NCBI RefSeq assembly: GCF_019075875.1
Contig: NZ_JAHOOZ010000001.1
Coordinates: 3,968,001 to 4,032,000, forward strand
Origin: Novosphingobium sp. G106
Lineage (GTDB): Bacteria; Pseudomonadota; Alphaproteobacteria; Sphingomonadales; Sphingomonadaceae
Reading direction: 5' to 3'
Length of the DNA stretch: 64,000 bases
Below, piece by piece: positions 1-64,000 of the stretch (the stretch's first letter is position 1; each line of letters starts with the position of its first letter). The position numbers and the translations under genes are program-made. A model generated the notes under the pieces. That model searched no databases, was not told the DNA's origin, and saw nothing but the letters and a program-made list of their open reading frames with translations.

Positions 1-959
1 CCGGATCGGTCGCGCAGTACAGCAAGCAGGCGCATGAGACGACGGTGACCGGCTTCCTCCTCGCGATCATCCCCCAGACGGTGCTGTCAGGGCTGAGCGA
101 AGGCAACGTCCTGCAGACGCTGTTCATCGCCATCCTGTTCGGGGTGAGCCTCGCCTCCGTCGGCGCGCGCGGCCAGCGCGTGCTGGCAGCGCTCGAGGAA
201 CTGGCGACGATCCTGTTCAAGCTCGTCGCGATCGTGATGAAAGCGGCGCCGATCGGTGCCTTCGGCGCGATGGCCTTCACCATCGGCGCTTTCGGCATCG
301 GCACGCTGGCCAACCTCGCCGCGCTGGTCGCGACCTTCTATTTCACCTCGCTGCTGTTCGTCCTGGTGGTGCTGGGCAGCGTCGCCCGGCTCGCCGGCTT
401 CTCGATCCTCAAGCTGATCTTCTACCTCAAGGACGAGCTGCTGCTGGTGCTCGGCACCTCTTCGTCGGAAAGCGCGCTGCCCTCGCTGATCGAGAAGATG
501 GAGCGCGCGGGCTGCCCGAAGTCGGTGGTCGGCCTCGTCGTGCCGACCGGCTATTCGTTCAACCTCGACGGCACCAATATCTACATGACGCTCGCCGCGC
601 TGTTCATCGCTCAGGCAACGGGTGTGGAGCTGACGCTGGGCCAGCAACTCCTGTTTCTTTCGGTGGCGATGCTGAGCTCGAAAGGCGCGGCCGGAGTGAC
701 CGGATCGGGCTTCATCACCCTGGCGGCGACGCTGTCGATCGTGCCAAGCGTGCCAGTCGCCGGCATGGCTCTGATCCTAGGCGTCGACCGCTTCATGTCC
801 GAATGCCGTAGCCTGACCAATTTCATCGGCAATGCTGTGGCGACCGTGGTCGTCTCCCGCTGGGAACGCGCGCTCGACCGGGACCAGTTCGACGCTGCGC
901 TGGCCGGCCGATTGCCGAGCGTCGATCAGCTGCCGCCGGAGATGGTCTCGGCAGAGTGA
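1..959 (+). CDS. dctA: Dicarboxylate/amino acid:cation symporter, 5' truncated by window
   Basis: This is the C-terminal part of a DctA/GltP-type sodium- or proton-coupled dicarboxylate symporter of the inner membrane. The frame is open from base 3, so about 319 residues are present of a family length near 430. The reading contains the serine-rich re-entrant loop [12 protein letters not shown] and the second signature [16 protein letters not shown], followed by [12 protein letters not shown] and a final helical region with [16 protein letters not shown], all hallmarks of the SDF family (PF00375). Hydrophobic segments alternate as expected. The start codon lies outside the window. The gene converges on the downstream thioredoxin-like gene with only 7 bases between the stop codons. 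Family assignment is secure; the exact substrate (C4-dicarboxylate or glutamate) cannot be told from this fragment. Confidence 0.93.
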
Positions 960-966
960 GCGCCGG

Positions 967-1482
967 TTAGACCCACTGCGCCAACCAGTCGGCCAGGGCC
1001 TGCGGGGTCATGTGCCGCGCGTCCGACAGCGCGAAGATGCGGTCGGCGTTGACCAGCCTGTCGGACCTTGGGTCAACGACGAGCAGCGCGGGCACGCCTT
1101 TCAGCCGGTCGATCCCATAGTGCCTGGCGATCTGGGTGTTCTTGTCCAGCCGGCCTATATCGACGGTGACGAACACGTAGTGCCGCCGGACAAAGGCACT
1201 GACCTCGGGGAGTGCAATGATGCCGGCCAGGACGCGGCAGTCGGGGCACCAGTTTCCGCCGAGGTCGATCAGCAGCTTCTTGCCTTCGGCCCTTGCCCGC
1301 GCCTTGGCGGCTGCGACCTGACGATCTGCGTCGGCCGCCTCGTCGTAAGGCAGCGGCAGCGGCTGGTGCAGTCCGTCGATGCTAGCGATGCTTACACGCG
1401 GGCCGGGTCCAGCGATCGCGCTCGTCGCGCCCGCGGCCAGCAAAACGGCGGCCATGGAATTGAACAGGATCTGGCGTTTCAT
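967..1482 (-). CDS. Secreted thioredoxin-like protein
   Basis: A 171-residue thioredoxin-fold protein, probably a periplasmic thiol-disulfide protein. It opens with a signal peptide (about residues 1-24, ending SAIA). The active site GNWCPDC puts the redox cysteines at residues 79 and 82 in a CPDC motif, after the strand KKLLIDLGG. The later KGVPALLVVD supplies the cis-proline expected of the fold. The start is chosen at 1482 because GAGGAG lies six bases upstream and a signal peptide follows at once; a longer frame reaching 1950 only runs into the neighbouring mmcB gene in another frame. It resembles the DUF255/thioredoxin_7 type of protein more than classical TrxA. The physiological partner is unknown. 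Confidence 0.85.
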   Translation of the reverse strand: MKRQILFNSMAAVLLAAGATSAIAGPGPRVSIASIDGLHQPLPLPYDEAADADRQVAAAKARARAEGKKLLIDLGGNWCPDCRVLAGIIALPEVSAFVRRHYVFVTVDIGRLDKNTQIARHYGIDRLKGVPALLVVDPRSDRLVNADRIFALSDARHMTPQALADWLAQWV

Positions 1483-1553
1483 CGGTACTCCTCGGGTCCG
1501 GCCCCCACCGCGCCACGCGGCGCCGCCGATTTGGCGCGTACCGAGGACAAATG

Positions 1554-2057
1554 CTAGCCCTCGATCCCCCACTGCAGCGTATGCGGGTCGGCCCCGGTGA
1601 CGAGCCGGCGCAGCGAAGCGCGGGCGAGGCGTTCGGTCTCCACCTTGCGCCGCGCTGCGGCGAGCGGGACCAGCGGGGCGGGGCGCAGGATCTCGGCGTC
1701 GTAGCCGTCGGCGACGATCACGCCGCAACGCTCGGGCAGGAACATCGGCGTCTCGAGCGGGGCGCGGTCGAGCTCGGGCGGCAGGCCCCAGTAGAACCGG
1801 TCGCAATAGTCGAGATAGTCGGGCCACTTGCCATCGCCGAGCAGGTCGGCGCGGCTCACCTTGATCTCGACGATGATGATCCGGCCCTTGGCGTCGACAC
1901 CCATCAGGTCCGCACGGCGGCCGCAGCGCAGCGGCATCTCGGCCAGGCACCAGGTATCGTTGCGCGCGAAGAGCCGGCAGATGCCTCGCGCCACCGCCAG
2001 CGCGCGGCGTTCTTCGCCGGATGAAGGGACTGCGAGGGGGGAATCGGATTCGGCCAT
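1554..2057 (-). CDS. mmcB: MmcB-family DNA repair protein
   Basis: A 167-residue protein of the MmcB family (PF06319), known from alphaproteobacteria as part of the response to DNA crosslinking damage. The core RADLMGVDAKGRIIIVEIK gives a PD-(D/E)xK-like arrangement with D50, E64 and K66, followed by SRADLLGDGKWPDYLDYCD, the most conserved block of the family. The length matches the family. It probably acts in the cytoplasm as a nuclease-like repair protein, but the catalytic activity is inferred from the fold. It sits downstream of a small conserved hypothetical gene on the same strand and 71 bases upstream of the thioredoxin-like gene. Confidence 0.88.
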   Translation of the reverse strand: MAESDSPLAVPSSGEERRALAVARGICRLFARNDTWCLAEMPLRCGRRADLMGVDAKGRIIIVEIKVSRADLLGDGKWPDYLDYCDRFYWGLPPELDRAPLETPMFLPERCGVIVADGYDAEILRPAPLVPLAAARRKVETERLARASLRRLVTGADPHTLQWGIEG

Positions 2058-2133
2058 GCCCCCAGCTTAAGGGAACATATAGCGAACTTGCAAGTGTGGT
2101 TAGCGAATGATGACCGCGGGATCAGTCGCCCCG

Positions 2134-2526
2134 TCAGTCTCTGGGAAGGACCACCGTGAGCAGGGCATCGCGCGCGGCGGTGAATTCCTGCCAGAGCGCC
2201 GCCGCCGGTACGGTCGCGTCGCCGCCGCGGCTGCGCACGGCGATCAGCGCGGCTATGCCCGGCTGCATGATCGCGGTGAGATCGTCGACGCCGTGCTCGA
2301 TGAGTTCGCGGCAATAGTGCGGTGCGCCTGCAACCGCGCTGGCGAAGTCGTAAAGCTCGGCGGCTAGCGGCTGCTGCGGCACGCGGGCTAGCGCCGCGAC
2401 GACCGCCGCGGCATCGTGCAGCGCGGTCCATTTGAGCGCCGTCACGTCCGCGAAATCGAGAGCGCCTGGCGCCATTCCCGCTTCGAGCGGGATCGCCGTT
2501 TCGAGGTTGATCGGAGTCGCGTCCAT
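2134..2526 (-). CDS. Conserved hypothetical protein
   Basis: A protein of about 130 residues that I do not recognise. It is Ala/Leu-rich and mainly helical by composition, without a signal peptide, membrane segment or obvious catalytic motif. The ATG at 2526 gives MDATPINLETAIPLEAG; a TTG at 2559 in the same frame would add 11 residues and has a GGAGGG 13 bases upstream, so the start is uncertain. It is divergent from the MFS gene (2641) and lies upstream of mmcB on the same strand. The frame is long and intact with GC-rich third positions typical of the neighbours, which supports a real gene, but no function can be given. Confidence 0.6.
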   Translation of the reverse strand: MDATPINLETAIPLEAGMAPGALDFADVTALKWTALHDAAAVVAALARVPQQPLAAELYDFASAVAGAPHYCRELIEHGVDDLTAIMQPGIAALIAVRSRGGDATVPAAALWQEFTAARDALLTVVLPRD

Positions 2527-2640
2527 AGACCGATTCGCATAGAGGAACAGCCTTGCCAAATTGCTAAAATCGCCCTCCGGGGCCTTGCGCCCAGCCGCAA
2601 AGCACGATCAAACGGACCCGAAAAGAAGCCGGAGAGCAGG

Positions 2641-3915
2641 ATGGTTACGGGCAGCACGGGATCGGGATTCGGAGAGCTGCGCCAGCATTGGCGGGTGCTC
2701 CCTCCGTGCACGCTCGGTATCATGCTCTGTTCGACCCACGGCTATTCGCTGGGGGTGATGATCCCGGCGGTAGAGCGCGAGTTCGGCTGGCCGCGCGCCG
2801 AGATCTCGATGGGCATGATGATCATCTCGATGATCGCGCTGTTCGCCGCGCCGCTCGTCGGCATGGCCACCGATCGTGTCGGCCCGCGCCGGATCGCGCT
2901 GGCCGGCATCCTGCTGTTCAGCTTCGCATTGGCCATGCTCTCTGCCGCGACCAGCCTCGTCTCGTGGTGGCTGCTCTGGGTGCTCGTGGGCGCGGGCAAC
3001 ATGCTGATCCTGCCCACGGTCTGGACCAAGGCGATCAACTTCTACTTCGACGCCAACCGCGGGATCGCCCTGGCGCTGGCGCTCTGCGGTACGGGCGTCG
3101 CTGCGGCCTTCGTGCCCTCGCTGACCAATGGCCTGGTCGAGCACTTCGGCTGGCGGCAGGCCTATGTCGGGCTCGGCGTGATCGGCGCGGCGGTGACTTT
3201 TCTGCCAGCCTGGTTCCTGTTCCACGTGCCGTCGGGCAACGACCAGCCGAAACCCGGCGCGGTCGCACCGCCGAAACAGATCCAGGGCGTCTCGGCCCGC
3301 GACGGCTTCGCCCAGCCGCGCTTCCTCAAGCTGGCGGGGGCCACCCTGCTGTTCTCGGTGACGATCTGCGCGCTGACCACCAACCTCGTCCCCGTCCTGC
3401 TCTCGCGCGACATGACCGCGGCGACGGCGGCGGGCATTGCCGGGCTGCTCGGCATCGGCTCGATCACGGGGCGGCTGGTCGGCGGCTTCCTGCTCGACCG
3501 CTTCGACGCGGCGAAAGTCGCGGCAGCGAGCGTGGTGATGCCGGTGGCGACCGTCCTGCTGCTGCTCGCCTTCCCGAGCACCGGCGTCGCGGCGCTGGCC
3601 TGCCTGATCCTGGGCCTCGCCGTCGGCACCGAAGTCGACTGCTGCGCCTACCTCGCCGCGCGCCACTTCGGCCTGCGCGCCTTCGGCACATTGTTCGGGA
3701 CGATGAACGGGCTGATGCTGTTCGGCAACGGCATCGCGCCGGTCCTGGCCAACTACTGCTACGACGTGACCAAGAGCTACGACATCGTGCTTTGGGTGCA
3801 GATCCCCGCCTGCCTGGGCACGGCGATCCTGTTCCTCGTGCTCGGCCCTTATCCGGACCTCGACTCGGAAGAAGCCCCGCCACAGGCCGCTCTGACGGAT
3901 CCGGCGACGGCTTAA
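2641..3915 (+). CDS. MFS transporter
   Basis: A 424-residue major facilitator superfamily permease of the inner membrane with about 12 hydrophobic segments. The cytoplasmic loop signature between helices 2 and 3 is seen as [16 protein letters not shown], near residues 75-90, and its half-site echo as [18 protein letters not shown] in the second half. The N-terminus ([18 protein letters not shown]) resembles the oxalate/formate antiporter and monocarboxylate-transporter branch. The ATG at 2641 is preferred over upstream starts because GGAG lies about ten bases before it and the first helix begins soon after. Substrate unknown; there is no co-directed metabolic gene next to it. Confidence 0.88.
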
Positions 3916-3977
3916 ATCGACCGGCACGACATTGCGCTTGGCAATCGCGCCAAGGCTCTGCTAACCGCACGCGGCCC

Positions 3978-4054
<77 letters not shown>

Positions 4055-4290
4055 TGATTTCAAATAGCTACATCGCCCACGCCGATTCCGCCAGGTACCA
4101 ACTAGGTACCGCGCGCTTTCGGACATCTAAGTGACTTCGATCGCGCAGCGCCGAGCTACAGCGCATGGGCGGCCCTCCGCTGGCCCGATTTCGTCGTCCC
4201 ACACGGGGACCCGCCCGTTATGCCTCCCCTGTCACGTCTAACTTTCCCATGTTAGCTTAACCGACCAAAGTTAGCTTCAGGGGGGCAAGA

Positions 4291-4947
4291 ATGAAGCGCT
4301 TGATGATCGCGATGTTGGGCACATCGCTTCCACTTTCCGTCCAGGCCCAAGCGCCCATCCAGGCGACGGCCATCCAGGCGTCCACGGTACTGCCGCAAAA
4401 CACGCCGGTGTATCTCACGCTGAACGACACGCTCAGCACTCGCAGCAAGCAGGTGAAGGCGGGCAACACGTTCACCCTCAGTGTCTCGCGCAACGTGCGC
4501 CTCGGCCAGTATATCGTCATCCCCCGAGGGGCGAAGGCGATCGGCACGATCACATGGCGGACCAAGAAAGGTGGATTTGGCAAGTCGGGCAAGATGGAGT
4601 TCTCGCTCGACTACATCGAAGTCGGGGACCAACGCATTCCAATCGAGGGCAAGCACCGCGAGGAAGGCGAAGGCAACTCGACCGCAACGGTTGCGACCTT
4701 CGTTTTCGTCTCCATGCTCGGATCGGGCTTCATCACCGGTCACAGCGCTGAGATCCCGGCTGGTCGCGAATTCACGGCCTGGACCAAGGAAGACGTGCCA
4801 GTTCAATTTCCTGGCGCCGATCCCGCTTCGGTGCCGGCGGCCGGCGTGGTTATGGCTGGCATGCCTGCCAACGCGCCCATGACGACTGCCGCGCCGCTGC
4901 CTCATGAATTCGGAAATCGGCACGTGAAGTGCGAGACGTGCCGCTGA
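4291..4947 (+). CDS. Secreted conserved hypothetical protein
   Basis: A 218-residue protein with a signal peptide (about residues 1-20, ending SVQA), so it is exported. The middle part, IVIPRGAKAIGTITWRTKKG followed by FGKSGKMEFSLDYIEVG and RIPIEGKHREEGEGN, resembles the beta-rich region seen in many sphingomonad hypothetical proteins and, more loosely, the outer-membrane-associated domain of VirB10/TrbI. A hydrophobic segment then precedes ITGHSAEIPAGREF. The C-terminus has a CETC pair. The start has a strong purine tract (GGGGGGCAAGA). It is followed after 24 bases by a tiny membrane-protein gene in the same direction. Function unknown. Confidence 0.72.
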   Translation: MKRLMIAMLGTSLPLSVQAQAPIQATAIQASTVLPQNTPVYLTLNDTLSTRSKQVKAGNTFTLSVSRNVRLGQYIVIPRGAKAIGTITWRTKKGGFGKSGKMEFSLDYIEVGDQRIPIEGKHREEGEGNSTATVATFVFVSMLGSGFITGHSAEIPAGREFTAWTKEDVPVQFPGADPASVPAAGVVMAGMPANAPMTTAAPLPHEFGNRHVKCETCR

Positions 4948-4971
4948 TCGGGGGCGCCTCAGGGGAGTTTG

Positions 4972-5118
4972 ATGAGCACTTACACACAATGCATTTTGGT
5001 TGGTCTGGCAGCCGGGATCATCTGTTTCATGATCGGCGTGGATTTCTGGACCAGCGTATCAATTGGCTTGGGCACCTTCATGGGAGGGTGGGCGTCTTCC
5101 AGTAAATGGCGGAGCTAG
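4972..5118 (+). CDS. Small two-helix membrane protein
   Basis: A 48-codon frame with an excellent ribosome-binding site (AGGGGAG five bases before ATG). The product starts MSTYTQCILVGLAAGIICFM, carries one clear hydrophobic helix (about residues 7-23) and a second glycine-rich hydrophobic stretch (about residues 29-41), and ends with a basic SSSKWRS tail. It lies 24 bases after the secreted protein at 4291-4947 and probably shares its transcript. No family is recognised. The ribosome-binding site, membrane-like composition and clean stop argue for a real gene; it is short enough that chance cannot be excluded. Confidence 0.55.
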   Translation: MSTYTQCILVGLAAGIICFMIGVDFWTSVSIGLGTFMGGWASSSKWRS

Positions 5119-5507
5119 CTCGCCGCATTTACATGGATTGGCGCCTGAGGCTGCAAATCTGCAGCCCATCGCATTGGAGATCCCTACGGTTGGTTCTGCA
5201 TAGATGACATCCCGGACTGCCATTATAGAGCTGGGGTCGTGCGCTCGGTCGGACCCCGGAGCGCGACAGGGCCGGGCCTGCGACCAGGGGGCAGGCAGTG
5301 CTCGGCCCGCACCCCCACGCAACAAAATTGGCGCTGCTGCGCTTACCAATTAGCTGTCGTTGCCGCCGCGGTATCCCCCTGATGCTTCCGTGTCGGTGGC
5401 GGCAGTCCCGCGCAAAGTGCCATTCGCGGATTGGTCCAGGTCGGACGTTAATTTGCTCGACTAATGCCCGGCTGCCCGAAAGATGTGCTGATTCAACGGG
5501 GTTTGAC
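5119..5507. other. Intergenic stretch, nothing recognised
   Basis: These 389 bases separate the small membrane-protein gene from the PEP-CTERM gene. I see no tRNA, convincing small ORF or clear terminator. The last 60 bases presumably hold the promoter and leader of the PEP-CTERM gene, with the weak ribosome-binding tract ACGGGG before its ATG. A long reverse-strand frame here has no supporting start site or recognisable product. Confidence 0.5.
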
Positions 5508-6125
5508 ATGCGAGTCGTGACGATACTGGCGGCGGCAGTCGCACTATGGGCGATGCCGGCGAGTGCGGCGGTTCTATATCCTAACATTTCGGTGAACGTC
5601 GCAGCGTTCGGCGTCGGCACAAGGATTGAATTTGCCCTGCTCGATCCGCTGCCGCCCGGCACGCAACTGAACTTTCCCAGGTTTAATCAATACGCCTCGT
5701 ACAAATTGGTTTGGGCCGGTGATCACACCACCTCCGCAGAGTACACTCCCTTGTTTAATTATGAATTCGTAACTCGGATTGTTGAGCAGACACCAACCAG
5801 CTTCATAATTGATTACGGCGCAACCGGAGACTATGCAGATTGTGGTCCATCATCTGTAATAGGCGAAGTCTGCGGGTTTGTGCACGAGGGATTTTCAAAT
5901 TCTTCTAACTACCCGGTCACGACTCCCGACTTCAGCCAAACACTAAACATACCATTGCGCTACACACTTATCACGCGCACCGGAGCTGAATATAATCCGA
6001 CGATTATGCCACCCGAAGCCGTACCAGAGCCGGCGACATGGGCGCTGATGATCATGGGAATCGGACTTGCGGGAAGTGCGATGCGGCGCCGGCAGCGTCA
6101 CGCGGTAAGCTATAAGTTTGTCTGA
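5508..6125 (+). CDS. PEP-CTERM sorting domain protein
   Basis: A 205-residue exported protein. It has a signal peptide (about residues 1-20, ending MPASA) and a C-terminal PEP-CTERM sorting tail: VPEPATWALMIMGIG, a hydrophobic segment, then the basic end MRRRQRH. That tail is recognised by an exosortase/EpsH-type system, after which the protein is displayed or released from the envelope. The variant PEPxxWALMI is typical of sphingomonads. The central region is beta-rich with three cysteines and no recognised domain. Base composition is clearly more AT-rich than the flanking core genes, which suggests foreign or fast-evolving DNA. No exosortase gene is in the window. Confidence 0.85.
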   Translation: MRVVTILAAAVALWAMPASAAVLYPNISVNVAAFGVGTRIEFALLDPLPPGTQLNFPRFNQYASYKLVWAGDHTTSAEYTPLFNYEFVTRIVEQTPTSFIIDYGATGDYADCGPSSVIGEVCGFVHEGFSNSSNYPVTTPDFSQTLNIPLRYTLITRTGAEYNPTIMPPEAVPEPATWALMIMGIGLAGSAMRRRQRHAVSYKFV

Positions 6126-6650
6126 TTGCTTATGTCCGACCCTTATCGGCATCGCTAAGCTGCGCGCAGCCGATGAAGAGCGATCTATCATGCGATGGAC
6201 CAGGCATGCATATCGTGGCCGATCAACGACCGCGGTGAGATGCTGTAAGCATTCAACCGTGTGCTGGAGTGCGACTAGCCTCGGATTAAGGGAACAACGG
6301 CGCCATCGGTGCGCTTCATCGCCAAGGAGTAAGGCGATGTCAGATGAGAAAGGGGCTGGAAGGCCAAAGCCAGCCGAGCACGACACAGAGCCCAAAAAAT
6401 CCCAACGTACCGAAAGAGCAGAAACGTCAGGACGAAGGTCAGCAGTCGGCTTGCTGCAAATGCCCTACCACCGACGAATTGCGCGGCTTGTTCCCGGCAC
6501 TAGGCGGAAGACAGCTTCGTGGATTACCGGACGCGCGCGCAGCGTGAATGCCGGAAATGTCGGCGGAGATCTCGAGGAAGCGGCGGTGCTGTCACAACAT
6601 GACCTGGACCTCGCCCGCAGTTCCTTGGCGCTGCGAGCGAGGCCTTGTTC
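6126..6650. other. Region without a confident gene; possible degraded small ORF
   Basis: This 525-base stretch lies between the PEP-CTERM gene and the end of the TonB receptor. The best candidate is a frame opening at 6337 (MSDEKGAGRPKPAEHD) with a good AAGGAG site eight bases upstream, but its codon use is poor after about 35 codons. A more gene-like reading appears in other frames near 6475-6600, with a cysteine pair (ECRKC). That pattern suggests a decayed or frameshifted small gene rather than an intact one. The last part holds a hairpin described separately. Confidence 0.35.
6609..6642 (-). terminator. Hairpin after TonB receptor gene
   Basis: An inverted repeat with arms CCTCGCCCGCAG (6609-6620) and CTGCGAGCGAGG (6631-6642), about 12 bp with one mismatch or wobble and a 10-base loop. 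It starts nine bases after the receptor stop codon. There is no T-tract behind it, so it is either a weak intrinsic terminator or a transcript-end stabilising hairpin. Confidence 0.45.
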
Positions 6651-9356
6651 CTATTGGCCGAAATTATAGCGCAGTCGCACCCCGTAGAAGCGCGGCTGGT
6701 TGAGCAGGATTTCGGCAACACCCGCCGAGTTCCAGCCGCCGCCGTTGGCAACCGTGTATCTTTCCTTGGTCAGGTTGGTGACGAAGAACGCAGCGTCGAC
6801 GGTCGAGCCAGCGATGCCCTTCCAGTCGAGGTTGAGATTCACCAGGTCGTTCGCCGGCGTGAAGCCGACCGGGATGCCGTTTACGAAGGCCGGGACCGAG
6901 TAGTCGTTGACCGAGCTCGAGGTGTGCACCCAGGTCGCGCCGAAGCTGATCTTGCCGATGCTTTCGTCGAGCGGCAGCGTGTAGTTGGCCGTGACGGTCA
7001 AACGATGCTTCGGCGTATTTGAGAAGGGCGAGCCGACGATCGAGGTCGGGATGATCCGGTCGAACGGCGAGCCCACGATAAGCTGACCCAGCTCCGAACC
7101 GTCGCCACGGACCGCCGCGGTGCCGCCCGCGGTGATCTTGGTATCCAGGTAGGTGTAGCCCAGATCGAAGCGCAGGCTTTCGAAGAAGGTCGCCGAAGCA
7201 TCGACTTCCGCGCCATAGATGCGCGACTTACCGGCGTTGATCACCGCATTGCCGCCCGCGACGCCCAGCGCCGCATTGACCGCATCGGCGACGAGACCGG
7301 CGAAGACCTGCTGGTTCGAGATCTTGTTGTAGAAACCGGCGAGATTCAGATAGCCGCTGACCGCCCCGCGGAAAGTCGCCTTGGCGCCGACTTCGAAGTT
7401 GTCGGTCTTTTCAGGATTCCAGCGCTCGACGCCCGGGTTGGTGAAGTTCAGGCCGCCTTGGCGGTAGCCACGGGCATACTTGGCATAGAACAACAGATCC
7501 GGCGTCGGCTTGAAGTCAAGGTCGATCACCCAGGTGGGCTTGCTCGACTTGTTGGTCAGCGTGGTGGTGCAGACACTACGGTCGGCCGCCGGCGGATTGG
7601 CGATGACCTTGGGGTCGGCGTTCGGGCCCACGCGGTTGTGACGCAACGAGTCGGTGCAGGCACGGGCGATATTCACGCCGCTGACCGGGTCGGCAAAGAG
7701 CGGTCCGGTCGTGGCGTTGGCGGAAAAGCCCGCGCGAGTGCCGTTGGTCAGGCCGACGATCTTGTCGAAGGTGTAACGGATGCCACCGGTCAGCGCGAGC
7801 TGGTCGGTGAAGTTGTAGGTCGCCTGGCTGAAGACGCCATGGTTGTCGAAGTTCAGCTTGGTCGACGATTCCGAGATCGAGCCGAACAGCAGCGGGTTCG
7901 TACAGGCCAGGTTCTGCGGGCGCGTGCAGTTCAGGAAGATGCCCGTGCGGCCGGCGCTGAATCCGGTCGGCCGCGCAAATTCAAGATAGCCGCCCATGAC
8001 GAAGTTGAGCTTTTCCCAGCTACCCTGGATCTGCAGTTCCTCGGTGAAGCTGCCCTGCGCAGCATTGGCCGAATTGTCGCCGGCAGTGTCCAGCACGATA
8101 CGGCCGTAAGCCGTGCCGTTCGGGGCAACGACGTTGGGCAACTGTGGGCTGATGCGGCGCAGGTTGAAGCCGGTTACCCCGACCTGACCGGTGAGAGTGG
8201 CGCCGACGTCCCGGCCATTGACTACGAAATTGGCGCTACCGAGGTCGAAGTTCGCGCGTTCCTGGAATTCGCCGTAGCTGGCGATGTTCTTGATCGTGAT
8301 GTGGTCGCTGGCCTTCCACGTCGTCGTGTTGATGACTTGCCACTGCGTGATATCGAGGAACGGGTTCGCGTTGCTCGTCTCGATGTCATAGAGACTGTCG
8401 CCGCGGGTATTCTGGCGTGCAAGCTGGACGAGGCAGGACGTCGCTTGAAGGTCACGTGTGCCGCTATAGCCGGCGGTCCCCACATTGATGTTCAGCGGGC
8501 TGATCGGCGAGGTCGGCGTGGCGCATCCAACGATGCGCGAAGCATAACCGTTGGTGGTCGACTTCGAATAGTGGAAGATCGTGTAGTTCTCGAGGTCCGG
8601 CGTCAGATCGGCGACGAGGCTGATACGGCCGTAGAAGTAATCGAGATCGTTGTAGGCGTCGGGACCGACGCGGTTTCCGGCAGCGTTGGCGGCCAGGTTC
8701 TTCATGTAGCCGTCGCGCTTGTTGCGGTCGATCGAGAGGCGGACCTTGAAGGTATCGGCCAGCGGAATGTTGATCGCCGCTTCGACGCGCTTCTCGTCGT
8801 AGTTGCCGTAGGTGCCCTGGACATAGCCTTCCAGGTTATCGCCGGGCTTTTTCGGCGTCAGCAGAATCGCGCCGCCCGTCGTGTTGCGGCCGAACAGGGT
8901 GCCCTGCGGCCCCTTGAGGACCTGAACGTTCTGCAGATCGGTGAAGGCGCCGGCAGGGACCGAGTTGCCCGAGGTCGTGCCGCCCTGGGCGCGCACGCCG
9001 ACGACTTCGGCAAAGTACAGGCCGACGGTCGGCGCGGTCGAGGCGTCCTGGTTGAAACCGCGGATGTTGAAGGCGGACTTTTCGGGGCCGTAGCGCTGGT
9101 TGATCGAAAGCGACGGCGTGTAGGCCGCAAGATCGGCCGCGACCGCAATGTTGCGCTTGGTCAGCTGATCCTGGTTGAACACGGTGATCGAGATCGGCAC
9201 GTCCTGCAGGCGCTGTTCGATGCGCTGGGCGGTGACGATGATGTCACCGGTGCCGCTGTCATCGACTTTGCTCTGGGCCATGGCCGGGCTGAGCGCGGCA
9301 GTGCCGGCGAAAGCTGCGCCGACCAGCAAGCTCGATCTGATCGAAATGGTATTCAT
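6651..9356 (-). CDS. TonB-dependent outer-membrane receptor
   Basis: A 901-residue TonB-dependent receptor that would import a scarce substrate across the outer membrane using TonB-ExbBD energy. A signal peptide (about residues 1-28, ending PAMA) is followed by the TonB box DIIVTAQR (about residues 38-45), the plug domain (about 50-165, with VQVLKGPQGTLFGRNTTGG) and a long beta-barrel ending in RLRYNFGQ. It belongs to the sphingomonad receptor group often linked to aromatic or terpenoid catabolism rather than classical siderophore receptors; no Fur box was seen. The start at 9356 has GGGAGGG nearby, and a longer frame to 9419 adds nothing credible. A truncated IclR regulator lies just upstream on the same strand. 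Confidence 0.92.
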   Translation of the reverse strand: MNTISIRSSLLVGAAFAGTAALSPAMAQSKVDDSGTGDIIVTAQRIEQRLQDVPISITVFNQDQLTKRNIAVAADLAAYTPSLSINQRYGPEKSAFNIRGFNQDASTAPTVGLYFAEVVGVRAQGGTTSGNSVPAGAFTDLQNVQVLKGPQGTLFGRNTTGGAILLTPKKPGDNLEGYVQGTYGNYDEKRVEAAINIPLADTFKVRLSIDRNKRDGYMKNLAANAAGNRVGPDAYNDLDYFYGRISLVADLTPDLENYTIFHYSKSTTNGYASRIVGCATPTSPISPLNINVGTAGYSGTRDLQATSCLVQLARQNTRGDSLYDIETSNANPFLDITQWQVINTTTWKASDHITIKNIASYGEFQERANFDLGSANFVVNGRDVGATLTGQVGVTGFNLRRISPQLPNVVAPNGTAYGRIVLDTAGDNSANAAQGSFTEELQIQGSWEKLNFVMGGYLEFARPTGFSAGRTGIFLNCTRPQNLACTNPLLFGSISESSTKLNFDNHGVFSQATYNFTDQLALTGGIRYTFDKIVGLTNGTRAGFSANATTGPLFADPVSGVNIARACTDSLRHNRVGPNADPKVIANPPAADRSVCTTTLTNKSSKPTWVIDLDFKPTPDLLFYAKYARGYRQGGLNFTNPGVERWNPEKTDNFEVGAKATFRGAVSGYLNLAGFYNKISNQQVFAGLVADAVNAALGVAGGNAVINAGKSRIYGAEVDASATFFESLRFDLGYTYLDTKITAGGTAAVRGDGSELGQLIVGSPFDRIIPTSIVGSPFSNTPKHRLTVTANYTLPLDESIGKISFGATWVHTSSSVNDYSVPAFVNGIPVGFTPANDLVNLNLDWKGIAGSTVDAAFFVTNLTKERYTVANGGGWNSAGVAEILLNQPRFYGVRLRYNFGQ

Positions 9357-9484
9357 ATTTTCCCTCCCCGATTTATTGTATAGCGCCCTCACATCCAGAA
9401 ATATTCCATTGTCCAACACATATATTTGTTTATAAAATTATGTTCTTGCCATTAATTTCTTAGGAATATTAATGGAAATGCATT

Positions 9485-9811
9485 TTATGGAGCACGCCTC
9501 ATATCGCATAAATTTTTCATTTCATTGAATTCTTTGGCGTCTTTTCCCTGAAAATTACCACAATAAGATGGAAAAATTCGAGCAGCAACAAGGCTTATGG
9601 TGTTAAATACTGGTCCTATGGAATAGGATTTATCATTCAATCGCGTAATGTACCCGACGTCCGTGAGACCGGTCAAAATCATATGGCAGGTTGATCTGCT
9701 AAAATTCACCTGCTTGGCAATTTCGACATAAGAAAAAGATCTATCACCATTGTCCGATAAGAAATTGAGAATTTTCGAAACCCTATGGACTCCAGGATGT
9801 AACTTTGACAT
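9485..9811 (-). CDS. Truncated IclR-type regulator (HTH domain only)
   Basis: A 108-residue product whose first 70 residues match the N-terminal winged-helix domain of IclR-family regulators: HRVSKILNFLSDNGDRSFSY, then EIAKQVNFSRSTCHMILTGL and a wing GYITRLNDKSYSIGP. Normal IclR proteins are about 250 residues with a C-terminal effector domain; here the reading drifts after about residue 75 and stops, and no effector remnant follows. It may be a pseudogene fragment or a stand-alone DNA-binding protein. Composition is strongly AT-rich compared with neighbours. Its position 128 bases upstream of the TonB receptor start, on the same strand, suggests it once regulated that gene. Confidence 0.6.
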   Translation of the reverse strand: MSKLHPGVHRVSKILNFLSDNGDRSFSYVEIAKQVNFSRSTCHMILTGLTDVGYITRLNDKSYSIGPVFNTISLVAARIFPSYCGNFQGKDAKEFNEMKNLCDMRRAP

Positions 9812-10697
9812 TTTACATCCTCCAGTTACGCCATATATCCTCTCTGCTCTATGTATGCCGTGCGCTTTTCCAGTATCTCATAGTTCAAGATTTCCGAGAA
9901 CCAGATAGGCAAAGTTATCTGATAATATTCTTATATGGATTCGCCGACTATCGAATCGGAAAACCAACACAATTCAGGCGTGCACAAACGCCACCGCTTT
10001 ATGGTGAAAATAAATATTATTTGTGATTGCCTATGGTTTTAGGAAATCCGCCAAATCGCCCCTCCACGATATCCCGAATGCTGGAGAGAGAATCTCGACA
10101 ACACTGGGATAGTCACCCCGACAATGACTTTATAGTGTAGCAATATATTCTATTGTTCAACCCAAATGTACTAATCAAACTTAGCTTATTAAATTACTGA
10201 CCAATATTATCTTTTTGCATTCTGTCTTTTTGCGCACACAGGCGGATAGGGGCACACATACGATCGTGCCTTTCAGTCATAAGACGACACCGACGGCGAT
10301 TTCCGCAGCCACTGGCTAAACAAAGCCGCATGGCGTTGCGCGACCGGTAGGCTGCATCGCGTGCACACGCAGGACGCAACGCGAGGTGGGGCCGAAGCCG
10401 CCGGCTTTCGATCGATGCCCCCGGAAATCGCCTAGTAGGACGAATCCGGCTGCGCACGGCTCAAGAAGTTCCTGCCGCTGCGAACCGTCGAGGCGCGGCT
10501 CGCCTTCGCCAAGTCGAAGATGGGCGATGACGGCTCGATCGGCCCGATGCCGAGAACGGGACCATGGCCTTCCGCAATGGCTCGCACCGCCAAGGCGTTA
10601 CGGGCGACTACCGCACCTAAGGCGACGACAACCTGCCCGACGCCCCTCGGAGTCCTAGACGAGACGCAGTTTCACCGGATCGCCTAGCCACGCATCC
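9812..10697. other. AT-rich and degraded intergenic region
   Basis: No intact gene is supported here. Bases 9812 to about 10240 are unusually AT-rich for this genome and hold only short random frames. From about 10240 the composition returns to GC-rich. Bases 10439-10620 read like remnants of a coding sequence: one frame gives GCARLKKFLPLRTVEARLAF, then a single-base shift gives ENGTMAFRNGSHRQGVTGDY before a stop. I cannot name the parent protein. The stretch looks like a junction of acquired DNA and decayed genes. Confidence 0.45.
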
Positions 10698-12083
10698 TCA
10701 GAGCTCCTGCAGCTCCTTCACGAGCTGCTCGGCCATCTTCTTGGCATCGCCGAACAGCATCTGGGTGTTCTCGTTGAAGTAGATCGGGTTATCGATCCCG
10801 GCGAAGCCCGCGGCCATGCCGCGCTTGACGATCATCACCGTCCTGGCCTTGTCGGCCTCGATGATCGGCATGCCGGCGATGACGCTATTGGGGTCGTCGC
10901 GCGCGGCTGGATTGATCGTGTCGTTGGCGCCGATGACCAGGGCGACGTCGGTCTGCGGCATCTCGGGGTTGATGTCCTCGAGCTCGACCAGCTTGTCGTA
11001 GGGCACGTCGGCCTCGGCCAGCAGCACGTTCATGTGCCCAGGCATGCGGCCCGCGACCGGATGGATCGCGAACTTCACGTCGACGCCCATTTCCTCGAGG
11101 TGCTCGTAGAGCTCGGCGACGCGGTGCTGCGCCTGGGCGACGGCCATGCCGTAGCCCGGGATGATCACCACCGAGCTTGCCAGTTCGAGCACGGGCGCGG
11201 CCTCCTCGGCGCTCATCGAGCGGACCGGGCGCTCCTCGACCTTGCCGGCGGGGCCCGCGGCAAGCTGGCCGAAGCCGCCGAACAGCACGTTGGAGAACGA
11301 GCGGTTCATCGCCTTGCACATGATGACGGCAAGGATGAAGCCCGAAGTGCCGTCGAGCGCGCCGACGATGATGAGCAGCTTGTTGTCGAGCGCGAAGCCC
11401 ATCGCCGAGGCGGCGAGGCCGGCGTAGGAATTGAGCAGCGCGATCACCGTAGGCATGTCGGCCCCGCCGATCGGGATGACCAGCAGCACGCCGAACAGCA
11501 GCGCCAGGGCGATGAACAGCGGGAAAAGCTGGCTCGAAGTCGGCACGAAGATCAGCATTCCGGCGCAGCCGAGCGCCGCGGCGAAGATGAGCACGTTGAG
11601 CACGCGCTGGCCGGCAAACATGATCGGCCGTGTCGGCATGATCTCCTGCAGCTTGGCAAAAGCGATGACCGAGGCCGTGCAGGTCAAGAAACCGAGCAGC
11701 ATCTCGAGCATCAAGGCCCAGAGCACGAAGCTCCCTGCCGGCAATGTCGGCGCGAGCTTGTAGTATTCGGCCGCACCGATCAGGCCGACCGCGAGCGCAC
11801 CGAAGGCGTGACTGATCGCGGTCCGCTGCGGGATCGCGGTCATCGGCATGAGATAGGCCATCGGCGCGCCCACCGCCGTGCCGATCAGCATGGCGATCAG
11901 CACGAGGTCATAGCTGACCACGTCGTGCCGGATCAGCGTACCGACCACGGCGAGCAGCATGCCCACTTCGCCGCAGCGCACGGCGCGCCGCGCAGTCTTG
12001 GGGCTGCTCATCCACATCAGCGCGAGGACGAACAGCGCGGAGGCGGCGAGGTACGCGCCCTGGACGATCAGTTCGGTGTCCAT
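10698..12083 (-). CDS. pntB: NAD(P) transhydrogenase subunit beta
   Basis: A 461-residue PntB subunit of the proton-translocating Re/Si-specific transhydrogenase, which moves hydride between NADH and NADP+ at the cost of proton motive force. About eight or nine membrane helices fill residues 1-270. The NADP-binding domain III follows, with VVIIPGYGMAVAQAQHRVAE near residue 310, GRMPGHMNVLLAEADVPYD, and VALVIGANDTINPAA near residue 380. Length matches the family. It is the last gene of the pntAA-pntAB-pntB operon, starting one base beyond the pntAB stop codon, so translation is probably coupled. Confidence 0.97.
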   Translation of the reverse strand: MDTELIVQGAYLAASALFVLALMWMSSPKTARRAVRCGEVGMLLAVVGTLIRHDVVSYDLVLIAMLIGTAVGAPMAYLMPMTAIPQRTAISHAFGALAVGLIGAAEYYKLAPTLPAGSFVLWALMLEMLLGFLTCTASVIAFAKLQEIMPTRPIMFAGQRVLNVLIFAAALGCAGMLIFVPTSSQLFPLFIALALLFGVLLVIPIGGADMPTVIALLNSYAGLAASAMGFALDNKLLIIVGALDGTSGFILAVIMCKAMNRSFSNVLFGGFGQLAAGPAGKVEERPVRSMSAEEAAPVLELASSVVIIPGYGMAVAQAQHRVAELYEHLEEMGVDVKFAIHPVAGRMPGHMNVLLAEADVPYDKLVELEDINPEMPQTDVALVIGANDTINPAARDDPNSVIAGMPIIEADKARTVMIVKRGMAAGFAGIDNPIYFNENTQMLFGDAKKMAEQLVKELQEL

Positions 12084-12084
12084 C

Positions 12085-12381
12085 CTACTCGCCCTTCCTG
12101 CGGAACATCTTGAGCATGCGGTCGGTGATCAGCAGGCCCGAGACCGCATTGATCGTCGCCGCGGTGACCGCGATGAAGCCCAGCGTCTTGGCCAGCGGCG
12201 TCGCGTCGGCCGCGCCGGTAATGGTGATGGCGCCGACGATCACGACCGCGGCGATGGCGTTGGTCAGGCTCATCAGCGGCGAGTGCAGCAGCGGCGAGAC
12301 GCGCTTGATCAGCTGGAAGCCAAGGAAGGCGGCCAGCATGAACACGAACAGCAGGTCCGTGGTGGAGGATGCTTGGTGCAT
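12085..12381 (-). CDS. pntAB: NAD(P) transhydrogenase subunit alpha part 2
   Basis: A 98-residue membrane protein carrying the three or four helices (domain IIa) that in E. coli form the C-terminal end of PntA. The segments LLFVFMLAAFLGFQLIKRV, then the conserved PLMSLTNAIAAVVIVGAI, and ITDRMLKMFRRKGE at the C-terminus are characteristic. In alphaproteobacteria the alpha subunit is commonly encoded as two genes, as here. A GAGGAG site lies eight bases before the ATG. It sits 11 bases after pntAA and one base before pntB. Confidence 0.95.
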   Translation of the reverse strand: MHQASSTTDLLFVFMLAAFLGFQLIKRVSPLLHSPLMSLTNAIAAVVIVGAITITGAADATPLAKTLGFIAVTAATINAVSGLLITDRMLKMFRRKGE

Positions 12382-12392
12382 GAACGCGCTCC

Positions 12393-13544
12393 TCAGGCGT
12401 TGCCAGGCTGGTCTTGCAGCCGTTCGTTGACGATCCGGCCGCCTTGCGTGAGGCGGACCGCGCGGGTGATCTCGTCCTCGTCGGGCAGGACCGGCCGCCC
12501 GGCCTCCTTGCTCCAGAAGGCCGAGAGGAAGTTGTAGAGGTTGCGCGAGAACAGCGCCGAGGCGTCGGCCGCCAAGCGCGAAGGCACGTTGCGGTGCGCG
12601 ACGATCAGCACGCCGTGGCGCTCGGTCACTTCGCCCAGGACCGCGCCCTCGACATTGCCGCCCTGCTCGGCCGCGAGATCGACGATCACACTGCCCGGCT
12701 TCATCGTGGCGATCTGCGCGTCGGTGATCAGGCGCGGCGCGGGCTTGCCCGGGATCAGCGCCGTGGTGATGACGATGTCCTGCTTGGCGATGTGCGACGA
12801 GACCAGCTCGGCCTGGGCCTGCTGGTATTCCGCCGACATCTCGCTGGCATAGCCGCCCGTGCCCTCGCCCTCGATGCCGGCGACGTTCTCGACGAAGATC
12901 GGCTTGGCGCCGAGCGACTGGATCTGCTCCTTCGTGGCCGAGCGAACGTCGGTGGCGGAGACCTGCGCGCCCAGCCGCCGCGCCGTGGCGATCGCCTGGA
13001 GGCCGGCAACGCCGACGCCCATCACGAAGACGCGCGCCGCGGCGATCGTGCCCGCCGCAGTCATCATCATCGGGAAGGCACGGCCGAATTCGTGGGCCGC
13101 GTCGAGCACCGCGCGGTACCCGGCGAGGTTCGACTGCGAGGACAGCGTATCCATCGACTGCGCACGCGTGATGCGCGGCATGAATTCCATCGCCAGCGCC
13201 TCGATGCCGAGGGCGGCGTAACCCTCGATCCGGGCGCGGTCGGCATAGGGATCGAGATTGCCGACGAGCCAAGCGCCGGGCTTGATGCCCGCCAGCGAAG
13301 TGGGTGCTGGCCCCTGGATCGACAGCACGATATCGGCCTCGCCCAGCACGCTGGCCCGATCGGCAATGGCGGCGCCCGCCTCGGCATAGGCCGCATCCGC
13401 GATCGAGGCGCTCTCACCGGCACCCGCTTCGACCGAAACCACCGCGCCCAGCGCGATGAACTTCTTCACCGTCTCCGGCGTCGCAGCAACGCGCCGCTCG
13501 GCTACTGCGCTCTCGCGCAGCACGGTAACGTGAATCGATGACAT
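12393..13544 (-). CDS. pntAA: NAD(P) transhydrogenase subunit alpha part 1
   Basis: A 383-residue soluble NAD(H)-binding subunit (domain I), related to alanine dehydrogenase. The N-terminal half contains RVAATPETVKKFIALGAVV; the Rossmann part shows ARVFVMGVGVAGLQAIATAR around residue 170 and the conserved block MKPGSVIVDLAAEQGGN near residue 270. The start is placed at the ATG giving MSSIHVTVLRES, where homologues begin; an ATG five codons upstream lacks a ribosome-binding site. First gene of the transhydrogenase operon. A short palindrome (gtactgatcgtac, 13598-13610) and a small GC hairpin (about 13630-13647) lie upstream without clear meaning. Confidence 0.96.
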   Translation of the reverse strand: MSSIHVTVLRESAVAERRVAATPETVKKFIALGAVVSVEAGAGESASIADAAYAEAGAAIADRASVLGEADIVLSIQGPAPTSLAGIKPGAWLVGNLDPYADRARIEGYAALGIEALAMEFMPRITRAQSMDTLSSQSNLAGYRAVLDAAHEFGRAFPMMMTAAGTIAAARVFVMGVGVAGLQAIATARRLGAQVSATDVRSATKEQIQSLGAKPIFVENVAGIEGEGTGGYASEMSAEYQQAQAELVSSHIAKQDIVITTALIPGKPAPRLITDAQIATMKPGSVIVDLAAEQGGNVEGAVLGEVTERHGVLIVAHRNVPSRLAADASALFSRNLYNFLSAFWSKEAGRPVLPDEDEITRAVRLTQGGRIVNERLQDQPGNA

Positions 13545-13731
13545 CGTCGGAATCCCCATTCATGCCCGCGCGCTTTGCCGCATGTCGCCGCGCGCGCGTA
13601 CTGATCGTACTGCCAGTTCTGTGCTTCCCGCTCAGGGCAGCGGGGGCATGTTGTCCGGATCGAGCTTCAAATCAATCAGAATAGGACGATCACGCCTGGC
13701 GATCGCCGCGGGCGCGATCTCCACTTCGGCC

Positions 13732-14361
13732 TCACAAATGCCGAACGCCGGCCAGGATTACCGCGGCCCTCCGCCTCAGCGTGCCAGGCAAGTCGAACTC
13801 TTCGGCAATGCTCCACTTCGCGATCGCGCCCATGGCGATCGAGGAAATCAGTTCCGCGATTTCGAGCGAGCCGAGAGTCCTGGGCAGTTCGGCGGCTTCC
13901 TGTGCATGCGCGATGACGACCGAAAAGGCGCGTGTCATGCCGCCGGCGGCGGAGTCGCGGGCCAGGCTCTCGGGCGCCTGGTCGCGGATCTGCAACATTC
14001 GCCGCACCGCCGCCTTGGGCGATCGGGCAACCATCTCGCCAAGCTGCCGCATGATCTCGTCGATGACTTCAGCCACCGGCTGCCCGGTCATCAACGAACG
14101 CAGCGACAGCTCGTGGATCTGCTCTGCCGTGGTCCAGGCGATCTCGCGGAGGATGTCCTCCTTCTTGGGGAAGTAGTAGTAGACGCTCGCACGCGAAAGG
14201 CCTGCGCTTTCCGCGATTTCATCGACCGTCGTGGTTTCGAACCCTTCGTCGAAGCCGCGCTGGCTCCACAGCTTGAGCGCAGCGCTGACGATGTTCTTGC
14301 GCGTCGCGCGCGAACGCTCCTGCGTCAGCTTGGCGGCGGGGAGGGGGCGGGAGACGGCCAT
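13732..14361 (-). CDS. TetR-family transcriptional regulator
   Basis: A 209-residue TetR regulator. The N-terminal helix-turn-helix spans about residues 20-68, with RKNIVSAALKLWSQRGFDEG, TTTVDEIAESAGLSRASVYY and YFPKKEDILREI. The C-terminal ligand-binding half is helical and unassigned. It is 11 bases downstream of the crotonase gene and is the last gene of a five-gene run on the minus strand starting with a CoA ligase, so it is probably the local repressor responding to a CoA-ester or free-acid intermediate; this is inference. Possible operator motifs are seen in the divergent region at 18648-18744. Confidence 0.9.
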   Translation of the reverse strand: MAVSRPLPAAKLTQERSRATRKNIVSAALKLWSQRGFDEGFETTTVDEIAESAGLSRASVYYYFPKKEDILREIAWTTAEQIHELSLRSLMTGQPVAEVIDEIMRQLGEMVARSPKAAVRRMLQIRDQAPESLARDSAAGGMTRAFSVVIAHAQEAAELPRTLGSLEIAELISSIAMGAIAKWSIAEEFDLPGTLRRRAAVILAGVRHL

Positions 14362-14372
14362 TCGCGGGCACC

Positions 14373-15098
14373 CTAGGTGAGATTGTGCCCGACTGCGAGC
14401 GCCAGCGTGTGAAGCTGCTCGACGTCATAAGCGTCGACCGGGCGGAACGGCTCGCTCTGGTTGAACGAATACTTGCTGTGGCGCGTCACGTTCGCCGGCC
14501 GGGCGGCAATGATTCGCGCGACACGATCGACCTCGGCATCGAGCCGATCGTCGGAGACCACGCGAATCCCGGCGCCCAGCGCGACGAGATCGGACACGGG
14601 CACGAGGTCCGCGGTCCACGTCAGATAGCGCATCGCCTGTTCGGACATCATCCGCCGCAGCATCCCCGCACCGCCGACCGCGCCGACCTTGATCTCGAAC
14701 TGACCGAAGCGGGCGTTCTCCGAAGCGATCGCGAAGTCGGCGAGGCATGCGTAAAGAAAGCCCGCACCCACCGCGATACCGCGGACCTTGGCGATCACCG
14801 GCACCTTGCACTCGTGCATCACGCGGAAGACCTCGCGGCCGAGCTGCATGCCGTAATGCGGGATCGCGGGAGGCAGCGTGGCCGAGCTGGGCCGCTCCTC
14901 CTTCACGTCCATGCCGGCAGAGAAGAACTTCTCGCTAGTGCTTTCGAGCACGACGACGCGCGTTTCCCAGTCCTCGCTGGCTTCGATGAAAGCCGCCTTC
15001 ACCGCGTGCATCATGTCATAGTTGATCGCGTTCGCCGGCGGGCGGTTGAGCGCGATCGTGCGGATACCATCGGCATCGCGCCTGGACTCGACGATCAT
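14373..15098 (-). CDS. Enoyl-CoA hydratase/isomerase family protein
   Basis: A crotonase-fold protein of 241 residues acting on CoA thioesters. The oxyanion-hole segments are SEKFFSAGMDVKEE (about residues 59-72) and KVRGIAVGAGFLYACLADFA (about 103-122), and VGAVGGAGMLRRM follows. The start at 15098 is chosen for the strong AGGAGAGG site just upstream; an alternative ATG at 15113 overlaps the MaoC stop as ATGA and would add five residues. The gene follows the MaoC hydratase directly, so the two probably act in successive steps of a side-chain or ring-cleavage beta-oxidation. The usual catalytic glutamates are not obvious at this level, so hydratase versus isomerase is open. Confidence 0.88.
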   Translation of the reverse strand: MIVESRRDADGIRTIALNRPPANAINYDMMHAVKAAFIEASEDWETRVVVLESTSEKFFSAGMDVKEERPSSATLPPAIPHYGMQLGREVFRVMHECKVPVIAKVRGIAVGAGFLYACLADFAIASENARFGQFEIKVGAVGGAGMLRRMMSEQAMRYLTWTADLVPVSDLVALGAGIRVVSDDRLDAEVDRVARIIAARPANVTRHSKYSFNQSEPFRPVDAYDVEQLHTLALAVGHNLT

Positions 15099-15109
15099 GT
15101 CCTCTCCTG

Positions 15110-15964
15110 TCATTCGCCTATCTCGCAGCGGCCGTTGCGGAAGATCGTCGCGCCGCGTTCGGCCGCCTCGCATTCGAACGAAATCACCGATCCGTCCCGC
15201 CAGCTCTTCGTCACCAGCGTCTCGCCGGGGAAGAAGGGTGCGGCGAAGCGCACGTCGAAGCTGCGGATCAGGGCCGGATCGTTGCCGCACCAGTCCTGCA
15301 TGATCGCGCGCGCGGCGAAGCCATAGGTACACAGGCCATGGAGCAGCGGCTGTTCGAAGCCCACGGTCTTGGCGACGACCGGGTCGATGTGCAGCGGATT
15401 GGCGTCCCTGATCGCATAGCGATAGAGCGCCGCCTGGTTCGCCGGCACATGCTGGCGCCGTTCCTTGTCGGGCGCGCGCTGCGGGATCGCGTGGATCGGG
15501 AACGGATCCTCGTTCGGTCCGCCGAAACCGCCGTCGCCGCGGCAATAGAGCGTCAGCACGACGGTGGCGCAGGTCTCGCCCGTCGCCGCATCGGCGATCG
15601 TGTGCTCGGCATAGACGACTGCGCCTTTCTCCGCGCCCTTGTCCGAGACGCCGAGCACGCGGCTGGAACTGCGCACGCGCCCCGCGGGCGGCAACGGCGC
15701 GTGGATGCGCAGGCGCTGCTCGCTGTGCACGACCTTGCGGAAGTTGATCTCGGCGCGGCCAAACAGATCGCCCGAGGAATCGAGCAGGGTCGTGGCGAAA
15801 GTCGGCAGGACGCGCAGGTCCTTCTCGTAGACGAGGCGCAGGTCGTCCGCGCCGAGTTCGTCGAGCCCCGCGCCGACGCCCAGCGCATAGATGATCGCAT
15901 CCTGCTCGGTATAGGCGAGCTCCGCCGGGCCAGAGGTCAGCGAAAGGATTTCGGGATAGATCAC
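15110..15964 (-). CDS. MaoC-like enoyl-CoA hydratase (hydratase 2 type)
   Basis: A 284-residue double-hotdog protein related to the (R)-specific 2-enoyl-CoA hydratase of peroxisomal multifunctional enzymes. The N-terminal hotdog begins LAYTEQDAIIYALGVGAG, and the C-terminal hotdog carries the catalytic motif RDANPLHIDPVVA with the expected Asp and His, then FEQPLLHGLCTYGFAARA. The usual SG before D-x-NPLH is IR here. Translation starts at a GTG five bases upstream of the end of the amidohydrolase gene (in transcription order, right after its stop). It would hydrate an enoyl-CoA made after the CoA ligase of this operon. Confidence 0.9.
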   Translation of the reverse strand: MIYPEILSLTSGPAELAYTEQDAIIYALGVGAGLDELGADDLRLVYEKDLRVLPTFATTLLDSSGDLFGRAEINFRKVVHSEQRLRIHAPLPPAGRVRSSSRVLGVSDKGAEKGAVVYAEHTIADAATGETCATVVLTLYCRGDGGFGGPNEDPFPIHAIPQRAPDKERRQHVPANQAALYRYAIRDANPLHIDPVVAKTVGFEQPLLHGLCTYGFAARAIMQDWCGNDPALIRSFDVRFAAPFFPGETLVTKSWRDGSVISFECEAAERGATIFRNGRCEIGE

Positions 15965-15968
15965 CGCC

Positions 15969-17189
15969 TCAGTTCCAGATGCCGATGACGCGGGCGAGGT
16001 TCTCGCCCATCACGCCGCGCGTGGCTGCCTCGCCCAGGACGGGCTCGATCTTGTTCGCATAGGTCGCGGGATGGGCGAGGCCCTCCGGGTGCGGATAGTC
16101 CGAGCCGAGGATGATATGGTCGGTCGGCAGCACGGCGGCGAGTTGGGTAACGTCCTCTTCAGGGAACGGCGTGACATAGAGATGCTGCTTGAGGATCGCG
16201 CTGGGCAGGTCGTGCAGCTTGGGCGCGAGCTTGGAGCCGCGCCCCGACTGGTAGGCCTTGTCCATCTGCTTGAACAGATCGGCCACCCAGAACGAACCGC
16301 CTTCGACCGCCATAACGTTGACCTTGGGGAAGCGGGTGAACAGGCCGTGGAAGGTCAGCGCCGCCATCGTGTCCATCATCGGCCGCGCGCCGGTGCCGAG
16401 GTAGGACTGCATCGGCGTGATCTCGGTATAGGTCGGATCGCCCTTCTCGCCCCAGTGCACCGAGACGAGCTGGTGGTACTGGCTGAACGAGGAATGGAAC
16501 GCGACGGGCACCCTGGCCTCGTTCAGCCGCGCCCAGAACGGATCGAAATGCTCCGAGGCCGGCGAGCGGCCGAACACCGGCCCCGTGCGCAGATGCACCG
16601 CGCGGGCGCCTAGCCGAAGTACGCGGTCGAGCTCCTTCACCGCCTCGTCGAGATCGAGCAGCGACAGCAGCGGCACCGAGAACAGGCGGTTCTCGGTGGC
16701 ATAGCCCCAGTCGTCCTCGAGCCAGCGGTTGAAGGCATGGAGGTTGGCATAGGTCGCGCCGATGTTGCTGGCGAGCTGCTGCTCGATCATCACCGCGAGG
16801 CTCGGATAGAGCATCGCCGCGTCGATCCCCTCGCGGTCCATGAATTCGAGACGCTTGCCCACGTCGATCGAGTCCGGCAGTTCCTCGGCGCGCATCCGGT
16901 TCCGGACATTGAACTCGGCCATGCCCATGTCGGCATTGGGATCGCGAAACATCTCGAGGATGGACTCGGGCGGGGCGATGAAGTCCTGCGGGTGGACCGA
17001 GTTCGAGCGCAGCCGCTCGTTGCCGACCATCACGTAGTTGCGGCCGTTCTCGGCACGCTCGACGTGGATCGCCCAGTCGGCCCAGGCCGGGTCGATGTGG
17101 CGGGTAAAGCTGTCGTAGCTCTCGTAGTAGTGGTTGTCGCCGTCGAAGACCCGGTAGCGACCAGGGGCGTTGAGCGTGGCTTCGATCAT
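15969..17189 (-). CDS. ACMSD-like amidohydrolase (amidohydrolase 2 family)
   Basis: A 406-residue metal-dependent TIM-barrel hydrolase or decarboxylase of the PF04909 family. The N-terminal metal motif is VFDGDNHYYESYDSF (D-x-H type), the middle contains YPSLAVMIEQQ and AFHSSF, and the C-terminal metal Asp lies in HIILGSDYPHPEGLAHP (about residues 370-385). This sub-branch is frequent in actinobacterial and sphingomonad catabolic clusters for steroids, terpenoids and aromatics. Members hydrolyse or decarboxylate ring-cleavage products; the substrate here cannot be told. Encoded between the CoA ligase and MaoC genes with gaps of only a few bases, so part of one operon. Confidence 0.87.
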   Translation of the reverse strand: MIEATLNAPGRYRVFDGDNHYYESYDSFTRHIDPAWADWAIHVERAENGRNYVMVGNERLRSNSVHPQDFIAPPESILEMFRDPNADMGMAEFNVRNRMRAEELPDSIDVGKRLEFMDREGIDAAMLYPSLAVMIEQQLASNIGATYANLHAFNRWLEDDWGYATENRLFSVPLLSLLDLDEAVKELDRVLRLGARAVHLRTGPVFGRSPASEHFDPFWARLNEARVPVAFHSSFSQYHQLVSVHWGEKGDPTYTEITPMQSYLGTGARPMMDTMAALTFHGLFTRFPKVNVMAVEGGSFWVADLFKQMDKAYQSGRGSKLAPKLHDLPSAILKQHLYVTPFPEEDVTQLAAVLPTDHIILGSDYPHPEGLAHPATYANKIEPVLGEAATRGVMGENLARVIGIWN

Positions 17190-17193
17190 CGTT

Positions 17194-18618
17194 CTATCCT
17201 TCCAGGGCGGAGGTTTCTGGGGCGAGCATCAGGCCCGAGCGGCGGACCTTGCCGGCGTCGTTGCGGATCGGCTCGGGCGAGAATTCGATGCGGCGCGGCA
17301 GCTTGTAGCGGGTGATCCGCGTCGCGAGGTAAGCGAGCAGGTCGTCGCGCCCGATCGTGCCGTTCTCGGCATAGACGCGGGCGCAGACGATCTCGCCCAG
17401 GTCGTCGTCGCGCTGGCCGAAGACGACGGCATCGCCCACGGCGGGATGGCTCTGGATCGCGGCCTCGACCTCGGCCGGAAAGACGTTGTTGCCGCCGGTG
17501 TTGATCATGTCGACGCGCCGGTCGGCGAGGTAGAGGAAGCCATCCTCGTCGAGCGAGCCCAGGTCGCCGAAGCTCTCCCACTCGCCATTGAGCCGCTGCT
17601 TCACGTCCGAGATCACGATGAAGCGGCGCGCGTCGACCGTGTTGCGCATGTAGATTTCGCCCACCGTGCCCGGCGGCACCGGCCGGCCCTCAGCGTCGAA
17701 GATCGCGATCTCGCCATTGCCCGCGGCGCGCCCGACCGAACCCGGGTGGTCGAGCCATTCGCGGCCGGAGATGACCGTGGTCGAGACTCCTTCGCTGCCG
17801 CCGAAGATTTCCCAGACCGCATCGGGGCCGACGAGGTCGATCCAGGCCTGCTTGAGCCACGACGGACAGGCCGCGGCCGAATGCCAGACGCGCTTGAGCG
17901 AGGATAGCTTCGCGCGATCCTCCGGCGCTTCCGCGGCCTTGAGGATGCGGTTCATCATCGTCGGCACGTAGAGCGCCCAGTGCGGCTTGTGCTGATCGAT
18001 CAGCGCGATCGCCCGGGCTGCGTCGAACTTGCGCATCATGACGACATGGATGCCGCGCGTCAGGCCGCCGATCAGGTGGTTCATCGGCCCCGAGTGATAG
18101 GTCGGCCCCGGCACGAACATCGCCGGTCCCTCGGTCCAGCCCCAGTGATCCTCGGCAGGGTCGAGCGTGCAGGGTTCGGTATCGACGATCACCTTTGGCA
18201 GGCCCGTGCTGCCGCCGCTGGCCTGGGCGCGGCAGCGCAGCGCGAGCAGGCTCGGGCGCTCCCACAGCGGCTCCCCCGCGATGTCCTGCCCCTCGCGCAG
18301 CACGACCCGCGCGCCGGCGGCGGCCATGATATGGGCGAGTTCCGCCTCGGGCACGGTCTGCGACAGCGGCAAGGGCGTTGCGCCCAGCCGCCAGGCGCCG
18401 AGGAAGAAGCTCGCCTGCTCGTGCGAATTGGCCATCGGCAGGACGACGACGTCATCGCGCTGCACGCCGAGGGCATGGAGCCGGCTGGCAGCCCGGCGCG
18501 ACGTCTCCACAAGCCGGCGATAGGACCAGGCCTCGTCCTCGACCGTCAGCGCCGGATCGTCGGCGCGCGCCAGCGCCAGGGCGTCCACGAGATCGACGAT
18601 GTGCTGTCTCTTGTCCAT
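17194..18618 (-). CDS. Acyl-CoA synthetase (AMP-forming)
   Basis: A 474-residue class I adenylate-forming enzyme that would activate a carboxylic acid to its CoA thioester at the head of this operon. Motifs in order: the phosphate-binding loop as ASGGSTGLPKVIVD (about residues 130-145), FGGSEGVSTT (A5), LYLADRRVDMINTGGNNVFP with PAEVEAAI (A8) and the C-terminal lysine in NDAGKVRRS (A10). It is shorter than typical FadD proteins (about 540), mainly in the N-terminal part. The ATG at 18618 is preferred to a GTG three codons upstream because the GGGAGAG site then has normal spacing. It faces the divergent amidohydrolase gene at 18765. Confidence 0.9.
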   Translation of the reverse strand: MDKRQHIVDLVDALALARADDPALTVEDEAWSYRRLVETSRRAASRLHALGVQRDDVVVLPMANSHEQASFFLGAWRLGATPLPLSQTVPEAELAHIMAAAGARVVLREGQDIAGEPLWERPSLLALRCRAQASGGSTGLPKVIVDTEPCTLDPAEDHWGWTEGPAMFVPGPTYHSGPMNHLIGGLTRGIHVVMMRKFDAARAIALIDQHKPHWALYVPTMMNRILKAAEAPEDRAKLSSLKRVWHSAAACPSWLKQAWIDLVGPDAVWEIFGGSEGVSTTVISGREWLDHPGSVGRAAGNGEIAIFDAEGRPVPPGTVGEIYMRNTVDARRFIVISDVKQRLNGEWESFGDLGSLDEDGFLYLADRRVDMINTGGNNVFPAEVEAAIQSHPAVGDAVVFGQRDDDLGEIVCARVYAENGTIGRDDLLAYLATRITRYKLPRRIEFSPEPIRNDAGKVRRSGLMLAPETSALEG

Positions 18619-18627
18619 CGGCCGCAC

Positions 18628-18764
18628 GCTCTCCCTCGCGACTCATTATTTTAGACATCGTATAGATTTAAATGACCCATCTGCAATACGGCGCGCATAG
18701 ATTCGCTTGACGGGCTGTCAGAAATTTAGATGTTGTCTGAAAATAGAAACGAGCGGGACGAGGC
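18628..18764. promoter_or_regulatory. Divergent promoter region with inverted TTTnAGACA-like motifs
   Basis: This intergenic region separates the CoA-ligase operon from the amidohydrolase-SnoaL operon. It is AT-rich relative to its surroundings and holds two related motifs in opposite orientation: attttagaca at 18648-18657 and tgtctgaaaat at 18734-18744. A possible -35 box TTGACG lies at 18707-18712 for the plus direction. A single regulator, most simply the TetR protein of the operon, could bind both and control both transcripts; this is inference from symmetry. Confidence 0.4.
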
Positions 18765-19856
18765 ATGGCGGCAGGAACAGCGGCGGCTCACGGTGCGGAA
18801 GAGGGTCCGGTCGAGGCCATTCTCGAACCCGACCTGCCGATCGTCGACGCGCATCATCACCTCTGGTTCCAGTCGCAGGCGACACTCGATGCGCTCGACC
18901 GCGAGGACGGGGAACTGGGGCCGCTGACCCAAAACTTCAGCTTCCATCCGCGCTACCTGTTCGACGAATTGATGGGCCACGCGACCTCCGGCCACAACGT
19001 CCGTGCGACGGTCTATGTCGAGGTCCACTCGATGTACCGGCGCAGCGGCCCCGAGCACCTGCGTTCGGTCGGCGAGATCGAATTCGCCAACGGCATGGCG
19101 GCGATGGCCGAAAGCGGCATCTTCGGCGAGCCGAAGCTCTGCGCAGGGATCGTCGGCGGCGCCGATCTGCGCCGCGGCGCGGCGGTGCGCGAGACGCTAG
19201 AAGCGCAGGCGATGGCCGGCGGCGGGCGCTATCGCGGCATCCGCGCTGCCGGTATCGCCTACGATGAGCGCCTGCCCAAGCTGTCCGCCGCGATCGGCAG
19301 CCGGCCCGGGACCATGGCCGATCCGGCCTTCCGCGAAGGCCTGGCCCAGCTCGCACCGCTGGGCCTCTCGTGCGACATCTTCCTGTTCGAACCCCAGATC
19401 GCCGAGCTCAAGGACCTCGCCCGCGCCTTTCCCGACACGCAGCTCATCCTGAACCACGTCGGCATGCCGACCGCGCTCGGTGGCTTCAAGGGCACCCTGT
19501 CCGAACGCTTCCCGATCTGGCGCGACGCGATCCGGGCCGTGGCCGAGCACCCCAACATCACGATCAAGCTCGGCGGCCTGGGCAATGCCATGTGCGGCTT
19601 TCCCGAGGCTGGACGGCCCGAGACGACGGGCTCCGAAGAACTGGCCCGCGCCTGGGGCCCCTATATCGAGACCTGCATCGAGGCCTTCGGACCCGAGCGC
19701 AGCATGTTCGAGAGCAACTTCCCCGTCGACGGCGTGACCGCGCGCTATCCCGTCGTCTGGAACACCTTCAAGCGCATCGTCGCCGGCGCCTCGCCGGACG
19801 AGAAGGCCGCGCTTTTCGCGAGCACGGCCGCGCGCATCTACCGCCTGAACATCTGA
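18765..19856 (+). CDS. Amidohydrolase family protein (PDC-lactonase-like)
   Basis: A 363-residue metal-dependent hydrolase of the amidohydrolase 2 family, closer to 2-pyrone-4,6-dicarboxylate lactonase and predicted TIM-barrel fold hydrolases than to the other amidohydrolase of this cluster. The metal motif LPIVDAHHHLW sits at about residues 25-34; later motifs are FPDTQLILNHVGMPT and MFESNFPVDGVTARYP, where the Asp is the expected C-terminal metal ligand. GAGG precedes the ATG. It is divergent from the CoA ligase and precedes the SnoaL-like gene by 14 bases. A lactone- or ester-opening role is likely but the substrate is unknown. Confidence 0.86.
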   Translation: MAAGTAAAHGAEEGPVEAILEPDLPIVDAHHHLWFQSQATLDALDREDGELGPLTQNFSFHPRYLFDELMGHATSGHNVRATVYVEVHSMYRRSGPEHLRSVGEIEFANGMAAMAESGIFGEPKLCAGIVGGADLRRGAAVRETLEAQAMAGGGRYRGIRAAGIAYDERLPKLSAAIGSRPGTMADPAFREGLAQLAPLGLSCDIFLFEPQIAELKDLARAFPDTQLILNHVGMPTALGGFKGTLSERFPIWRDAIRAVAEHPNITIKLGGLGNAMCGFPEAGRPETTGSEELARAWGPYIETCIEAFGPERSMFESNFPVDGVTARYPVVWNTFKRIVAGASPDEKAALFASTAARIYRLNI

Positions 19857-19870
19857 AGAGGACCCACGCC

Positions 19871-20425
19871 ATGACCGATCTCGCCGCGACGCTCGACTAC
19901 GTGAAAAGCCGCATGGATATCCTCGACTGCGTCAACCGCTATACCCGCGGCATGGACCGGCTTGACCGGGACTCGGCGCTCTCGGCCTTCCATGCCGATG
20001 CCCAGCTCGAATATGGCGTCTTCGTCGGCTCGCCGGCCGAGTTCTTCGACTATTTCCACGAGCTGCACCTGCATCACCACAAGTCGACCAACCACATGAT
20101 CTGCAACCACGTCTGCGATCTGGAAGGCGATGTCGCGCATACCGAAACCTACTTCGCGGTGGCCAACAACAACGCCTCGACCCCGCCCTTCTCGCTGGCC
20201 GGTGGCCGCTATGTCGACCGCTTCGAGCGCCGCGACGGCCGCTGGGCGATCGCCACGCGCGTCTGCGTCGGCGAATGGGACGCGACGCCGGGCAACGAAC
20301 TGGCCGAGAAGCTCATCGCCAAGTTCCGCGAGATCGTCAGCATCGGCCGCGACCGCTCGGACGTATCCTATCAAAGGCCGCTGACTGTCCCGCCGGAGCG
20401 CCTGGGCACCAGTATCGCGGTCTGA
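19871..20425 (+). CDS. SnoaL-like / NTF2-fold protein
   Basis: A 184-residue protein of the NTF2-like superfamily (SnoaL_4 type). The typical opening is RMDILDCVNRYTRGMDRLDR with DSALSAFHADAQLEYG, followed by HHHKSTNHMICNHVCDLEGD and a strand region RYVDRFERRDGRWAIATRV. Such proteins act as small dehydratases, isomerases or cyclases, or as accessory subunits, in catabolism of steroids and other hydrophobic rings. It follows the amidohydrolase gene closely and converges on the D-aminoacylase-like gene, 12 bases away. Catalytic residues are not assignable with confidence. Confidence 0.83.
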   Translation: MTDLAATLDYVKSRMDILDCVNRYTRGMDRLDRDSALSAFHADAQLEYGVFVGSPAEFFDYFHELHLHHHKSTNHMICNHVCDLEGDVAHTETYFAVANNNASTPPFSLAGGRYVDRFERRDGRWAIATRVCVGEWDATPGNELAEKLIAKFREIVSIGRDRSDVSYQRPLTVPPERLGTSIAV

Positions 20426-20437
20426 ACAACTGATCTC

Positions 20438-22159
20438 TTATCGCGCACCGCGCACCAGCCGGCCGGGAAGCGCCCCGGTCGGCTTGCCGGCGCGGTAGGT
20501 TACCTCGCCCGAAACGATCGTCGCATCATAGCCATCGGCCGCCTGCATCAGCCGGCGCCCGCCCGCGGGAAGGTCATAGACCGGGCGCGGCGCGTGGAGC
20601 TGCAGGCGATCGAGGTCGATGACGTTGATGTCGGCTTTCAGGCCGGCGGCGATACGGCCGCGGTCGCGCAAGCCGACTGCCTCGGCGGTATCGCTCGCGA
20701 GCATGCGGATCGCGCGCGGCAGGTCGACCCGCTTGGCGGGATCGGGATGCGCGGCCCAATGGGTCAGGAAATAGGTGGGCAGCGCCGCGTCGCAGATCAT
20801 GCCGTAGTGGGCGCCGCCGTCGCTGAGGCCCAGCAGCACGTTGGGATCCTTGAGGAAGACCTGCCCTGCCCCTTCGAAGCGCTCGCCGATGCGGTTGGCC
20901 GAGGGGCGATAGAGCACGGCGCGGCCTTCGTCCTCCAGCAGCGCGTCGTAGATCACTTCCCTGGGATCGAGCCCGGCGCGCCGCGCGCGGGCGGCGATGC
21001 TGTCCTCCATCGCCGGGTGATAGTTAGGCGGATCGCCGAGCGGGAACAGCCAGTCGGTATCGTCGGCCACGGCCTTGAAGAAGGCGTGCGGGTCGTCGCT
21101 CTGTTCGCTCATCAATCGTCGGCGCAGTTCGGGATCGCGCATCGCGGCGACTTTCTCCGCCAGCGGCAGATGCGCGATCGCGGCGAAGCTGGGATGGAAG
21201 GCGAAAGGATGCAGCGAGAGGTCGAGGCCGATGAGGATGCCCACCGGCCGCGGCATGACCTGCGCCTTGATCGGCAGGCCGTCGGCGCTCGCCTGGGCGA
21301 TACCGTCGAGGATCACCAGCCAGCGGTCGCTGCCGTTGCCCGGCTGGGTCAGCGTGAAGGACAGCGGCCGGCCCGAGGTTTCGACCAGGCCGCGCAGCAG
21401 CGCCACCGTCTCCTCGCCCGAAAGGCGGTCATCGCCGAGAATCTCGAACACCCCGCCGCCCGCATCGCGTAGCCCTTCGGCCAGGGCGGTGAGTTCGGCC
21501 ACCTCGCTGGTGATGGTCGGCACGTTGCGCCCGTCGCGGTAGCGGTGTGCGAGATTGCGTGTGGTGCTGACGCCGATCGCGCCCGCGCGGATCGCCTCGG
21601 CGGTGAGTTCGCGCATCTGTTCCAGGTCTTCGGACGTCGGCGGCTCGCAATCGGCCCCGCGCTGGCCCATCACGTAGACGCGCAGCGGGTTGTGCGGCAG
21701 CTGCGCGGCGAAATCGATGTCGGCATGACGCTGTTCGATGGCGTCGAGGTAATCGGGAAAGGTCTCCCAGTTCCACGGCAGGCCTTCGCTCATCACCGCT
21801 TCGGGGACGTCCTCGACGCCCTCCATCATCTTGATCATCAGCTCGCGCTGGTCAGGCCGGGCCGGCGCAAAGCCGACGCCGCAATTGCCCATGACCACGG
21901 TCGTCACGCCATGCCCGGACGAGGGGGCCAGGCGGTTCTCCCAGGTGATCTGGCCATCGTAATGCGTGTGGATGTCGACGAAGCCCGGCGTGACGATACG
22001 GCCGGTGGCATCGATCTCCTCACGCCCGCGGCCGGAGATCGCGCCGACGCCGGCGACGGTCCTGCCGCGGATTGCGACGTCGCCGACGAAGGGCTCGCCG
22101 CCGCTGCCGTCGACTACCGTGCCGCCGCGGATGACGATGTCGAAGTCAGGTTCGGACAT
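20438..22159 (-). CDS. N-acyl-D-amino-acid deacylase-like amidohydrolase
   Basis: A 573-residue amidohydrolase of the D-aminoacylase/dihydroorotase group (amidohydrolase 3). An N-terminal beta-sandwich (IVIRGGTVVDGSGGEPFVGD) leads into the metal motif PGFVDIHTHYDGQITWE (HTHYDG at about residues 67-72) and the characteristic GNCGVGFAPARPDQRE with the metal-binding cysteine. The C-terminus returns to the sandwich with GLKADINVIDLDRLQLHAP. GGGAGAAG precedes the ATG. Family members remove N-acyl groups from D-amino acids, but many related proteins have other substrates. It follows the TauD-like gene after 12 bases. Confidence 0.88.
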   Translation of the reverse strand: MSEPDFDIVIRGGTVVDGSGGEPFVGDVAIRGRTVAGVGAISGRGREEIDATGRIVTPGFVDIHTHYDGQITWENRLAPSSGHGVTTVVMGNCGVGFAPARPDQRELMIKMMEGVEDVPEAVMSEGLPWNWETFPDYLDAIEQRHADIDFAAQLPHNPLRVYVMGQRGADCEPPTSEDLEQMRELTAEAIRAGAIGVSTTRNLAHRYRDGRNVPTITSEVAELTALAEGLRDAGGGVFEILGDDRLSGEETVALLRGLVETSGRPLSFTLTQPGNGSDRWLVILDGIAQASADGLPIKAQVMPRPVGILIGLDLSLHPFAFHPSFAAIAHLPLAEKVAAMRDPELRRRLMSEQSDDPHAFFKAVADDTDWLFPLGDPPNYHPAMEDSIAARARRAGLDPREVIYDALLEDEGRAVLYRPSANRIGERFEGAGQVFLKDPNVLLGLSDGGAHYGMICDAALPTYFLTHWAAHPDPAKRVDLPRAIRMLASDTAEAVGLRDRGRIAAGLKADINVIDLDRLQLHAPRPVYDLPAGGRRLMQAADGYDATIVSGEVTYRAGKPTGALPGRLVRGAR

Positions 22160-22171
22160 GGTTCTTCTCCC

Positions 22172-23128
22172 TTAGACGTCGAAATCGGCGACCGGGCCGT
22201 CGAGCCCGAGTGGACGGCCGAGCGCATAGTCCCCGCGGATCGTGGTCCGTTCCATCACCCGCGTCTGGTCGATCGGCACGCCCCGCGCGCTGTGCAGCGT
22301 GCGCCAGTTGTCCCAGAGCACCATGTCGTCGGGCTGCCAGGCATGGACATAGGCCAGCGCAGGATCGGTGCAGACGGCGACGACTTCGCGCAGCAGGGCG
22401 TCGCCCGCCGCGGTCCCGTCCTCATAAATGCCCAGCGCGAAGGCCGGCGAGACGTTGAGCACCTTTCGGCCGGTTTCCGCCTGGGTATAGACCATCGGAT
22501 GGATCACGCGCGGGTAGGTGAACTTGCGCTTCTCGATCTGGGTGCCCGAGGCGGCCATGCGGATGAGGCGGGCATCGCCCTGGTCGACGAAGGGCTGCAG
22601 ACTCATGTCGACATCGACGTGATAGACGACGTGGAGGCCTTCGATCCGCTCGCGCAGGCTATGGGGCAGGCGCTCATAGGCCGCGATCTGGTCGATGAAG
22701 CCGGTCTCGCCACCGATGTCCGGAAGCTGCACCGGGCGCAGGATGCCGCCATGGTTGATCCGGTGGGTGTAGATCAGGTCGCTGTGCCAGGGCAGCCAGC
22801 CGCCGCGCAGATCGCCGCCGATGTCGTAGTAGCTGCCGTCCTCGGGATAGAACTTGATCTTCACCAGGTCGGGCGCGCCGGCTTGGCGGCTTTCGGGAAA
22901 GGGGTGCGGCTCGAGATCGCCGAAGCAGCGGCTGAGCTCGAGATGCATGTCCTGCGAGGATTCACCGTCGCGGAACAGCAGCACGCCATGTTCGATCCAG
23001 AGATCGTTGAGCCGGCGGCGCATCGCGGGATCGTCGAGGTTATCACGCGTCAGGCCCGCGATGGTCGCGCCGAACGGCAGGACCGGCGCGAGCGGCGATA
23101 TGCGAATGTCGGTGGCGACGCTGGCCAT
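22172..23128 (-). CDS. TauD/TfdA-family Fe(II)/2-oxoglutarate dioxygenase
   Basis: A 318-residue non-haem iron dioxygenase. The iron-binding HxD motif is GGWLPWHSDLIYTHR, and the distal His and 2-oxoglutarate-binding Arg are in MVLWDNWRTLHSARG with TRVMERTTIRGD. The start at 23128 follows a GGGAGA site and gives MASVATDIRISPL, matching family N-termini; an upstream ATG adds 18 implausible residues. TfdA/TauD enzymes cleave ether, sulfonate or sulfate esters by hydroxylation. It is transcribed with the D-aminoacylase-like gene and divergently from a LysR gene 101 bases away, its probable regulator. Confidence 0.92.
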   Translation of the reverse strand: MASVATDIRISPLAPVLPFGATIAGLTRDNLDDPAMRRRLNDLWIEHGVLLFRDGESSQDMHLELSRCFGDLEPHPFPESRQAGAPDLVKIKFYPEDGSYYDIGGDLRGGWLPWHSDLIYTHRINHGGILRPVQLPDIGGETGFIDQIAAYERLPHSLRERIEGLHVVYHVDVDMSLQPFVDQGDARLIRMAASGTQIEKRKFTYPRVIHPMVYTQAETGRKVLNVSPAFALGIYEDGTAAGDALLREVVAVCTDPALAYVHAWQPDDMVLWDNWRTLHSARGVPIDQTRVMERTTIRGDYALGRPLGLDGPVADFDV

Positions 23129-23229
23129 GTTCGGTCTCCCAACCGTTTCGGCATGGATGACGCAGCAGATGTTCCAGCACAAATGCCGTTTGGTTTGCGC
23201 CAGCTCTGCCGTTCCGGCATATCTGTGCC

Positions 23230-24195
23230 ATGGAGCTCAAGCATCTGCGCTACTTCGCCGCGGCGGTGGAGGAAGGATCGCTTCAAGGGGCCGCCGCCCG
23301 GCTGAACATCGCTCAGCCTGCGCTGTCGCGCCGTGTGCGCGACCTGGAAGCTGCGGTCGGCTGTCAGCTCCTGATCCGCGGTGCACGCGGGATCGAACCA
23401 ACGCGTGCGGGGCTGGCGCTCTACCGCGACGCCGTGGCGATTCTGGACAGTGTCAACGAAGCGGTTCAGCGCGCCCGGCAACAGGGGCACGACCGGGATC
23501 GCAGCATCGGCCTGGGCCTCGCGCCGACGGTAGCGCGGAAATACGCGTTCCTGCGCCAGGCGCTGGAAGAGTTCGCGCTGGGCGATCCCGAGAGAAGCAT
23601 CGCGTTTCGGCAGGGCTCGTCCACCGAGCTCGCGGAAGGCCTTCGCGAAGGAACGCTCGACCTTGCCCTGATGTACGAGCAGCGTCCGGACTCGCCCCAC
23701 GTCGCCGAACATCTCATCCATCGCGAGGTCTATATCCTCGCGGTCCATCCGGCGCACCGCCTCGCCACGACGGGGCCGGCCGATCTCGCCGAGTTGATCG
23801 GCCAGCCGCTGATCTGGCTGACGCGGCGCGACAATGCCGGCAACGTCAATCCGATGATGGCGCAGCTGCGTCGGCACGGGCTCGAGCCGGTGATCGGCCA
23901 GCTCGCCGAAAGTCCGGAGGAGCAGCTCGATATCGTCATGGCCAGCGTGGGCGCCTGCATCACGCCGGCGTCAACGATCCTGGCCGTGCCGCCCGGGGCG
24001 CTGCATTTCAGGGCGCTACCGAAACTGGATGCAACCATCGACTTCACGCTCGCCTGGCGTAGAACGGGGCTCGGCGAGGCCGCGGCGCAGCTGCTGTCCG
24101 AGCTGGAACACGCCATTTCCCGCCATCGAGCAGCGATCGAAGAAGGCCGCGAGGCGTGGATATCGCTCGACGGCTCTCTGCTCTACCGGCTGTAA
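23230..24195 (+). CDS. LysR-family transcriptional regulator
   Basis: A 321-residue LysR-type regulator. The winged helix-turn-helix is at the N-terminus: MELKHLRYFAAAVEEGSLQG with AARLNIAQPALSRRVRDLEA and RGIEPTRAG. The C-terminal periplasmic-binding-like effector domain follows (about residues 90-295). It is divergent from the TauD-like gene, the classical arrangement for a LysR regulator and its target. No ribosome-binding site is obvious before the ATG, but the start agrees with family N-termini. Confidence 0.92.
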   Translation: MELKHLRYFAAAVEEGSLQGAAARLNIAQPALSRRVRDLEAAVGCQLLIRGARGIEPTRAGLALYRDAVAILDSVNEAVQRARQQGHDRDRSIGLGLAPTVARKYAFLRQALEEFALGDPERSIAFRQGSSTELAEGLREGTLDLALMYEQRPDSPHVAEHLIHREVYILAVHPAHRLATTGPADLAELIGQPLIWLTRRDNAGNVNPMMAQLRRHGLEPVIGQLAESPEEQLDIVMASVGACITPASTILAVPPGALHFRALPKLDATIDFTLAWRRTGLGEAAAQLLSELEHAISRHRAAIEEGREAWISLDGSLLYRL

Positions 24196-24280
24196 CGGCC
24201 GGAAAGAGTACCAGTTTGGCGCACCGGTTTCCGCGGGTGTGCCGCTTTCCAATTCCTTCGTGATCGCTTAACCTTAAGCT

Positions 24281-24637
24281 ATGACGCGGGGCGATCTGGC
24301 TTGGACGGTTGAAACGCGCGGCGACGTGCGTCTGATTGCGCCTGCGGGCAGGGTGGACGAAGCGAGCGCCACCGCTTTTGCCGAACGGCTGGCTCAAGAG
24401 ATCGAAAGCGCCGCCGCAGACGGTTCGCGCCGGCTGGCGATCGATCTCGCCGCGATCGACTATATGTCCTCGCGCGGCCTGCGCGGGCTGACCCTGGCGC
24501 AGCGCAAGTCTGGCGAGAGCGGGATCTCGATCGTGCTCGTCCGCCCCAACGAGATCATGCGCGAGATCCTCGCGATCAGCCGCTACGACAAGGTATTCCA
24601 GGTCTTCGACAGCATCGACCAGATCGGCACGACCTAG
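24281..24637 (+). CDS. STAS-domain protein (anti-sigma factor antagonist-like)
   Basis: A 118-residue single STAS-domain protein of the SpoIIAA/RsbV type. The core is RLAIDLAAIDYMSSRGLRGL, where the serine pair at residues 63-64 occupies the position phosphorylated by the partner kinase. In such partner-switch systems the phosphorylated form is inactive, a SpoIIE-type phosphatase reactivates it, and it then binds the RsbW-like kinase. Here a SpoIIE-type phosphatase (25608) and an RsbW-like protein (28717) are both close by. It is followed 18 bases later by the metallo-beta-lactamase-fold gene in the same operon. Confidence 0.85.
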   Translation: MTRGDLAWTVETRGDVRLIAPAGRVDEASATAFAERLAQEIESAAADGSRRLAIDLAAIDYMSSRGLRGLTLAQRKSGESGISIVLVRPNEIMREILAISRYDKVFQVFDSIDQIGTT

Positions 24638-24655
24638 GGCAATTGGGAGCGGGGG

Positions 24656-25633
24656 ATGAAAGTCCGGTTCTGGGGTACGCGCGGATCGCTTCCGGTGGCG
24701 CAGAAGGCCGGCACCGTCCGTGACAAGATCGCCGCCGCACTGGTCGCCGCCGACGGCCGCAAGTTTGCCGATGCCGAAGAAGCCCGCCGCTTCGCCGAAA
24801 GCGATCTCGATTTCGCGGTGTCCGGCACCTATGGCGGCGCGACGAGCTGCGTCGAGATCGAGGCAGGCGCCGATGCCGACGGCGAGGAAGTTTTCATCGT
24901 CTGCGACCTCGGCAGCGGGCTGCGCGAGTTCGGCCTCGATGCCATGGGCCGCTGCGCCGCCGGCCATCCGCGGACTTATCACGTCTTCCTGTCCCACTTT
25001 CACTGGGACCACATCATGGGCTTCCCGTTCTTCGTACCGGTGTTCGACCCAAACGCGAAGATCGTGATCCATTCGGGACATACCGACGCCGAGGAAGCAC
25101 TGCGCCGCCAGCAGGAGGAAATCTCCTTCCCCGTCGCCTTCGAATGGCTGCGCGCGCAGATCAGCTTCCGCACGCTCGAGACCGGCCGGGAATACCAGAT
25201 CGGCGCGGTGAAGGTCGAACTGATCGAGCAGAACCACTCGCACAAGTCTTATGGCTACAAGTTCACCGACGAGGCCGGCAAATCGGTGATCTACAGTACC
25301 GACAGCGAGCACAAGATCGACGCCATGGACGCCGAGGAGGCCTTCGTCGCCTTCTTCGGCGACTGCGACCTGGTGATCTGCGACACGATGTATTCGCTGG
25401 CCGATTCGATCTCGATGAAGGAGGACTGGGGCCATTCGAGCAACGTCGTCGCGATCGACCTCTGTCACCAGGCACGGGCGCGGCGGCTGGCATTGTTCCA
25501 CCACGAACCTACCTACAGCGATGCCGACATCCAGCGGATGCACGAGGAGAGCATCCGCTATGAGGAACTGACGCGCGAGCATGCGCCGCTAGACGTGATC
25601 TGCGCCTATGACGGCCTCACCGTCGAGGTCTGA
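24656..25633 (+). CDS. Metallo-beta-lactamase-fold hydrolase
   Basis: A 325-residue protein of the metallo-beta-lactamase superfamily. The metal signature is FLSHFHWDHIMGFPFF, with H114, H116, D118 and H119; other ligands probably come from the blocks around YGGATSCVEI, IYSTDSEHKID and LFHHEPTYSD. It resembles the PhnP/ribonuclease Z-like single-domain branch found near signalling genes. The N-terminal MKVRFWGTRGSLPV is typical of that branch. A purine-rich GGGAGCGGGGG precedes the start. Its end overlaps the CHASE2-phosphatase start by 26 bases, so the two are co-translated. Substrate unknown; a phosphodiesterase acting on a nucleotide is one possibility. Confidence 0.85.
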   Translation: MKVRFWGTRGSLPVAQKAGTVRDKIAAALVAADGRKFADAEEARRFAESDLDFAVSGTYGGATSCVEIEAGADADGEEVFIVCDLGSGLREFGLDAMGRCAAGHPRTYHVFLSHFHWDHIMGFPFFVPVFDPNAKIVIHSGHTDAEEALRRQQEEISFPVAFEWLRAQISFRTLETGREYQIGAVKVELIEQNHSHKSYGYKFTDEAGKSVIYSTDSEHKIDAMDAEEAFVAFFGDCDLVICDTMYSLADSISMKEDWGHSSNVVAIDLCHQARARRLALFHHEPTYSDADIQRMHEESIRYEELTREHAPLDVICAYDGLTVEV

Positions 25634-27665
25634 CCGGCCCGGCCGCCGGCATGTCTGGTCGGTGGTGGCGGTGGGCGCGCTGATCGGCGCGCTGCTCAGC
25701 CTGATCGTCGCCAATCCGGTCCGGCGCGCGCTGTTCGACGAATGGCAGGTGCTTTCGCCGCGCAAGATCGAGGCGAAGGAAGTCGCGGTCGTGCTGATCG
25801 ACCGCGAGAGCCTGGCTTCGGTCGGCCCCTGGCCCTGGCCGCGTTATTATCTTGCCAGACTGGCCGAGACGATCGCCGCGCAGAAACCGCGCGCGATTGC
25901 CTTCGACATGATCTTCGCCGAGGCCGACCGGCTCAACCCCAACCGCTTCACCGCGCTCTATCCCGAGCTCGATGCCAGTTCGGTCGCCGCGATCGGCGCG
26001 CTGCCGTCGATGGACACGAGCTTCGCCCGGGTGCTCGGCACCGCGCCGGTCGTGCTGGGCCGGCTGGGCATCGACGGTGGCGGCAGCGATCCCAAGGCGC
26101 TGTTCGTCGACCCCGAGGTCGGCGGGCGGCCGCCGCCGGGCACGGCCAGGTTCCCCTATGTGCTGTCGAGCATAACGGAGCTCGACGACGTCGCGCTGGG
26201 TCACGCCATGCTCAACGGGCCGCCCGACGCGGATGGCATCGTGCGTCGGGTGCCCCTGTCGATCCTGGCAGACAACCGCGCGATGCCGGGCCTGGCCGCC
26301 GAACTGACCCGGATCGCGCTCGATGCGCCCAAGCTCTCGTGGTCGGGCGAAACCGCTACGATCGGCACGCGCCGCCTGCCCGCGGACGATGCCGGGCAGA
26401 TGCAGCTGCGCTTCGGCCACTTTCCCAACGCCGCGCGCCATTCGGCCGCGCAGGTGCTGGCTCACGCAGTGCCGGGCCGCGCCTTTGCCGGCAAGATCGT
26501 GCTGATCGGGCTCGGCGCCGAGGGGATCGCCGACCTCGTCTCCACGCCGCTCGAGACCGAAGGCTACGGCGTCTTCGTCCAGGCCCAGGCCGTCGATGCC
26601 ATGCTGCACGGCGGCTGGCTCTCGCGCCCGCCCTGGCTTGCTGCCTGGGAGTGGGGCTTCGGCCTGCTGCTGGCGCTGCTGATCGGGCTCGCGGGGGCAC
26701 TCTGGCGCCGCTGGCCGTGGCTGCTGGCCGGCGCGATCGGCCTTCTCCTGCCGCTCAAATCGTGGCTTCTGTTCGACTCGGTCGGACTGCTGTTCGATCC
26801 GCTACGCCCGGCGATGATCGGGCTCGGCGCCGGCTTCGCGCTCGCCGTCCTGGTCATACAGCGCGGCCGCGCCGAGCGCGCGCAGCTCGGCCGCGCGCTG
26901 GTCGAGCAGCGCATCACCACGGCGGTGCAGGAAGGCGAACTGCAGGCCGCACGGGCGATCCAGCTCGGCATGGTGCCGACGCGCCAGCGGCTGGCCTCGC
27001 TCGATCCGCGGATCGATGCCAGCGCGGCGCTGGAGCCGGCCTATTCGGTCGGCGGCGATTTCTACGACGCGATCCGGATCGACGCCGATCGCCTGCTGTT
27101 CCTGGTCGGCGACGTCACCGGCAAGGGCGTGCCCGCGGCGCTCTACATGGCGCTGTCCAAGACCCTGGCGAAAAGCGTGCTGGTGCGCGAGCGCGGCGGG
27201 CTCGCCCATGCGGTCAACACGCTCAACATCGAGCTGATGCGCGACGCCGACGATGCGATGGGCGTGACCATGCTGGTCGTTCTGGTCGACTGCGCCACGG
27301 GCAGGCTGACGATGGTCAACGCCGGGCACGAGAACCCGATCCTGCTGCGGCCGGGCCAGGCGCCCGAGACCGTGCCGATGGAGGGCGGCCCGCCGTTCTG
27401 CGTCGTCGAGTTCGCCTATCCCGAGGAGACTATGACGCTGCACCCCGGAGATATGCTGGTGCTGATCACCGACGGCGTGACCGAGGCACAGGATGCGGAG
27501 GGGCGGATGTTCGGCCTCGATGGAGCCCTGGCCATGCTCGGCAAGCGCCCTGGCGACGATCCCGATGCGCTCGTTGCCGGCACGGTAGAAGCGGTCCGCG
27601 GCTTCGAACACCCGACCGAACCCAGCGACGATTTGACGATCCTGGCGCTCCGCTACCGCGGCTAG
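25608..27665 (+). CDS. CHASE2-domain SpoIIE-type PP2C serine phosphatase
   Basis: A 685-residue membrane sensor-phosphatase. One N-terminal helix (about residues 16-36) leads to a periplasmic CHASE2 domain (about 45-340, with VAVVLIDRESLASVGPWPWP and GKIVLIGLGAEGIADLVSTP), then two or three helices (about 345-415), a short linker and a PP2C/SpoIIE domain from about 440. Metal-binding motifs are YSVGGDFYDAIR (about 479-490), VGDVTGKGVPAALYM and the final EPSDDLTILALRY. It would dephosphorylate the STAS protein of this locus in response to a periplasmic or membrane signal. Overlap with the upstream gene (26 bases) implies translational coupling. Confidence 0.92.
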   Translation: MTASPSRSDRPGRRHVWSVVAVGALIGALLSLIVANPVRRALFDEWQVLSPRKIEAKEVAVVLIDRESLASVGPWPWPRYYLARLAETIAAQKPRAIAFDMIFAEADRLNPNRFTALYPELDASSVAAIGALPSMDTSFARVLGTAPVVLGRLGIDGGGSDPKALFVDPEVGGRPPPGTARFPYVLSSITELDDVALGHAMLNGPPDADGIVRRVPLSILADNRAMPGLAAELTRIALDAPKLSWSGETATIGTRRLPADDAGQMQLRFGHFPNAARHSAAQVLAHAVPGRAFAGKIVLIGLGAEGIADLVSTPLETEGYGVFVQAQAVDAMLHGGWLSRPPWLAAWEWGFGLLLALLIGLAGALWRRWPWLLAGAIGLLLPLKSWLLFDSVGLLFDPLRPAMIGLGAGFALAVLVIQRGRAERAQLGRALVEQRITTAVQEGELQAARAIQLGMVPTRQRLASLDPRIDASAALEPAYSVGGDFYDAIRIDADRLLFLVGDVTGKGVPAALYMALSKTLAKSVLVRERGGLAHAVNTLNIELMRDADDAMGVTMLVVLVDCATGRLTMVNAGHENPILLRPGQAPETVPMEGGPPFCVVEFAYPEETMTLHPGDMLVLITDGVTEAQDAEGRMFGLDGALAMLGKRPGDDPDALVAGTVEAVRGFEHPTEPSDDLTILALRYRG

Positions 27666-28240
27666 CGCACGATGACTTCGACGCGGCGATTGTCGGCATT
27701 GGCGACATTGTCGCCGGTGTTCACCGCCGGCTCGCGCTCGCCGCGGCCGACCGCGCTCAGCGCGTCCTTGGGGAAACCCTCGGCGATCAGCTCGGCCATG
27801 ACCTCGTCGGCGCGTTTCTGCGACAGGCGATCGTTGTCTTCGTCGCTACCCACCGTGTCGGTGTGACCGGTGACCTGGACTTCGGCACCCGAGCGCGCCG
27901 CCATTTCGGCGCGGATCTGATCGAGCACCGGTCGCGACGTTGGCAACAACGTCGAGGTCCCGTCGACGAAGTAGAGCGTGAAGCTCTTCGCCGGTGGCGG
28001 CAGCGCGTTCATCAGCTGCTGGTAGGCCGGTTTGATCGCGGTTTCCGTGCGCAGCGTCGTCCCGCCACGCGTCATCCGCGCCGAGCGCAGCGGCTGGTCC
28101 ATGACCTGCTCGCCCCCCTTCTCGTCGAGCACGGCCAGCGCGCCCACCGGATGACCGTCCTCGCCCGGCAGCAGCAAGGCCTTCGGAGCAGCGCAGGCTC
28201 CGAGCGCCAACGCCAGTACGGCTCCCCCCATCCTCCTCAT
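27662..28240 (-). CDS. OmpA-like peptidoglycan-associated lipoprotein
   Basis: A 192-residue outer-envelope lipoprotein. The signal peptide ends in the lipobox LALGAC with Cys16 as the lipidated residue. The C-terminal OmpA domain (about residues 75-192) shows FTLYFVDGTSTLLPTSRPVL, the peptidoglycan-binding block VQVTGHTDTVGSDEDNDRLS with KRADEV, and the ending NRRVEVIVR. It starts two bases after the FecR-like stop codon, so the two are co-translated. It converges on the phosphatase gene with a 4-base overlap. It could anchor the sensing complex to the cell wall, but that is inference. Confidence 0.88.
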   Translation of the reverse strand: MRRMGGAVLALALGACAAPKALLLPGEDGHPVGALAVLDEKGGEQVMDQPLRSARMTRGGTTLRTETAIKPAYQQLMNALPPPAKSFTLYFVDGTSTLLPTSRPVLDQIRAEMAARSGAEVQVTGHTDTVGSDEDNDRLSQKRADEVMAELIAEGFPKDALSAVGRGEREPAVNTGDNVANADNRRVEVIVR

Positions 28241-28241
28241 G

Positions 28242-28676
28242 TCAGGGAACGTCCACCACGAAGCGCGTGCCGCGCACGCCCAGCATCGATGTCGGCGTGC
28301 GCACGCGCATCGCGTCGCGTCGCGACTTGGCGATGCTGCCCGAAACCACGCCCAGCGAACCACGGTCGACGCTCGTGACGAAGGAACCGCTCTGGCGCGT
28401 CCGGTCGAATTGAAACTCGGTCAGGGTCACGCGACTGTTGGGGCCGACCGCGAAGCGCGTGCCGTCAACGAAAGTCACGCCCAGGCGCCCATCGCGACCG
28501 GTGACGAGGATATCGCCCGGCTCGAGCTGAACGCCCGGAGCCACGGCCACCGTCCGCCCGCTGCGGTTGACCGAAGCCGCGCCGACGTTGCTCTTGACGC
28601 GACCGATCTCGGCAAGCGCCGGAGCGGCACTGGCGATCATGACGGCAAGCGCCGCAATCTTCACAAGAGAACGCAA
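28242..28676 (-). CDS. Secreted FecR-domain protein
   Basis: A 144-residue exported protein with a FecR domain. The TTG start at 28676 has GAGGGGGA at good spacing and gives a clean signal peptide (LRSLVKIAALAVMIASAAPA then LA). After it come GRVKSNVGAASVNRSGRTVA, QLEPGDILVTGRDGRLGVTF and NSRVTLTEFQF, the beta-strand repeat typical of FecR (PF04773). Unlike the classic FecR anti-sigma factor it has no cytoplasmic part or membrane anchor, so it acts wholly in the periplasm, perhaps binding a ligand for the CHASE2 sensors. It is divergent from the RsbW-like gene, only 40 bases away. Confidence 0.82.
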   Translation of the reverse strand: MRSLVKIAALAVMIASAAPALAEIGRVKSNVGAASVNRSGRTVAVAPGVQLEPGDILVTGRDGRLGVTFVDGTRFAVGPNSRVTLTEFQFDRTRQSGSFVTSVDRGSLGVVSGSIAKSRRDAMRVRTPTSMLGVRGTRFVVDVP

Positions 28677-28716
28677 TTTATTCCCCCTCGGCCCTTGGCC
28701 GTGGCATACCACCGGC

Positions 28717-29139
28717 ATGGTTTCGGGGACAACCATTTCGCATTGTCACAAGTCGGGACACGAGTTGTCTGCCGCATTGCTCGCGGCGACAGGCGCGGTC
28801 GAGGCATTCGCGGGCTCTGCGGAGCTCGACCGTGTCACTGCGCGGCGGCTGGCGATCATCGTCGAGGAGATCGTCGCCAACGTGCTCGATCACGCCGCGC
28901 ACGACCGTGACATAGCGTTCACGCTCTCGCTCGATCATCGTGAGAGCGGCCCGCTCGTCACGCTCGAAGACGACAGCGATGCGTTCGACCCACGGACTGC
29001 TGCATCGGTGGAAGCACCCAATCCGGACCGGGGCGGCGGAGTAGGTCTCGCGCTCGTCTCGGCCTGGGCGGAGATCGTCTCCTACGACAGCGCCGAGGGC
29101 CGGAATCGCCTCGTCCTGCAGCAGCGTCTTACCGGCTGA
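28717..29139 (+). CDS. RsbW-like anti-sigma serine kinase (HATPase)
   Basis: A 140-residue GHKL ATPase of the anti-sigma/serine-kinase type. The N box is RRLAIIVEEIVANVLDHAAH (E50, E51, N55), the G1 region is VTLEDDSDAFDPR (residues 81-93) and the G2 region is RGGGVGLALVSAWAEIV. The length equals that of RsbW-like proteins. It is the likely kinase for the STAS protein at 24281. No sigma factor is encoded in the window, so what it would sequester is unknown. It converges on the M48 peptidase gene with one base between stop codons. Confidence 0.85.
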   Translation: MVSGTTISHCHKSGHELSAALLAATGAVEAFAGSAELDRVTARRLAIIVEEIVANVLDHAAHDRDIAFTLSLDHRESGPLVTLEDDSDAFDPRTAASVEAPNPDRGGGVGLALVSAWAEIVSYDSAEGRNRLVLQQRLTG

Positions 29140-29140
29140 A

Positions 29141-30055
29141 CTAGTTCCTGCGACGCCCCCGGCGCGGCGTCGATTTCGTCGCCGCCGGCGTGACGCGCGG
29201 CGGCTCGCGCAGCGCCACGAAGCTCGGAAGATCCTCGACGACATTGGTGACTCCGTCGAGCTTGGTGCCCATCGCGCGGTCGAGCCGGTCGAGCCGGTCG
29301 ACGGGCAATGGGTGGGTCTTGTTCATCAGCGCAAAGCCCTTGTCGTCGGGCGCTGCGCTCAAGGTCTGCAGCACGCCGACGAGGCCGTAGGGTGAATAGC
29401 CGGCGCGCGCAGCGATGACGACGCCCATGCGGTCGGCGTCGTATTCGTCGTCCTTGTCGAGGCCGCGCATGTACATGGTCTTGCCGGCATTGATCAGCGC
29501 GGTCTTGAACTGCCCCGCGAGGCCACCGGTGCTGCCGCCGACATAGTCGGTAAAGCCGCCGAGCGCCGAATCGCGCAAGGAACTCTGCAGCGCGTTGATG
29601 TGATCCTTGCGCACGACATGCGAGATTTCGTGCGCCAGCACGCCGGCGAGCTCGCTCTCGTTGCGCATCCGGTCGAACATGCCGCGGGTGATCAGCACGT
29701 AGCCGCCGGGCATCGAGAAGGCGTTGACGTCCGCGGTCTCGACGATGCCGAATTTCCACGGCAGGTTCGGCCGGTCGCTGTGCAAGGCGAGCCAGAGCCC
29801 GAGCCGGTTGACGTAGCGCTGCTTGGCCGCGTCCTGCACCAACGGCGCCGTGCCGAGGATGACGCTGGCGAGATCGCCGCCAAGCTTGACCTCCTCCTCC
29901 TCGCCGATCTTGCGGAATGAATCGCCCAGTTTCTTGACGTTCTGGACGCCTTTGACCAGCCCGCCGATATTGGGGAACTGGGCCTGCGCTGCTGCGGGCA
30001 GCGCCTGCAGGACGCAGGCGGAGAGGACGACGCGGAATTTGCGGGCGGGTGTCAT
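29141..30055 (-). CDS. M48-family metallopeptidase
   Basis: A 304-residue exported zinc peptidase. A signal peptide (about residues 1-25, AAAQA) is followed by a peptidase domain with the zinc motif ELAGVLAHEISHVVRKDH (HEISH at 142-146) and the third ligand Glu in KDDEYDADRMGVVIAARAGY. The region GIVETADVNAFSMPGGYVLI is the conserved N-terminal block of soluble periplasmic M48B-type peptidases such as BepA/LoiP, which act in outer-membrane protein quality control. The C-terminus is basic. Its ATG overlaps the TGA of the SH3 gene (ATGA), so the two form an operon. Confidence 0.92.
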   Translation of the reverse strand: MTPARKFRVVLSACVLQALPAAAQAQFPNIGGLVKGVQNVKKLGDSFRKIGEEEEVKLGGDLASVILGTAPLVQDAAKQRYVNRLGLWLALHSDRPNLPWKFGIVETADVNAFSMPGGYVLITRGMFDRMRNESELAGVLAHEISHVVRKDHINALQSSLRDSALGGFTDYVGGSTGGLAGQFKTALINAGKTMYMRGLDKDDEYDADRMGVVIAARAGYSPYGLVGVLQTLSAAPDDKGFALMNKTHPLPVDRLDRLDRAMGTKLDGVTNVVEDLPSFVALREPPRVTPAATKSTPRRGRRRN

Positions 30056-30588
30056 TTCCGGCTCCGTCCCTTGTCGAGATAGTCGACGGTATTTTCCTTG
30101 AGGCTGGCCTTCGTCGCCGTCGCTCGGGCATCGTCGGCGCTCACCGCCAGCGTGCCCAGCAGTTCGAGCTCGGCATAGTCCGGGGTGGCGTTGCGGATGT
30201 CCTCTTCGTCCATTCCCTTGACGCCCGTCGTCACCGTGCGGCCCGAGCTGCCGGTCTGCAGCAAGGACATGGGATTTCCGCCCGAGGGCCTGGCCCCGCC
30301 CGGCCGTGCGGCCCCGGCCGGACCCGGTTCCAGACGCAGGTTGAGCACGCGGACCCAGCCGGTCTTGCCGCCCGCCTCGACATTGGCCCAGGCGCCGCGG
30401 CGTTGAAGGATCGTCACGGGCTGGTTGGCCGTCAGGGGGCCGGACTTCGCGGCGTCGATGAAGGGTTGCGCGAGGAGATCGCTGGCACGCAGGACGAGGC
30501 CCTTCTCGGCCGCTTCGGCGCTCGTGACCCGGCAGAGCAGGATCGCTGTCAGTAGAATTGCAACGATGCGTCGCATGTCCGTCCCCAT
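30052..30588 (-). CDS. Exported SH3-domain protein
   Basis: A 178-residue protein with a signal peptide (cleavage near residue 26, after TSAEA) and a bacterial SH3-like domain (about residues 36-90) with PLTANQPVTILQRRGAWANV and GGKTGWVRVLNLRLE. The rest is low complexity, then ATPDYAELELLGTLAVSADD. SH3b domains of this kind bind cell-wall peptides or partner proteins. It overlaps the M48 peptidase start and probably delivers or regulates the peptidase. The ATG at 30588 has GAGGT nine bases before it; an ATG four codons later is possible. A CRP-like palindrome lies about 90 bases upstream. Confidence 0.8.
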   Translation of the reverse strand: MGTDMRRIVAILLTAILLCRVTSAEAAEKGLVLRASDLLAQPFIDAAKSGPLTANQPVTILQRRGAWANVEAGGKTGWVRVLNLRLEPGPAGAARPGGARPSGGNPMSLLQTGSSGRTVTTGVKGMDEEDIRNATPDYAELELLGTLAVSADDARATATKASLKENTVDYLDKGRSRK

Positions 30589-30673
30589 CGGATGCCGACC
30601 TCACTACCAGTTATCGGCATTAGCGCCTATAGGTTAGCAAAGTGATGCCCCTACTCGATAATCGAGCAAAGGT

Positions 30674-30693
30674 GATGTGGCCAATGTCACATC
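30674..30693. promoter_or_regulatory. CRP-like palindrome
   Basis: The sequence gatgtggccaatgtcacatc is an inverted repeat with the core TGTGG-N6-TCACA, one mismatch from the CRP/cAMP consensus TGTGA-N6-TCACA. It lies between the adenylate cyclase stop codon (30703) and the SH3-M48 operon start (30588), about 90 bases upstream of the latter. A second perfect palindrome, ctcgataatcgag, is at 30654-30666. Regulation of the SH3-M48 operon by a CRP-type protein is a reasonable inference. Confidence 0.5.
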
Positions 30694-30702
30694 TTTCGGC
30701 CG

Positions 30703-32547
30703 TCAACTTCTACGCGTCGGCTCGTAAAGCCGTACCGGGGCCTCTCGACCCTTGACACTGTGCGAGCCGCAGTCCCGCCAATCGAAGGCCTCGCCCACGG
30801 CTTCCTTGGTCGCCTCGGACACCAGCACGCGGGCGATGCCCTTGGTCAGGCCCTCGATCCGGCTGGCAAGGTTCACCGTGTCGCCGATAACCGTATAGTC
30901 GAGCCGGTCGTTCGAGCCGATGAAGCCGACGACTGCGCGGCCGCTGTGAATGCCGATACCGATCTCCAGCTCCGCCCCCAGCGTGCCGAGCTGCCCGCGC
31001 AGGTCTTCGAGCGCGGCCGACATGTCGAGCGCGGCGGCGACGGCCTGCTCGGCGTGGTTGGGGCTGGCGACGGGGGCGCCCCAGAAGGCCATGATCGCGT
31101 CGCCGATGAACTTGTCGAGCGTGCCGCCGTGGCGGAAGATCACTTCGACCTGCTTCGAGAAATAACTGTTGAGCAGCGCCACGACATCCTCAGGCGCCGA
31201 GCTTTCTGACAGCGCGGTGAAGCCGCGGATGTCGGAGAACAGCACCGAGACCTCGCGCGATTCGGCGCTGGCGCGGTAGTCGATGTCGCCGCGCTCGATG
31301 AGGTCGGTCACCACGCGCGGGTCGAGGAAGCGCTTGAACATGCCCGAAGTGCGCAGACGCTGGGTGCGTTCCTCTAGATAGGCGATCGCGCTGCCCGAGA
31401 GATAGAAAGCCCAGCCGAAAGCAAGCGGCCCGAACAGGGGCACGAACACGCCGTTCGCCAGAGCAAGGGCGCCGACGAGGACCGAGGCAGCGGTGATCGC
31501 CAGCATCACGTAGCCCAGCCGGTTGGCGCTGACGTTTCGCGCGAGGCCGATCGCGACGACGGCGATCAGCAGCAGCGCGAAAGGCGCCATCGACGGGCGC
31601 GGCACTTCACGCAGCCAGTCGCCGCGATCGAGATTGTCGAGCGCGGTCGCGAGGATCTGGACACCGGGATAGGTGCTGCTGAGCGGGGTCAGGCGCAGGT
31701 CGAGCAAGCCTGGCGCGGCAGTGCCGACGACGATCAGCTTGCCTTTGAACTCATCCTTTGGCCGCAGGGGGTGCTCACGCAGGCTGTCGAGATAGACGTC
31801 GGCGAAGGAGACGTGCTTCCAGTCGCGCCGCCAGTTCAGCAGCACTTCCTGCTGCGGCGGCAGCGGATGATGGAGATCGCGCATCACCCGCGCGGCGAGC
31901 GAGGGGAAACGCCAGCCCTTGCGATCGCGGTAAAGCGTGTGGTGACGACCGACGCCGTCGCTGTCGCCGGTGAAATTGATCAGCCCGCCGCGCATCGCCC
32001 CAGGCTGATCGACGAGCACCAGCGGCATCATCAGCGGCACCCGCGCATCGACCGGCGGTTTCGTCAGAGGCTGCGCACCGATCGCCGGCGGCATCTGGCT
32101 GACCCAGGCGCCCTCTCCGTCGGCATTGAGCGTCATCGCCAGCCAGACGTTGGGATGCCGCGCCACGGCATCGGTCAGCGCCGCATCGTGCTCGGGCCGG
32201 TAGATGTCGCGCTCGTTGAACAGGATGTCGAAGGCCATGCCGCGCGGCTGCTGCTGCATGACGTAGTCGATCAGCTCGCCATGGACCGAGCGCGGCCAGG
32301 GCCAGGAACCGGCAATGTCGTTCATCATCTCGAGCGAGCGCTGGTCGATGTCGATGATGATCACGCGATCCGATTCGGGCCGCCGGGCGGTGTTCAGCGT
32401 CAGCAGGACATCGCCCGCGCGCTGGTCGACGATGCGGGTGAAATCGAGATAGCGGTAGTCGGCGAAGACGAGAACGGCGAAGCCCAAAGCCAGCAGGACC
32501 CACCTGCTCAGCGCCAGCCGTCTGAATTGCCCCACGACGTTCCCCAT
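30703..32547 (-). CDS. CHASE2-domain class III adenylate cyclase
   Basis: A 614-residue membrane adenylate/guanylate cyclase. A first helix (about residues 12-30) is followed by a periplasmic CHASE2 domain (about 35-325, with [20 protein letters not shown] and [20 protein letters not shown]), three helices (about 330-400) and a catalytic domain from about 430. Catalytic motifs are [15 protein letters not shown] (metal Asp), [15 protein letters not shown] (Lys for adenine, metal Asp) and [17 protein letters not shown] (Asn and Arg of the transition state). The Thr in YTV indicates the class IIIb type, which is often bicarbonate-responsive. It shares its CHASE2 architecture with the phosphatase at 25608. 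Confidence 0.93.
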
Positions 32548-32584
32548 GCCGTGATCTTGGACCAGCACGCGCGCGCGCGCAATT

Positions 32585-33466
32585 CTACTCGATCGGCGCG
32601 ACGTCCACCGAGAAGAACATCGTCTGCTGCCCGCCGCCGCGGAACACGCCGTCGAGCGGGGCAACGTCGCTGTAATCGCGGCCCATGGCGACGAAGATAT
32701 GGTCGGTCGTGGCGAAGACGTTGTTGGTGGGGTCGAAGCCGACCCAGCCCAGATCATCGCCGCACCACAGCGCTGCCCAGGCGTGCATCGCATCGGCACC
32801 GACCAGCCGCTGCATCCCCGGCGGCGGCCGCGTACGCAGGTAGCCGCTGACATAGGCCGCGGGGATGCCATAGGCGCGCGCGGCAACGATCATGACGTGG
32901 GCGAAGTCCTGGCAGACGCCGTGGCGGGCGCGGAAGGCATCGAGCACCGGGGTGTCGGCCCGCGTGGCGCCACTGTCATAGGCGAACTCTTCGTGGATCG
33001 TCGCCATCATGGTTTTGCCGGCTTCGATGACCGGCATGTCCTCTTCGAGCAGGCCACGCGCCCAACCCGCAATCTCGGGCAAGGGGCCGGCGATCGGCGA
33101 AGCGAAGAGGTACGAGGCGGGCGCCGAACGGGTGAGATCGGGCCGCGCCAGCGCCAAAGCACGAAGCTCTGTAATGGTCGGGCTGTTCGCAGAGGCATAG
33201 TCGGCCGGCGGCGGAGCGACGTCGACGGTGAAGCTGCTTTCGATCGTCAGCTGGGTGATCGGATCGCGCAGCGTCAGCCGCGCCTCGTTGACCACATAGG
33301 CGCCCTCTTCCTCCTGCACGGTCCAGGGCAGCGGATCGACGAAACGACGGTAATTGGTCACCGTCTGGCTGGGCCAGGGCGCGGGCCGCAGCCGCACGTT
33401 GAACTGGGCGAGATGGACGAAGCCCGAATAGCGGATCGTGTTGTTGTGGCGGACCTCGTAGATCAT
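32585..33466 (-). CDS. Transglutaminase-like protein
   Basis: A 293-residue protein with an N-terminal beta-rich domain (about residues 1-85) and a transglutaminase-like cysteine-protease domain. The catalytic triad is visible as C185 in [14 protein letters not shown]228 in [11 protein letters not shown] and D245 in WVGFDPTNN. There is no signal peptide. Members of this COG1305 group are nearly always encoded with alpha-E, circularly permuted ATP-grasp and DUF2126 proteins, as here, and are thought to form or hydrolyse amide bonds in a peptide-based product. It starts 10 bases after the ATP-grasp gene stop codon. Confidence 0.9.
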
Positions 33467-33476
33467 GGCGGGTAGA

Positions 33477-35963
33477 TCATGCCAGCAGACTGCCCTGGGT
33501 CGGATCCTCGGGCAGTTCGTAGTGCAGGAAATAACGCTCGGCGATCGCGTCGGACAGCGCCATCAGCCGCGTCTCGGTATCCTGCAGCAGCATGTCGCCG
33601 AGCTCACCGACCATCGCGCTGCGCAGCGGCCCGACGAGCGCGCGCGCGGCGAGCAGCGGCGCTTCGGGGACGTTGTCCTCGGTCAGCTGCGGCAGCGCCG
33701 CGACGTGTTCCTCGATCTTGCAGAGCTGGAACAGCAGCGAGCGCGGGTTGTCGCCGTCGAGCAGAACGAGGTCGTAGACCGGATCGCGGAGAGGCCCGGT
33801 GAGATAGCGCGAACGGTAGATGATCTGGCTGTCGCAGAGGTCGAGCAGCACGCCGAGCGCATCGTCCTGCACTTGCGCCCAGGAAAGCTGGCGCGCGATC
33901 CGGCAGATCGACAGCGCGCGTTCGAGCCGGCGGCCGAGGTCGAGGAAGCGCCAGGCCGGGCCGCGCACCATGTTCTCGGCGCTGAGGCCGGAGAGCGCAC
34001 CGAAGCGCTCGATCAGGTCACGCGCCGATTCCATCATCGCATTGGGTCGGTCGCTGTCGATCCGCGGCATCGGCCGCTTGGCGATGCGCCAGAAATCGCG
34101 CGCGAAACGCTCGCGCAGCGACAGCGCAACGGTCTGGCTCTGGCGGATCAGCGCGGCAACGCCGCCGGGCAACTGCGCCTCGACCAAGGCCGCGCCGCAG
34201 ACGCTGGGGATCGGCTGGCCGGCGGTAGCCTCGGTGATCGCACCCCAGAAGAACAGCAGGCGGACCAGGCTGTGGCGCACTTCGGGATCGCGCGCGTCGC
34301 CGCCGTCGACCTCGATCGAGCTGCCGAGGATCGAGCGTATCACGCGCAGGGTCATTTCGGCACGTTCGATATAACGGCCGAACCAGAACAGGTTGTCCGC
34401 CGCTTGGCTGGCGAGGATGCCGCCGCCGCGACGGATCGTTGGTATTTCGAGATTGATCGCGGCATTGCCCGGCAGCGGCGTGTCGTCGACCACGCAGACG
34501 TCAGCCGACAGCTCGCCCTCGCCCATCAGCGAGGTCAGCAAGTGATCGCTGGTCGAGACGCGCGCGAAGCCGCCGGGCATCACGGTCCATTCGCCATTGG
34601 CACCGCGCGCGACGAAAGCGCGCAGGGTAAACGGGCGCGGCACGAGCTGGTCGTCGATCATCGCCGGGGTGGTCGAAAGGTTGACGATCTCCTGACCACA
34701 ATAGTCCATCGGCCGCCGCCGCATCGCTTCGAGCAGTGCGGCGCGATCCTTCGCGCTCAGCGAAGCGCCGGCCACCGGATCGCGGCCGGGCAGGTTCACC
34801 GAGGCCTGGCCGAAGGCGGAACCGATCACCAGCTCGTCCATCCGCTGCTCGACGATGCGCGCCTCGTTCTCCTGCCCGCACCACCAGGTGGCGATATTGG
34901 GCAGGATCGGCTCCTCGCCGAGCAGGTTGCGAAACAGCCGCGGCAGGAAGGCGGAGAAAGCGCGCGCTTCGAGCACTTCGACGCCGGGCCAGTTGGCAAT
35001 CTGCAGCCCGCCGCGCGCCCAGGTGTCGAACAGGTTCGGCACGCCGAGCTCTGACCGCGCGTCGAAGCTCAGCGGATCGAGTGCGTTGGTGTCGATCCAG
35101 CGCCAGACTGCATCGATCCGCTTGGGGCCGGCAATGGTGCGGACGTAGAGCTTGTCGCCATCGACGGTGAGATCACGTCCTTCGACCAGTGGCAGGCCAA
35201 GATAGCGCGCAAGGTGCGCCTGCTCCGGGTAGGACTGGTTGAACCGGCCCGGCGTGAGCAGAGCGACGCGCGGGCGGGCGCGCTCGCAGTCACGCGCGAT
35301 GCCCTCCCGCAGGCCCGAGAAGAAACCGGCGACGCGGCGCGTGTGGATGTCGGTCAGTAACGAGCCCGTCGCGCGCGACAGCGCCAGCCGGTTCTCCAGC
35401 GCATAGCCGATACCGTTGGCCAGCCTGAGCCGATCGCCGAGCACGCGCCACTGGCCCCGCGGACCGCGCGCGAGATCGACGGCATAGACGTGGATGAGAT
35501 GCCCGCCGCGCGGCCTGAGGCCAATCATCCGCCGCGCGAAATAGCGGCTGCCGGCAACCACGGCCGCGGGCAGGTGCCCCTGCGCGACGAGGTTCTGCGG
35601 GCCGTAGATATCGGCGGCGACCTGTTCGAGCAGTTCCGCGCGCTGGATCAGCCCGCGTTCGACCGTGGCCCATTCCTCGGCGCCGACGATCAGCGGCATC
35701 GGCGTCAGCGGCCAGTCGCGCTCGTCCTCGTCGCCGGCGATACGGAAGGTGAGGCCGAGGTCCAGGATCTGCCGTGCGACCTGTTCGTGGATCGCAGAGA
35801 AATCCTGGTCGGCGGGGTCCGCGAGCCCGTTCGCCACCTGGTGCCACTTGGCCGCAACGGCATCGCTCGCACCGCGGAACAGATCGCCCGCGGTGGCGTC
35901 GGCCGGATAGGCATCGAGCCGGCTGCGTACCGGCGCGGTTCCGCTCTGCGGATCAGCCAGCAC
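33477..35963 (-). CDS. Circularly permuted ATP-grasp / alpha-E fusion protein
   Basis: An 828-residue fusion. The N-terminal two thirds (about 1-480) match the circularly permuted ATP-grasp family (DUF404/DUF407 type), with [60 protein letters not shown] and the later [16 protein letters not shown]. The C-terminal third (about 505-820) is an alpha-E domain beginning [20 protein letters not shown]. In many bacteria these are two genes. The start is a GTG at 35963, overlapping the upstream gene by 11 bases. ATP-grasp enzymes of this type are predicted to join a carboxylate to an amine, so this is a likely peptide or amide ligase. Confidence 0.92.
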
Positions 35964-38900
35964 GAATCGGGCGACGCAGATCTAGCGACATCGGGAACTC
36001 TCCCGCCAATTCCTCGGGCGGCATGGCCTGGGGTCCGGGCGAATGGCCCTGATCCTGGAAGCGCGCCTTGCGCCGCGCTTCTGCCTCGTAACCGTTGATC
36101 GGCACGTCATCATAGTTGCGCCCGCCCGGATGCGCCACATGATAGACGCAGCCGCCCAGCGAGCGTCCGTTCCAGGCATCGAGGATGTCGATGGTGAGCG
36201 GCGCATGCGCCTTCATCATCGGGTGCAGGCAGTTGGACGGCGCCCAGGCCTTGTAGCGGATGCCGCCGACCCCTTCGCCCGGCGAGGCAGTCGCGGTCAT
36301 CGGCACGCGGCGGCCGTTGCAGGCGATGATGTGGCGGCCCGAGACGAGACCCGTGGCACGCACCTGCAGTCGCTCGGTCGAGCTGTCGACATAGCGCACG
36401 GTGCCGCCGATCGCGCCGGTCTCGCCCAGCACGTTCCACGGCTCGAGCGCGTGGCTGATCTCGAGGCTGACGCCACCGCCTTCGACCGTGCCGTGGACCG
36501 GGAAGCGGAACTGGCGCTGCGCCTCAAACCAGACGGGGTCGAAATCGTAGCCTGCGCCGCGCAGGTCGGCGAGGACGTCGAGGAAATTGGCCCAGACGAA
36601 ATGCGGCAGCATGAAGCGGTCGTGCAGCGCCGTGCCCCAGCGGACCAGCGATCCGTCGAGCGGCTGTTTCCAGAACATCGCCGTCATCGCGCGCAGCAGC
36701 AATTGCTGGGCCAGGCTCATCTTGGCGTCAGGCGGCATCTCGAAGCCGCGGAACTCGACGAGGCCGAGCCGTCCGGTCGGCCCGTCGGGCGAGAACAGTT
36801 TGTCGATGCAGATCTCGGTGCGGTGGGTGTTGCCCGTCACGTCTACCAGCAGGTTGCGGAACAGACGGTCGACCACCCAGGGCGGTGGTTGCTCCGACCC
36901 CGGCCCCGGGACTTGGGCGAGCGCCACTTCGAGCTCGTAGATCAGATCGTGCCGCGCTTCGTCGATCCGCGGGGCCTGGCTGGTCGGGCCGATGAACAGC
37001 CCCGAGAAGAAGTAGCTGAGAGCCGGATGCCGCTGCCAGTAGATGACGAAGCTCTTGAGCAGGTCCGGGCGGCGGATGAACGGCGAATCGAGCAGGCTGG
37101 GCCCGCCGAGCACTATGTGGTTGCCGCCGCCGGTGCCCGTGGCGCGGCCGTCGACCATGAACTTGTCCGCGGTCAGCCCGATCTCGCGGGCGTTGTCGTA
37201 GAGCGTCTCGGTAATCGCCACCGAATCGCGCCAACTCGTCGCCGGATGGATGTTGACCTCGATCACGCCGGGATCAGGAGTGATCTTGAGGACGGTCAAC
37301 CGCGGATCTGGCGGCGGCGGATAGCCTTCGATCCGCACCGGCGTGCGGTTGACCTCGGCCACGGCCTCGATCGCGGCGATCAACTCGAGATAGTCGTCGA
37401 GCGCCTCGACCGGCGGGATGAAGATCGAGAGATAGCCGTCGTGCGGCTCGATCGTCACCGCGGTGCGCACCGCACCTTCGATGATGTGCTGCTCGACGCG
37501 CTCCTGCTGGGCGACCTGCGGGCCCTCGACCGCCTCGGAGCGCTGCTCCCTGTCGGGCGTCTCTGCCTCCCGCACTTCGTAGCCGCGCTCGGTCAGCTGG
37601 GTGCGGAAGTCGGCGAGCGGCTGGCGCGGCTCGGCCGTGTCGCGCGGGTGGATATAGGGGAAGTCCGAAGGCGGCACGAAAGGCAGCGAGCCCAGCGGCA
37701 AGCGGTAGCCGAGCGCCGAATCGCCGGGCACCGCGAACAGGGCGCCGCGGCGGACCTTCCACTGCTCGCTCTTCCAGCGCGGCTGCTGCTTGACCTCGGC
37801 ATTCCACCGCTGGACCGGCAGGACATAGCCGACCGGCTTGGTCAGCCCGCGCTCGAATGTGCGCATGTAGCGCGCGCGTTCCTCGGGATCGTCGAGCTTG
37901 GGATCGGTGGGCGAGGTGTTTGCCGGAAGCTCGGCTTCCTTGACGATCCAGCTGACCGCGTCCTCGTAGACCGGCTGGACGAATTCGGGCTCGACGCCGA
38001 GATATTGCGCGGTCTCGATCAGGAAGCTGCCGGCCAGCGCCTGGTCGATCTTCGGCGCGGCTTTCTTTTCCTCGGGGAACAGCTCGCCCGCGATCAGCGA
38101 GGGATCGCGCCAGATCGGCACCCCATCCCCACGCCAATAGATCGAATAGCCCCAGCGCGGCAGGCTTTCGCCCGGGTACCATTTGCCCTGGCCGTGGTGG
38201 AGCAGCGAGCCGGGCGCGAAATTCTCGCGCAGCATGCGGATCAGCTTGTCGGCATAGGCGGCCTTGGTCGGGCCGACGGCGGCGCTGTTCCATTCGGGCG
38301 CTTCGAAATCGCCGTCGGCGATGAAAGTCGGCTCGCCGCCCATCGTCAGCCGGACGTCGCCGGCGTTCAAGTCGGCATCGACCCGGTCGCCGAGATCGAG
38401 CAGCGCCTGCCAGCGCGCATCGGTGAACGGCTTGGTGATACGTACCGCCTCGGCGATACGGCTGACGCTCATCGCAAAATCGAAATCGACCTCCGCCGGT
38501 TCGGCCAGGCCCTCGATCGGCGTCGCCGAGCGGTAGTGCGGCGTCGCGGCGAGCGGGATGTGGCCCTCGCCCGCGAACATGCCCGATGTCGCGTCGAGCG
38601 CGATCCAGCCGGCGCCGGGGACATAGGCTTCGGCCCAGGCGTGGAGGTCGGTAACGTCCTGCTCGACCCCCTTGGGCCCGTCGACCGGGATCACGTCGGC
38701 GACGAGCTGGATCGAATAGCCCGAGACGAAACGCGCGGCGAAGCCCAGCCGGCGCAGCAGCTGGACGAGCAGCCAGGCCGAATCGCGGCAAGACCCGGTG
38801 CCCGCCGCCAAGGTCTCCTCGGGCGTCATCACCCCGGTTTCCATGCGGATAACGTAGTCGATCCGCTGCTGGAGCCGGCGGTTGATGTCGACGAGGAAAT

Positions 38901-39324
38901 CGACCGTGCGTCCCGCATGGCCGGCATGTTCCGCGACCAGAGCCTCGAACAGCGGACCTTGCGGCTCGGTGTCGAAATAGGCCGCAAGGTCGGCCTCCAT
39001 GATCGGGCTGTAGGCGAACGGGTATTCCTCGGCCTCCGGCTCGACGAAGAAGTCGAACGGATTGATCACCGCCATCTCGGCCAGCAGGTCGACCTCGATC
39101 GAGAAGTGGTCGACCGGATCGGGAAAGACGATCCGCGCCTGCCAGGAGCCGTGCGGATCCTGCTGCCAGTTGAGGAAGTGGTTCGCGGGGCTGATCTTTA
39201 GCGAATAGTTGGGCACCGCGGTGCGGCTGTGCGGCGCGGGCCGAAGCCGGATTATCTGAGGGCCGAGCCTTATCGGGCGGCTGTAGCGGTAGCGCGTGAG
39301 GTGGTGGAGCGCGGCCTTGATCAT
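35953..39324 (-). CDS. Transglutaminase-DUF2126 (putative amidoligase) protein
   Basis: An 1123-residue two-domain protein. Residues 1-290 are a transglutaminase-like module with C179 in [16 protein letters not shown]228 in [11 protein letters not shown] and D244 in WIALDATSG. Residues from about 320 to the end are DUF2126, which Pfam describes as a putative amidoligase, with [40 protein letters not shown] and [20 protein letters not shown]. The ATG at 39324 is chosen because homologues begin [14 protein letters not shown]; no clear ribosome-binding site is seen. First gene of the three-gene amidoligase-type operon. Confidence 0.93.
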
Positions 39325-39440
39325 GCCGCGGAGTGTGCGGCAATCCATGTTGCGCTGCAACACGGAAGTTCGGTTGCCGTTGGAGGGACTCCCGGCCGGC
39401 GCGGAGGCCAGGGTGGAGCCCCTCCGTTAGCTTCCAGGAG

Positions 39441-39893
39441 TTAGAGGGGCGGGTTCTGGCAGCTCGCCGCCACGGGGCGCGTGGGGAAAATCGCCGCCTC
39501 GTCCATCATTCGGCCGAGAGCGGAGAGTGCGCCGATGAGGTCTCCGATCGAATCCTCCTCGACGAGCAGCCCCAGCGTGTCGCGTAGCGCCTCGGGGCGC
39601 GAATCGCGCAGCGAGCAGACGAGACTGAGGATCAGCGCCTCGTGCTCCGAGACGTGGTTGCAGGCGAGCGCGCAGAACTGGAACGTCTCCAGCCCGTTGC
39701 GGTTGAACAGCGTCATCATGCGCAGGAAGGGCTGCAATCCGGCGATCATGTTCCACCGCGCGAAGGCATTGCCCAGCGCAGAGCCGGGGCACTGGCGGTC
39801 GCCCATGGCCTTGACCCAACTGCGCATCGACCAGACCATGAAGCGCCCGCCATGATCGAGGCTGGTGACCGGACGGTCGAGGAAGTCGTACAT
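39441..39893 (-). CDS. Conserved hypothetical protein downstream of a Fur-like box
   Basis: A 150-residue protein I cannot name. It is helical and Met/Leu-rich with no signal peptide, and includes MVWSMRSWVKAMGDRQCPGS, MTLFNRNGLETFQFCALACN, then HVSEHEALILSLVCSLRD. A purine-rich GGGAGAG lies seven bases before the ATG. A 7-1-7 palindrome resembling a Fur box lies 74 bases upstream of the start codon, so iron may control it. Its own transcription unit seems short, since the amidoligase operon begins 117 bases downstream. A conserved sphingomonad hypothetical is the most that can be said. Confidence 0.65.
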   Translation of the reverse strand: MYDFLDRPVTSLDHGGRFMVWSMRSWVKAMGDRQCPGSALGNAFARWNMIAGLQPFLRMMTLFNRNGLETFQFCALACNHVSEHEALILSLVCSLRDSRPEALRDTLGLLVEEDSIGDLIGALSALGRMMDEAAIFPTRPVAASCQNPPL

Positions 39894-39966
39894 TTCGGGC
39901 TCTCCCTATGTGATCGAGCAGATTGATTCTCTCCAGAAGCCAGTTGGACACTATTCCTCTTGCAAA

Positions 39967-39981
39967 TGCAAATGATTCGCA
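39967..39981. promoter_or_regulatory. Fur-box-like palindrome
   Basis: The 15-mer tgcaaatgattcgca is a 7-1-7 inverted repeat with six of seven arm positions matching, of the shape TGnnAATnATTnnCA used by Fur-type regulators. It is overlapped by an upstream tgcaaat, giving a partial second unit. It could serve the minus-strand hypothetical gene at 39893 or a plus-strand transcript ending at the terminator near 40104. Confidence 0.5.
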
Positions 39982-40067
39982 ATAACTAGATGTGGTCAGC
40001 GGGTGGGACCCCATGTTCACCCCGTTGCCTTGGGTCGTTTTGACCTTTTCTCCCTCCCCAACTTCAA

Positions 40068-40104
40068 CCGGGGCCGCGCATTTCCCGTGCGGCCCCGGTC
40101 TTTT
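40068..40104 (+). terminator. Plus-strand intrinsic terminator without an upstream gene
   Basis: Arms CCGGGGCCGC (40068-40077) and GCGGCCCCGG (40089-40098) form a 10-bp GC stem followed by TCTTTT on the plus strand. Reading the other way, after the LysR gene stop at 40156, there is no T-tract. No plus-strand gene precedes it, so it either ends an unrecognised short transcript or acts weakly for the LysR gene. Confidence 0.6.
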
Positions 40105-40155
40105 GTTCACATCGCCATCATCTTCGTTGCATGCGTTGGTGCAGCTGCCGGTCGC

Positions 40156-41040
40156 CTATACGCGTAGCGCTTCGATCACCGCGCGCAGACCGGCCGAAAT
40201 GTATTTGCGCGCAGGGTAGTAGAGATAGAGCCACTCTTCGGGCGCGCGCCACGGCACCAGGCATTCGATGAGTCTGCCGTTTTCGATGTGCGGCCGAGCG
40301 CGGTCTTCCCAGACGTAGGCCAGAGCATGACCCGACAGCGCGGCAGTCACCATGAGTTCGTGATCGTCGAGCGAGAGAGGGCCCGAAGGCTCGAACTGCG
40401 TCGTCTTGCCGGCACGGACGAATTCCCAAGGATAGGCCGTGCCGTTCGGATAGATATTGCGAATGCAGACGTGATCCTCAAGCTCTGCGGGCGTGCGCGG
40501 CTGGGGTTGGCGCTCGAAGTAGGTCGGGGATCCGACGACGATCAGCCGCGCGCTGGGCCGGATTCTGACCGCGGTCATGCCCTCGCGCAGGCTTTCGCCG
40601 AGCCGGATGCCGGCATCGAAGCCTTCGGCAACGATATCGACGAGGCGGTCGGTCGCGACGATCTCGAGCTCAAGATTCGGGTTTCGCTCGAGCAGGGGCG
40701 CCATGACCGGCCCGAAGACGAACAAGGCCGCCGAACTGGGCACGTTGATCCGCACTTTGCCGAAGGGCGTGTCGCGGAACCGGTTTAGCGCGTCGAGCGC
40801 AGAGCCGATCTCGCCGAACGCCGGCGAAAGCTGGGCCAACAGCATTGCGCCGGCATCGGTGAGCGAGACGCTGCGCGTCGTGCGGTTGAGCAGGCGGATG
40901 CCGACGCGAGCTTCGAGGTTGCTGACGGCATGGCTGATGGCCGAGGCGGTAACACCGCGTTCCTCGCTCGCCCGACGGAAGCTGCGATGACGCGCCACAG
41001 CGTCGAAGGCCGCCAGTTCGGAAAGGTCGGTCGTGCGCAT
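40156..41040 (-). CDS. LysR-family transcriptional regulator
   Basis: A 294-residue LysR-type regulator with the winged helix-turn-helix at residues 1-60 (DLSELAAFDAVARHRSFRRA with EERGVTASAISHAVSNLEAR and LLNRTTRSVSLTDAGAML) and the effector domain from about residue 90 (FGKVRINVPSSAALFVFGPV). It belongs to the branch with MSELxAFxAVA starts, often regulating short-chain dehydrogenases or reductases. It is divergent from the SDR gene at 41157, its probable target, with an inverted repeat directly before its start codon. Confidence 0.92.
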   Translation of the reverse strand: MRTTDLSELAAFDAVARHRSFRRASEERGVTASAISHAVSNLEARVGIRLLNRTTRSVSLTDAGAMLLAQLSPAFGEIGSALDALNRFRDTPFGKVRINVPSSAALFVFGPVMAPLLERNPNLELEIVATDRLVDIVAEGFDAGIRLGESLREGMTAVRIRPSARLIVVGSPTYFERQPQPRTPAELEDHVCIRNIYPNGTAYPWEFVRAGKTTQFEPSGPLSLDDHELMVTAALSGHALAYVWEDRARPHIENGRLIECLVPWRAPEEWLYLYYPARKYISAGLRAVIEALRV

Positions 41041-41059
41041 AGATGAATTTCACTCATCT
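41041..41059. promoter_or_regulatory. Putative LysR operator palindrome
   Basis: The sequence agatgaatttcactcatct is a perfect 6-bp inverted repeat (AGATGA / TCATCT) around seven bases and contains the T-N11-A form of LysR-type sites. It touches the LysR start codon (41040) and lies about 100 bases before the divergent SDR gene, so it is placed for autoregulation and activation of the SDR gene. Confidence 0.5.
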
Positions 41060-41156
41060 GTGAGAGGAAAACTATCGCGCTAATCGGAAGAATAGAAAAG
41101 CGGCAATTTACTCCTCGCGAGCCGGCATTGGGCCGGACCCGACAAGGAGACTGATC

Positions 41157-41996
41157 ATGACCATGAAGACCTGGTTCATCACCGGCGCATCGCGGGGTTT
41201 CGGCGCGCTGGTGACCGAACGTGCGCTGGCCAAGGGCGATGCCGTCGTCGCCACGGCACGCAATCCGCAGGCGATCGCCGATCGCTTCGGCACGCACCCC
41301 AATCTCCTCGCCGTCGTGCTCGACGTGACCGACGAGGCCCAGGCCGGGGTGGCCGCGCGCGCCGCGATCGACCGGTTCGGCCGGATCGACGTGCTGCTCA
41401 ACAATGCCGGCTTTGGCTTGCTGGGGGCGGTCGAGGAAGCGAGCGCGGCCGAGGTCGAGGCGATCTATCGCACCAACGTGTTCGGCCTGCTCAACGTCAC
41501 CCGCGCCGTGCTGCCGCACATGCGCGCGGCGCGTTCGGGACGGGTGCTCAACGTATCGTCGATCGGCGGCTATCGCAGCGGGGCGGGCTTTGGTGTCTAC
41601 TGTTCGACCAAGTTCGCGGTCGAGGGGCTGAGCGAAGCGCTGCATGAAGAACTCGCGCCGCTTGGCGTGCATGTGACCGTGGTAGAGCCGGGATTTTTCC
41701 GCACAGATTTCCTCGACTCGCAGTCTCTCTCGGTCAGTCCCGCAATCATCGGCGACTATGCGACAACGGCAGGCCAGGTCCGTGAGATAGCGAGCGGGCT
41801 GAACCATCAGCAGCCGGGCGATCCGGCCAAACTGGCAGAGGTATTGATCGCTTTCGTGGACGCACCGAACCCGCCGGTACGACTGCCGCTCGGCAGCGAT
41901 ACCGTGGCGGCGATCGAAGCCAAACAGGTTTCGGACACTGCCATAGTGGAACAGTGGCGCGCAGTCGCGGTATCGACGGATTTCGCCTCGGAATGA
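41157..41996 (+). CDS. Short-chain dehydrogenase/reductase
   Basis: A 279-residue classical SDR oxidoreductase. The cofactor motif is TWFITGASRGFGALVTERAL (TGxxxGxG at about residues 9-15), followed by VLLNNAGFGLLG, the catalytic Ser in LNVSSIGGYRSGAGFG and the YxxxK motif in VYCSTKFAVEGLSEALHEEL. The C-terminal extension of about 40 residues fits the extended-classical group close to ketoreductases. AAGGAG is 8 bases before the ATG. It is divergent from a LysR gene and ends at a strong hairpin. Substrate unknown. Confidence 0.92.
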   Translation: MTMKTWFITGASRGFGALVTERALAKGDAVVATARNPQAIADRFGTHPNLLAVVLDVTDEAQAGVAARAAIDRFGRIDVLLNNAGFGLLGAVEEASAAEVEAIYRTNVFGLLNVTRAVLPHMRAARSGRVLNVSSIGGYRSGAGFGVYCSTKFAVEGLSEALHEELAPLGVHVTVVEPGFFRTDFLDSQSLSVSPAIIGDYATTAGQVREIASGLNHQQPGDPAKLAEVLIAFVDAPNPPVRLPLGSDTVAAIEAKQVSDTAIVEQWRAVAVSTDFASE

Positions 41997-42003
41997 AAAC
42001 TGC

Positions 42004-42031
42004 CCCGGAGCGGAGTTCGCTCTGCTCCGGG
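42004..42031 (+). terminator. UUCG-loop hairpin after SDR gene
   Basis: A 12-bp stem with one G-U pair (CCCGGAGCGGAG / CTCTGCTCCGGG) capped by a TTCG tetraloop, starting eight bases after the SDR stop codon. There is no clear T-tract behind it, but the stem is very strong, so it probably protects or ends the transcript. Confidence 0.6.
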
Positions 42032-42085
42032 CCCCTGAGGCTGGCCAATGCCGAAGGCATGACTGCTTGCGTCCACCGCACCAAC

Positions 42086-42112
42086 AAAAAAGGCGGCACC
42101 GAAGCGCCGCCC
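42086..42112 (-). terminator. Intrinsic terminator of the M23 peptidase transcript
   Basis: On the minus strand the sequence GGCGGCGC-TTCG-GTGCCGCC forms an eight-base-pair stem with a TTCG loop and is followed by TTTTTT (plus-strand A6 at 42086-42091). It lies about 105 bases downstream of the M23 peptidase stop codon at 42217, in the correct orientation. A standard Rho-independent terminator. Confidence 0.82.
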
Positions 42113-42216
42113 TTGTTGCATCCTCCTCAAACTACCCTTTTGTTCTACCCTGTTTGTTTTTTTGGGCTGGGTTTGGCTTTGTCGCCCGGTAGCCTCGAAG
42201 CTCCGGGCAAAATCTC

Positions 42217-42948
42217 TTAGTAGCTGGCGACCTGCATGTAGGGGACCGGGTTCACGGCCTCACCGGCGATGCGGACTTCGTAGTGCAGGTGCGGGCCGGT
42301 CGAGCGGCCGGTCGTGCCGACGTAGCCGATAATGTCACCCTTGTGGACTTCCTGGCCGGCCGCGACGTTCAGGCGCGACATGTGGCCATAGCGGGTCTCG
42401 ATGTTACCGCCGTGCTCAAGCGCGACATAGAGGCCGTAGGAGCTGAACCAGTCGGCGCGGCTGACGATGCCGTCGGCCGTGGCGTGGATCGGCGTGCCGA
42501 CCGGCGCGGGCAGGTCCACGCCCTTGTGCATGCGGCGACCGCCGAGCACGGGGTGAACGCGCATGCCGAAGTCGCTCGACATGTGGAACCCTTCGACCGG
42601 GACCCGCGAAGGGATCGATGCGCCCGAGCGGCGGAACGGATTACCGGTGAAAGCGATCAGGGGGGCGACGCCCGAGGGACGCGAAGAAGCGGCGAGGTTG
42701 GCGGCTTCGGAAACGGCTGCAAGCGGAGCCTGCTGCTTCTCGATGGCCTGCCAGCTGGAGAACAGCGAGCGGAACTGCTCTTCACCGCCGGTGGCCGGCT
42801 TTGCGGCCTGGGCTGCGCGCAGCGGCGCGGCGATGTCGGCGTTGGCACTGCTGTTGGCCAGTGCGGGGTTGGCGCTGAACACCGCTGCTGCGGCAATGAG
42901 CGAACCCGTGAATGCACGTACCGTCGCGATAAAACCGTTAACGACCAC
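42217..42948 (-). CDS. M23-family metallopeptidase (LytM-type)
   Basis: A 243-residue exported peptidoglycan endopeptidase. An N-terminal signal or anchor segment (about residues 5-31, ending NPALA) is followed by a linker and the M23 domain from about residue 118. Zinc ligands are visible as H141 and D145 in RMHKGVDLPAPVGTPIHATA, and H220 and H222 in STGPHLHYEVRI. All ligands are present, so it is probably catalytically active rather than a degenerate activator. It starts at GTG (42948). A typical intrinsic terminator follows. It acts in the periplasm in cell-wall remodelling or division. Confidence 0.92.
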   Translation of the reverse strand: MVVNGFIATVRAFTGSLIAAAAVFSANPALANSSANADIAAPLRAAQAAKPATGGEEQFRSLFSSWQAIEKQQAPLAAVSEAANLAASSRPSGVAPLIAFTGNPFRRSGASIPSRVPVEGFHMSSDFGMRVHPVLGGRRMHKGVDLPAPVGTPIHATADGIVSRADWFSSYGLYVALEHGGNIETRYGHMSRLNVAAGQEVHKGDIIGYVGTTGRSTGPHLHYEVRIAGEAVNPVPYMQVASY

Positions 42949-43104
42949 TCAAAATACCTTGTCTCGATCGGTAAGGTTTGCACGGGGCAAACCGCCGAGT
43001 ACGACCATGTTCTGTCTCGGCAGCAGGGCCGCCGAGCCTGTTTTTTGGAGATGGTCGGAACCCCCCGCCAACTCGCAGCTTGGTTGTAGACAGGCAAAAC
43101 TTAC

Positions 43105-43893
43105 CTACGCAACCGCAGCATAGAGAGTCCGCGGTAAACCGGCTGCCGCACGCGCTGAGTCGTTGAACGGTGGCTTCGGAGTGCCCCGATAGTGGCGTTT
43201 TACCAGCGAATTCCACAGGTTTTCGACCGTTTCGCCGCGTCGATCGCAGGCTGCGGCGAAATGATTTGCGCCGAAACGAACGTGGCGAATCTCATCGTCA
43301 AGGATTCGTTCGAGCAGTCTGACGCCAGCTTCGTCACCCGTCGCACGCACCCGCGAAATCGTTAACGGGGTGACGTCCAGCGCGCGCGCTTCGAGCACCA
43401 TCGGCACCACGGCTAGCCGCGCTGCGGCATCGTGCCGCGTCTCGTAAGCGGCGTCCCACAGGCCATCGTGAGCGGGCAGCGCACCATAATGGCTGCCGAG
43501 CGCTTTGAGCTTCCGTTCGAGCAGGGCGAAATGCATCGCCTCGTCGGCCGCGACCGAGAGAAAGTCGTCGACACAGCCCCGCCCCAGTTCGGCACCGAAC
43601 CGCCCGACGAGGTCGAGCGCCAGATCGATCGCGACGAATTCGATATGCGCGATCGCATGCCACAGCGCGATCCGGCCGCGTTCCGACCCGCCCTTGCCGC
43701 GCTTGGGCATGCGGTTGGGCGGCAGCAGTTCGGGCGCGGCGAGGCGCGCCGGGCGATCGGGCATCGTGACGTCAAAGGCATAGGCCAGCCGCCCCAGCCG
43801 CCAGTCGCGCGCGACCTTGCGCGCCGCCATCGCCTTGGCGCGCGGGTCGCCGGTCAGCAGCGCGGCGTGGATGGCTTGTGCAACGCTGGGCAA
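43105..43893 (-). CDS. DUF455 ferritin-like protein
   Basis: A 262-residue protein of the DUF455 family (PF04305), a ferritin-like four-helix-bundle group related to MiaE-type di-iron proteins. Likely di-iron ligands appear in AIAHIEFVAIDLALDLVGRF, VAADEAMHFALLERKLKALG and LDDEIRHVRFGANHFAAACD (E/ExxH pairs). It begins at TTG (43893), giving MPSVAQAIHAALLTGDPRAK, the family's N-terminus; a ribosome-binding site is weak, and it starts two bases after the peroxiredoxin stop codon. Reaction unknown. Confidence 0.87.
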   Translation of the reverse strand: MPSVAQAIHAALLTGDPRAKAMAARKVARDWRLGRLAYAFDVTMPDRPARLAAPELLPPNRMPKRGKGGSERGRIALWHAIAHIEFVAIDLALDLVGRFGAELGRGCVDDFLSVAADEAMHFALLERKLKALGSHYGALPAHDGLWDAAYETRHDAAARLAVVPMVLEARALDVTPLTISRVRATGDEAGVRLLERILDDEIRHVRFGANHFAAACDRRGETVENLWNSLVKRHYRGTPKPPFNDSARAAAGLPRTLYAAVA

Positions 43894-43895
43894 AA

Positions 43896-44372
43896 TCAGA
43901 GCGCTTTCGCCGCCTCCAGCACCTGGGCCGCGTGGTCTTTGACCTTCACCTTGTCCCAGACGCGGGCGATCTTGCCGTCGGCGCCGACGAGGTAGGTCGT
44001 GCGGACCATGCCCATATAGGTGCGGCCGTAGTTCTGCTTCTCGGTCCAGATGCCGAGCGCATCGGACAGGCCGCCGTTTTCGGCATCGCTGGCAAGCGGC
44101 GCGACGAGGCCGTGCTTCTCGGCGAACTTCTGGTGCTTCTTCGGCGGATCCTTGCTGACCCCGAGCAGCGCAACGCCGGCCTTGTCGAATTCGGGCGCGA
44201 GGCGCGAGAAGTCGATGTTCTCGGTGGTGCAGCCCGGAGTGTCGTCCTTGGGATAGAAGAAAACGACCAGCTTCTTCCCCTTGAAGTCCGACGGCTTCAC
44301 CTGGCCGCCATCGGGCGTTTCGAGCGCGACATCGGGCAGGGCGTCGCCGACACCGGGACGGGTAGAGCTCAT
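43896..44372 (-). CDS. bcp: Peroxiredoxin (BCP/PrxQ type), single cysteine
   Basis: A 158-residue thioredoxin-fold peroxidase of the BCP/PrxQ group that reduces peroxides in the cytoplasm. The peroxidatic Cys48 is in FYPKDDTPGCTTENIDFSRL. The resolving cysteine found five residues later in E. coli BCP is absent, and Cys48 is the only cysteine in the protein, so this is a 1-Cys form that must be resolved by an external thiol. The ATG at 44372 overlaps the glnE stop codon by one base (TGATG), so an upstream extension of the frame is discarded. Confidence 0.92.
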   Translation of the reverse strand: MSSTRPGVGDALPDVALETPDGGQVKPSDFKGKKLVVFFYPKDDTPGCTTENIDFSRLAPEFDKAGVALLGVSKDPPKKHQKFAEKHGLVAPLASDAENGGLSDALGIWTEKQNYGRTYMGMVRTTYLVGADGKIARVWDKVKVKDHAAQVLEAAKAL

Positions 44373-47095
44373 CAGGCTATCTCCAGTTCTTCGCCGAACA
44401 GGTCTTGCCAGACCGCGGCGACCGCGCCGCGTGCCTGGGCCAGGCTGGCCAGCACGGCATCCCAATCGCTGCATCCGCAGGCCTTGGCAAGCACGCTTCG
44501 TGCTGCGGACGGTGGTTCCCGCGCATCTGGCGCCAGCAGGCGTGCGGTGATCAGCAGGCGCGCCAGCGTCCCGTGCGCAGCGATCATTGCCTCGGGCAAC
44601 AGCCCTTCGGCGATCAGAATGGGAATCGCCTCGCCGAGCCGCGGGATCAGCGCCTTGCCCTCTCTGAGTTGCAGATAGTGGACGATGAATTCGACATCGA
44701 CGAGCCCGCCGCGCGACAGCTTGACGTCAAGCAGGCCCTTGCCCGGCTTGTGCTGCGCCATGGTCGCGCGCATTTCCAGCACGTCCGCCCGCAACTTCGC
44801 CGCATCGCGCGGCGCCTTCAGGACTTCGCTGACTATGCCGCAAAGCGCGTCGCGCGCCTCTGCCGAACCGTAGAGGGGCCGGGCACGGCACAGCGCCATG
44901 TGCTCCCAGGTCCAGGCCTGCTCCTTCTGGTAGCGCTCGAATGAGTCGAAGCTGACCGCGAGCGGCCCCTGGTCGCCCGAAGGCCGCAGCCGGGTATCGA
45001 CCTCGTAGAGAGCGCCTTCCGCGGTCGGCACGCTCAGCGCACCAGTCACGCGCTGGCACAGGCGGTTGTAATAGGCGGTGGCGGCAAGCGGGCGGCGTCC
45101 GTCCGATTCGGCTTCGAAATCGCCGGTGAACAGATAGACCAGGTCGAGGTCAGAGGCGTGGGTCAGCGCGCCGCCGCCCATGCGGCCGAGACCGAGGATG
45201 ACGAGTTCGCTGGCAGCGATGCGGCCGTGGCTGCGCTCGAACTCGGCCAGGGCCGCATCAGTCAGCACCCGAATCGCAGCTTCGGCGACGCGCGCAAGGG
45301 CAGCGGAGATCTCGAGCGGATCGGTCGCGCCTTCGATCAATTGGACGCCGAGAGCAAAACGCTTCTCACCGACGCGGCGGCGGACACGGTCGAGCACGCG
45401 CTCGTAGTCGTCGTCGCACTCGCCGCAGGCGAAGTCCGCAACCAGCGCCTCGACGTCGCCGGGCAGGGCGAAAGCGCTGGCGTCGATCAGCGGGTCGAGC
45501 AGGTCGGTGCGGCGCGCGAGCTCGTCAGCCAGCGGCGGGGCGAGGCTGAGAATGCGCGCGAGCAGTTGCACGAGCGCCGGCCGCGCTTCGAGCAGGTTGA
45601 ACAGGTTGATCGCCGTCGGCAGGTTCGCCAGCAGCTGTTCCCAGCGCAGGAAGGCACGCTCGGGCTCGGGCGCGGCGGCGAGTGCGGCGAGCAGGGCCGG
45701 CTGGATCGCATCGAAGGCCATACGCGCGGCCTCGCTGCGCAGCGCGCGCATCTTGCCCGATCGCCAGCCGTCGATGCGCTGGGCCAGCTCGTCGGCGTCG
45801 GCGAAGCCCAGTCGCGCGAGTTCCTCGGTCAGCGGTTTGCTGCCGACGGGCAGGACATTCCCGCCGAGACTCCCGCCGTTCCCGCCACCATTCCCGCTTG
45901 CTGCGATCAGCGCGTCGTAGCGCTCGCCGACCGCCTGGGTGATGCGGGTGATCTCGCTCAGGAGTGCATCGCTGTCGGGCAGGCCCTCAAGCTTCGCCAC
46001 GCCCTCGATGGCCGCCCATTCGCTCGGCAAAGCATGCGTCTGCTGGTCGGCGACCATCTGCAGCCGGTGTTCGAGCGTGCGCAGCCGGTCGTAGCTGTCG
46101 CCAAGGAGCTGCGCATCGTCGGCGGGAATGATTCCCGCCGCAGCCAAAGCATCGAGCGTGGCGCGCGTGCCGCGCAGCCGCAGCGCTGGATTGCGCCCGC
46201 CATGGATCAACTGGTGCGTCTGGGCATAGAATTCGATCTCGCGGATCCCGCCCCGGCCCTTCTTCAGATCGAAGTTCGGCCCTACGGTCCAGGCTTGGCG
46301 GGTGTTCGAGCGGATCTGCGACGTCAGCCGGCCGATCTCGGCGATCGCGCCGAAGTCCAGGCTCTTGCGCCAGACGAAAGGCCGGATCGCCGCGAGGAAG
46401 GCTTCACCCGCTCCAATATCACCCGCGCACGCGCGCGCGCGAATGAAGGCCGCGCGTTCCCAGGCGAGCGCCGAGCTTTCGTAATGGGTCAGCGCCGCCT
46501 CGATCGGAATCGCCAGCGGGCTGACTTCGGACGCCGGCCGCAAGCGCAGGTCGACGCGGAAGACATAGCCGTCGCCCGTCACCCGGCCGAGAGTCTCGAC
46601 GACGGCACGTGCGACGCGGTCCGCCGCCTCGCCCGGCTCGTCGCGCTCGCGACGGGGGAGCAGCGCGGGATCATAGAGCAGGATCGGATCGATGTCCGAG
46701 CTGTAGTTGAGCTCGCAGGCGCCGTGCTTGCCGAGCGCCAGCGCGATGAAGCCGGCGGGCTCGGCATCGGGCACGCGGCGGCGGATGGCCTCGGCGATGG
46801 CTGCGTCCATCGCGCGGTCGGCGAACAGCGAGAGTTCGCCGGTGACTCGCGCCACGGGGAAGGCGCCCGCCAGGTCGCCGATCGCCAACGCCAATGCCAA
46901 TGCCAGCCGCTCGCGCCGCAGCGCCACGCCGACCTCCTCCACGCCCTCGCCCTGTCGCGTGGCCCAGGCCAGCGCTGCCTTGCCCTCGCCAGCCGCCAGC
47001 AGCGCGACGAGATCGGGCAGCCGGTCCATCGCGCGCGAAAGGAAAGGCGCATGGGCTTCGGCGCGGGCTAGGGCTCCTGTCCAGTCGGCAGTCAT
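44372..47095 (-). CDS. glnE: Bifunctional glutamine synthetase adenylyltransferase/deadenylase
   Basis: A 907-residue GlnE that adenylylates and deadenylylates glutamine synthetase in response to PII and glutamine. The two nucleotidyltransferase domains are visible: the N-terminal one with LGKHGACELNYSSDIDPILL (residues 121-140) and the C-terminal one near residue 650 with GLGRMGGGALTHASDLDLVY. Both retain the GSxxD-x-D pattern. The start at 47095 is chosen because homologues begin close to MTADWTGALARA; a GTG at 47158 is possible. It overlaps bcp by one base and is divergent from the M28 peptidase gene. Confidence 0.94.
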   Translation of the reverse strand: MTADWTGALARAEAHAPFLSRAMDRLPDLVALLAAGEGKAALAWATRQGEGVEEVGVALRRERLALALALAIGDLAGAFPVARVTGELSLFADRAMDAAIAEAIRRRVPDAEPAGFIALALGKHGACELNYSSDIDPILLYDPALLPRRERDEPGEAADRVARAVVETLGRVTGDGYVFRVDLRLRPASEVSPLAIPIEAALTHYESSALAWERAAFIRARACAGDIGAGEAFLAAIRPFVWRKSLDFGAIAEIGRLTSQIRSNTRQAWTVGPNFDLKKGRGGIREIEFYAQTHQLIHGGRNPALRLRGTRATLDALAAAGIIPADDAQLLGDSYDRLRTLEHRLQMVADQQTHALPSEWAAIEGVAKLEGLPDSDALLSEITRITQAVGERYDALIAASGNGGGNGGSLGGNVLPVGSKPLTEELARLGFADADELAQRIDGWRSGKMRALRSEAARMAFDAIQPALLAALAAAPEPERAFLRWEQLLANLPTAINLFNLLEARPALVQLLARILSLAPPLADELARRTDLLDPLIDASAFALPGDVEALVADFACGECDDDYERVLDRVRRRVGEKRFALGVQLIEGATDPLEISAALARVAEAAIRVLTDAALAEFERSHGRIAASELVILGLGRMGGGALTHASDLDLVYLFTGDFEAESDGRRPLAATAYYNRLCQRVTGALSVPTAEGALYEVDTRLRPSGDQGPLAVSFDSFERYQKEQAWTWEHMALCRARPLYGSAEARDALCGIVSEVLKAPRDAAKLRADVLEMRATMAQHKPGKGLLDVKLSRGGLVDVEFIVHYLQLREGKALIPRLGEAIPILIAEGLLPEAMIAAHGTLARLLITARLLAPDAREPPSAARSVLAKACGCSDWDAVLASLAQARGAVAAVWQDLFGEELEIA

Positions 47096-47192
47096 GACCT
47101 CTGACTGCCCGCACACGGCGCGCAGAGCAAGCTGCCTTGTCGCCTGCCGCACGCTCACCTAAAGCCGCCTTGCCTGCCCCCCCCCACAGGAT

Positions 47193-48842
47193 ATGACCTT
47201 CATGAAACCAGCGCTTTCCGCCCTGACCGTCCTTTCGATCCTGCTCGCCGCGCCGGCGCTGGCCGCCGAGCCGCAGATCGATGTGCCGCTGATGAAGCGC
47301 GTGGTCGAGCGGCTGTCGGCCGACGACCTCGAAGGCCGCGCACCCAGCACCGCGGTCGAGCCCAAGGTACTCGACACGATCATCGCCGCGTTCAAGGCGG
47401 CCGGGCTGCAACCGGGCAAGGATGGCTGGCTGCAGGACGTGCCGACCGTGGAAGTCACCGGCAGTCACCATTCGCCGCTGGCAATCACCGGTGGCACCGC
47501 ACCGCTGAGCTTCGCCGTGGGCAAGGACTATGTCGCGAACAGCTATCGCCTGCTTCCCAGGACCGACATCCAGGGCGCCGAGCTGGTCTTCGTCGGCTAT
47601 GGCATCAATGCCCCGGAGCTCGGCTGGAACGACTATGCGGGCATCGACATGCACGGCAAGATCGCCGTGATCCTGGTCAACGACCCCGACTACCAGACCG
47701 AAGGCGAGCAGGGCCTCTTCAAGGGCCGCCGCATGACCTGGTACGGCCGCTGGCCCTACAAGTACGAGGAAGCCGCCCGCCAAGGGGCCAAAGGCGCGCT
47801 GATCGTCCACGAAACCTTCCCCGCCGCCTATGGCTGGAACGTCCTGCAATCGAGCGGGACCAGCCCGCAGTACTTCGTCCAGTCGCCCAACGACGGGATG
47901 GACCAGACCGAGGTCAACGGCTGGATCCAGCTGCCCGTCGCGCAGAAGATCTTCGCCGCCGCGGGCAAGGACTTCGCCGGCCTCAGCGCCGCTGCCCGGC
48001 AAAAGGGCTTCAAGGCCGTGCCGCTGGGCCTCAAGGCCAGCCTGTCGTTCGACAACGCTGTTCGCCGCTCGGTCTCGCACAATGTCGTCGGCGTGCTGCC
48101 GGGAACGACGAGGCCAGACGAATATGTGCTCTATTCGGCCCACTGGGACCACCTCGGCCACTGCACGCCCGATGCCAGCGGCGACGACATCTGCAACGGC
48201 GCGGTCGATAATGCGACCGGGGTCGCCGCGCTGACGGCGATCGCCAAGGCCAGTGCCGCGGCCGGACGCGCGCCGCGCAGCCAGGTGTTCCTGGCGGTCA
48301 CGCTCGAGGAATCGGGTCTGCTCGGTTCGGAATTTTATGCGCGGCATCCGGTCTATCCGCTGGCCAAGACCGTCGGCGGCGTGAACATGGACGCGCTGGA
48401 CCCCGGCGGCCGCGCGCGCGACTACTCGCTGACCGGCGGCGACAAGTCCGACCTGACCGCGTTGTTCCGCGCGGCGTTGGCCGACATGGGCCTCAAGGAA
48501 ACGCCCGAGGACCACGCAGAGCGCGGCAGCTACTACCGGTCGGACCATTTCAGCTTCGCCAAGCGCGGCGTGCCGATGTTCGACCTCTCGCGCGGCACCG
48601 ACCTTTTCGTCGGTGGCAAGGCAGCCGGCGACGCGGCCCACGAAGACTACGTCAAGAACCGCTACCACGGCCCGAACGACGAATATTCGCCCGACTGGGA
48701 CTGGTCAGGCATCACCGAGGACGTGACGTTGTTCTATCGCCTCGGCCACGATCTCGCGATCAGCAGCGCCTGGCCGAACTGGCACCCTGACGACGAATTC
48801 CGCCGCGTGCGCGACGCGAGCCGGGCTACGGTGACGAAATGA
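47193..48842 (+). CDS. M28-family metallopeptidase
   Basis: A 549-residue exported aminopeptidase-like protein. A signal peptide (about residues 1-24, ending PALA) is followed by a PA-insert domain (about 125-210, with IAVILVNDPDYQTEG) and the peptidase domain with two-zinc ligands in LYSAHWDHLGHC, NGAVDNATGVAAL, LAVTLEESGLLGSEFY, VGGVNMDALDPG and YYRSDHFSFAKRG. Length and domain order match M28 peptidases of the glutamate carboxypeptidase/PgcP type in sphingomonads. A run of nine C lies just upstream of the CAGGATATG start. Its stop overlaps the agmatine deiminase start. Confidence 0.92.
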   Translation: MTFMKPALSALTVLSILLAAPALAAEPQIDVPLMKRVVERLSADDLEGRAPSTAVEPKVLDTIIAAFKAAGLQPGKDGWLQDVPTVEVTGSHHSPLAITGGTAPLSFAVGKDYVANSYRLLPRTDIQGAELVFVGYGINAPELGWNDYAGIDMHGKIAVILVNDPDYQTEGEQGLFKGRRMTWYGRWPYKYEEAARQGAKGALIVHETFPAAYGWNVLQSSGTSPQYFVQSPNDGMDQTEVNGWIQLPVAQKIFAAAGKDFAGLSAAARQKGFKAVPLGLKASLSFDNAVRRSVSHNVVGVLPGTTRPDEYVLYSAHWDHLGHCTPDASGDDICNGAVDNATGVAALTAIAKASAAAGRAPRSQVFLAVTLEESGLLGSEFYARHPVYPLAKTVGGVNMDALDPGGRARDYSLTGGDKSDLTALFRAALADMGLKETPEDHAERGSYYRSDHFSFAKRGVPMFDLSRGTDLFVGGKAAGDAAHEDYVKNRYHGPNDEYSPDWDWSGITEDVTLFYRLGHDLAISSAWPNWHPDDEFRRVRDASRATVTK

Positions 48843-49819
48843 CCTTCAGCTTTCCCCCCGAATGGCACCCGCAGGACTGGCTGTGGATCGGCTTCCCGCA
48901 CGATGCCGAGGAATGGCCGGGTTTTCTAGACGCAGCGCAGGCCCAGATCGCGGCCTTCGCGGGCGCCGTCGCCGAAAGCGGGCAGGAGGTGCGGCTGATC
49001 GTGCGCAGCGAGGCCAACGAGGCGCGGGCGCGGAGGCTGGTTGGCAGCAAGGTCACGCTCGAACGCCGTACCTATGGTGATGTCTGGCTGCGCGATACCG
49101 GGCCGCTGGTGAGGACAGACGGTGCGGGTGGTCGCCGGGCGCGGCGCTTCGGCTTCAACGGCTGGGGCGGGAAGTACCTGATGGAAGGTGATCAGACGAT
49201 CGGCGCCGAACTGGCGCGCGATGCCGGTCTCGAAATCGACACGTCGGACTGGATCCTCGAAGGCGGCGCGATCGACACCGACGGCGCAGGCGTGGTCGCC
49301 ACGACCGAGCAGTGCCTGCTCAATCCCAACCGCAACCCGCAACTGTCGCGCGGCGAGATCGAGCGCCAGCTCTGCGCCGATCTCGGTTTCGAGCGCGTGC
49401 TGTGGCTCGGCGACGGGTTGATCAACGACCACACCGACGGCCACGTCGACAATCTCGCACGCTTCGTCGCGCCCGGCGTGCTGGCGCTGCCGCGCGCCAA
49501 CGGGGCGAACGATCCCAACGCGGCGATCTATGCCGACGCCAAAGCGCGCGCCGAGGCCTTCGGCGTGACCGTGCGCGAAGTGCCCTCGCCCGGCCTGCTG
49601 GAGCGTGACGGGCGGATCGAGCCGGCGAGCTACATGAACTTCGCGATCACCTCGAAGCTCGTCGTCGTACCGACTTTCGGCATGGCGATGGATGCCGAAG
49701 GCGTGGCCGCGGTGGCAGAGCTATTCCCCGATCGCGATTGCCTAGGTCTGCCCGCCGATGCCGTGCTCGCGGGCGGCGGCGGCTTCCACTGCGCAAGCCA
49801 GCAGATGCCTTCGGCATAG
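48839..49819 (+). CDS. aguA: Agmatine deiminase family protein
   Basis: A 326-residue amidinotransferase-fold hydrolase of the agmatine deiminase/peptidyl-arginine deiminase family (PF04371), which converts agmatine to N-carbamoylputrescine. Catalytic residues are visible in YGDVWLRDTGPLVRTDG (Asp), NDHTDGHVDNLARF (His and Asp) and the terminal GGGGFHCASQQMPSA (nucleophilic Cys). It is somewhat shorter than typical AguA (about 350-370). It overlaps the M28 peptidase stop as ATGA, so both genes are co-translated; a peptidase producing arginine-derived substrates would be a logical partner, which is inference. Confidence 0.9.
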   Translation: MTFSFPPEWHPQDWLWIGFPHDAEEWPGFLDAAQAQIAAFAGAVAESGQEVRLIVRSEANEARARRLVGSKVTLERRTYGDVWLRDTGPLVRTDGAGGRRARRFGFNGWGGKYLMEGDQTIGAELARDAGLEIDTSDWILEGGAIDTDGAGVVATTEQCLLNPNRNPQLSRGEIERQLCADLGFERVLWLGDGLINDHTDGHVDNLARFVAPGVLALPRANGANDPNAAIYADAKARAEAFGVTVREVPSPGLLERDGRIEPASYMNFAITSKLVVVPTFGMAMDAEGVAAVAELFPDRDCLGLPADAVLAGGGGFHCASQQMPSA

Positions 49820-49833
49820 GCTAAAACCGGCTA

Positions 49834-49916
49834 TCCTGAGCTTGTCGAAGGACTGTCCTGTTCTTGAGGCAGTACCGGTTGTCGCCAGAAAAGTGCAGCC
49901 CTTCGACAAGCTCAGG
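49834..49916. repeat. REP-type inverted repeat pair
   Basis: Two perfect 17-base inverted copies, cctgagcttgtcgaagg (49834-49850) and ccttcgacaagctcagg (49900-49916), are separated by 49 bases. The word is recognised as a very common sphingomonad repeat, usually in intergenic regions and often paired as here. It lies 15 bases after the aguA stop codon, so it could also act as a transcript-end hairpin. Confidence 0.85.
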
Positions 49917-49968
49917 GAGCCGGAAAAACGTTTACGGTTCAGCAATGCCTCGGGCGCATGATCGAGCA

Positions 49969-50094
49969 ATGGCACGAGTCATCGCCCTCACCCGCACCGC
50001 CCGGCAGGAGCCGCTCGAAGCCTTGCGCATATTGATCGTCTGCGGCTGCGCGCTCGCGTTGATCGCCGCCGGCGAGGCCTTGCCCTTCTTCTAA
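49969..50094 (+). CDS. Possible small single-helix membrane protein
   Basis: A 41-codon frame downstream of the REP element. The product has a basic start (MARVIALTRTARQEPLEALR) followed by one hydrophobic segment (ILIVCGCALALIAAGEALPF, residues 21-40). An ATG 24 bases upstream is in frame, so the start is uncertain, and no strong ribosome-binding site is seen. It overlaps the GNAT gene stop by four bases on the opposite strand. A membrane-compatible composition is the only positive evidence. Confidence 0.35.
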   Translation: MARVIALTRTARQEPLEALRILIVCGCALALIAAGEALPFF

Positions 50095-50534
50095 GCCCTC
50101 GCCGGTCCTGCATAGCGCAGGTGGACGATCGGATAGGGTCGCCCGTCCGAATCCAGCTCCGACCGCCCGATCCGCACAAAGCCGCGCGCCTCGTAGAACG
50201 GCAGCGCATTGCTCGCCTGCTCATTGGCATCGACCAGCGCCGCGGGCGCCAGCGTCAGCGCATGGGCGATCAGCGCAGAACCGAACCCGCGGCCATGTAC
50301 GGCGGGATCGACGAACAGCGCGTCGATCATGTCACCGTCCATCACCAAGAAGCCGACCGGCAGGTCGGCATCGTCGACGATCCAGAGCGGAGCTTCGGGC
50401 AGGAAGCCCGAGACGATCCCGTCGATCTCCTGCCGGTGTTCGGCGCTGAGGAAACCGTGCGTTGCATCGACCGCCGCGCGCCAGATCGCCAGCGCGCGCG
50501 GAACGTCCGCCGAAGTACCGGGCCGAACCTTCAC
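50091..50534 (-). CDS. GNAT-family N-acetyltransferase
   Basis: A 147-residue GCN5-related acetyltransferase. The acetyl-CoA-binding motif A is [20 protein letters not shown] (about residues 71-90), preceded by [20 protein letters not shown] and followed by [20 protein letters not shown] (motif B). It starts at GTG (50534), overlapping the thrS stop codon by four bases, so it is co-translated with thrS. The acceptor substrate is unknown; small-molecule or ribosomal-protein acetylation are both possible. Confidence 0.86.
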
Positions 50535-52522
50535 CGCAGATCAGGCGGAGTCGCCTCCGCCTTCAGCATGGCGATCGCCTCGTCCAGCGGCATGAAGCGC
50601 TGGCGCTCTTCGCCCAGCGTGCGGATCGCGACGGTGCCTTCCTCGGCCTCGCGCTTGCCGACGACCAGCAGGTGCGGGACCTTGGCGACCGAGTGCTCGC
50701 GCACCTTGTAGTTGATCTTCTCGTTGCGCAGGTCGGTCTCGGCGCGCAGGCCCGCGGCCTTGAGCTTCTCGGCCACTTCGGCGGCATAAGGATCGGCGTC
50801 GGAGACGATCGTCGCCACCACCGCCTGCACCGGCGCCAGCCAGACGGGCAGCTTGCCGGCGAAGTGCTCGATCAGGATGCCGATGAAGCGCTCGTAGGAG
50901 CCGAAGATCGCGCGGTGGAGCATCACCGGGCGGTGCTTCTCGCCGTCCTCGCCGATGTAGTTGGCGTCGAGCCGCTCGGGCAGCATGCGGTCCGACTGGA
51001 TCGTGCCGACCTGCCAGGTGCGGCCGATCGCGTCGGTGAGGTGCCATTCGAGCTTGGGCGCATAGAAGGCGCCTTCGCCCGGCAGCTCTTCCCAGCCATA
51101 TTCGGGCGTGGCGAGGCCCGCCGCGATCACGGCGTCGCGCAGCTCGGCTTCGGCGATGTCCCACTGCTCTTCGGTGCCGATGCGGTTGTCGGGCCGCAGC
51201 GCCAGCTTGATCGCATAGGTGAAGCCGAAGTCCTTGTAGACCCGGTCCGCGAGCGCGCAGAACGTGCGGACTTCATCGACGATCTGGTCCTCGCGGCAGA
51301 ACAGGTGGCCGTCGTCCTGGGTGAACTGGCGCACGCGCATCAGGCCGTGCAGCGCGCCGTGCGGCTCGTTGCGGTGGCAGCAGCCGTTCTCGACGAGGCG
51401 CAGCGGCAGGTCGCGGTAGGACTTGATGCCCTGCTTGAAGATCAGGATGTGCGCCGGGCAGTTCATCGGCTTGAGCGCCATCCACTCGGCGTGGTCCGAG
51501 ACCAGCGGTCCCTCGTCCTCGACATTGGGGATCTCGTCGGGGATGACGAACATGTTCTCGCGGTACTTGCCCCAGTGGCCAGACTTCTCCCACTGACGCG
51601 CGTCCATCACCTGCGGCGTCTTGACCTCGAGGCACTCGGCCTCGGTGATCGCGCGGCGCATGTAGTCTTCGAGCGCGCGGTAGATGACGTAGCCCTTGGG
51701 ATGCCAGAAGACCGAGCCGTGGGCTTCGGCCTGGAGGTGGAACAGGTCCATCTCCTGCCCAAGCTTGCGGTGATCGCGCTTGGCCGCTTCCTCGAGCCGG
51801 AGGAGATGCGCTTCGAGCTGCTTCTTGTTGAGCCAGCCCGTGCCGTAGATGCGGCTCAGCATCGCGTTCTTCTGATCGCCGCGCCAATAGGCGCCCGACA
51901 CGCGCGTCAGCTTGAACGCGGCGGGATCGAGTTTGCCCGTCGAGGGCAGGTGCGGGCCGCGACACATGTCGTACCAGTCCGATCCGCTGTGATAGACGGT
52001 CAGCTCCTCGCCCTGCGGCAGCTCGGCGGCCCATTCGGCCTTGAAGCTCTCGCCCGCGGCCTTCCACTTGGCGATCAGGTCATCGCGCTGCACGACTTCG
52101 CGCACCAGCGGCTTGTTGGCGGCGATGATCCGGCGCATCTCGGCCTCGATCGCCGGCAGGTCTTCGTCGGTGAACGGTCGAGCCGCGGGCGCGAAGTCGT
52201 AGTAGAAGCCATCGTCCGTCGAGGGGCCGAAGGTGATCTGCGTGCCGGGGAACAGCGCCTGTACGGCTTCGGCCAGGACGTGGGCGTAATCGTGCCGCGC
52301 GAGGTCGAGCGCCTCTGCCTCGTCCTTCGCCGTCACCAGCGCCAGCGAGGCATCGCCCGTGAACGGCCGCGACAGGTCGACGAGCTCACCGTCGATCTTC
52401 GCCGCCAGCGCCGCTTTGGCGAGGCCCGGCCCGATCGCCGCGGCGACGTCTGCGGGAGTCGAGCCGGCCGGCATCTCGCGCACGGATCCATCGGGCAGGC
52501 TGATCTTCAGAAGTTCGGTCAT
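50531..52522 (-). CDS. thrS: Threonyl-tRNA synthetase
   Basis: A 663-residue class II threonyl-tRNA synthetase with all standard domains: TGS domain (about residues 1-60, [20 protein letters not shown]), editing domain with [19 protein letters not shown] and [17 protein letters not shown], the catalytic core with [14 protein letters not shown] (zinc Cys), [14 protein letters not shown] and the anticodon-binding domain at the C-terminus. The ATG at 52522 gives the family N-terminus; a GTG two codons upstream is possible. A 25-codon threonine-rich frame and two competing hairpins lie in its 5' leader. It overlaps the downstream GNAT gene. Confidence 0.97.
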
Positions 52523-52579
52523 TCTCACTCTCGATCGAATTTTGCGGCGGTTTGGCAGAAAGCCCGACGCACCGGAAGG

Positions 52580-52642
52580 GGCGGCGTCTGTCAGTCAGGT
52601 TCGAAAAGGAGACGCCGCCTGTCCGAACCCGGACGGCGGCGT
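52580..52642 (-). promoter_or_regulatory. Two mutually exclusive hairpins in the thrS leader (attenuator-like)
   Basis: In transcript order, an antiterminator-like hairpin pairs 52630-52642 with 52612-52625 (13 bp with one bulged base at 52620 and an AACC loop on the plus strand). It competes with a second hairpin pairing 52610-52619 (agacgccgcc) with 52580-52589 (ggcggcgtct), a perfect 10-bp stem with a 20-base loop. They share 52612-52619, so only one can form. A weaker pairing of the leader-peptide region (52656-52660 and 52670-52674) with 52635-52650 supplies the protecting 1:2 element. The second hairpin lacks a T-tract, so intrinsic termination is uncertain; Rho or translational control are alternatives. 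Confidence 0.65.
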
Positions 52643-52651
52643 GCCGGCGCG

Positions 52652-52729
52652 CTAGGCGCCCGCGACGAACCGCCCCCGGTTGCCCGGGGTGGTGGTAGTG
52701 CTCGGCGCAAGGGAGAATACGCGTGCCAT
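52652..52729 (-). CDS. Threonine-rich leader peptide of thrS
   Basis: A 25-codon frame, ATG to TAG, encoding MARVFSLAPSTTTTPGNRGR then FVAGA. Codons 11-14 are ACT ACC ACC ACC, four consecutive threonine codons at plus-strand 52688-52699, the amino acid charged by the downstream enzyme. Its stop codon lies about ten bases before the arm 52635-52642 of the first hairpin, so a ribosome at the stop would cover that arm. It begins only a few bases after the predicted transcription start and has no clear Shine-Dalgarno site, so it may be nearly leaderless. Position, threonine run and downstream structures together support a true leader peptide. Confidence 0.7.
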   Translation of the reverse strand: MARVFSLAPSTTTTPGNRGRFVAGA

Positions 52730-52737
52730 CACGGCCC

Positions 52738-52765
52738 GATTAGCACGGCGGCCGGCGCGGCTCAA
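52738..52765 (-). promoter_or_regulatory. Predicted thrS promoter
   Basis: On the minus strand a -35-like TTGAGC (52760-52765) and a -10-like GCTAAT (52739-52744, or CTAATC shifted by one) are 15-16 bases apart. Transcription would begin near 52731-52733, two to four bases before the leader-peptide ATG. Both hexamers match four of six consensus positions, so this is a moderate prediction. Confidence 0.4.
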
Positions 52766-52920
52766 GCGCGGCTAATATGACAGAAAAATGGCAGAAATCT
52801 GAGGTTTTGCTTCATAACTTAGGGAGAATTTCTCAACCATTGGCGCGTAGCTGGATCGCGTTCGGTGAACATGCCGGCCGCAGCGACGCGAGCCGGCCAA
52901 AAAAGTCGATGAGGTCGTTA

Positions 52921-55065
52921 ATGCAGTGGTTGACGGGGGCGGGCCTCAAGGCCGGCCTAGGGGCTATTTTCGGATCGCTGGAAAAGCGGCTGATCGGGGC
53001 GTTGCTGCTTATCGTCGCCTGTACCGGCGCGCTGCAGGTGATCTCGCAGGATCGCGCAATCAAGCTGCGCGTGGAGAGCGAGACGCTGCGCGCCGCGGCA
53101 ACTAATACCGAGCATGCCGAGCAGCTGGTCAAATCGATCTCCCAGTTCCGCCTGGCGACTCATCTCTATCTGTCGCCCGAACCCGGCGTCGATGCGAGCG
53201 AGTCCGACGACGGCGAGCTGACCGACACTGCCATCCGCATCGGCGAACAGATCAATGCGCTGCGCGCTACTGGCATGGAGCTCTATGGCCTGACCCAGGA
53301 CAACGCGGCGCTCAACGACATCGACCAGCATGTCGCCACGATCATCGACGTCCATGGCAATCCCGCCTCGGGCCGCGCCGAGCGCGCCGCGATCGACGAT
53401 CGCAATGCGCGGATGGCCGCGCTCGCCGCGGCGATCGAGGCCAAGGCCAGCGCCGACCGCGACGGCGCATACGACCAGCTCAGCCGGTCGAGCTCGAACT
53501 GGCAGTGGCTGGTGATCGGGACCGGTGCGGTGACGATCGGTTTCGCGCTGCTGATCCTGTTCGACCTGCTGTTCAACATCCTCCCCGCGCTGCGCCGCAT
53601 GCATGTTGCCTTGCGCCGGCTGGCGGCGGGCGATCTCGACATCGAGGTCGGCGACTTCCGCCTGCGCGAATTGAAAGCGCTGTCAGGCTCGCTCGAAACC
53701 TTCCGGCGCAATGCCCAGGCCGTGCAGAATCTGGCCTTCACCGATCCCTCGACCGGACTGCCCAATCGCCGCGCCTTCGTCGACCGGACCGGCGAACGGC
53801 TGGCCGGCGCGAACGGCCAGACCTTCCTGGTGATGCTGGCCGACATCGACCGCTTCAAGCATGTCAACGACGACTACGGCCACGCCGTGGGCGACCAGCT
53901 CGTCAAGCTGATCGGCGAACGCATGAAGCATGAACTCGGCCCGGACGCGATCATCGCGCGTGTCGGCGGCGACGAATTCGCCCTCTGCGTCGCGCTGCCC
54001 GAAGCGGCCGCCGCGCCGACGCTGGGCACCAACCTGATCGGCGCCATGCGCGCGCCGTTCGATCTCGGCGACTACAACGTCGCGGTCAGCATTTCGCTGG
54101 GCCTCGTCGAAGCCAAAGGCATCGAAGCGGCCACGGGCGACGACGAAGCCAGCGATCGTGAGGCCGAGGTCAACGCGCTGATCAACAAGGCCGATCTCGC
54201 GCTCTACGCTTCGAAGAACGGCGGCCGGAACCGCGCGACGCGCTTCACCACCGACCTCGCCGAGGAGCGCGAGCTCAGCCGCGCGCTCGAACGCGACCTC
54301 GCGCTCGGGCTCGACGACGGCCAGCTGCGCATGGTCTATCAGCCGATCCACCCGTTCCAGGGGGCCGAGAACGAGGTCGAGGCGCTGGTCCGCTGGAACC
54401 ACCCGCTGCTCGGCGAGATCAGCCCCTCGCGCTTCATTCCCGCCGCCGAGCGCAGCGGCCTGATGGTCCAGCTCGGCTACTGGATCGTCCAGCGCGCCCT
54501 GACCGACCTGGCGCGCTGGCCCGGGTTGTCGATGAGCATCAACCTCTCACCGCTGCAGCTGGCGCAGGAGGGCTTCGTCGGCTTCCTGATGGATTGCTGC
54601 CGCAAGCAGGGCATCACGCCGCAGCGCGTGATCCTCGAAGTCACCGAATCGCTGTCGATCGAGCGCAACACGCGCGCGCTGATGACGCTGAACCTGCTGC
54701 GCAACGCCGGTTTCCGCATCGCGCTCGACGATTTCGGCACCGGCTATTCGTCGCTCTGCATGATGAAGACCTTCAAGTTCGACCGGCTGAAGCTCGACCG
54801 CAGCCTGATCACCGATCTCGACAAGGACCCGACCTCGCAGGCGGTGTTCGACGCGGCGGTGACCATGGCGCTGCGCATCGGCGCCGAAGTGGTGGCCGAG
54901 GGCATCAGCGAGGAAGACCTGGTCAGCCCCGTGCGCAGCGCCGGTTGCACCCACGTCCAGGGCTATCACTACAGCCGCCCGATCGAGGCGGATGCGGTGC
55001 AGGGCTACTACGAGGGATCGCCGCAGCTCGAGGGCAAGCCGGACGCGGGTCGCAAGGTGGCCTGA
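52921..55065 (+). CDS. Bifunctional-type diguanylate cyclase/phosphodiesterase (GGDEF-EAL)
   Basis: A 714-residue inner-membrane protein that would make and/or degrade cyclic di-GMP. A helix (about residues 18-40), a periplasmic helical sensor region with no recognised domain, a second helix (about 195-220) and a HAMP region (with ALRRLAAGDLDIEVGDF) lead to a GGDEF domain with ARVGGDEFALC (GGDEF at about 349) and an EAL domain with EVEALVRWNHPLLGE (about 484), then DDFGTGYSSLCMMKTFKFD. Both active-site motifs are intact; the allosteric RxxD site is replaced (LGPD). The start at 52921 is chosen for a GAGGT site six bases upstream; upstream in-frame ATGs overlap the divergent thrS promoter. Confidence 0.92.
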   Translation: MQWLTGAGLKAGLGAIFGSLEKRLIGALLLIVACTGALQVISQDRAIKLRVESETLRAAATNTEHAEQLVKSISQFRLATHLYLSPEPGVDASESDDGELTDTAIRIGEQINALRATGMELYGLTQDNAALNDIDQHVATIIDVHGNPASGRAERAAIDDRNARMAALAAAIEAKASADRDGAYDQLSRSSSNWQWLVIGTGAVTIGFALLILFDLLFNILPALRRMHVALRRLAAGDLDIEVGDFRLRELKALSGSLETFRRNAQAVQNLAFTDPSTGLPNRRAFVDRTGERLAGANGQTFLVMLADIDRFKHVNDDYGHAVGDQLVKLIGERMKHELGPDAIIARVGGDEFALCVALPEAAAAPTLGTNLIGAMRAPFDLGDYNVAVSISLGLVEAKGIEAATGDDEASDREAEVNALINKADLALYASKNGGRNRATRFTTDLAEERELSRALERDLALGLDDGQLRMVYQPIHPFQGAENEVEALVRWNHPLLGEISPSRFIPAAERSGLMVQLGYWIVQRALTDLARWPGLSMSINLSPLQLAQEGFVGFLMDCCRKQGITPQRVILEVTESLSIERNTRALMTLNLLRNAGFRIALDDFGTGYSSLCMMKTFKFDRLKLDRSLITDLDKDPTSQAVFDAAVTMALRIGAEVVAEGISEEDLVSPVRSAGCTHVQGYHYSRPIEADAVQGYYEGSPQLEGKPDAGRKVA

Positions 55066-55132
55066 GGTTACGCAGCGGATTGGCGAGGATGATGCCTTGC
55101 CGAGCCGCCCCGTCCGGCCCACATAGCCGGTG

Positions 55133-55879
55133 ATGACCGAGCTGCGCTTTCATGAGATGCCCGACGGGCGCCGCATCGCCTATCGCTTCGCAACCGGCGG
55201 CGGACCGACGATCGTGTTCCTGCCCGGCTACATGTCCGACATGGCCGGCGGCAAGGCGAGCGCGGTGTTCGACTGGGCCGTGTCGCAGTGGCGAACCTGC
55301 CTGCTGGTCGACTATTCGGGCTGCGGCGAAAGCTCGGGCGACTTTGCCGACGGCACGCTCTCGCGCTGGCGCGACGAGGTGCTGGCGCTGATCGAGGCGC
55401 TCTGTCCCGGCCCCGTCGTGCTGGTCGGCTCGTCGATGGGCGGCTGGCTGATGCTGCTGGTAGCCCTCGCCCTGCCGGCCGAGCGCCGCGCCGGACTGGT
55501 CGGGATCGCCGCGGCGCCGGACTTCACCACCTGGGGCCGGTCCGATGCGGACAAGGCCCGGCTCGCCGCGGGCGAGACAGTCTACGAGCCCAATCAGTAC
55601 GGGCCGGAGCCGACGCCAACCCATCCCGGCTTCTGGGCCGATGGGCAGGAGCACCTCCTGCTCGGCGACGACATCGGGCTCGATTGCCCCGTACGGCTGC
55701 TCCACGGCCAGGCCGACCCCGACGTGCCCTGGGAAGTTTCCATGCGCCTCGCGGCCGTCGTGCGTTCAGCCGACGTGCAGGTCACTCTGATCAAGGACGG
55801 CGACCACCGCCTCTCGCGCGACCAGGACATCGCGCTGCTGCTGCGCACGGTAGCGGCACTCGTCGGGGAGGCCGGCTGA
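55133..55879 (+). CDS. Alpha/beta-hydrolase (ABHD10-like)
   Basis: A 248-residue alpha/beta-fold hydrolase. The nucleophile elbow is VVLVGSSMGGWLMLLV with Ser101; the oxyanion region is IVFLPGYMSDMAGGKASA and the acid and histidine are in LLHGQADPDVPWEVSMRLA and KDGDHRLSRDQD. The overall pattern (VDYSGCGESSGDFADGTLSR) resembles ABHD10/palmitoyl-thioesterase-like proteins of alphaproteobacteria. Substrate is an ester or thioester of unknown type. It follows the GGDEF-EAL gene by 67 bases and precedes the TPR gene by 11. Confidence 0.9.
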   Translation: MTELRFHEMPDGRRIAYRFATGGGPTIVFLPGYMSDMAGGKASAVFDWAVSQWRTCLLVDYSGCGESSGDFADGTLSRWRDEVLALIEALCPGPVVLVGSSMGGWLMLLVALALPAERRAGLVGIAAAPDFTTWGRSDADKARLAAGETVYEPNQYGPEPTPTHPGFWADGQEHLLLGDDIGLDCPVRLLHGQADPDVPWEVSMRLAAVVRSADVQVTLIKDGDHRLSRDQDIALLLRTVAALVGEAG

Positions 55880-55890
55880 CGGAGCCCCGG

Positions 55891-56772
55891 ATGTCGCTTG
55901 TCCTCGCCTTTCTCGCCCAGGTCGGCGCACTTAATTCGCCCGGCGCCGCGCCCCCGCTGCCGCATGAGCTGCAGAGCGAGCCGCTGCGGCCGCCGCGCAA
56001 GGCCCGGGTCCAGGCGCAGACAGCGCCGGCAAGGGTGCCAAGCCGGCAGCAGAGCTGCCTCGATATCGCGGAACAGACGCCCACCGACGGCGAAGCGAGC
56101 GCACGGTCCTGGCTCGCCAGCGTACAAGGCCCGGAAAAGGCGGTGCCCGGCGAATGCCTGGGCGTGGCGCTGAGCCGCCAGGACAGATGGGCCGAGGCCC
56201 AGTCCGCCTTCGTCGCCGCGCGCGATGCCGCGGGCGACAAGACGCTGCGCGCGAGGCTCGGTGCCATGGCCGGCAATGCCGCGCTGGCGCAGGGTAACGC
56301 TGGTGCGGCGCTGACCGAGCTCGATAGCGCGCATGCCGATGCCGTAGGCGACGCGGCGATGACGGGCGGCATCGACGTGGACCGCGCCCGTGCGCTGGTC
56401 TTGCTCAAGCGCAACGACGAGGCCGCGGCCGCGCTGACCGAAGCCCGCGAAGTCGCGCCCGACAATGCCCAGGCCTGGCTGCTGTCAGCGACCTTGTCTC
56501 GCCGGATGAACAAGCTGCCCGAAGCGCAGGCGCAGATCGAGAAGGCCGCGGCGCTGATTCCCGCCGATCCGGAAATCGGGCTCGAGGCCGGCGTCATCGC
56601 CGTGCTCGCGGGCCGCAACGACGCAGCGCGCAGAAGCTGGCAGTCGGTCCTGGCGACCGCTCCGGACAGCGAGGCGGCAGCGACCGCCAAGGGCTATATC
56701 GCGCAGCTCGGCCCCGCCCCCGCCGCGCAGGGGCCGAAGCAAACGCCAATGCAGACGGCAGTGAAACCATGA
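55891..56772 (+). CDS. Exported TPR-repeat protein
   Basis: A 293-residue protein with a probable signal peptide (about residues 1-20), a low-complexity stretch (about 20-55) and at least three TPR-like helical repeats from about residue 100, for example AARDAAGDKTLRARLGAMAG, ARALVLLKRNDEAAAALTEA and AWLLSATLSRRMNKLPEAQA. It likely mediates protein-protein contacts in the periplasm. A longer frame to 55288 in the same phase overlaps the hydrolase gene and is a shadow. Its stop overlaps the start of the next gene (ATGA). Confidence 0.82.
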   Translation: MSLVLAFLAQVGALNSPGAAPPLPHELQSEPLRPPRKARVQAQTAPARVPSRQQSCLDIAEQTPTDGEASARSWLASVQGPEKAVPGECLGVALSRQDRWAEAQSAFVAARDAAGDKTLRARLGAMAGNAALAQGNAGAALTELDSAHADAVGDAAMTGGIDVDRARALVLLKRNDEAAAALTEAREVAPDNAQAWLLSATLSRRMNKLPEAQAQIEKAAALIPADPEIGLEAGVIAVLAGRNDAARRSWQSVLATAPDSEAAATAKGYIAQLGPAPAAQGPKQTPMQTAVKP

Positions 56773-57761
56773 TCCCGCTTTCCGTCCTCGATCTCGTTCC
56801 GGTGCGCGAGGGCGGCACGGTGGGCCAGGCGCTCGCCGAAACCGCCGCGCTGGCACAGGTCGCCGAGGCGGCGGGCTACAGGCGGTTCTGGGTCGCCGAA
56901 CATCATGGCATGGAAGGTATCGCCGGCGGCGCGACCTCGGTCGTGCTCGCCCACATCGGCCATGCCACATCGACCATCCGGATCGGCGCGGGCGGCATCA
57001 TGCTGCCCAACCACAATCCTTTCGTCATCACAGAGCAGTTCGGCACGCTCGACGCGCTGTTCCCGGGCCGCATCGACCTTGGCCTCGGCCGCGCGCCCGG
57101 AGCCGACCAGCGGATCGCCCAGGCCCTGCGCAAGAACCTGATGGAAGCCGCCGACCGCTTCCCGCAGGACGTCGCCGAATTGCAGGCGCGCTTCGCCGGC
57201 TATCCGCCGCTGCCGCTGGCAGCGACGCCAGGGACCGGCGCCGACGTCGAGATGTGGATCCTCGGTTCCAGCCTGTTCGGCGCCAGCCTTGCCGCCCATC
57301 TCGGCCTGCCGTTCGCTTTCGCATCGCATTTCGCCCCGGCCCAGCTCGACGCGGCGCTGAAGCTCTACCGCGAGCGGTTCCAGCCTTCGGAGACGCTGGA
57401 GAAGCCCCACGTCATGGCGGCGATGATGGTCGTCGCGGCCGATACCGACGAGGAAGCCGCGCTGCTTTCCACCTCGGGCGACCAGAGCTTCGTCGCGCTG
57501 CGGACGGGCAGCCCCGGCCGGCTCAAGCCGCCGGTGCCCGGCTATCGCGACAGCCTGCCGCCTGAGCTGCGCGCGGGACTCGACTTCGCCCGGAGTGCCA
57601 GCGCGATCGGCAGCCCGGCGAGCGTGCGCCAGCAGATGCAGGCCTTCATACAACGGACACAGGCGGACGAGATCATCGTCGCCGGTGCCATCTGGGATCC
57701 CAAGGCGCGGGAACGCTCCTTGCAGTTGACTGTTGAAGCCCTGCGACAGGGCGGAGTTTAA
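56769..57761 (+). CDS. LLM-class flavin-dependent oxidoreductase
   Basis: A 330-residue luciferase-like monooxygenase family protein, a TIM-barrel flavin enzyme using FMN or F420. The N-terminus IPLSVLDLVPVREGGTVGQA leads to RRFWVAEHHGMEGIAGGATS, HATSTIRIGAGGIMLPNHNP, LGLGRAPGADQRIAQALRKN and the cofactor region TGADVEMWILGSSLFGASLA, all typical of the MsnO8/LLM group. It starts within the upstream TPR stop codon, so translation is coupled. Substrate unknown; the group includes alkane and antibiotic-modifying enzymes. Confidence 0.9.
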   Translation: MIPLSVLDLVPVREGGTVGQALAETAALAQVAEAAGYRRFWVAEHHGMEGIAGGATSVVLAHIGHATSTIRIGAGGIMLPNHNPFVITEQFGTLDALFPGRIDLGLGRAPGADQRIAQALRKNLMEAADRFPQDVAELQARFAGYPPLPLAATPGTGADVEMWILGSSLFGASLAAHLGLPFAFASHFAPAQLDAALKLYRERFQPSETLEKPHVMAAMMVVAADTDEEAALLSTSGDQSFVALRTGSPGRLKPPVPGYRDSLPPELRAGLDFARSASAIGSPASVRQQMQAFIQRTQADEIIVAGAIWDPKARERSLQLTVEALRQGGV

Positions 57762-57779
57762 AAAACGGGGGAGCGGCCA

Positions 57780-60700
57780 ATGCCGTCCGAAAAGCGCCTG
57801 GCAGCTGCCGTGGCCGAAGAACTGTCCGCCTCGCTGCTCGCCGGCGAAGACATTTTCACCAAGGAAAGCCTGGCCGCAGCGGCCGGCGCAGTGCTGGAAG
57901 CGGCGATGGATCGCGAGCCTGGCAAGCCGGCAATCGTAGTCAGATCGGTCACGGGTCCAGTCGCCGACCGGCTGACGCGGATCACCGTGGTCAACGACGA
58001 CATGCCGTTCCTGGTCGATTCGATCGCGACGACGGTCGACGCGCAGGGGTTGGCGATCGACCGGCTCGTCCACCCGATGGTCACGGTTCGCCGAACCGAG
58101 GCCGGCAGGCTCACGGACCTTTCCGTAGGCGGCGAGAAGGGCCTGCGCGAGTCGATCGTCTATATCGAGACCCCCGCGCCGACGCGCGGACCCGCGTGAA
58201 ACTGCGCGCAGCGCTGGCCGCGACGCTGGAGGACGTGCGTGCCGCGGTCGCCGACTGGCCGAAGATGCAGACGGCACTGTCCACCGACGCCGGGCGGCTC
58301 GAACAGATCGCCGGCGCCGATACCGATGGCGCGGCGCTGCTGCGCTGGTTCAAGGACGACATGCTGACCCAGCTCGGCCACGTCATGCGCCGCCGCGACG
58401 GGCGGCAGAGCAAGGCGCTGGGCATCTGCCGGCTGGGCCGCCGCGTTCTGCCCACCGCTGACAACTTCGAGCGCGCTTTCGATTGGTTCGAAAAGGGCGG
58501 GCGGGCGCCCCTGCTGCTCAAGTCCGACGAGATCAGCCATGTCCATCGCCGTGTGCCGGTGGACCTGGTGATCGTGCCGGTGATCGAGGACGGCAAGATC
58601 AGCGCGCTCTCAGTCCATGCCGGGCTCTGGACCAGCGCCGCCCTGGCCGCCCCGCCCGACCTGGTGCCCTGCCTGCGGACCGCGCTTGCCGCGCTAATGG
58701 AGCGCTTCGGCTTCGATCCGCGCGGGCATGACGGCAAGGCGCTGGTCCACGCGCTGACCGCGCTGCCGCACGACCTTATCATCGCTTTCGAGAGCGATGA
58801 CCTGACCCGCATCGCCACCACCATGATGAGCCTGATCGACCGGCCGCGACCGCGCATCCTGCTGGTCCGTTCGCCGCTCGACCGGCATCTCTATGCCTTC
58901 GTCTGGATGCCGCGCGACCTGTTCTCGACGGCGCTGCGGCTGCAGGTCCAGGCCATGGTCGCCGATGCGGCCGACGCGCCGGTGATCGACTGGAACCTCG
59001 AAATCACCGAGAACCTCGCCATGCTGCGCTTCGTCGTCGACATCGACGATAACGCGCCCACGCCCGACGAGACGGTGCTGGACAAGGTCCTCGCCGCCAT
59101 GGTGCGCGGCTGGCCGGCGGCGGTCGAAGCGGAACTGGTTGCGTGCGACGCGCCGGGCAGGGCGGCCGCGCTTGCCGCGCGCTTCGCCGATGCCTTTCCG
59201 CTCGCCTACCGCATGGATTACGGCCCGGCCGAGGCCGCCGCCGATATCGTCCGCCTGCAGGGCCTCTCTGTGGACGGCGCCGACACCGCGCCGCGTCGCG
59301 ATGCTCGTTTCCACTGCCCTGAGGGCTGCGGTGAGGGCCGGCTCCACCTCAAGCTCTACCAGCGCCGCGGCATGCTCGAACTGTCCGACGCCGTGCCGAT
59401 GCTGGAGAATTTCGGCTTCCGCGTCGCCGGCGACATGCCGACGATCCTGAACGAGGGCGAACTCGGCGCGATCCACGATTTCCAGCTCGACCTGCCGCGC
59501 GGCCTCACCGGCCCCGACCTGATGAAGCGCGCCGCCGAGGTCGAAGCGGCGATCGCCGCGGTGCTCAACGGTGTGGCCGAGGACGATGCCTTCAATCGGC
59601 TGATCACCGCCACGGCGATGGCCGCGCACGAGGCCAACTGGCTGCGCGCCTGGTATCGCTATCTGCGCCAGGCGACGCTGTCCTACGGCATCGGCACCGC
59701 GGTCGACGCGCTGCAGAACGCGCCGCGGGTGGCGCGCGGGCTGATCGCGCTGTTCGCCGCGCGCCACGATCCCGCCTTCTCCGGCGACCGCGCCAAGGCC
59801 GAAGAGGCTGCGCAGACCGCGATCCGCGAGGGGCTGGCGGCGGTCTCCGCGATCAACGACGACCGGCTGCTGCGCCACTACCAGGCGCTCGTCGAAGCCG
59901 TGCTGCGCAGCAATGCCTTCGTCGTGCCGGCAAAAACCGCGCCCGAGACGGCGCTGGCCTTCAAAATCGATTCGGCCGCCGTCCCCGGCCTGCCCCGGCC
60001 CGTGCCCTGGCGCGAGATCTTCGTCTATTCGCGCCGGGTCGAGGGCATCCACCTGCGCGCCGGCCCGGTCGCCCGCGGCGGGCTGCGCTGGTCGGACCGA
60101 CGCGACGACTTCCGCACCGAAGTGCTCGGGCTGATGAAAGCACAGCGCGTCAAGAACGCGGTGATCGTGCCGACGGGCGCCAAGGGCGGCTTCTATCCCA
60201 AGCGGCTGCCTGACCCGGTGCGCGACCGCGAGGGCTGGTTCGCCGAAGGCAAGGCGAGCTACCAGGTCTTCGTCCGCACCCTGCTGGTAATCACCGACAA
60301 CATCGTTTCGGGCAAGGTCGTCCACCCCAAGGGCGTGGTCATCCGCGACGGCGAAGACCCCTATTTCGTCGTCGCCGCCGACAAGGGCACGGCGACCTTC
60401 TCCGACACGGCCAATGCGCTGGCCGAGGAGAAGGACTTCTGGCTCGACGACGCTTTCGCCAGCGGCGGCTCGAAGGGCTATGACCACAAGGCGATGGGCA
60501 TCACCGCACGCGGTGGGTGGATCTCGGTGCAGCGCCATTTCCTCGAACGCGGCGTCGACGTGCAGAACGAAAGCGTGCGGGTCGTCGGCTGCGGCGACAT
60601 GTCGGGCGACGTGTTCGGCAACGGCATGCTGCTGTCGAAGGCGATCAAGCTGGTCGCCGCATTCGACCACCGCCACATCTTCCTCGACCCCGATCCCGAC

Positions 60701-62488
60701 CCGGCAAAGAGCTGGGCCGAGCGCAACCGCATGTTCGCGCTGCCGCGGTCGTCGTGGGACGACTACGACAAGGCGCTGATCTCCAAGGGCGGCGGCGTGT
60801 TTCCGCGTTCGCTGAAGTCGATTCCGTTGAGCGCAGAAGTACGCGCCGCGCTGGGCATCGAGGCCGAGAGCGCCGATCCCGAAACGCTGATCTCCGCGAT
60901 CCTCAAAGCGCCGGTCGACCTGCTCTGGTTCGGCGGCATCGGTACCTATGTGAAGGCCGAAAGCGAGAACAACGTCCAGGTCGGCGATCCCGCCAACGAC
61001 GCGCTGCGGGTCAACGGCCGCGACATCCGCGTCCATGTCATCGGCGAGGGCGCCAACCTTGGCTGCACCCAGGCGGGGCGGATCGAGTTCGCGCTCCAAG
61101 GTGACGAGGGCCAGGGCGGCCGGATCAACACCGACTTCATCGACAACTCAGCCGGCGTCGACTGTTCGGACAACGAGGTGAATATCAAGATCGCGCTCGC
61201 CTCGGCCAAGCGCGACGGGCGGCTGACAGAGAAGGCGCGGGTCAAATTGCTCGGCGACATGACCGACGACGTCTCGGCCATCGTCCTGGAAGACAACCGC
61301 TTGCAGGCGCTCGGCCTGTCGATCGCCGAGGCCCCTGGCGCTGCGGCGACGCCGTCCTACATCCGCGTCATCGAGATGCTCGAGGAGCGCGGCCAGCTCG
61401 ATCGCAAAACCGAGGGTCTGGCCGACAACGAGGTCCTCGCGCGCCGCGCCGCCGAAGGCCCCAACAATGGCGGAGGGGGCCTGACTCGCCCCGAACTGGC
61501 GGTGCTTTTGTCGAGCGCCAAGCTCGCCATCCAGGACGCGCTGGAGAGTTCGGCCTTGTCCGACGACCCCGGTTTGACGGTGGACCTGCTTGCCGCTTTC
61601 CCGCCGCAGATGCGCAAGAAGTTCGAGGAAGACATCCTCGGCCACCGCCTGCGGCGCCAGATCATCGCCACCAAGATCGCCAACCGCATCATCAACCGGC
61701 TCGGGCTGGTCCATCCCTTCGAGCTGGTCGAGCAGGAAGGCGCGACCCTGGGGCAAGTCTGTGCGGGCTTCATCGCCGCCGAACGGCTGTTCGGCATGGA
61801 CCGGATCTGGCAGGCGCTCGAAACAACGGCCATGCCCGAGCCGGCGCGCATCCGGTTGCTGGGCAGCGCGGCCGCGGCACTGCGGCCGCAGATCGCCGAT
61901 CTGCTGCGCGTCGGTGCGGGGCAGGTACGCCCCTCCGCCCTGATCGAGGCGCTAAAGCCCGGCGTCGACCAGTTGGCCGGCGCGGCGCAAAAGCTGCTCG
62001 GTAGCGAGAGCCGCACAGCATCGGGCAGGCTGCGCGACGAGCTCATCGCCGCTGGCGCCCCGGAAACCGAAACCGGCATGGTCGCACACGTGTTCGACAT
62101 GGACGGGGCGGTCGGGCTTTCCAGCCTGGCGCGGGACATCGGCGTGACTGCGCCGGCACTGACGGCAGCCTTCATCGACCTCGGCACCCGACTAGGGCTC
62201 GACTGGGCGCAGGGCACCGCGGTGCGGCTGAACCCGTCGGATAGCTGGGAGCGGCTACTCGTCGCCGGCCTGTCGCGCGACTTCCAGCAAATGCGGCTCG
62301 ATTTCCTGCGCCGCTCGATCGCCGGAAAGAAGGACCCCGTGGCCATTGTCGACACCTGGGCCGCAGCGCAGGCCGGCGCGATCCGCCAGTTCCGCGCGAC
62401 GATAGCCCGCGCGCAGTCTGCGGTCGCGGTCTCACCGGCGATCCTGGCCCAGCTCGCCACGCAGGCACGCAACCTGCTGGCGCGATGA
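57780..62488 (+). pseudogene. gdhB: NAD-specific glutamate dehydrogenase, large type, with one-base frameshift
   Basis: Together the two frames make a protein of about 1,570 residues, the 180-kDa class of NAD-dependent glutamate dehydrogenase that deaminates glutamate to 2-oxoglutarate. The first frame (57780-58199) starts MPSEKRLAAAVAEELSASLL after a GGGGAG site and reads correctly to about residue 131 (RESIVYIETP). A run of five C at 58171-58175 then appears to lack one base: restoring a sixth joins it to the second frame (ADARTRVKLRAALAATLEDV) and the family reading continues to 62488. The rest includes GAKGGFYPKRL, GCGDMSGDVFGNGMLL and GGIGTYVKAESENN, so the body is intact. A sequencing error and a true inactivating change cannot be separated here; the ATG at 58196 alone would give a truncated protein. 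Confidence 0.85.
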
Positions 62489-62569
62489 CTCGCCTTTTGT
62501 GATCCATAAAGGCTCATAGGTGCGCGACGCCCCATTGACGCGCGGCGAAAATTCGCCAATCGAGCGGCC

Positions 62570-63793
62570 ATGGAACAAGCAGATGTCGTCATTGTGGGAG
62601 CGGGTCATGGCGGGGCGCAGTGCGCCATCGCCTTGCGCCAGGGCGGATTTACCGGATCGATCGTGATGATCGGGCGCGAGCCCGAGCCGCCTTACGAGCG
62701 CCCGCCGCTGTCGAAGGAATATTTCGCCCGCGAGAAGACCTTCGACCGGCTCTACATTCGTCCGCCCGCCTTCTGGCATGAGAAGGACGTCACACTTCAC
62801 CTCAATGTCGAGGTGACCGCGGTCGATCCGGCGAAGAAGGAACTGAGCCTGTCGAACGGTCAGGGCCTGACCTACGGCAAGCTGGTCTGGGCGACCGGTG
62901 GCGACCCGCGGCGGCTGTCGTGTCCGGGGTCTGACCTCGCCGGCCTGCACGCCGTCCGCACCCGCGCCGACTGCGACCAGTTGATGGGCGAGATCGACGG
63001 CGGCGTGAAGAACATCGTCGTCATCGGCGGCGGCTACATCGGGCTCGAAGCGGCGGCCGTGCTGACCAAGCTCGGCTGCAAGGTGACCCTGCTCGAAGCC
63101 CTGCCGCGCGTTTTGGCGCGCGTCGCGGGCGAGCAGCTTTCGGCCTTCTACGAAAAGGAACACCGCGATCACGGCGTCGACCTGCGCACCGGCGTTGCGG
63201 TCGAAGGGCTGGTTGGTGAAGGCCGCGTCTCGGGCGTGCAGCTGGCTGACGGCACCGTACTGCCGGCCGACGCGGTGATCGTCGGCATCGGCATCGTCCC
63301 CGCTGTGGGGGCACTGATCGCCGCCGGAGCCTCGGGCGGCAACGGCGTCGACATCGACGAATACTGCCGCACCTCGCTGCCCGACATCTATGCCATCGGC
63401 GACTGCGCCGCTTTCGCCGCCGACTACGCCGGCGGCACAGTGATGCGCGTCGAATCGGTGCAGAACGCCAACGACCAGGCGACCTGCGTGGCCAAGGCGA
63501 TCCTCGGCGACGAGCATCCCTACAAGGCCTTCCCCTGGTTCTGGTCGAACCAGTATGACCTGCGCCTGCAGACCGCCGGCCTCTCGGTGGGCTACGACCA
63601 GACCGTGCTGCGCGGCGATCCCGACGCGCGCTCGTTCTCGGTGGTCTATCTCAAGGGCGGCAAGGTCATCGCGCTAGACTGCGTCAACATGGTCAAGGAC
63701 TATGTCCAGGGCCGCAAGCTGGTTGAAACCGGGGCAAGCCCGGACTTGGCTCAGCTCGCCGACGCGAACGTGCCGCTGAAGGAACTGCTCTGA
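62570..63793 (+). CDS. NAD(P)/FAD-dependent oxidoreductase (ferredoxin reductase-like)
   Basis: A 407-residue flavoprotein of the ferredoxin/rubredoxin reductase group that supplies electrons to cytochrome P450 or dioxygenase systems. FAD is bound by [20 protein letters not shown] (residues 5-24), NAD(P)H by [20 protein letters not shown] (about 145-164), and the second FAD contact is [15 protein letters not shown]. The C-terminal domain with [20 protein letters not shown] is typical of the family. The start gives the usual short N-terminus; no clear ribosome-binding site is seen. It converges on the RTX-type gene at the window end. Confidence 0.93.
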
Positions 63794-63820
63794 ACCGTGC
63801 GCCTCGGTGCGCCGGCGAGG

Positions 63821-64000
63821 CTACAGGAAAAAATCATCCGCCGTCAGGGCACTGACCCCGAGCCTGAGCATAAAGTCCGTCTTGCCGTCGCCATTGATGT
63901 CGGCGCTGATATGACCATATGCATCGTAGCGTAACTGCCCGGCGACTTTGCCGAACTGCGCTGAGCCGATGAACGTGAAGCTGTCATTTGTCGCGGCACC
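63821..64000 (-). CDS. C-terminal end of an RTX/serralysin-type protein, truncated by window
   Basis: Sixty codons of a gene whose start lies beyond the window. The visible tail FIGSAQFGKVAGQLRYDAYG, then HISADINGDGKTDFMLRLGV and ALTADDFFL with a stop, matches the C-terminal region of serralysin-type M10 peptidases and many RTX proteins (Peptidase_M10_C), where the DxNGDGxxDF block is characteristic. The full protein would be expected to carry glycine-rich calcium-binding repeats further upstream and to be secreted by a type I system. Nothing can be said about its N-terminal function. Confidence 0.8.
   Translation of the reverse strand, partial: GAATNDSFTFIGSAQFGKVAGQLRYDAYGHISADINGDGKTDFMLRLGVSALTADDFFL

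Follow-up and report, generated by a model that had tools for sequence, protein, structure and literature searches.

A threonine-codon leader with a predicted pseudoknot as a very probable tRNA-Thr-sensing attenuator of thrS in sphingomonads

Introduction

Is the threonyl-tRNA synthetase gene thrS of Novosphingobium sp. G106 controlled by a ribosome that reads threonine codons in a short leader, and if so, which structure of the leader RNA goes along with expression of the gene? The question arises from a 64,000-nucleotide stretch of this genome, referred to here as the window, for which a prediction made from the sequence had proposed a short threonine-rich frame and two competing hairpins upstream of thrS as a candidate attenuator.

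E. coli thrS is under translational autocontrol by ThrRS, which acts on an operator and is not known to involve a leader peptide, and thrS of Firmicutes is under T-box control, in which the tRNA is bound directly and no leader ORF is known to take part. With the operator, the element described here has in common that the same gene would be controlled from its 5' leader, and with the T-box that charging of tRNA-Thr would be sensed. Threonine codons in a leader peptide are familiar from the attenuator of the E. coli thr operon, which senses Thr and Ile.

Leader codons for the amino acid of the controlled synthetase itself are described for pheST-type attenuation in gamma-proteobacteria and for the trpS and leuS attenuators of Streptomyces, all of which are presented as classical attenuators in the accessible part of PMC1262725, leuS with a terminator and poly-U. 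The same part describes the LEU element upstream of leuA in Actinobacteria, featuring a codon-run leader, a pseudoknot and an alternative hairpin, with the codon run pairing with the ribosome-binding site. A thrS leader peptide in alphaproteobacteria was not found described in the literature searched, including the accessible parts of PMC2965389, PMC4833913 and PMC1183508, and an earlier prediction of one is possible. If our reading is true, an essential tRNA synthetase of sphingomonads is regulated through the place that a ribosome has reached in a leader peptide, a kind of control that is known for pheST and was not found for thrS in the accessible literature; new in the thrS element would be the pseudoknot layer and an output that does without a proper U-tract. 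As the element was found once in each carrier genome and some of the named carriers are cultured species, each helix could be broken and restored in a reporter.

Results and Discussion

The gene and its leader lie on the minus strand, and the following features of the locus were annotated, the ATG of thrS being located at 52522.

50534..52522, minus strand: thrS, threonyl-tRNA synthetase, 663 aa (TIGR00418 at 639.8 bits with a cut-off of 383.65; four Pfam domains of the enzyme)
52523..52532, minus strand: putative thrS ribosome-binding region GAGAGTGAGA, judged by sequence only
52652..52729, minus strand: leader ORF MARVFSLAPSTTTTPGNRGRFVAGA*, 25 codons plus stop, from ORF reading, with relatives alike
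52688..52699, minus strand: control codons ACT ACC ACC ACC (Thr x4)
52739..52744, minus strand: putative -10 element GCTAAT, 9 nt before the leader ATG (CTA/TTA conserved across leaders)
52760..52765, minus strand: putative -35 element TTGAGC

The frame with four consecutive threonine codons that had been proposed upstream of thrS is thus present. A divergent gene encoding GGDEF and EAL domains occupies 52777–55065 on the plus strand, its start being 47 nt upstream of that of the leader ORF, and the putative leader promoter sits between the two. An Rfam search of positions 51500–54000 returned nothing above threshold and a single sub-threshold match to a family other than the T-box, and no T-box covariance-model match was obtained in the same interval.

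For comparison, thrS loci were collected from 61 genomes (30 as loci), from 80 named records (the best 80 of 588) and from the 249 genomes that make up the window's family (30 as loci, plus 100 further regions, some of which come from the set of 61 genomes), the family being Sphingomonadaceae in a wide sense as judged by the named records among the relatives. A short ORF with at least four Thr in eight residues that ends 100–215 nt before thrS was found in 90 of the 238 upstream regions parsed, a set that takes in duplicates and non-family loci; counting family loci alone, a Thr leader is present in 89 of 200. Statistics over 77 sequences omit eight of 85 distinct aligned leaders as aberrant or near-duplicate (L144, L198, L057, L112, L155, L133, L067 and L066), and statistics over 63 sequences use an alignment whose rows were chosen from 81 at less than 80 % identity, with L155, L133, L067 and L066 readmitted. 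Three candidates, L144, L117 and L122, were rejected as leaders, each ending in the tail of an apparent upstream gene.

Alignment of these upstream regions, which had been suggested as a check, showed the threonine run to be conserved, the A and C of its last four codons being kept in 59–62 of the 63 sequences. The third bases behave differently along the run: for the last four Thr codons, the commonest third base occurs in 29, 40, 48 and 60 of the 63 sequences, respectively, and the fourth codon, alone in having a fixed third base, falls within the small hairpin P0 introduced below. ACT furthermore accounts for 136 of 587 Thr codons in the leaders, compared to 27 of 590 in the thrS stretches examined. 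The free third bases of three codons, the fixed AC and the usage of ACT therefore argue for selection on threonine codons and not on the RNA alone, and the ORF is presumably translated.

The leader ATG itself is accompanied by a conserved promoter-like signature. A CTA or TTA triplet is found 9–16 nt before the ATG in 75 of the 78 leaders having an ATG and before 119 of 1861 control ATGs, a count that allowed leaders the most favourable among several in-frame ATGs and used each control ATG once; a TTG/TGA -35-like motif accompanies 72 of the 75 leaders that have the -10-like element. A generic sigma-70 scanner found no promoter in the window. As the -10-like element is conserved at the leader ATG, the leader ORF probably lies at the extreme 5' end of the mRNA, with transcription predicted to start at or a few bases from the ATG and the ORF to be read from a leaderless mRNA. 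It is worth mentioning that a -10-like element directly at the ATG of thrS was observed in 29 of 111 family loci without a Thr leader (among them L008, L017, L024 and L113), versus 2 of 89 with one, which suggests a leaderless thrS mRNA in these loci and loss or gain of the leader as a whole.

Between the leader ORF and thrS, the RNA offers several alternative helices, whose segments are listed in 5' to 3' order of the transcript.

52674..52689, minus strand: P0, small hairpin CCCCGG/CCGGGG right behind the Thr run
52655..52679, minus strand: region 1, leader-encoded arm of helix 1:2, proposed anti-attenuator
52629..52650, minus strand: region 2, partner of region 1 (1:2) or of the start of region 3 (hairpin 1), from covariation
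52612..52642, minus strand: hairpin 1 (2:3), 13 bp, -25.3 kcal/mol, followed by UCUCCUUUUC, proposed OFF hairpin, from covariation
52622..52630, minus strand: X GGGUUCGGA, loop and 3' arm of hairpin 1, partner of X' (best of 1830 segment pairs)
52610..52619, minus strand: Y GGCGGCGUCU, 5' arm of hairpin 2, from sequence and pair counts
52597..52605, minus strand: X' UUCGAACCU, within the loop of hairpin 2, from covariation with X
52580..52589, minus strand: Y' AGACGCCGCC, 3' arm of hairpin 2
52545..52578, minus strand: P5, conserved hairpin whose loop contains UGCCA, just before the thrS ribosome-binding region

Both hairpins of the original prediction were recovered. Hairpin 1 consists of ACGCCGCCGUCCG and CGGACaGGCGGCGU with one bulged A, and its 5' arm begins 9 nt past the stop codon, in line with the gap of about ten bases that had been stated; the perfect 10-bp hairpin 2 (GGCGGCGUCU with AGACGCCGCC, 52580–52619) has the eight nucleotides GGCGGCGU in common with it, as claimed. 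P0 is protector-like and cannot coexist with the 5' part of helix 1:2. The spacer between the last Thr codon and region 1 measures 13 nt in 67 of 77 sequences, and regions 1 and 2 of the window fold together at -34 kcal/mol.

Folding the leader had been proposed as a check, and here the energy and the comparison went separate ways. The leader folds no better than its shuffles (z -1.17), an unremarkable energy that we therefore do not count as evidence, and we relied instead on the comparison across relatives, which supports the structures. In an own-versus-swapped test, in which the pairing energy of a sequence's own arms is compared with that of arms exchanged between sequences (n=77 leaders), z values of -14.0 for X:X', -8.3 for 1:2, -6.9 for Y:Y', -6.7 for the apical part of 2:3, -5.7 for P5 and -4.6 for P0 were obtained, with four control rows between -1.1 and +0.8. 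A helix 4:5, formed by region 4 and the CGGYG behind it, was rejected at z -0.1. Scanning 1830 segment pairs without prior choice, X:X' filled the top four places (t -9.4 to -5.8), and the opposite tail reached +5.2, beyond which 1:2 (-4.2), Y:Y' (-4.0) and 2:3 (-3.7) did not go.

The covariation that had been called for in both stems was found, with two-sided changes at four of seven pairs in 2:3 and at four of six in Y:Y'. Helices 1:2, which shows them at seven of nine pairs, and X:X', neither of which was part of the original prediction, are also backed by compensatory changes in the alignment. Taken together, 15 of 21 pairs of 1:2, X:X' and Y:Y' change on both sides among the 63 sequences, a count matched by none of 500 shuffles and dropping to 7–10 when the partner is slid along; one of the nine 1:2 pairs (columns 44/78) was a poor choice, being unpaired in 50 of 63. 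The count for hairpin 1 was equalled by 27 of 500 shuffles and its covariation score by none of 500. These shuffle statistics are inflated by the relatedness of the sequences, which the shuffles leave in, and they were therefore weighed together with the slid controls and the 1830-pair scan.

X:X' (GUUCGGG/CCCGAAC) is the strongest-supported helix of the element and comprises 9 bp with two G-U pairs in the window. It is mutually exclusive with hairpin 1. Along the transcript, X is followed by Y, X' and Y' in this order, so X:X' and Y:Y' cross and would together make an H-type pseudoknot, a geometry that the commonest loop lengths of 4–6, 3–5 and 10–15 nt suit. We consider it likely that X:X' and Y:Y' form at once.

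A covariance model of the approximately 168-nt element, with the window itself as one row, was used to follow its distribution. In its own 7.2-Mb genome the model finds the element once (E 2e-18, the window being a model row) and no further copy, the next match having an E-value of 3.9. Among the 249 family genomes, it detected one copy each in 95, which represent 38 of the 91 genera. Rows of the model come from 36 of these carriers, one of them being the genome of the window, and the other 59 supplied none. A class-wide search matched 3 of 289 genomes, all three from the window's family, under stricter filters that may lose weak matches. The element stands upstream of thrS in 94 of the 95 genomes, the remaining one being a contig break, and its end lies 7–50 nt from thrS in 88 of 95 and 543–567 nt, with an extra gene between, in six.

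The extra gene encodes a protein of 168 aa (MRYYIDTEFNG...HNALADAQAL) and occurs in six genomes of two genera (L303 in G066, L304 in G115, and G155, G213, G260 and G296). The protein has no Pfam or NCBIfam match and shows, by eye, what we take to be exonuclease-like motifs. X:X' and a changed Y:Y' are retained in L303 and L304, the inserted gene beginning 10–12 nt past Y'.

A second alphaproteobacterial lineage carries a Thr leader of its own before thrS. In seven of 30 loci from L108 and its relatives (L240–L245 and L268, where L240 is the L108 locus itself, L108:2717-2836, titled Rhodospirillaceae bacterium bin65), this leader ends in GGAGGGCCG-stop or similar, and the segment behind the Thr codons base-pairs with CCCUCC, which makes up the 5' arm of a hairpin that is followed by UUUUUU.

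One could ask whether the element is a structured mRNA leader with another job, such as protein binding or stability, in which the Thr run is a by-product of the RNA sequence. The strong constraint at the RNA level is what such a role would produce, but the third positions vary in three of the last four Thr codons while AC is fixed, the -10-like element is conserved at the leader ATG, the element precedes thrS in 94 of 95 genomes, and a separate Thr leader precedes thrS in another lineage, which makes this explanation very improbable indeed. That a Thr-codon leader controls thrS by means of mutually exclusive helices, as originally proposed, is supported by the Thr runs, the covariation and the proximity to thrS, and we hold it to be very probable that the thrS leader is an attenuator sensing Thr-tRNA.

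Which of the structures is ON depends on how the ribosome divides them. Since the partner of region 1 is the 5' arm of hairpin 1, stalling should block hairpin 1, and a ribosome that reaches the stop codon should permit it; given the spacer of 13 nt behind the last Thr codon, region 1 should stay available for 1:2 as long as a ribosome sits in the run. A ribosome would load at once onto a transcript beginning at or adjoining the AUG of the short ORF. With charged tRNA-Thr scarce, it would wait in the Thr run and hold P0 open; region 1 would then pair with region 2, hairpin 1 would be blocked, and X and Y would be left free to form the pseudoknot with X' and Y', turning thrS ON. With charged tRNA-Thr plentiful, the ribosome would reach the stop codon and cover region 1, hairpin 1 would form and capture X, and the C-rich stretch from X' to Y' would be bared, switching thrS to OFF. 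Premature termination, assisted by Rho or pausing and independent of a proper U-tract, would be the likeliest means. As X' and Y' are transcribed later than hairpin 1, the decision must come later than in a textbook attenuator.

Masked folding provides a partial test of this switch, since the folding program handles no pseudoknots. Averaged over the 77 sequences, a mask that stops 6 nt short of the end of the Thr run gave 9.8 expected pairs for 1:2 and 3.9 for 2:3, and a ribosome at the stop codon gave 0.5 and 6.9, respectively. The outcome varies with the reach of the mask, while the make-up and position of region 1 are those of an antiterminator arm. With the mask extended to 10 nt beyond the last Thr codon, 2:3 was higher at the stop codon in 25 sequences and lower in 26, Y:Y' was higher in 23 and lower in 14, which speaks against hairpin 1 as the OFF structure, and X:X' was higher in 6 and lower in 14, which speaks for it. 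E. coli leuL, folded as a second control, showed protector and terminator and no antiterminator, and is therefore silent on polarity.

The original prediction had assigned the opposite polarity, in which stalling on Thr codons favours hairpin 1 and expression of thrS. Under this polarity, hairpin 1 would keep hairpin 2 from forming, and hairpin 2, or the pseudoknot that X:X' would add to it, would represent the OFF state through Rho or a block of translation. The extended mask agrees with this assignment in the window itself, where it yields 10.9 expected pairs for hairpin 1 and 2.2 for Y:Y', as compared to 2.65 and 9.9 with the stop codon masked; the Y:Y' counts above lean the same way, and in the two genomes in which Y' lies 10–12 nt before the start codon of the inserted gene, a pseudoknot could block ribosomes there. 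Over the 77 sequences, however, 2:3 has no preferred direction, region 1 keeps its distance of 13 nt from the last Thr codon in 67 of 77, so that stalling should leave 1:2 free, and the analogues with a U-tract, thrL and the second lineage, set the segment behind the Thr codons against the first downstream hairpin. We thus regard the originally assigned polarity as unlikely and probably wrong.

In the second lineage, polarity is fixed by the U-tract terminator, as stalling must there allow the antiterminator. The terminator-like hairpin of L108 was left unflagged by the terminator scanner because, as we take it, its stem has a C-C mismatch, and the bulge of hairpin 1 would act likewise. Mapped from the second lineage and thrL, region 1 is probably the antiterminator arm and hairpin 1 the OFF hairpin. 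Granted a Thr-tRNA-sensing attenuator, these analogies make it quite likely that hairpin 1 is OFF and that 1:2 with the pseudoknot is ON. The joint statement, that a leader-peptide attenuator senses tRNA-Thr charging and controls thrS with this very polarity, appears reasonably probable to us, our confidence being the product of that in the attenuator and that in the polarity given an attenuator.

Having named hairpin 1 as the probable OFF structure, we turned to the output step. The lack of a T-tract after hairpin 2 that had been remarked upon was confirmed, the 8 nt behind it in the window containing 2 U. On average over the 77 sequences, 8 nt contain 2.0 U past the apex of 2:3, 2.8 past its base, 2.7 past Y' and 0.7 past P5, and at least 5 U occur in 7 of 77 past the base of 2:3 (the window included), in 1 of 77 past Y' and in none past P5. 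No intrinsic terminator before thrS was reported by the scanner in the window, and a proper U-tract is not conserved across the 77 sequences. The window's hairpin 1 has UCUCCUUU and then UC behind it, so it might terminate weakly unaided, though this tail is not conserved. The stretch bared in the OFF state has an average content of 0.42 C and 0.18 G; a strong rut signature in the window was rejected, its C-over-G lying no higher than the top 13 %.

Termination assisted by Rho or by pausing is our first choice for the output, with translation as the main rival. According to the latter, the leader would act mainly on translation of thrS, in either polarity, with the pseudoknot or P5 governing ribosome access, P5 possibly being bound by ThrRS in the way that the E. 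coli enzyme binds its own mRNA. The lack of a proper U-tract is in keeping with such a role, and so is the conservation of P5 beside the thrS start (z -5.7), whose loop contains UGCCA with each base kept in 57–61 of 63 sequences, and which has one exact pattern match in its own genome. A P5-like hairpin (UGUGCCA or UCUGCCA) also precedes thrS in 20 of 111 loci without a Thr leader, by a loose and uncontrolled motif (including L016, L020, L025, L159 and L222, with L017, L189, L191 and L197 evidently due to chance). Yet the accessibility of the thrS ribosome-binding region is unchanged between ribosome states (mean difference 0.002), and no upstream segment covaries convincingly with it: leader pairing with this region was rejected, since the best t of -3.2 in 1806 tests faces an opposite extreme of +4.6. 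Among the exploratory own-versus-swapped pairs, region 3 reached z -2.9 and region 4 +2.7 with the ribosome-binding region, others lying between -0.1 and +1.8. Mimicry of the tRNA-Thr anticodon arm beside the ribosome-binding site, as in an E. coli-type thrS operator, appears not to be kept: the P5 hairpin stands at this place, but the Thr anticodon bases are not kept in its loop, the anticodon-like G before U being present in 47 of 63. Control mainly at translation is rather improbable on this balance. The preferred mechanism in its full detail, in which the ribosome on an ORF of a leaderless mRNA picks between the hairpin and an ON pseudoknot that hides a Rho-loading site, without a proper terminator, is put forward tentatively, as a possibility with less than even prospects. 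The position of Y' 10–12 nt ahead of the inserted gene, for which any model has to account, is at least equally compatible with a translational output.

Compared to a classical attenuator, the thrS element has the same Thr-rich short leader ORF and mutually exclusive, compensatorily conserved helices, but lacks a conserved intrinsic terminator, which the second lineage possesses. It is like E. coli thrL in its Thr-codon leader and in the segment between control codons and stop, which serves as antiterminator arm there; unlike the thrS element, thrL controls biosynthesis genes, with thrA next, and has a U-tract terminator, and we know of no pseudoknot in it.

From the pheST, trpS and leuS attenuators, as far as the accessible part of PMC1262725 describes them, the element differs in having no proper U-tract and in the additional X:X'. 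The closest parallel is the LEU element of the same part, since a codon-run leader followed by crossing helices, here the predicted X:X' and Y:Y', is found in both, whereas gene and phylum differ. A LEU-type base stem between codon run and ribosome-binding site obtained z +0.8 in our leaders, and none was among the best 20 pairs. In two further alphaproteobacterial loci, L248 and L296, Thr-rich leaders were observed before thrS, with GC-rich hairpins past the stop codon.
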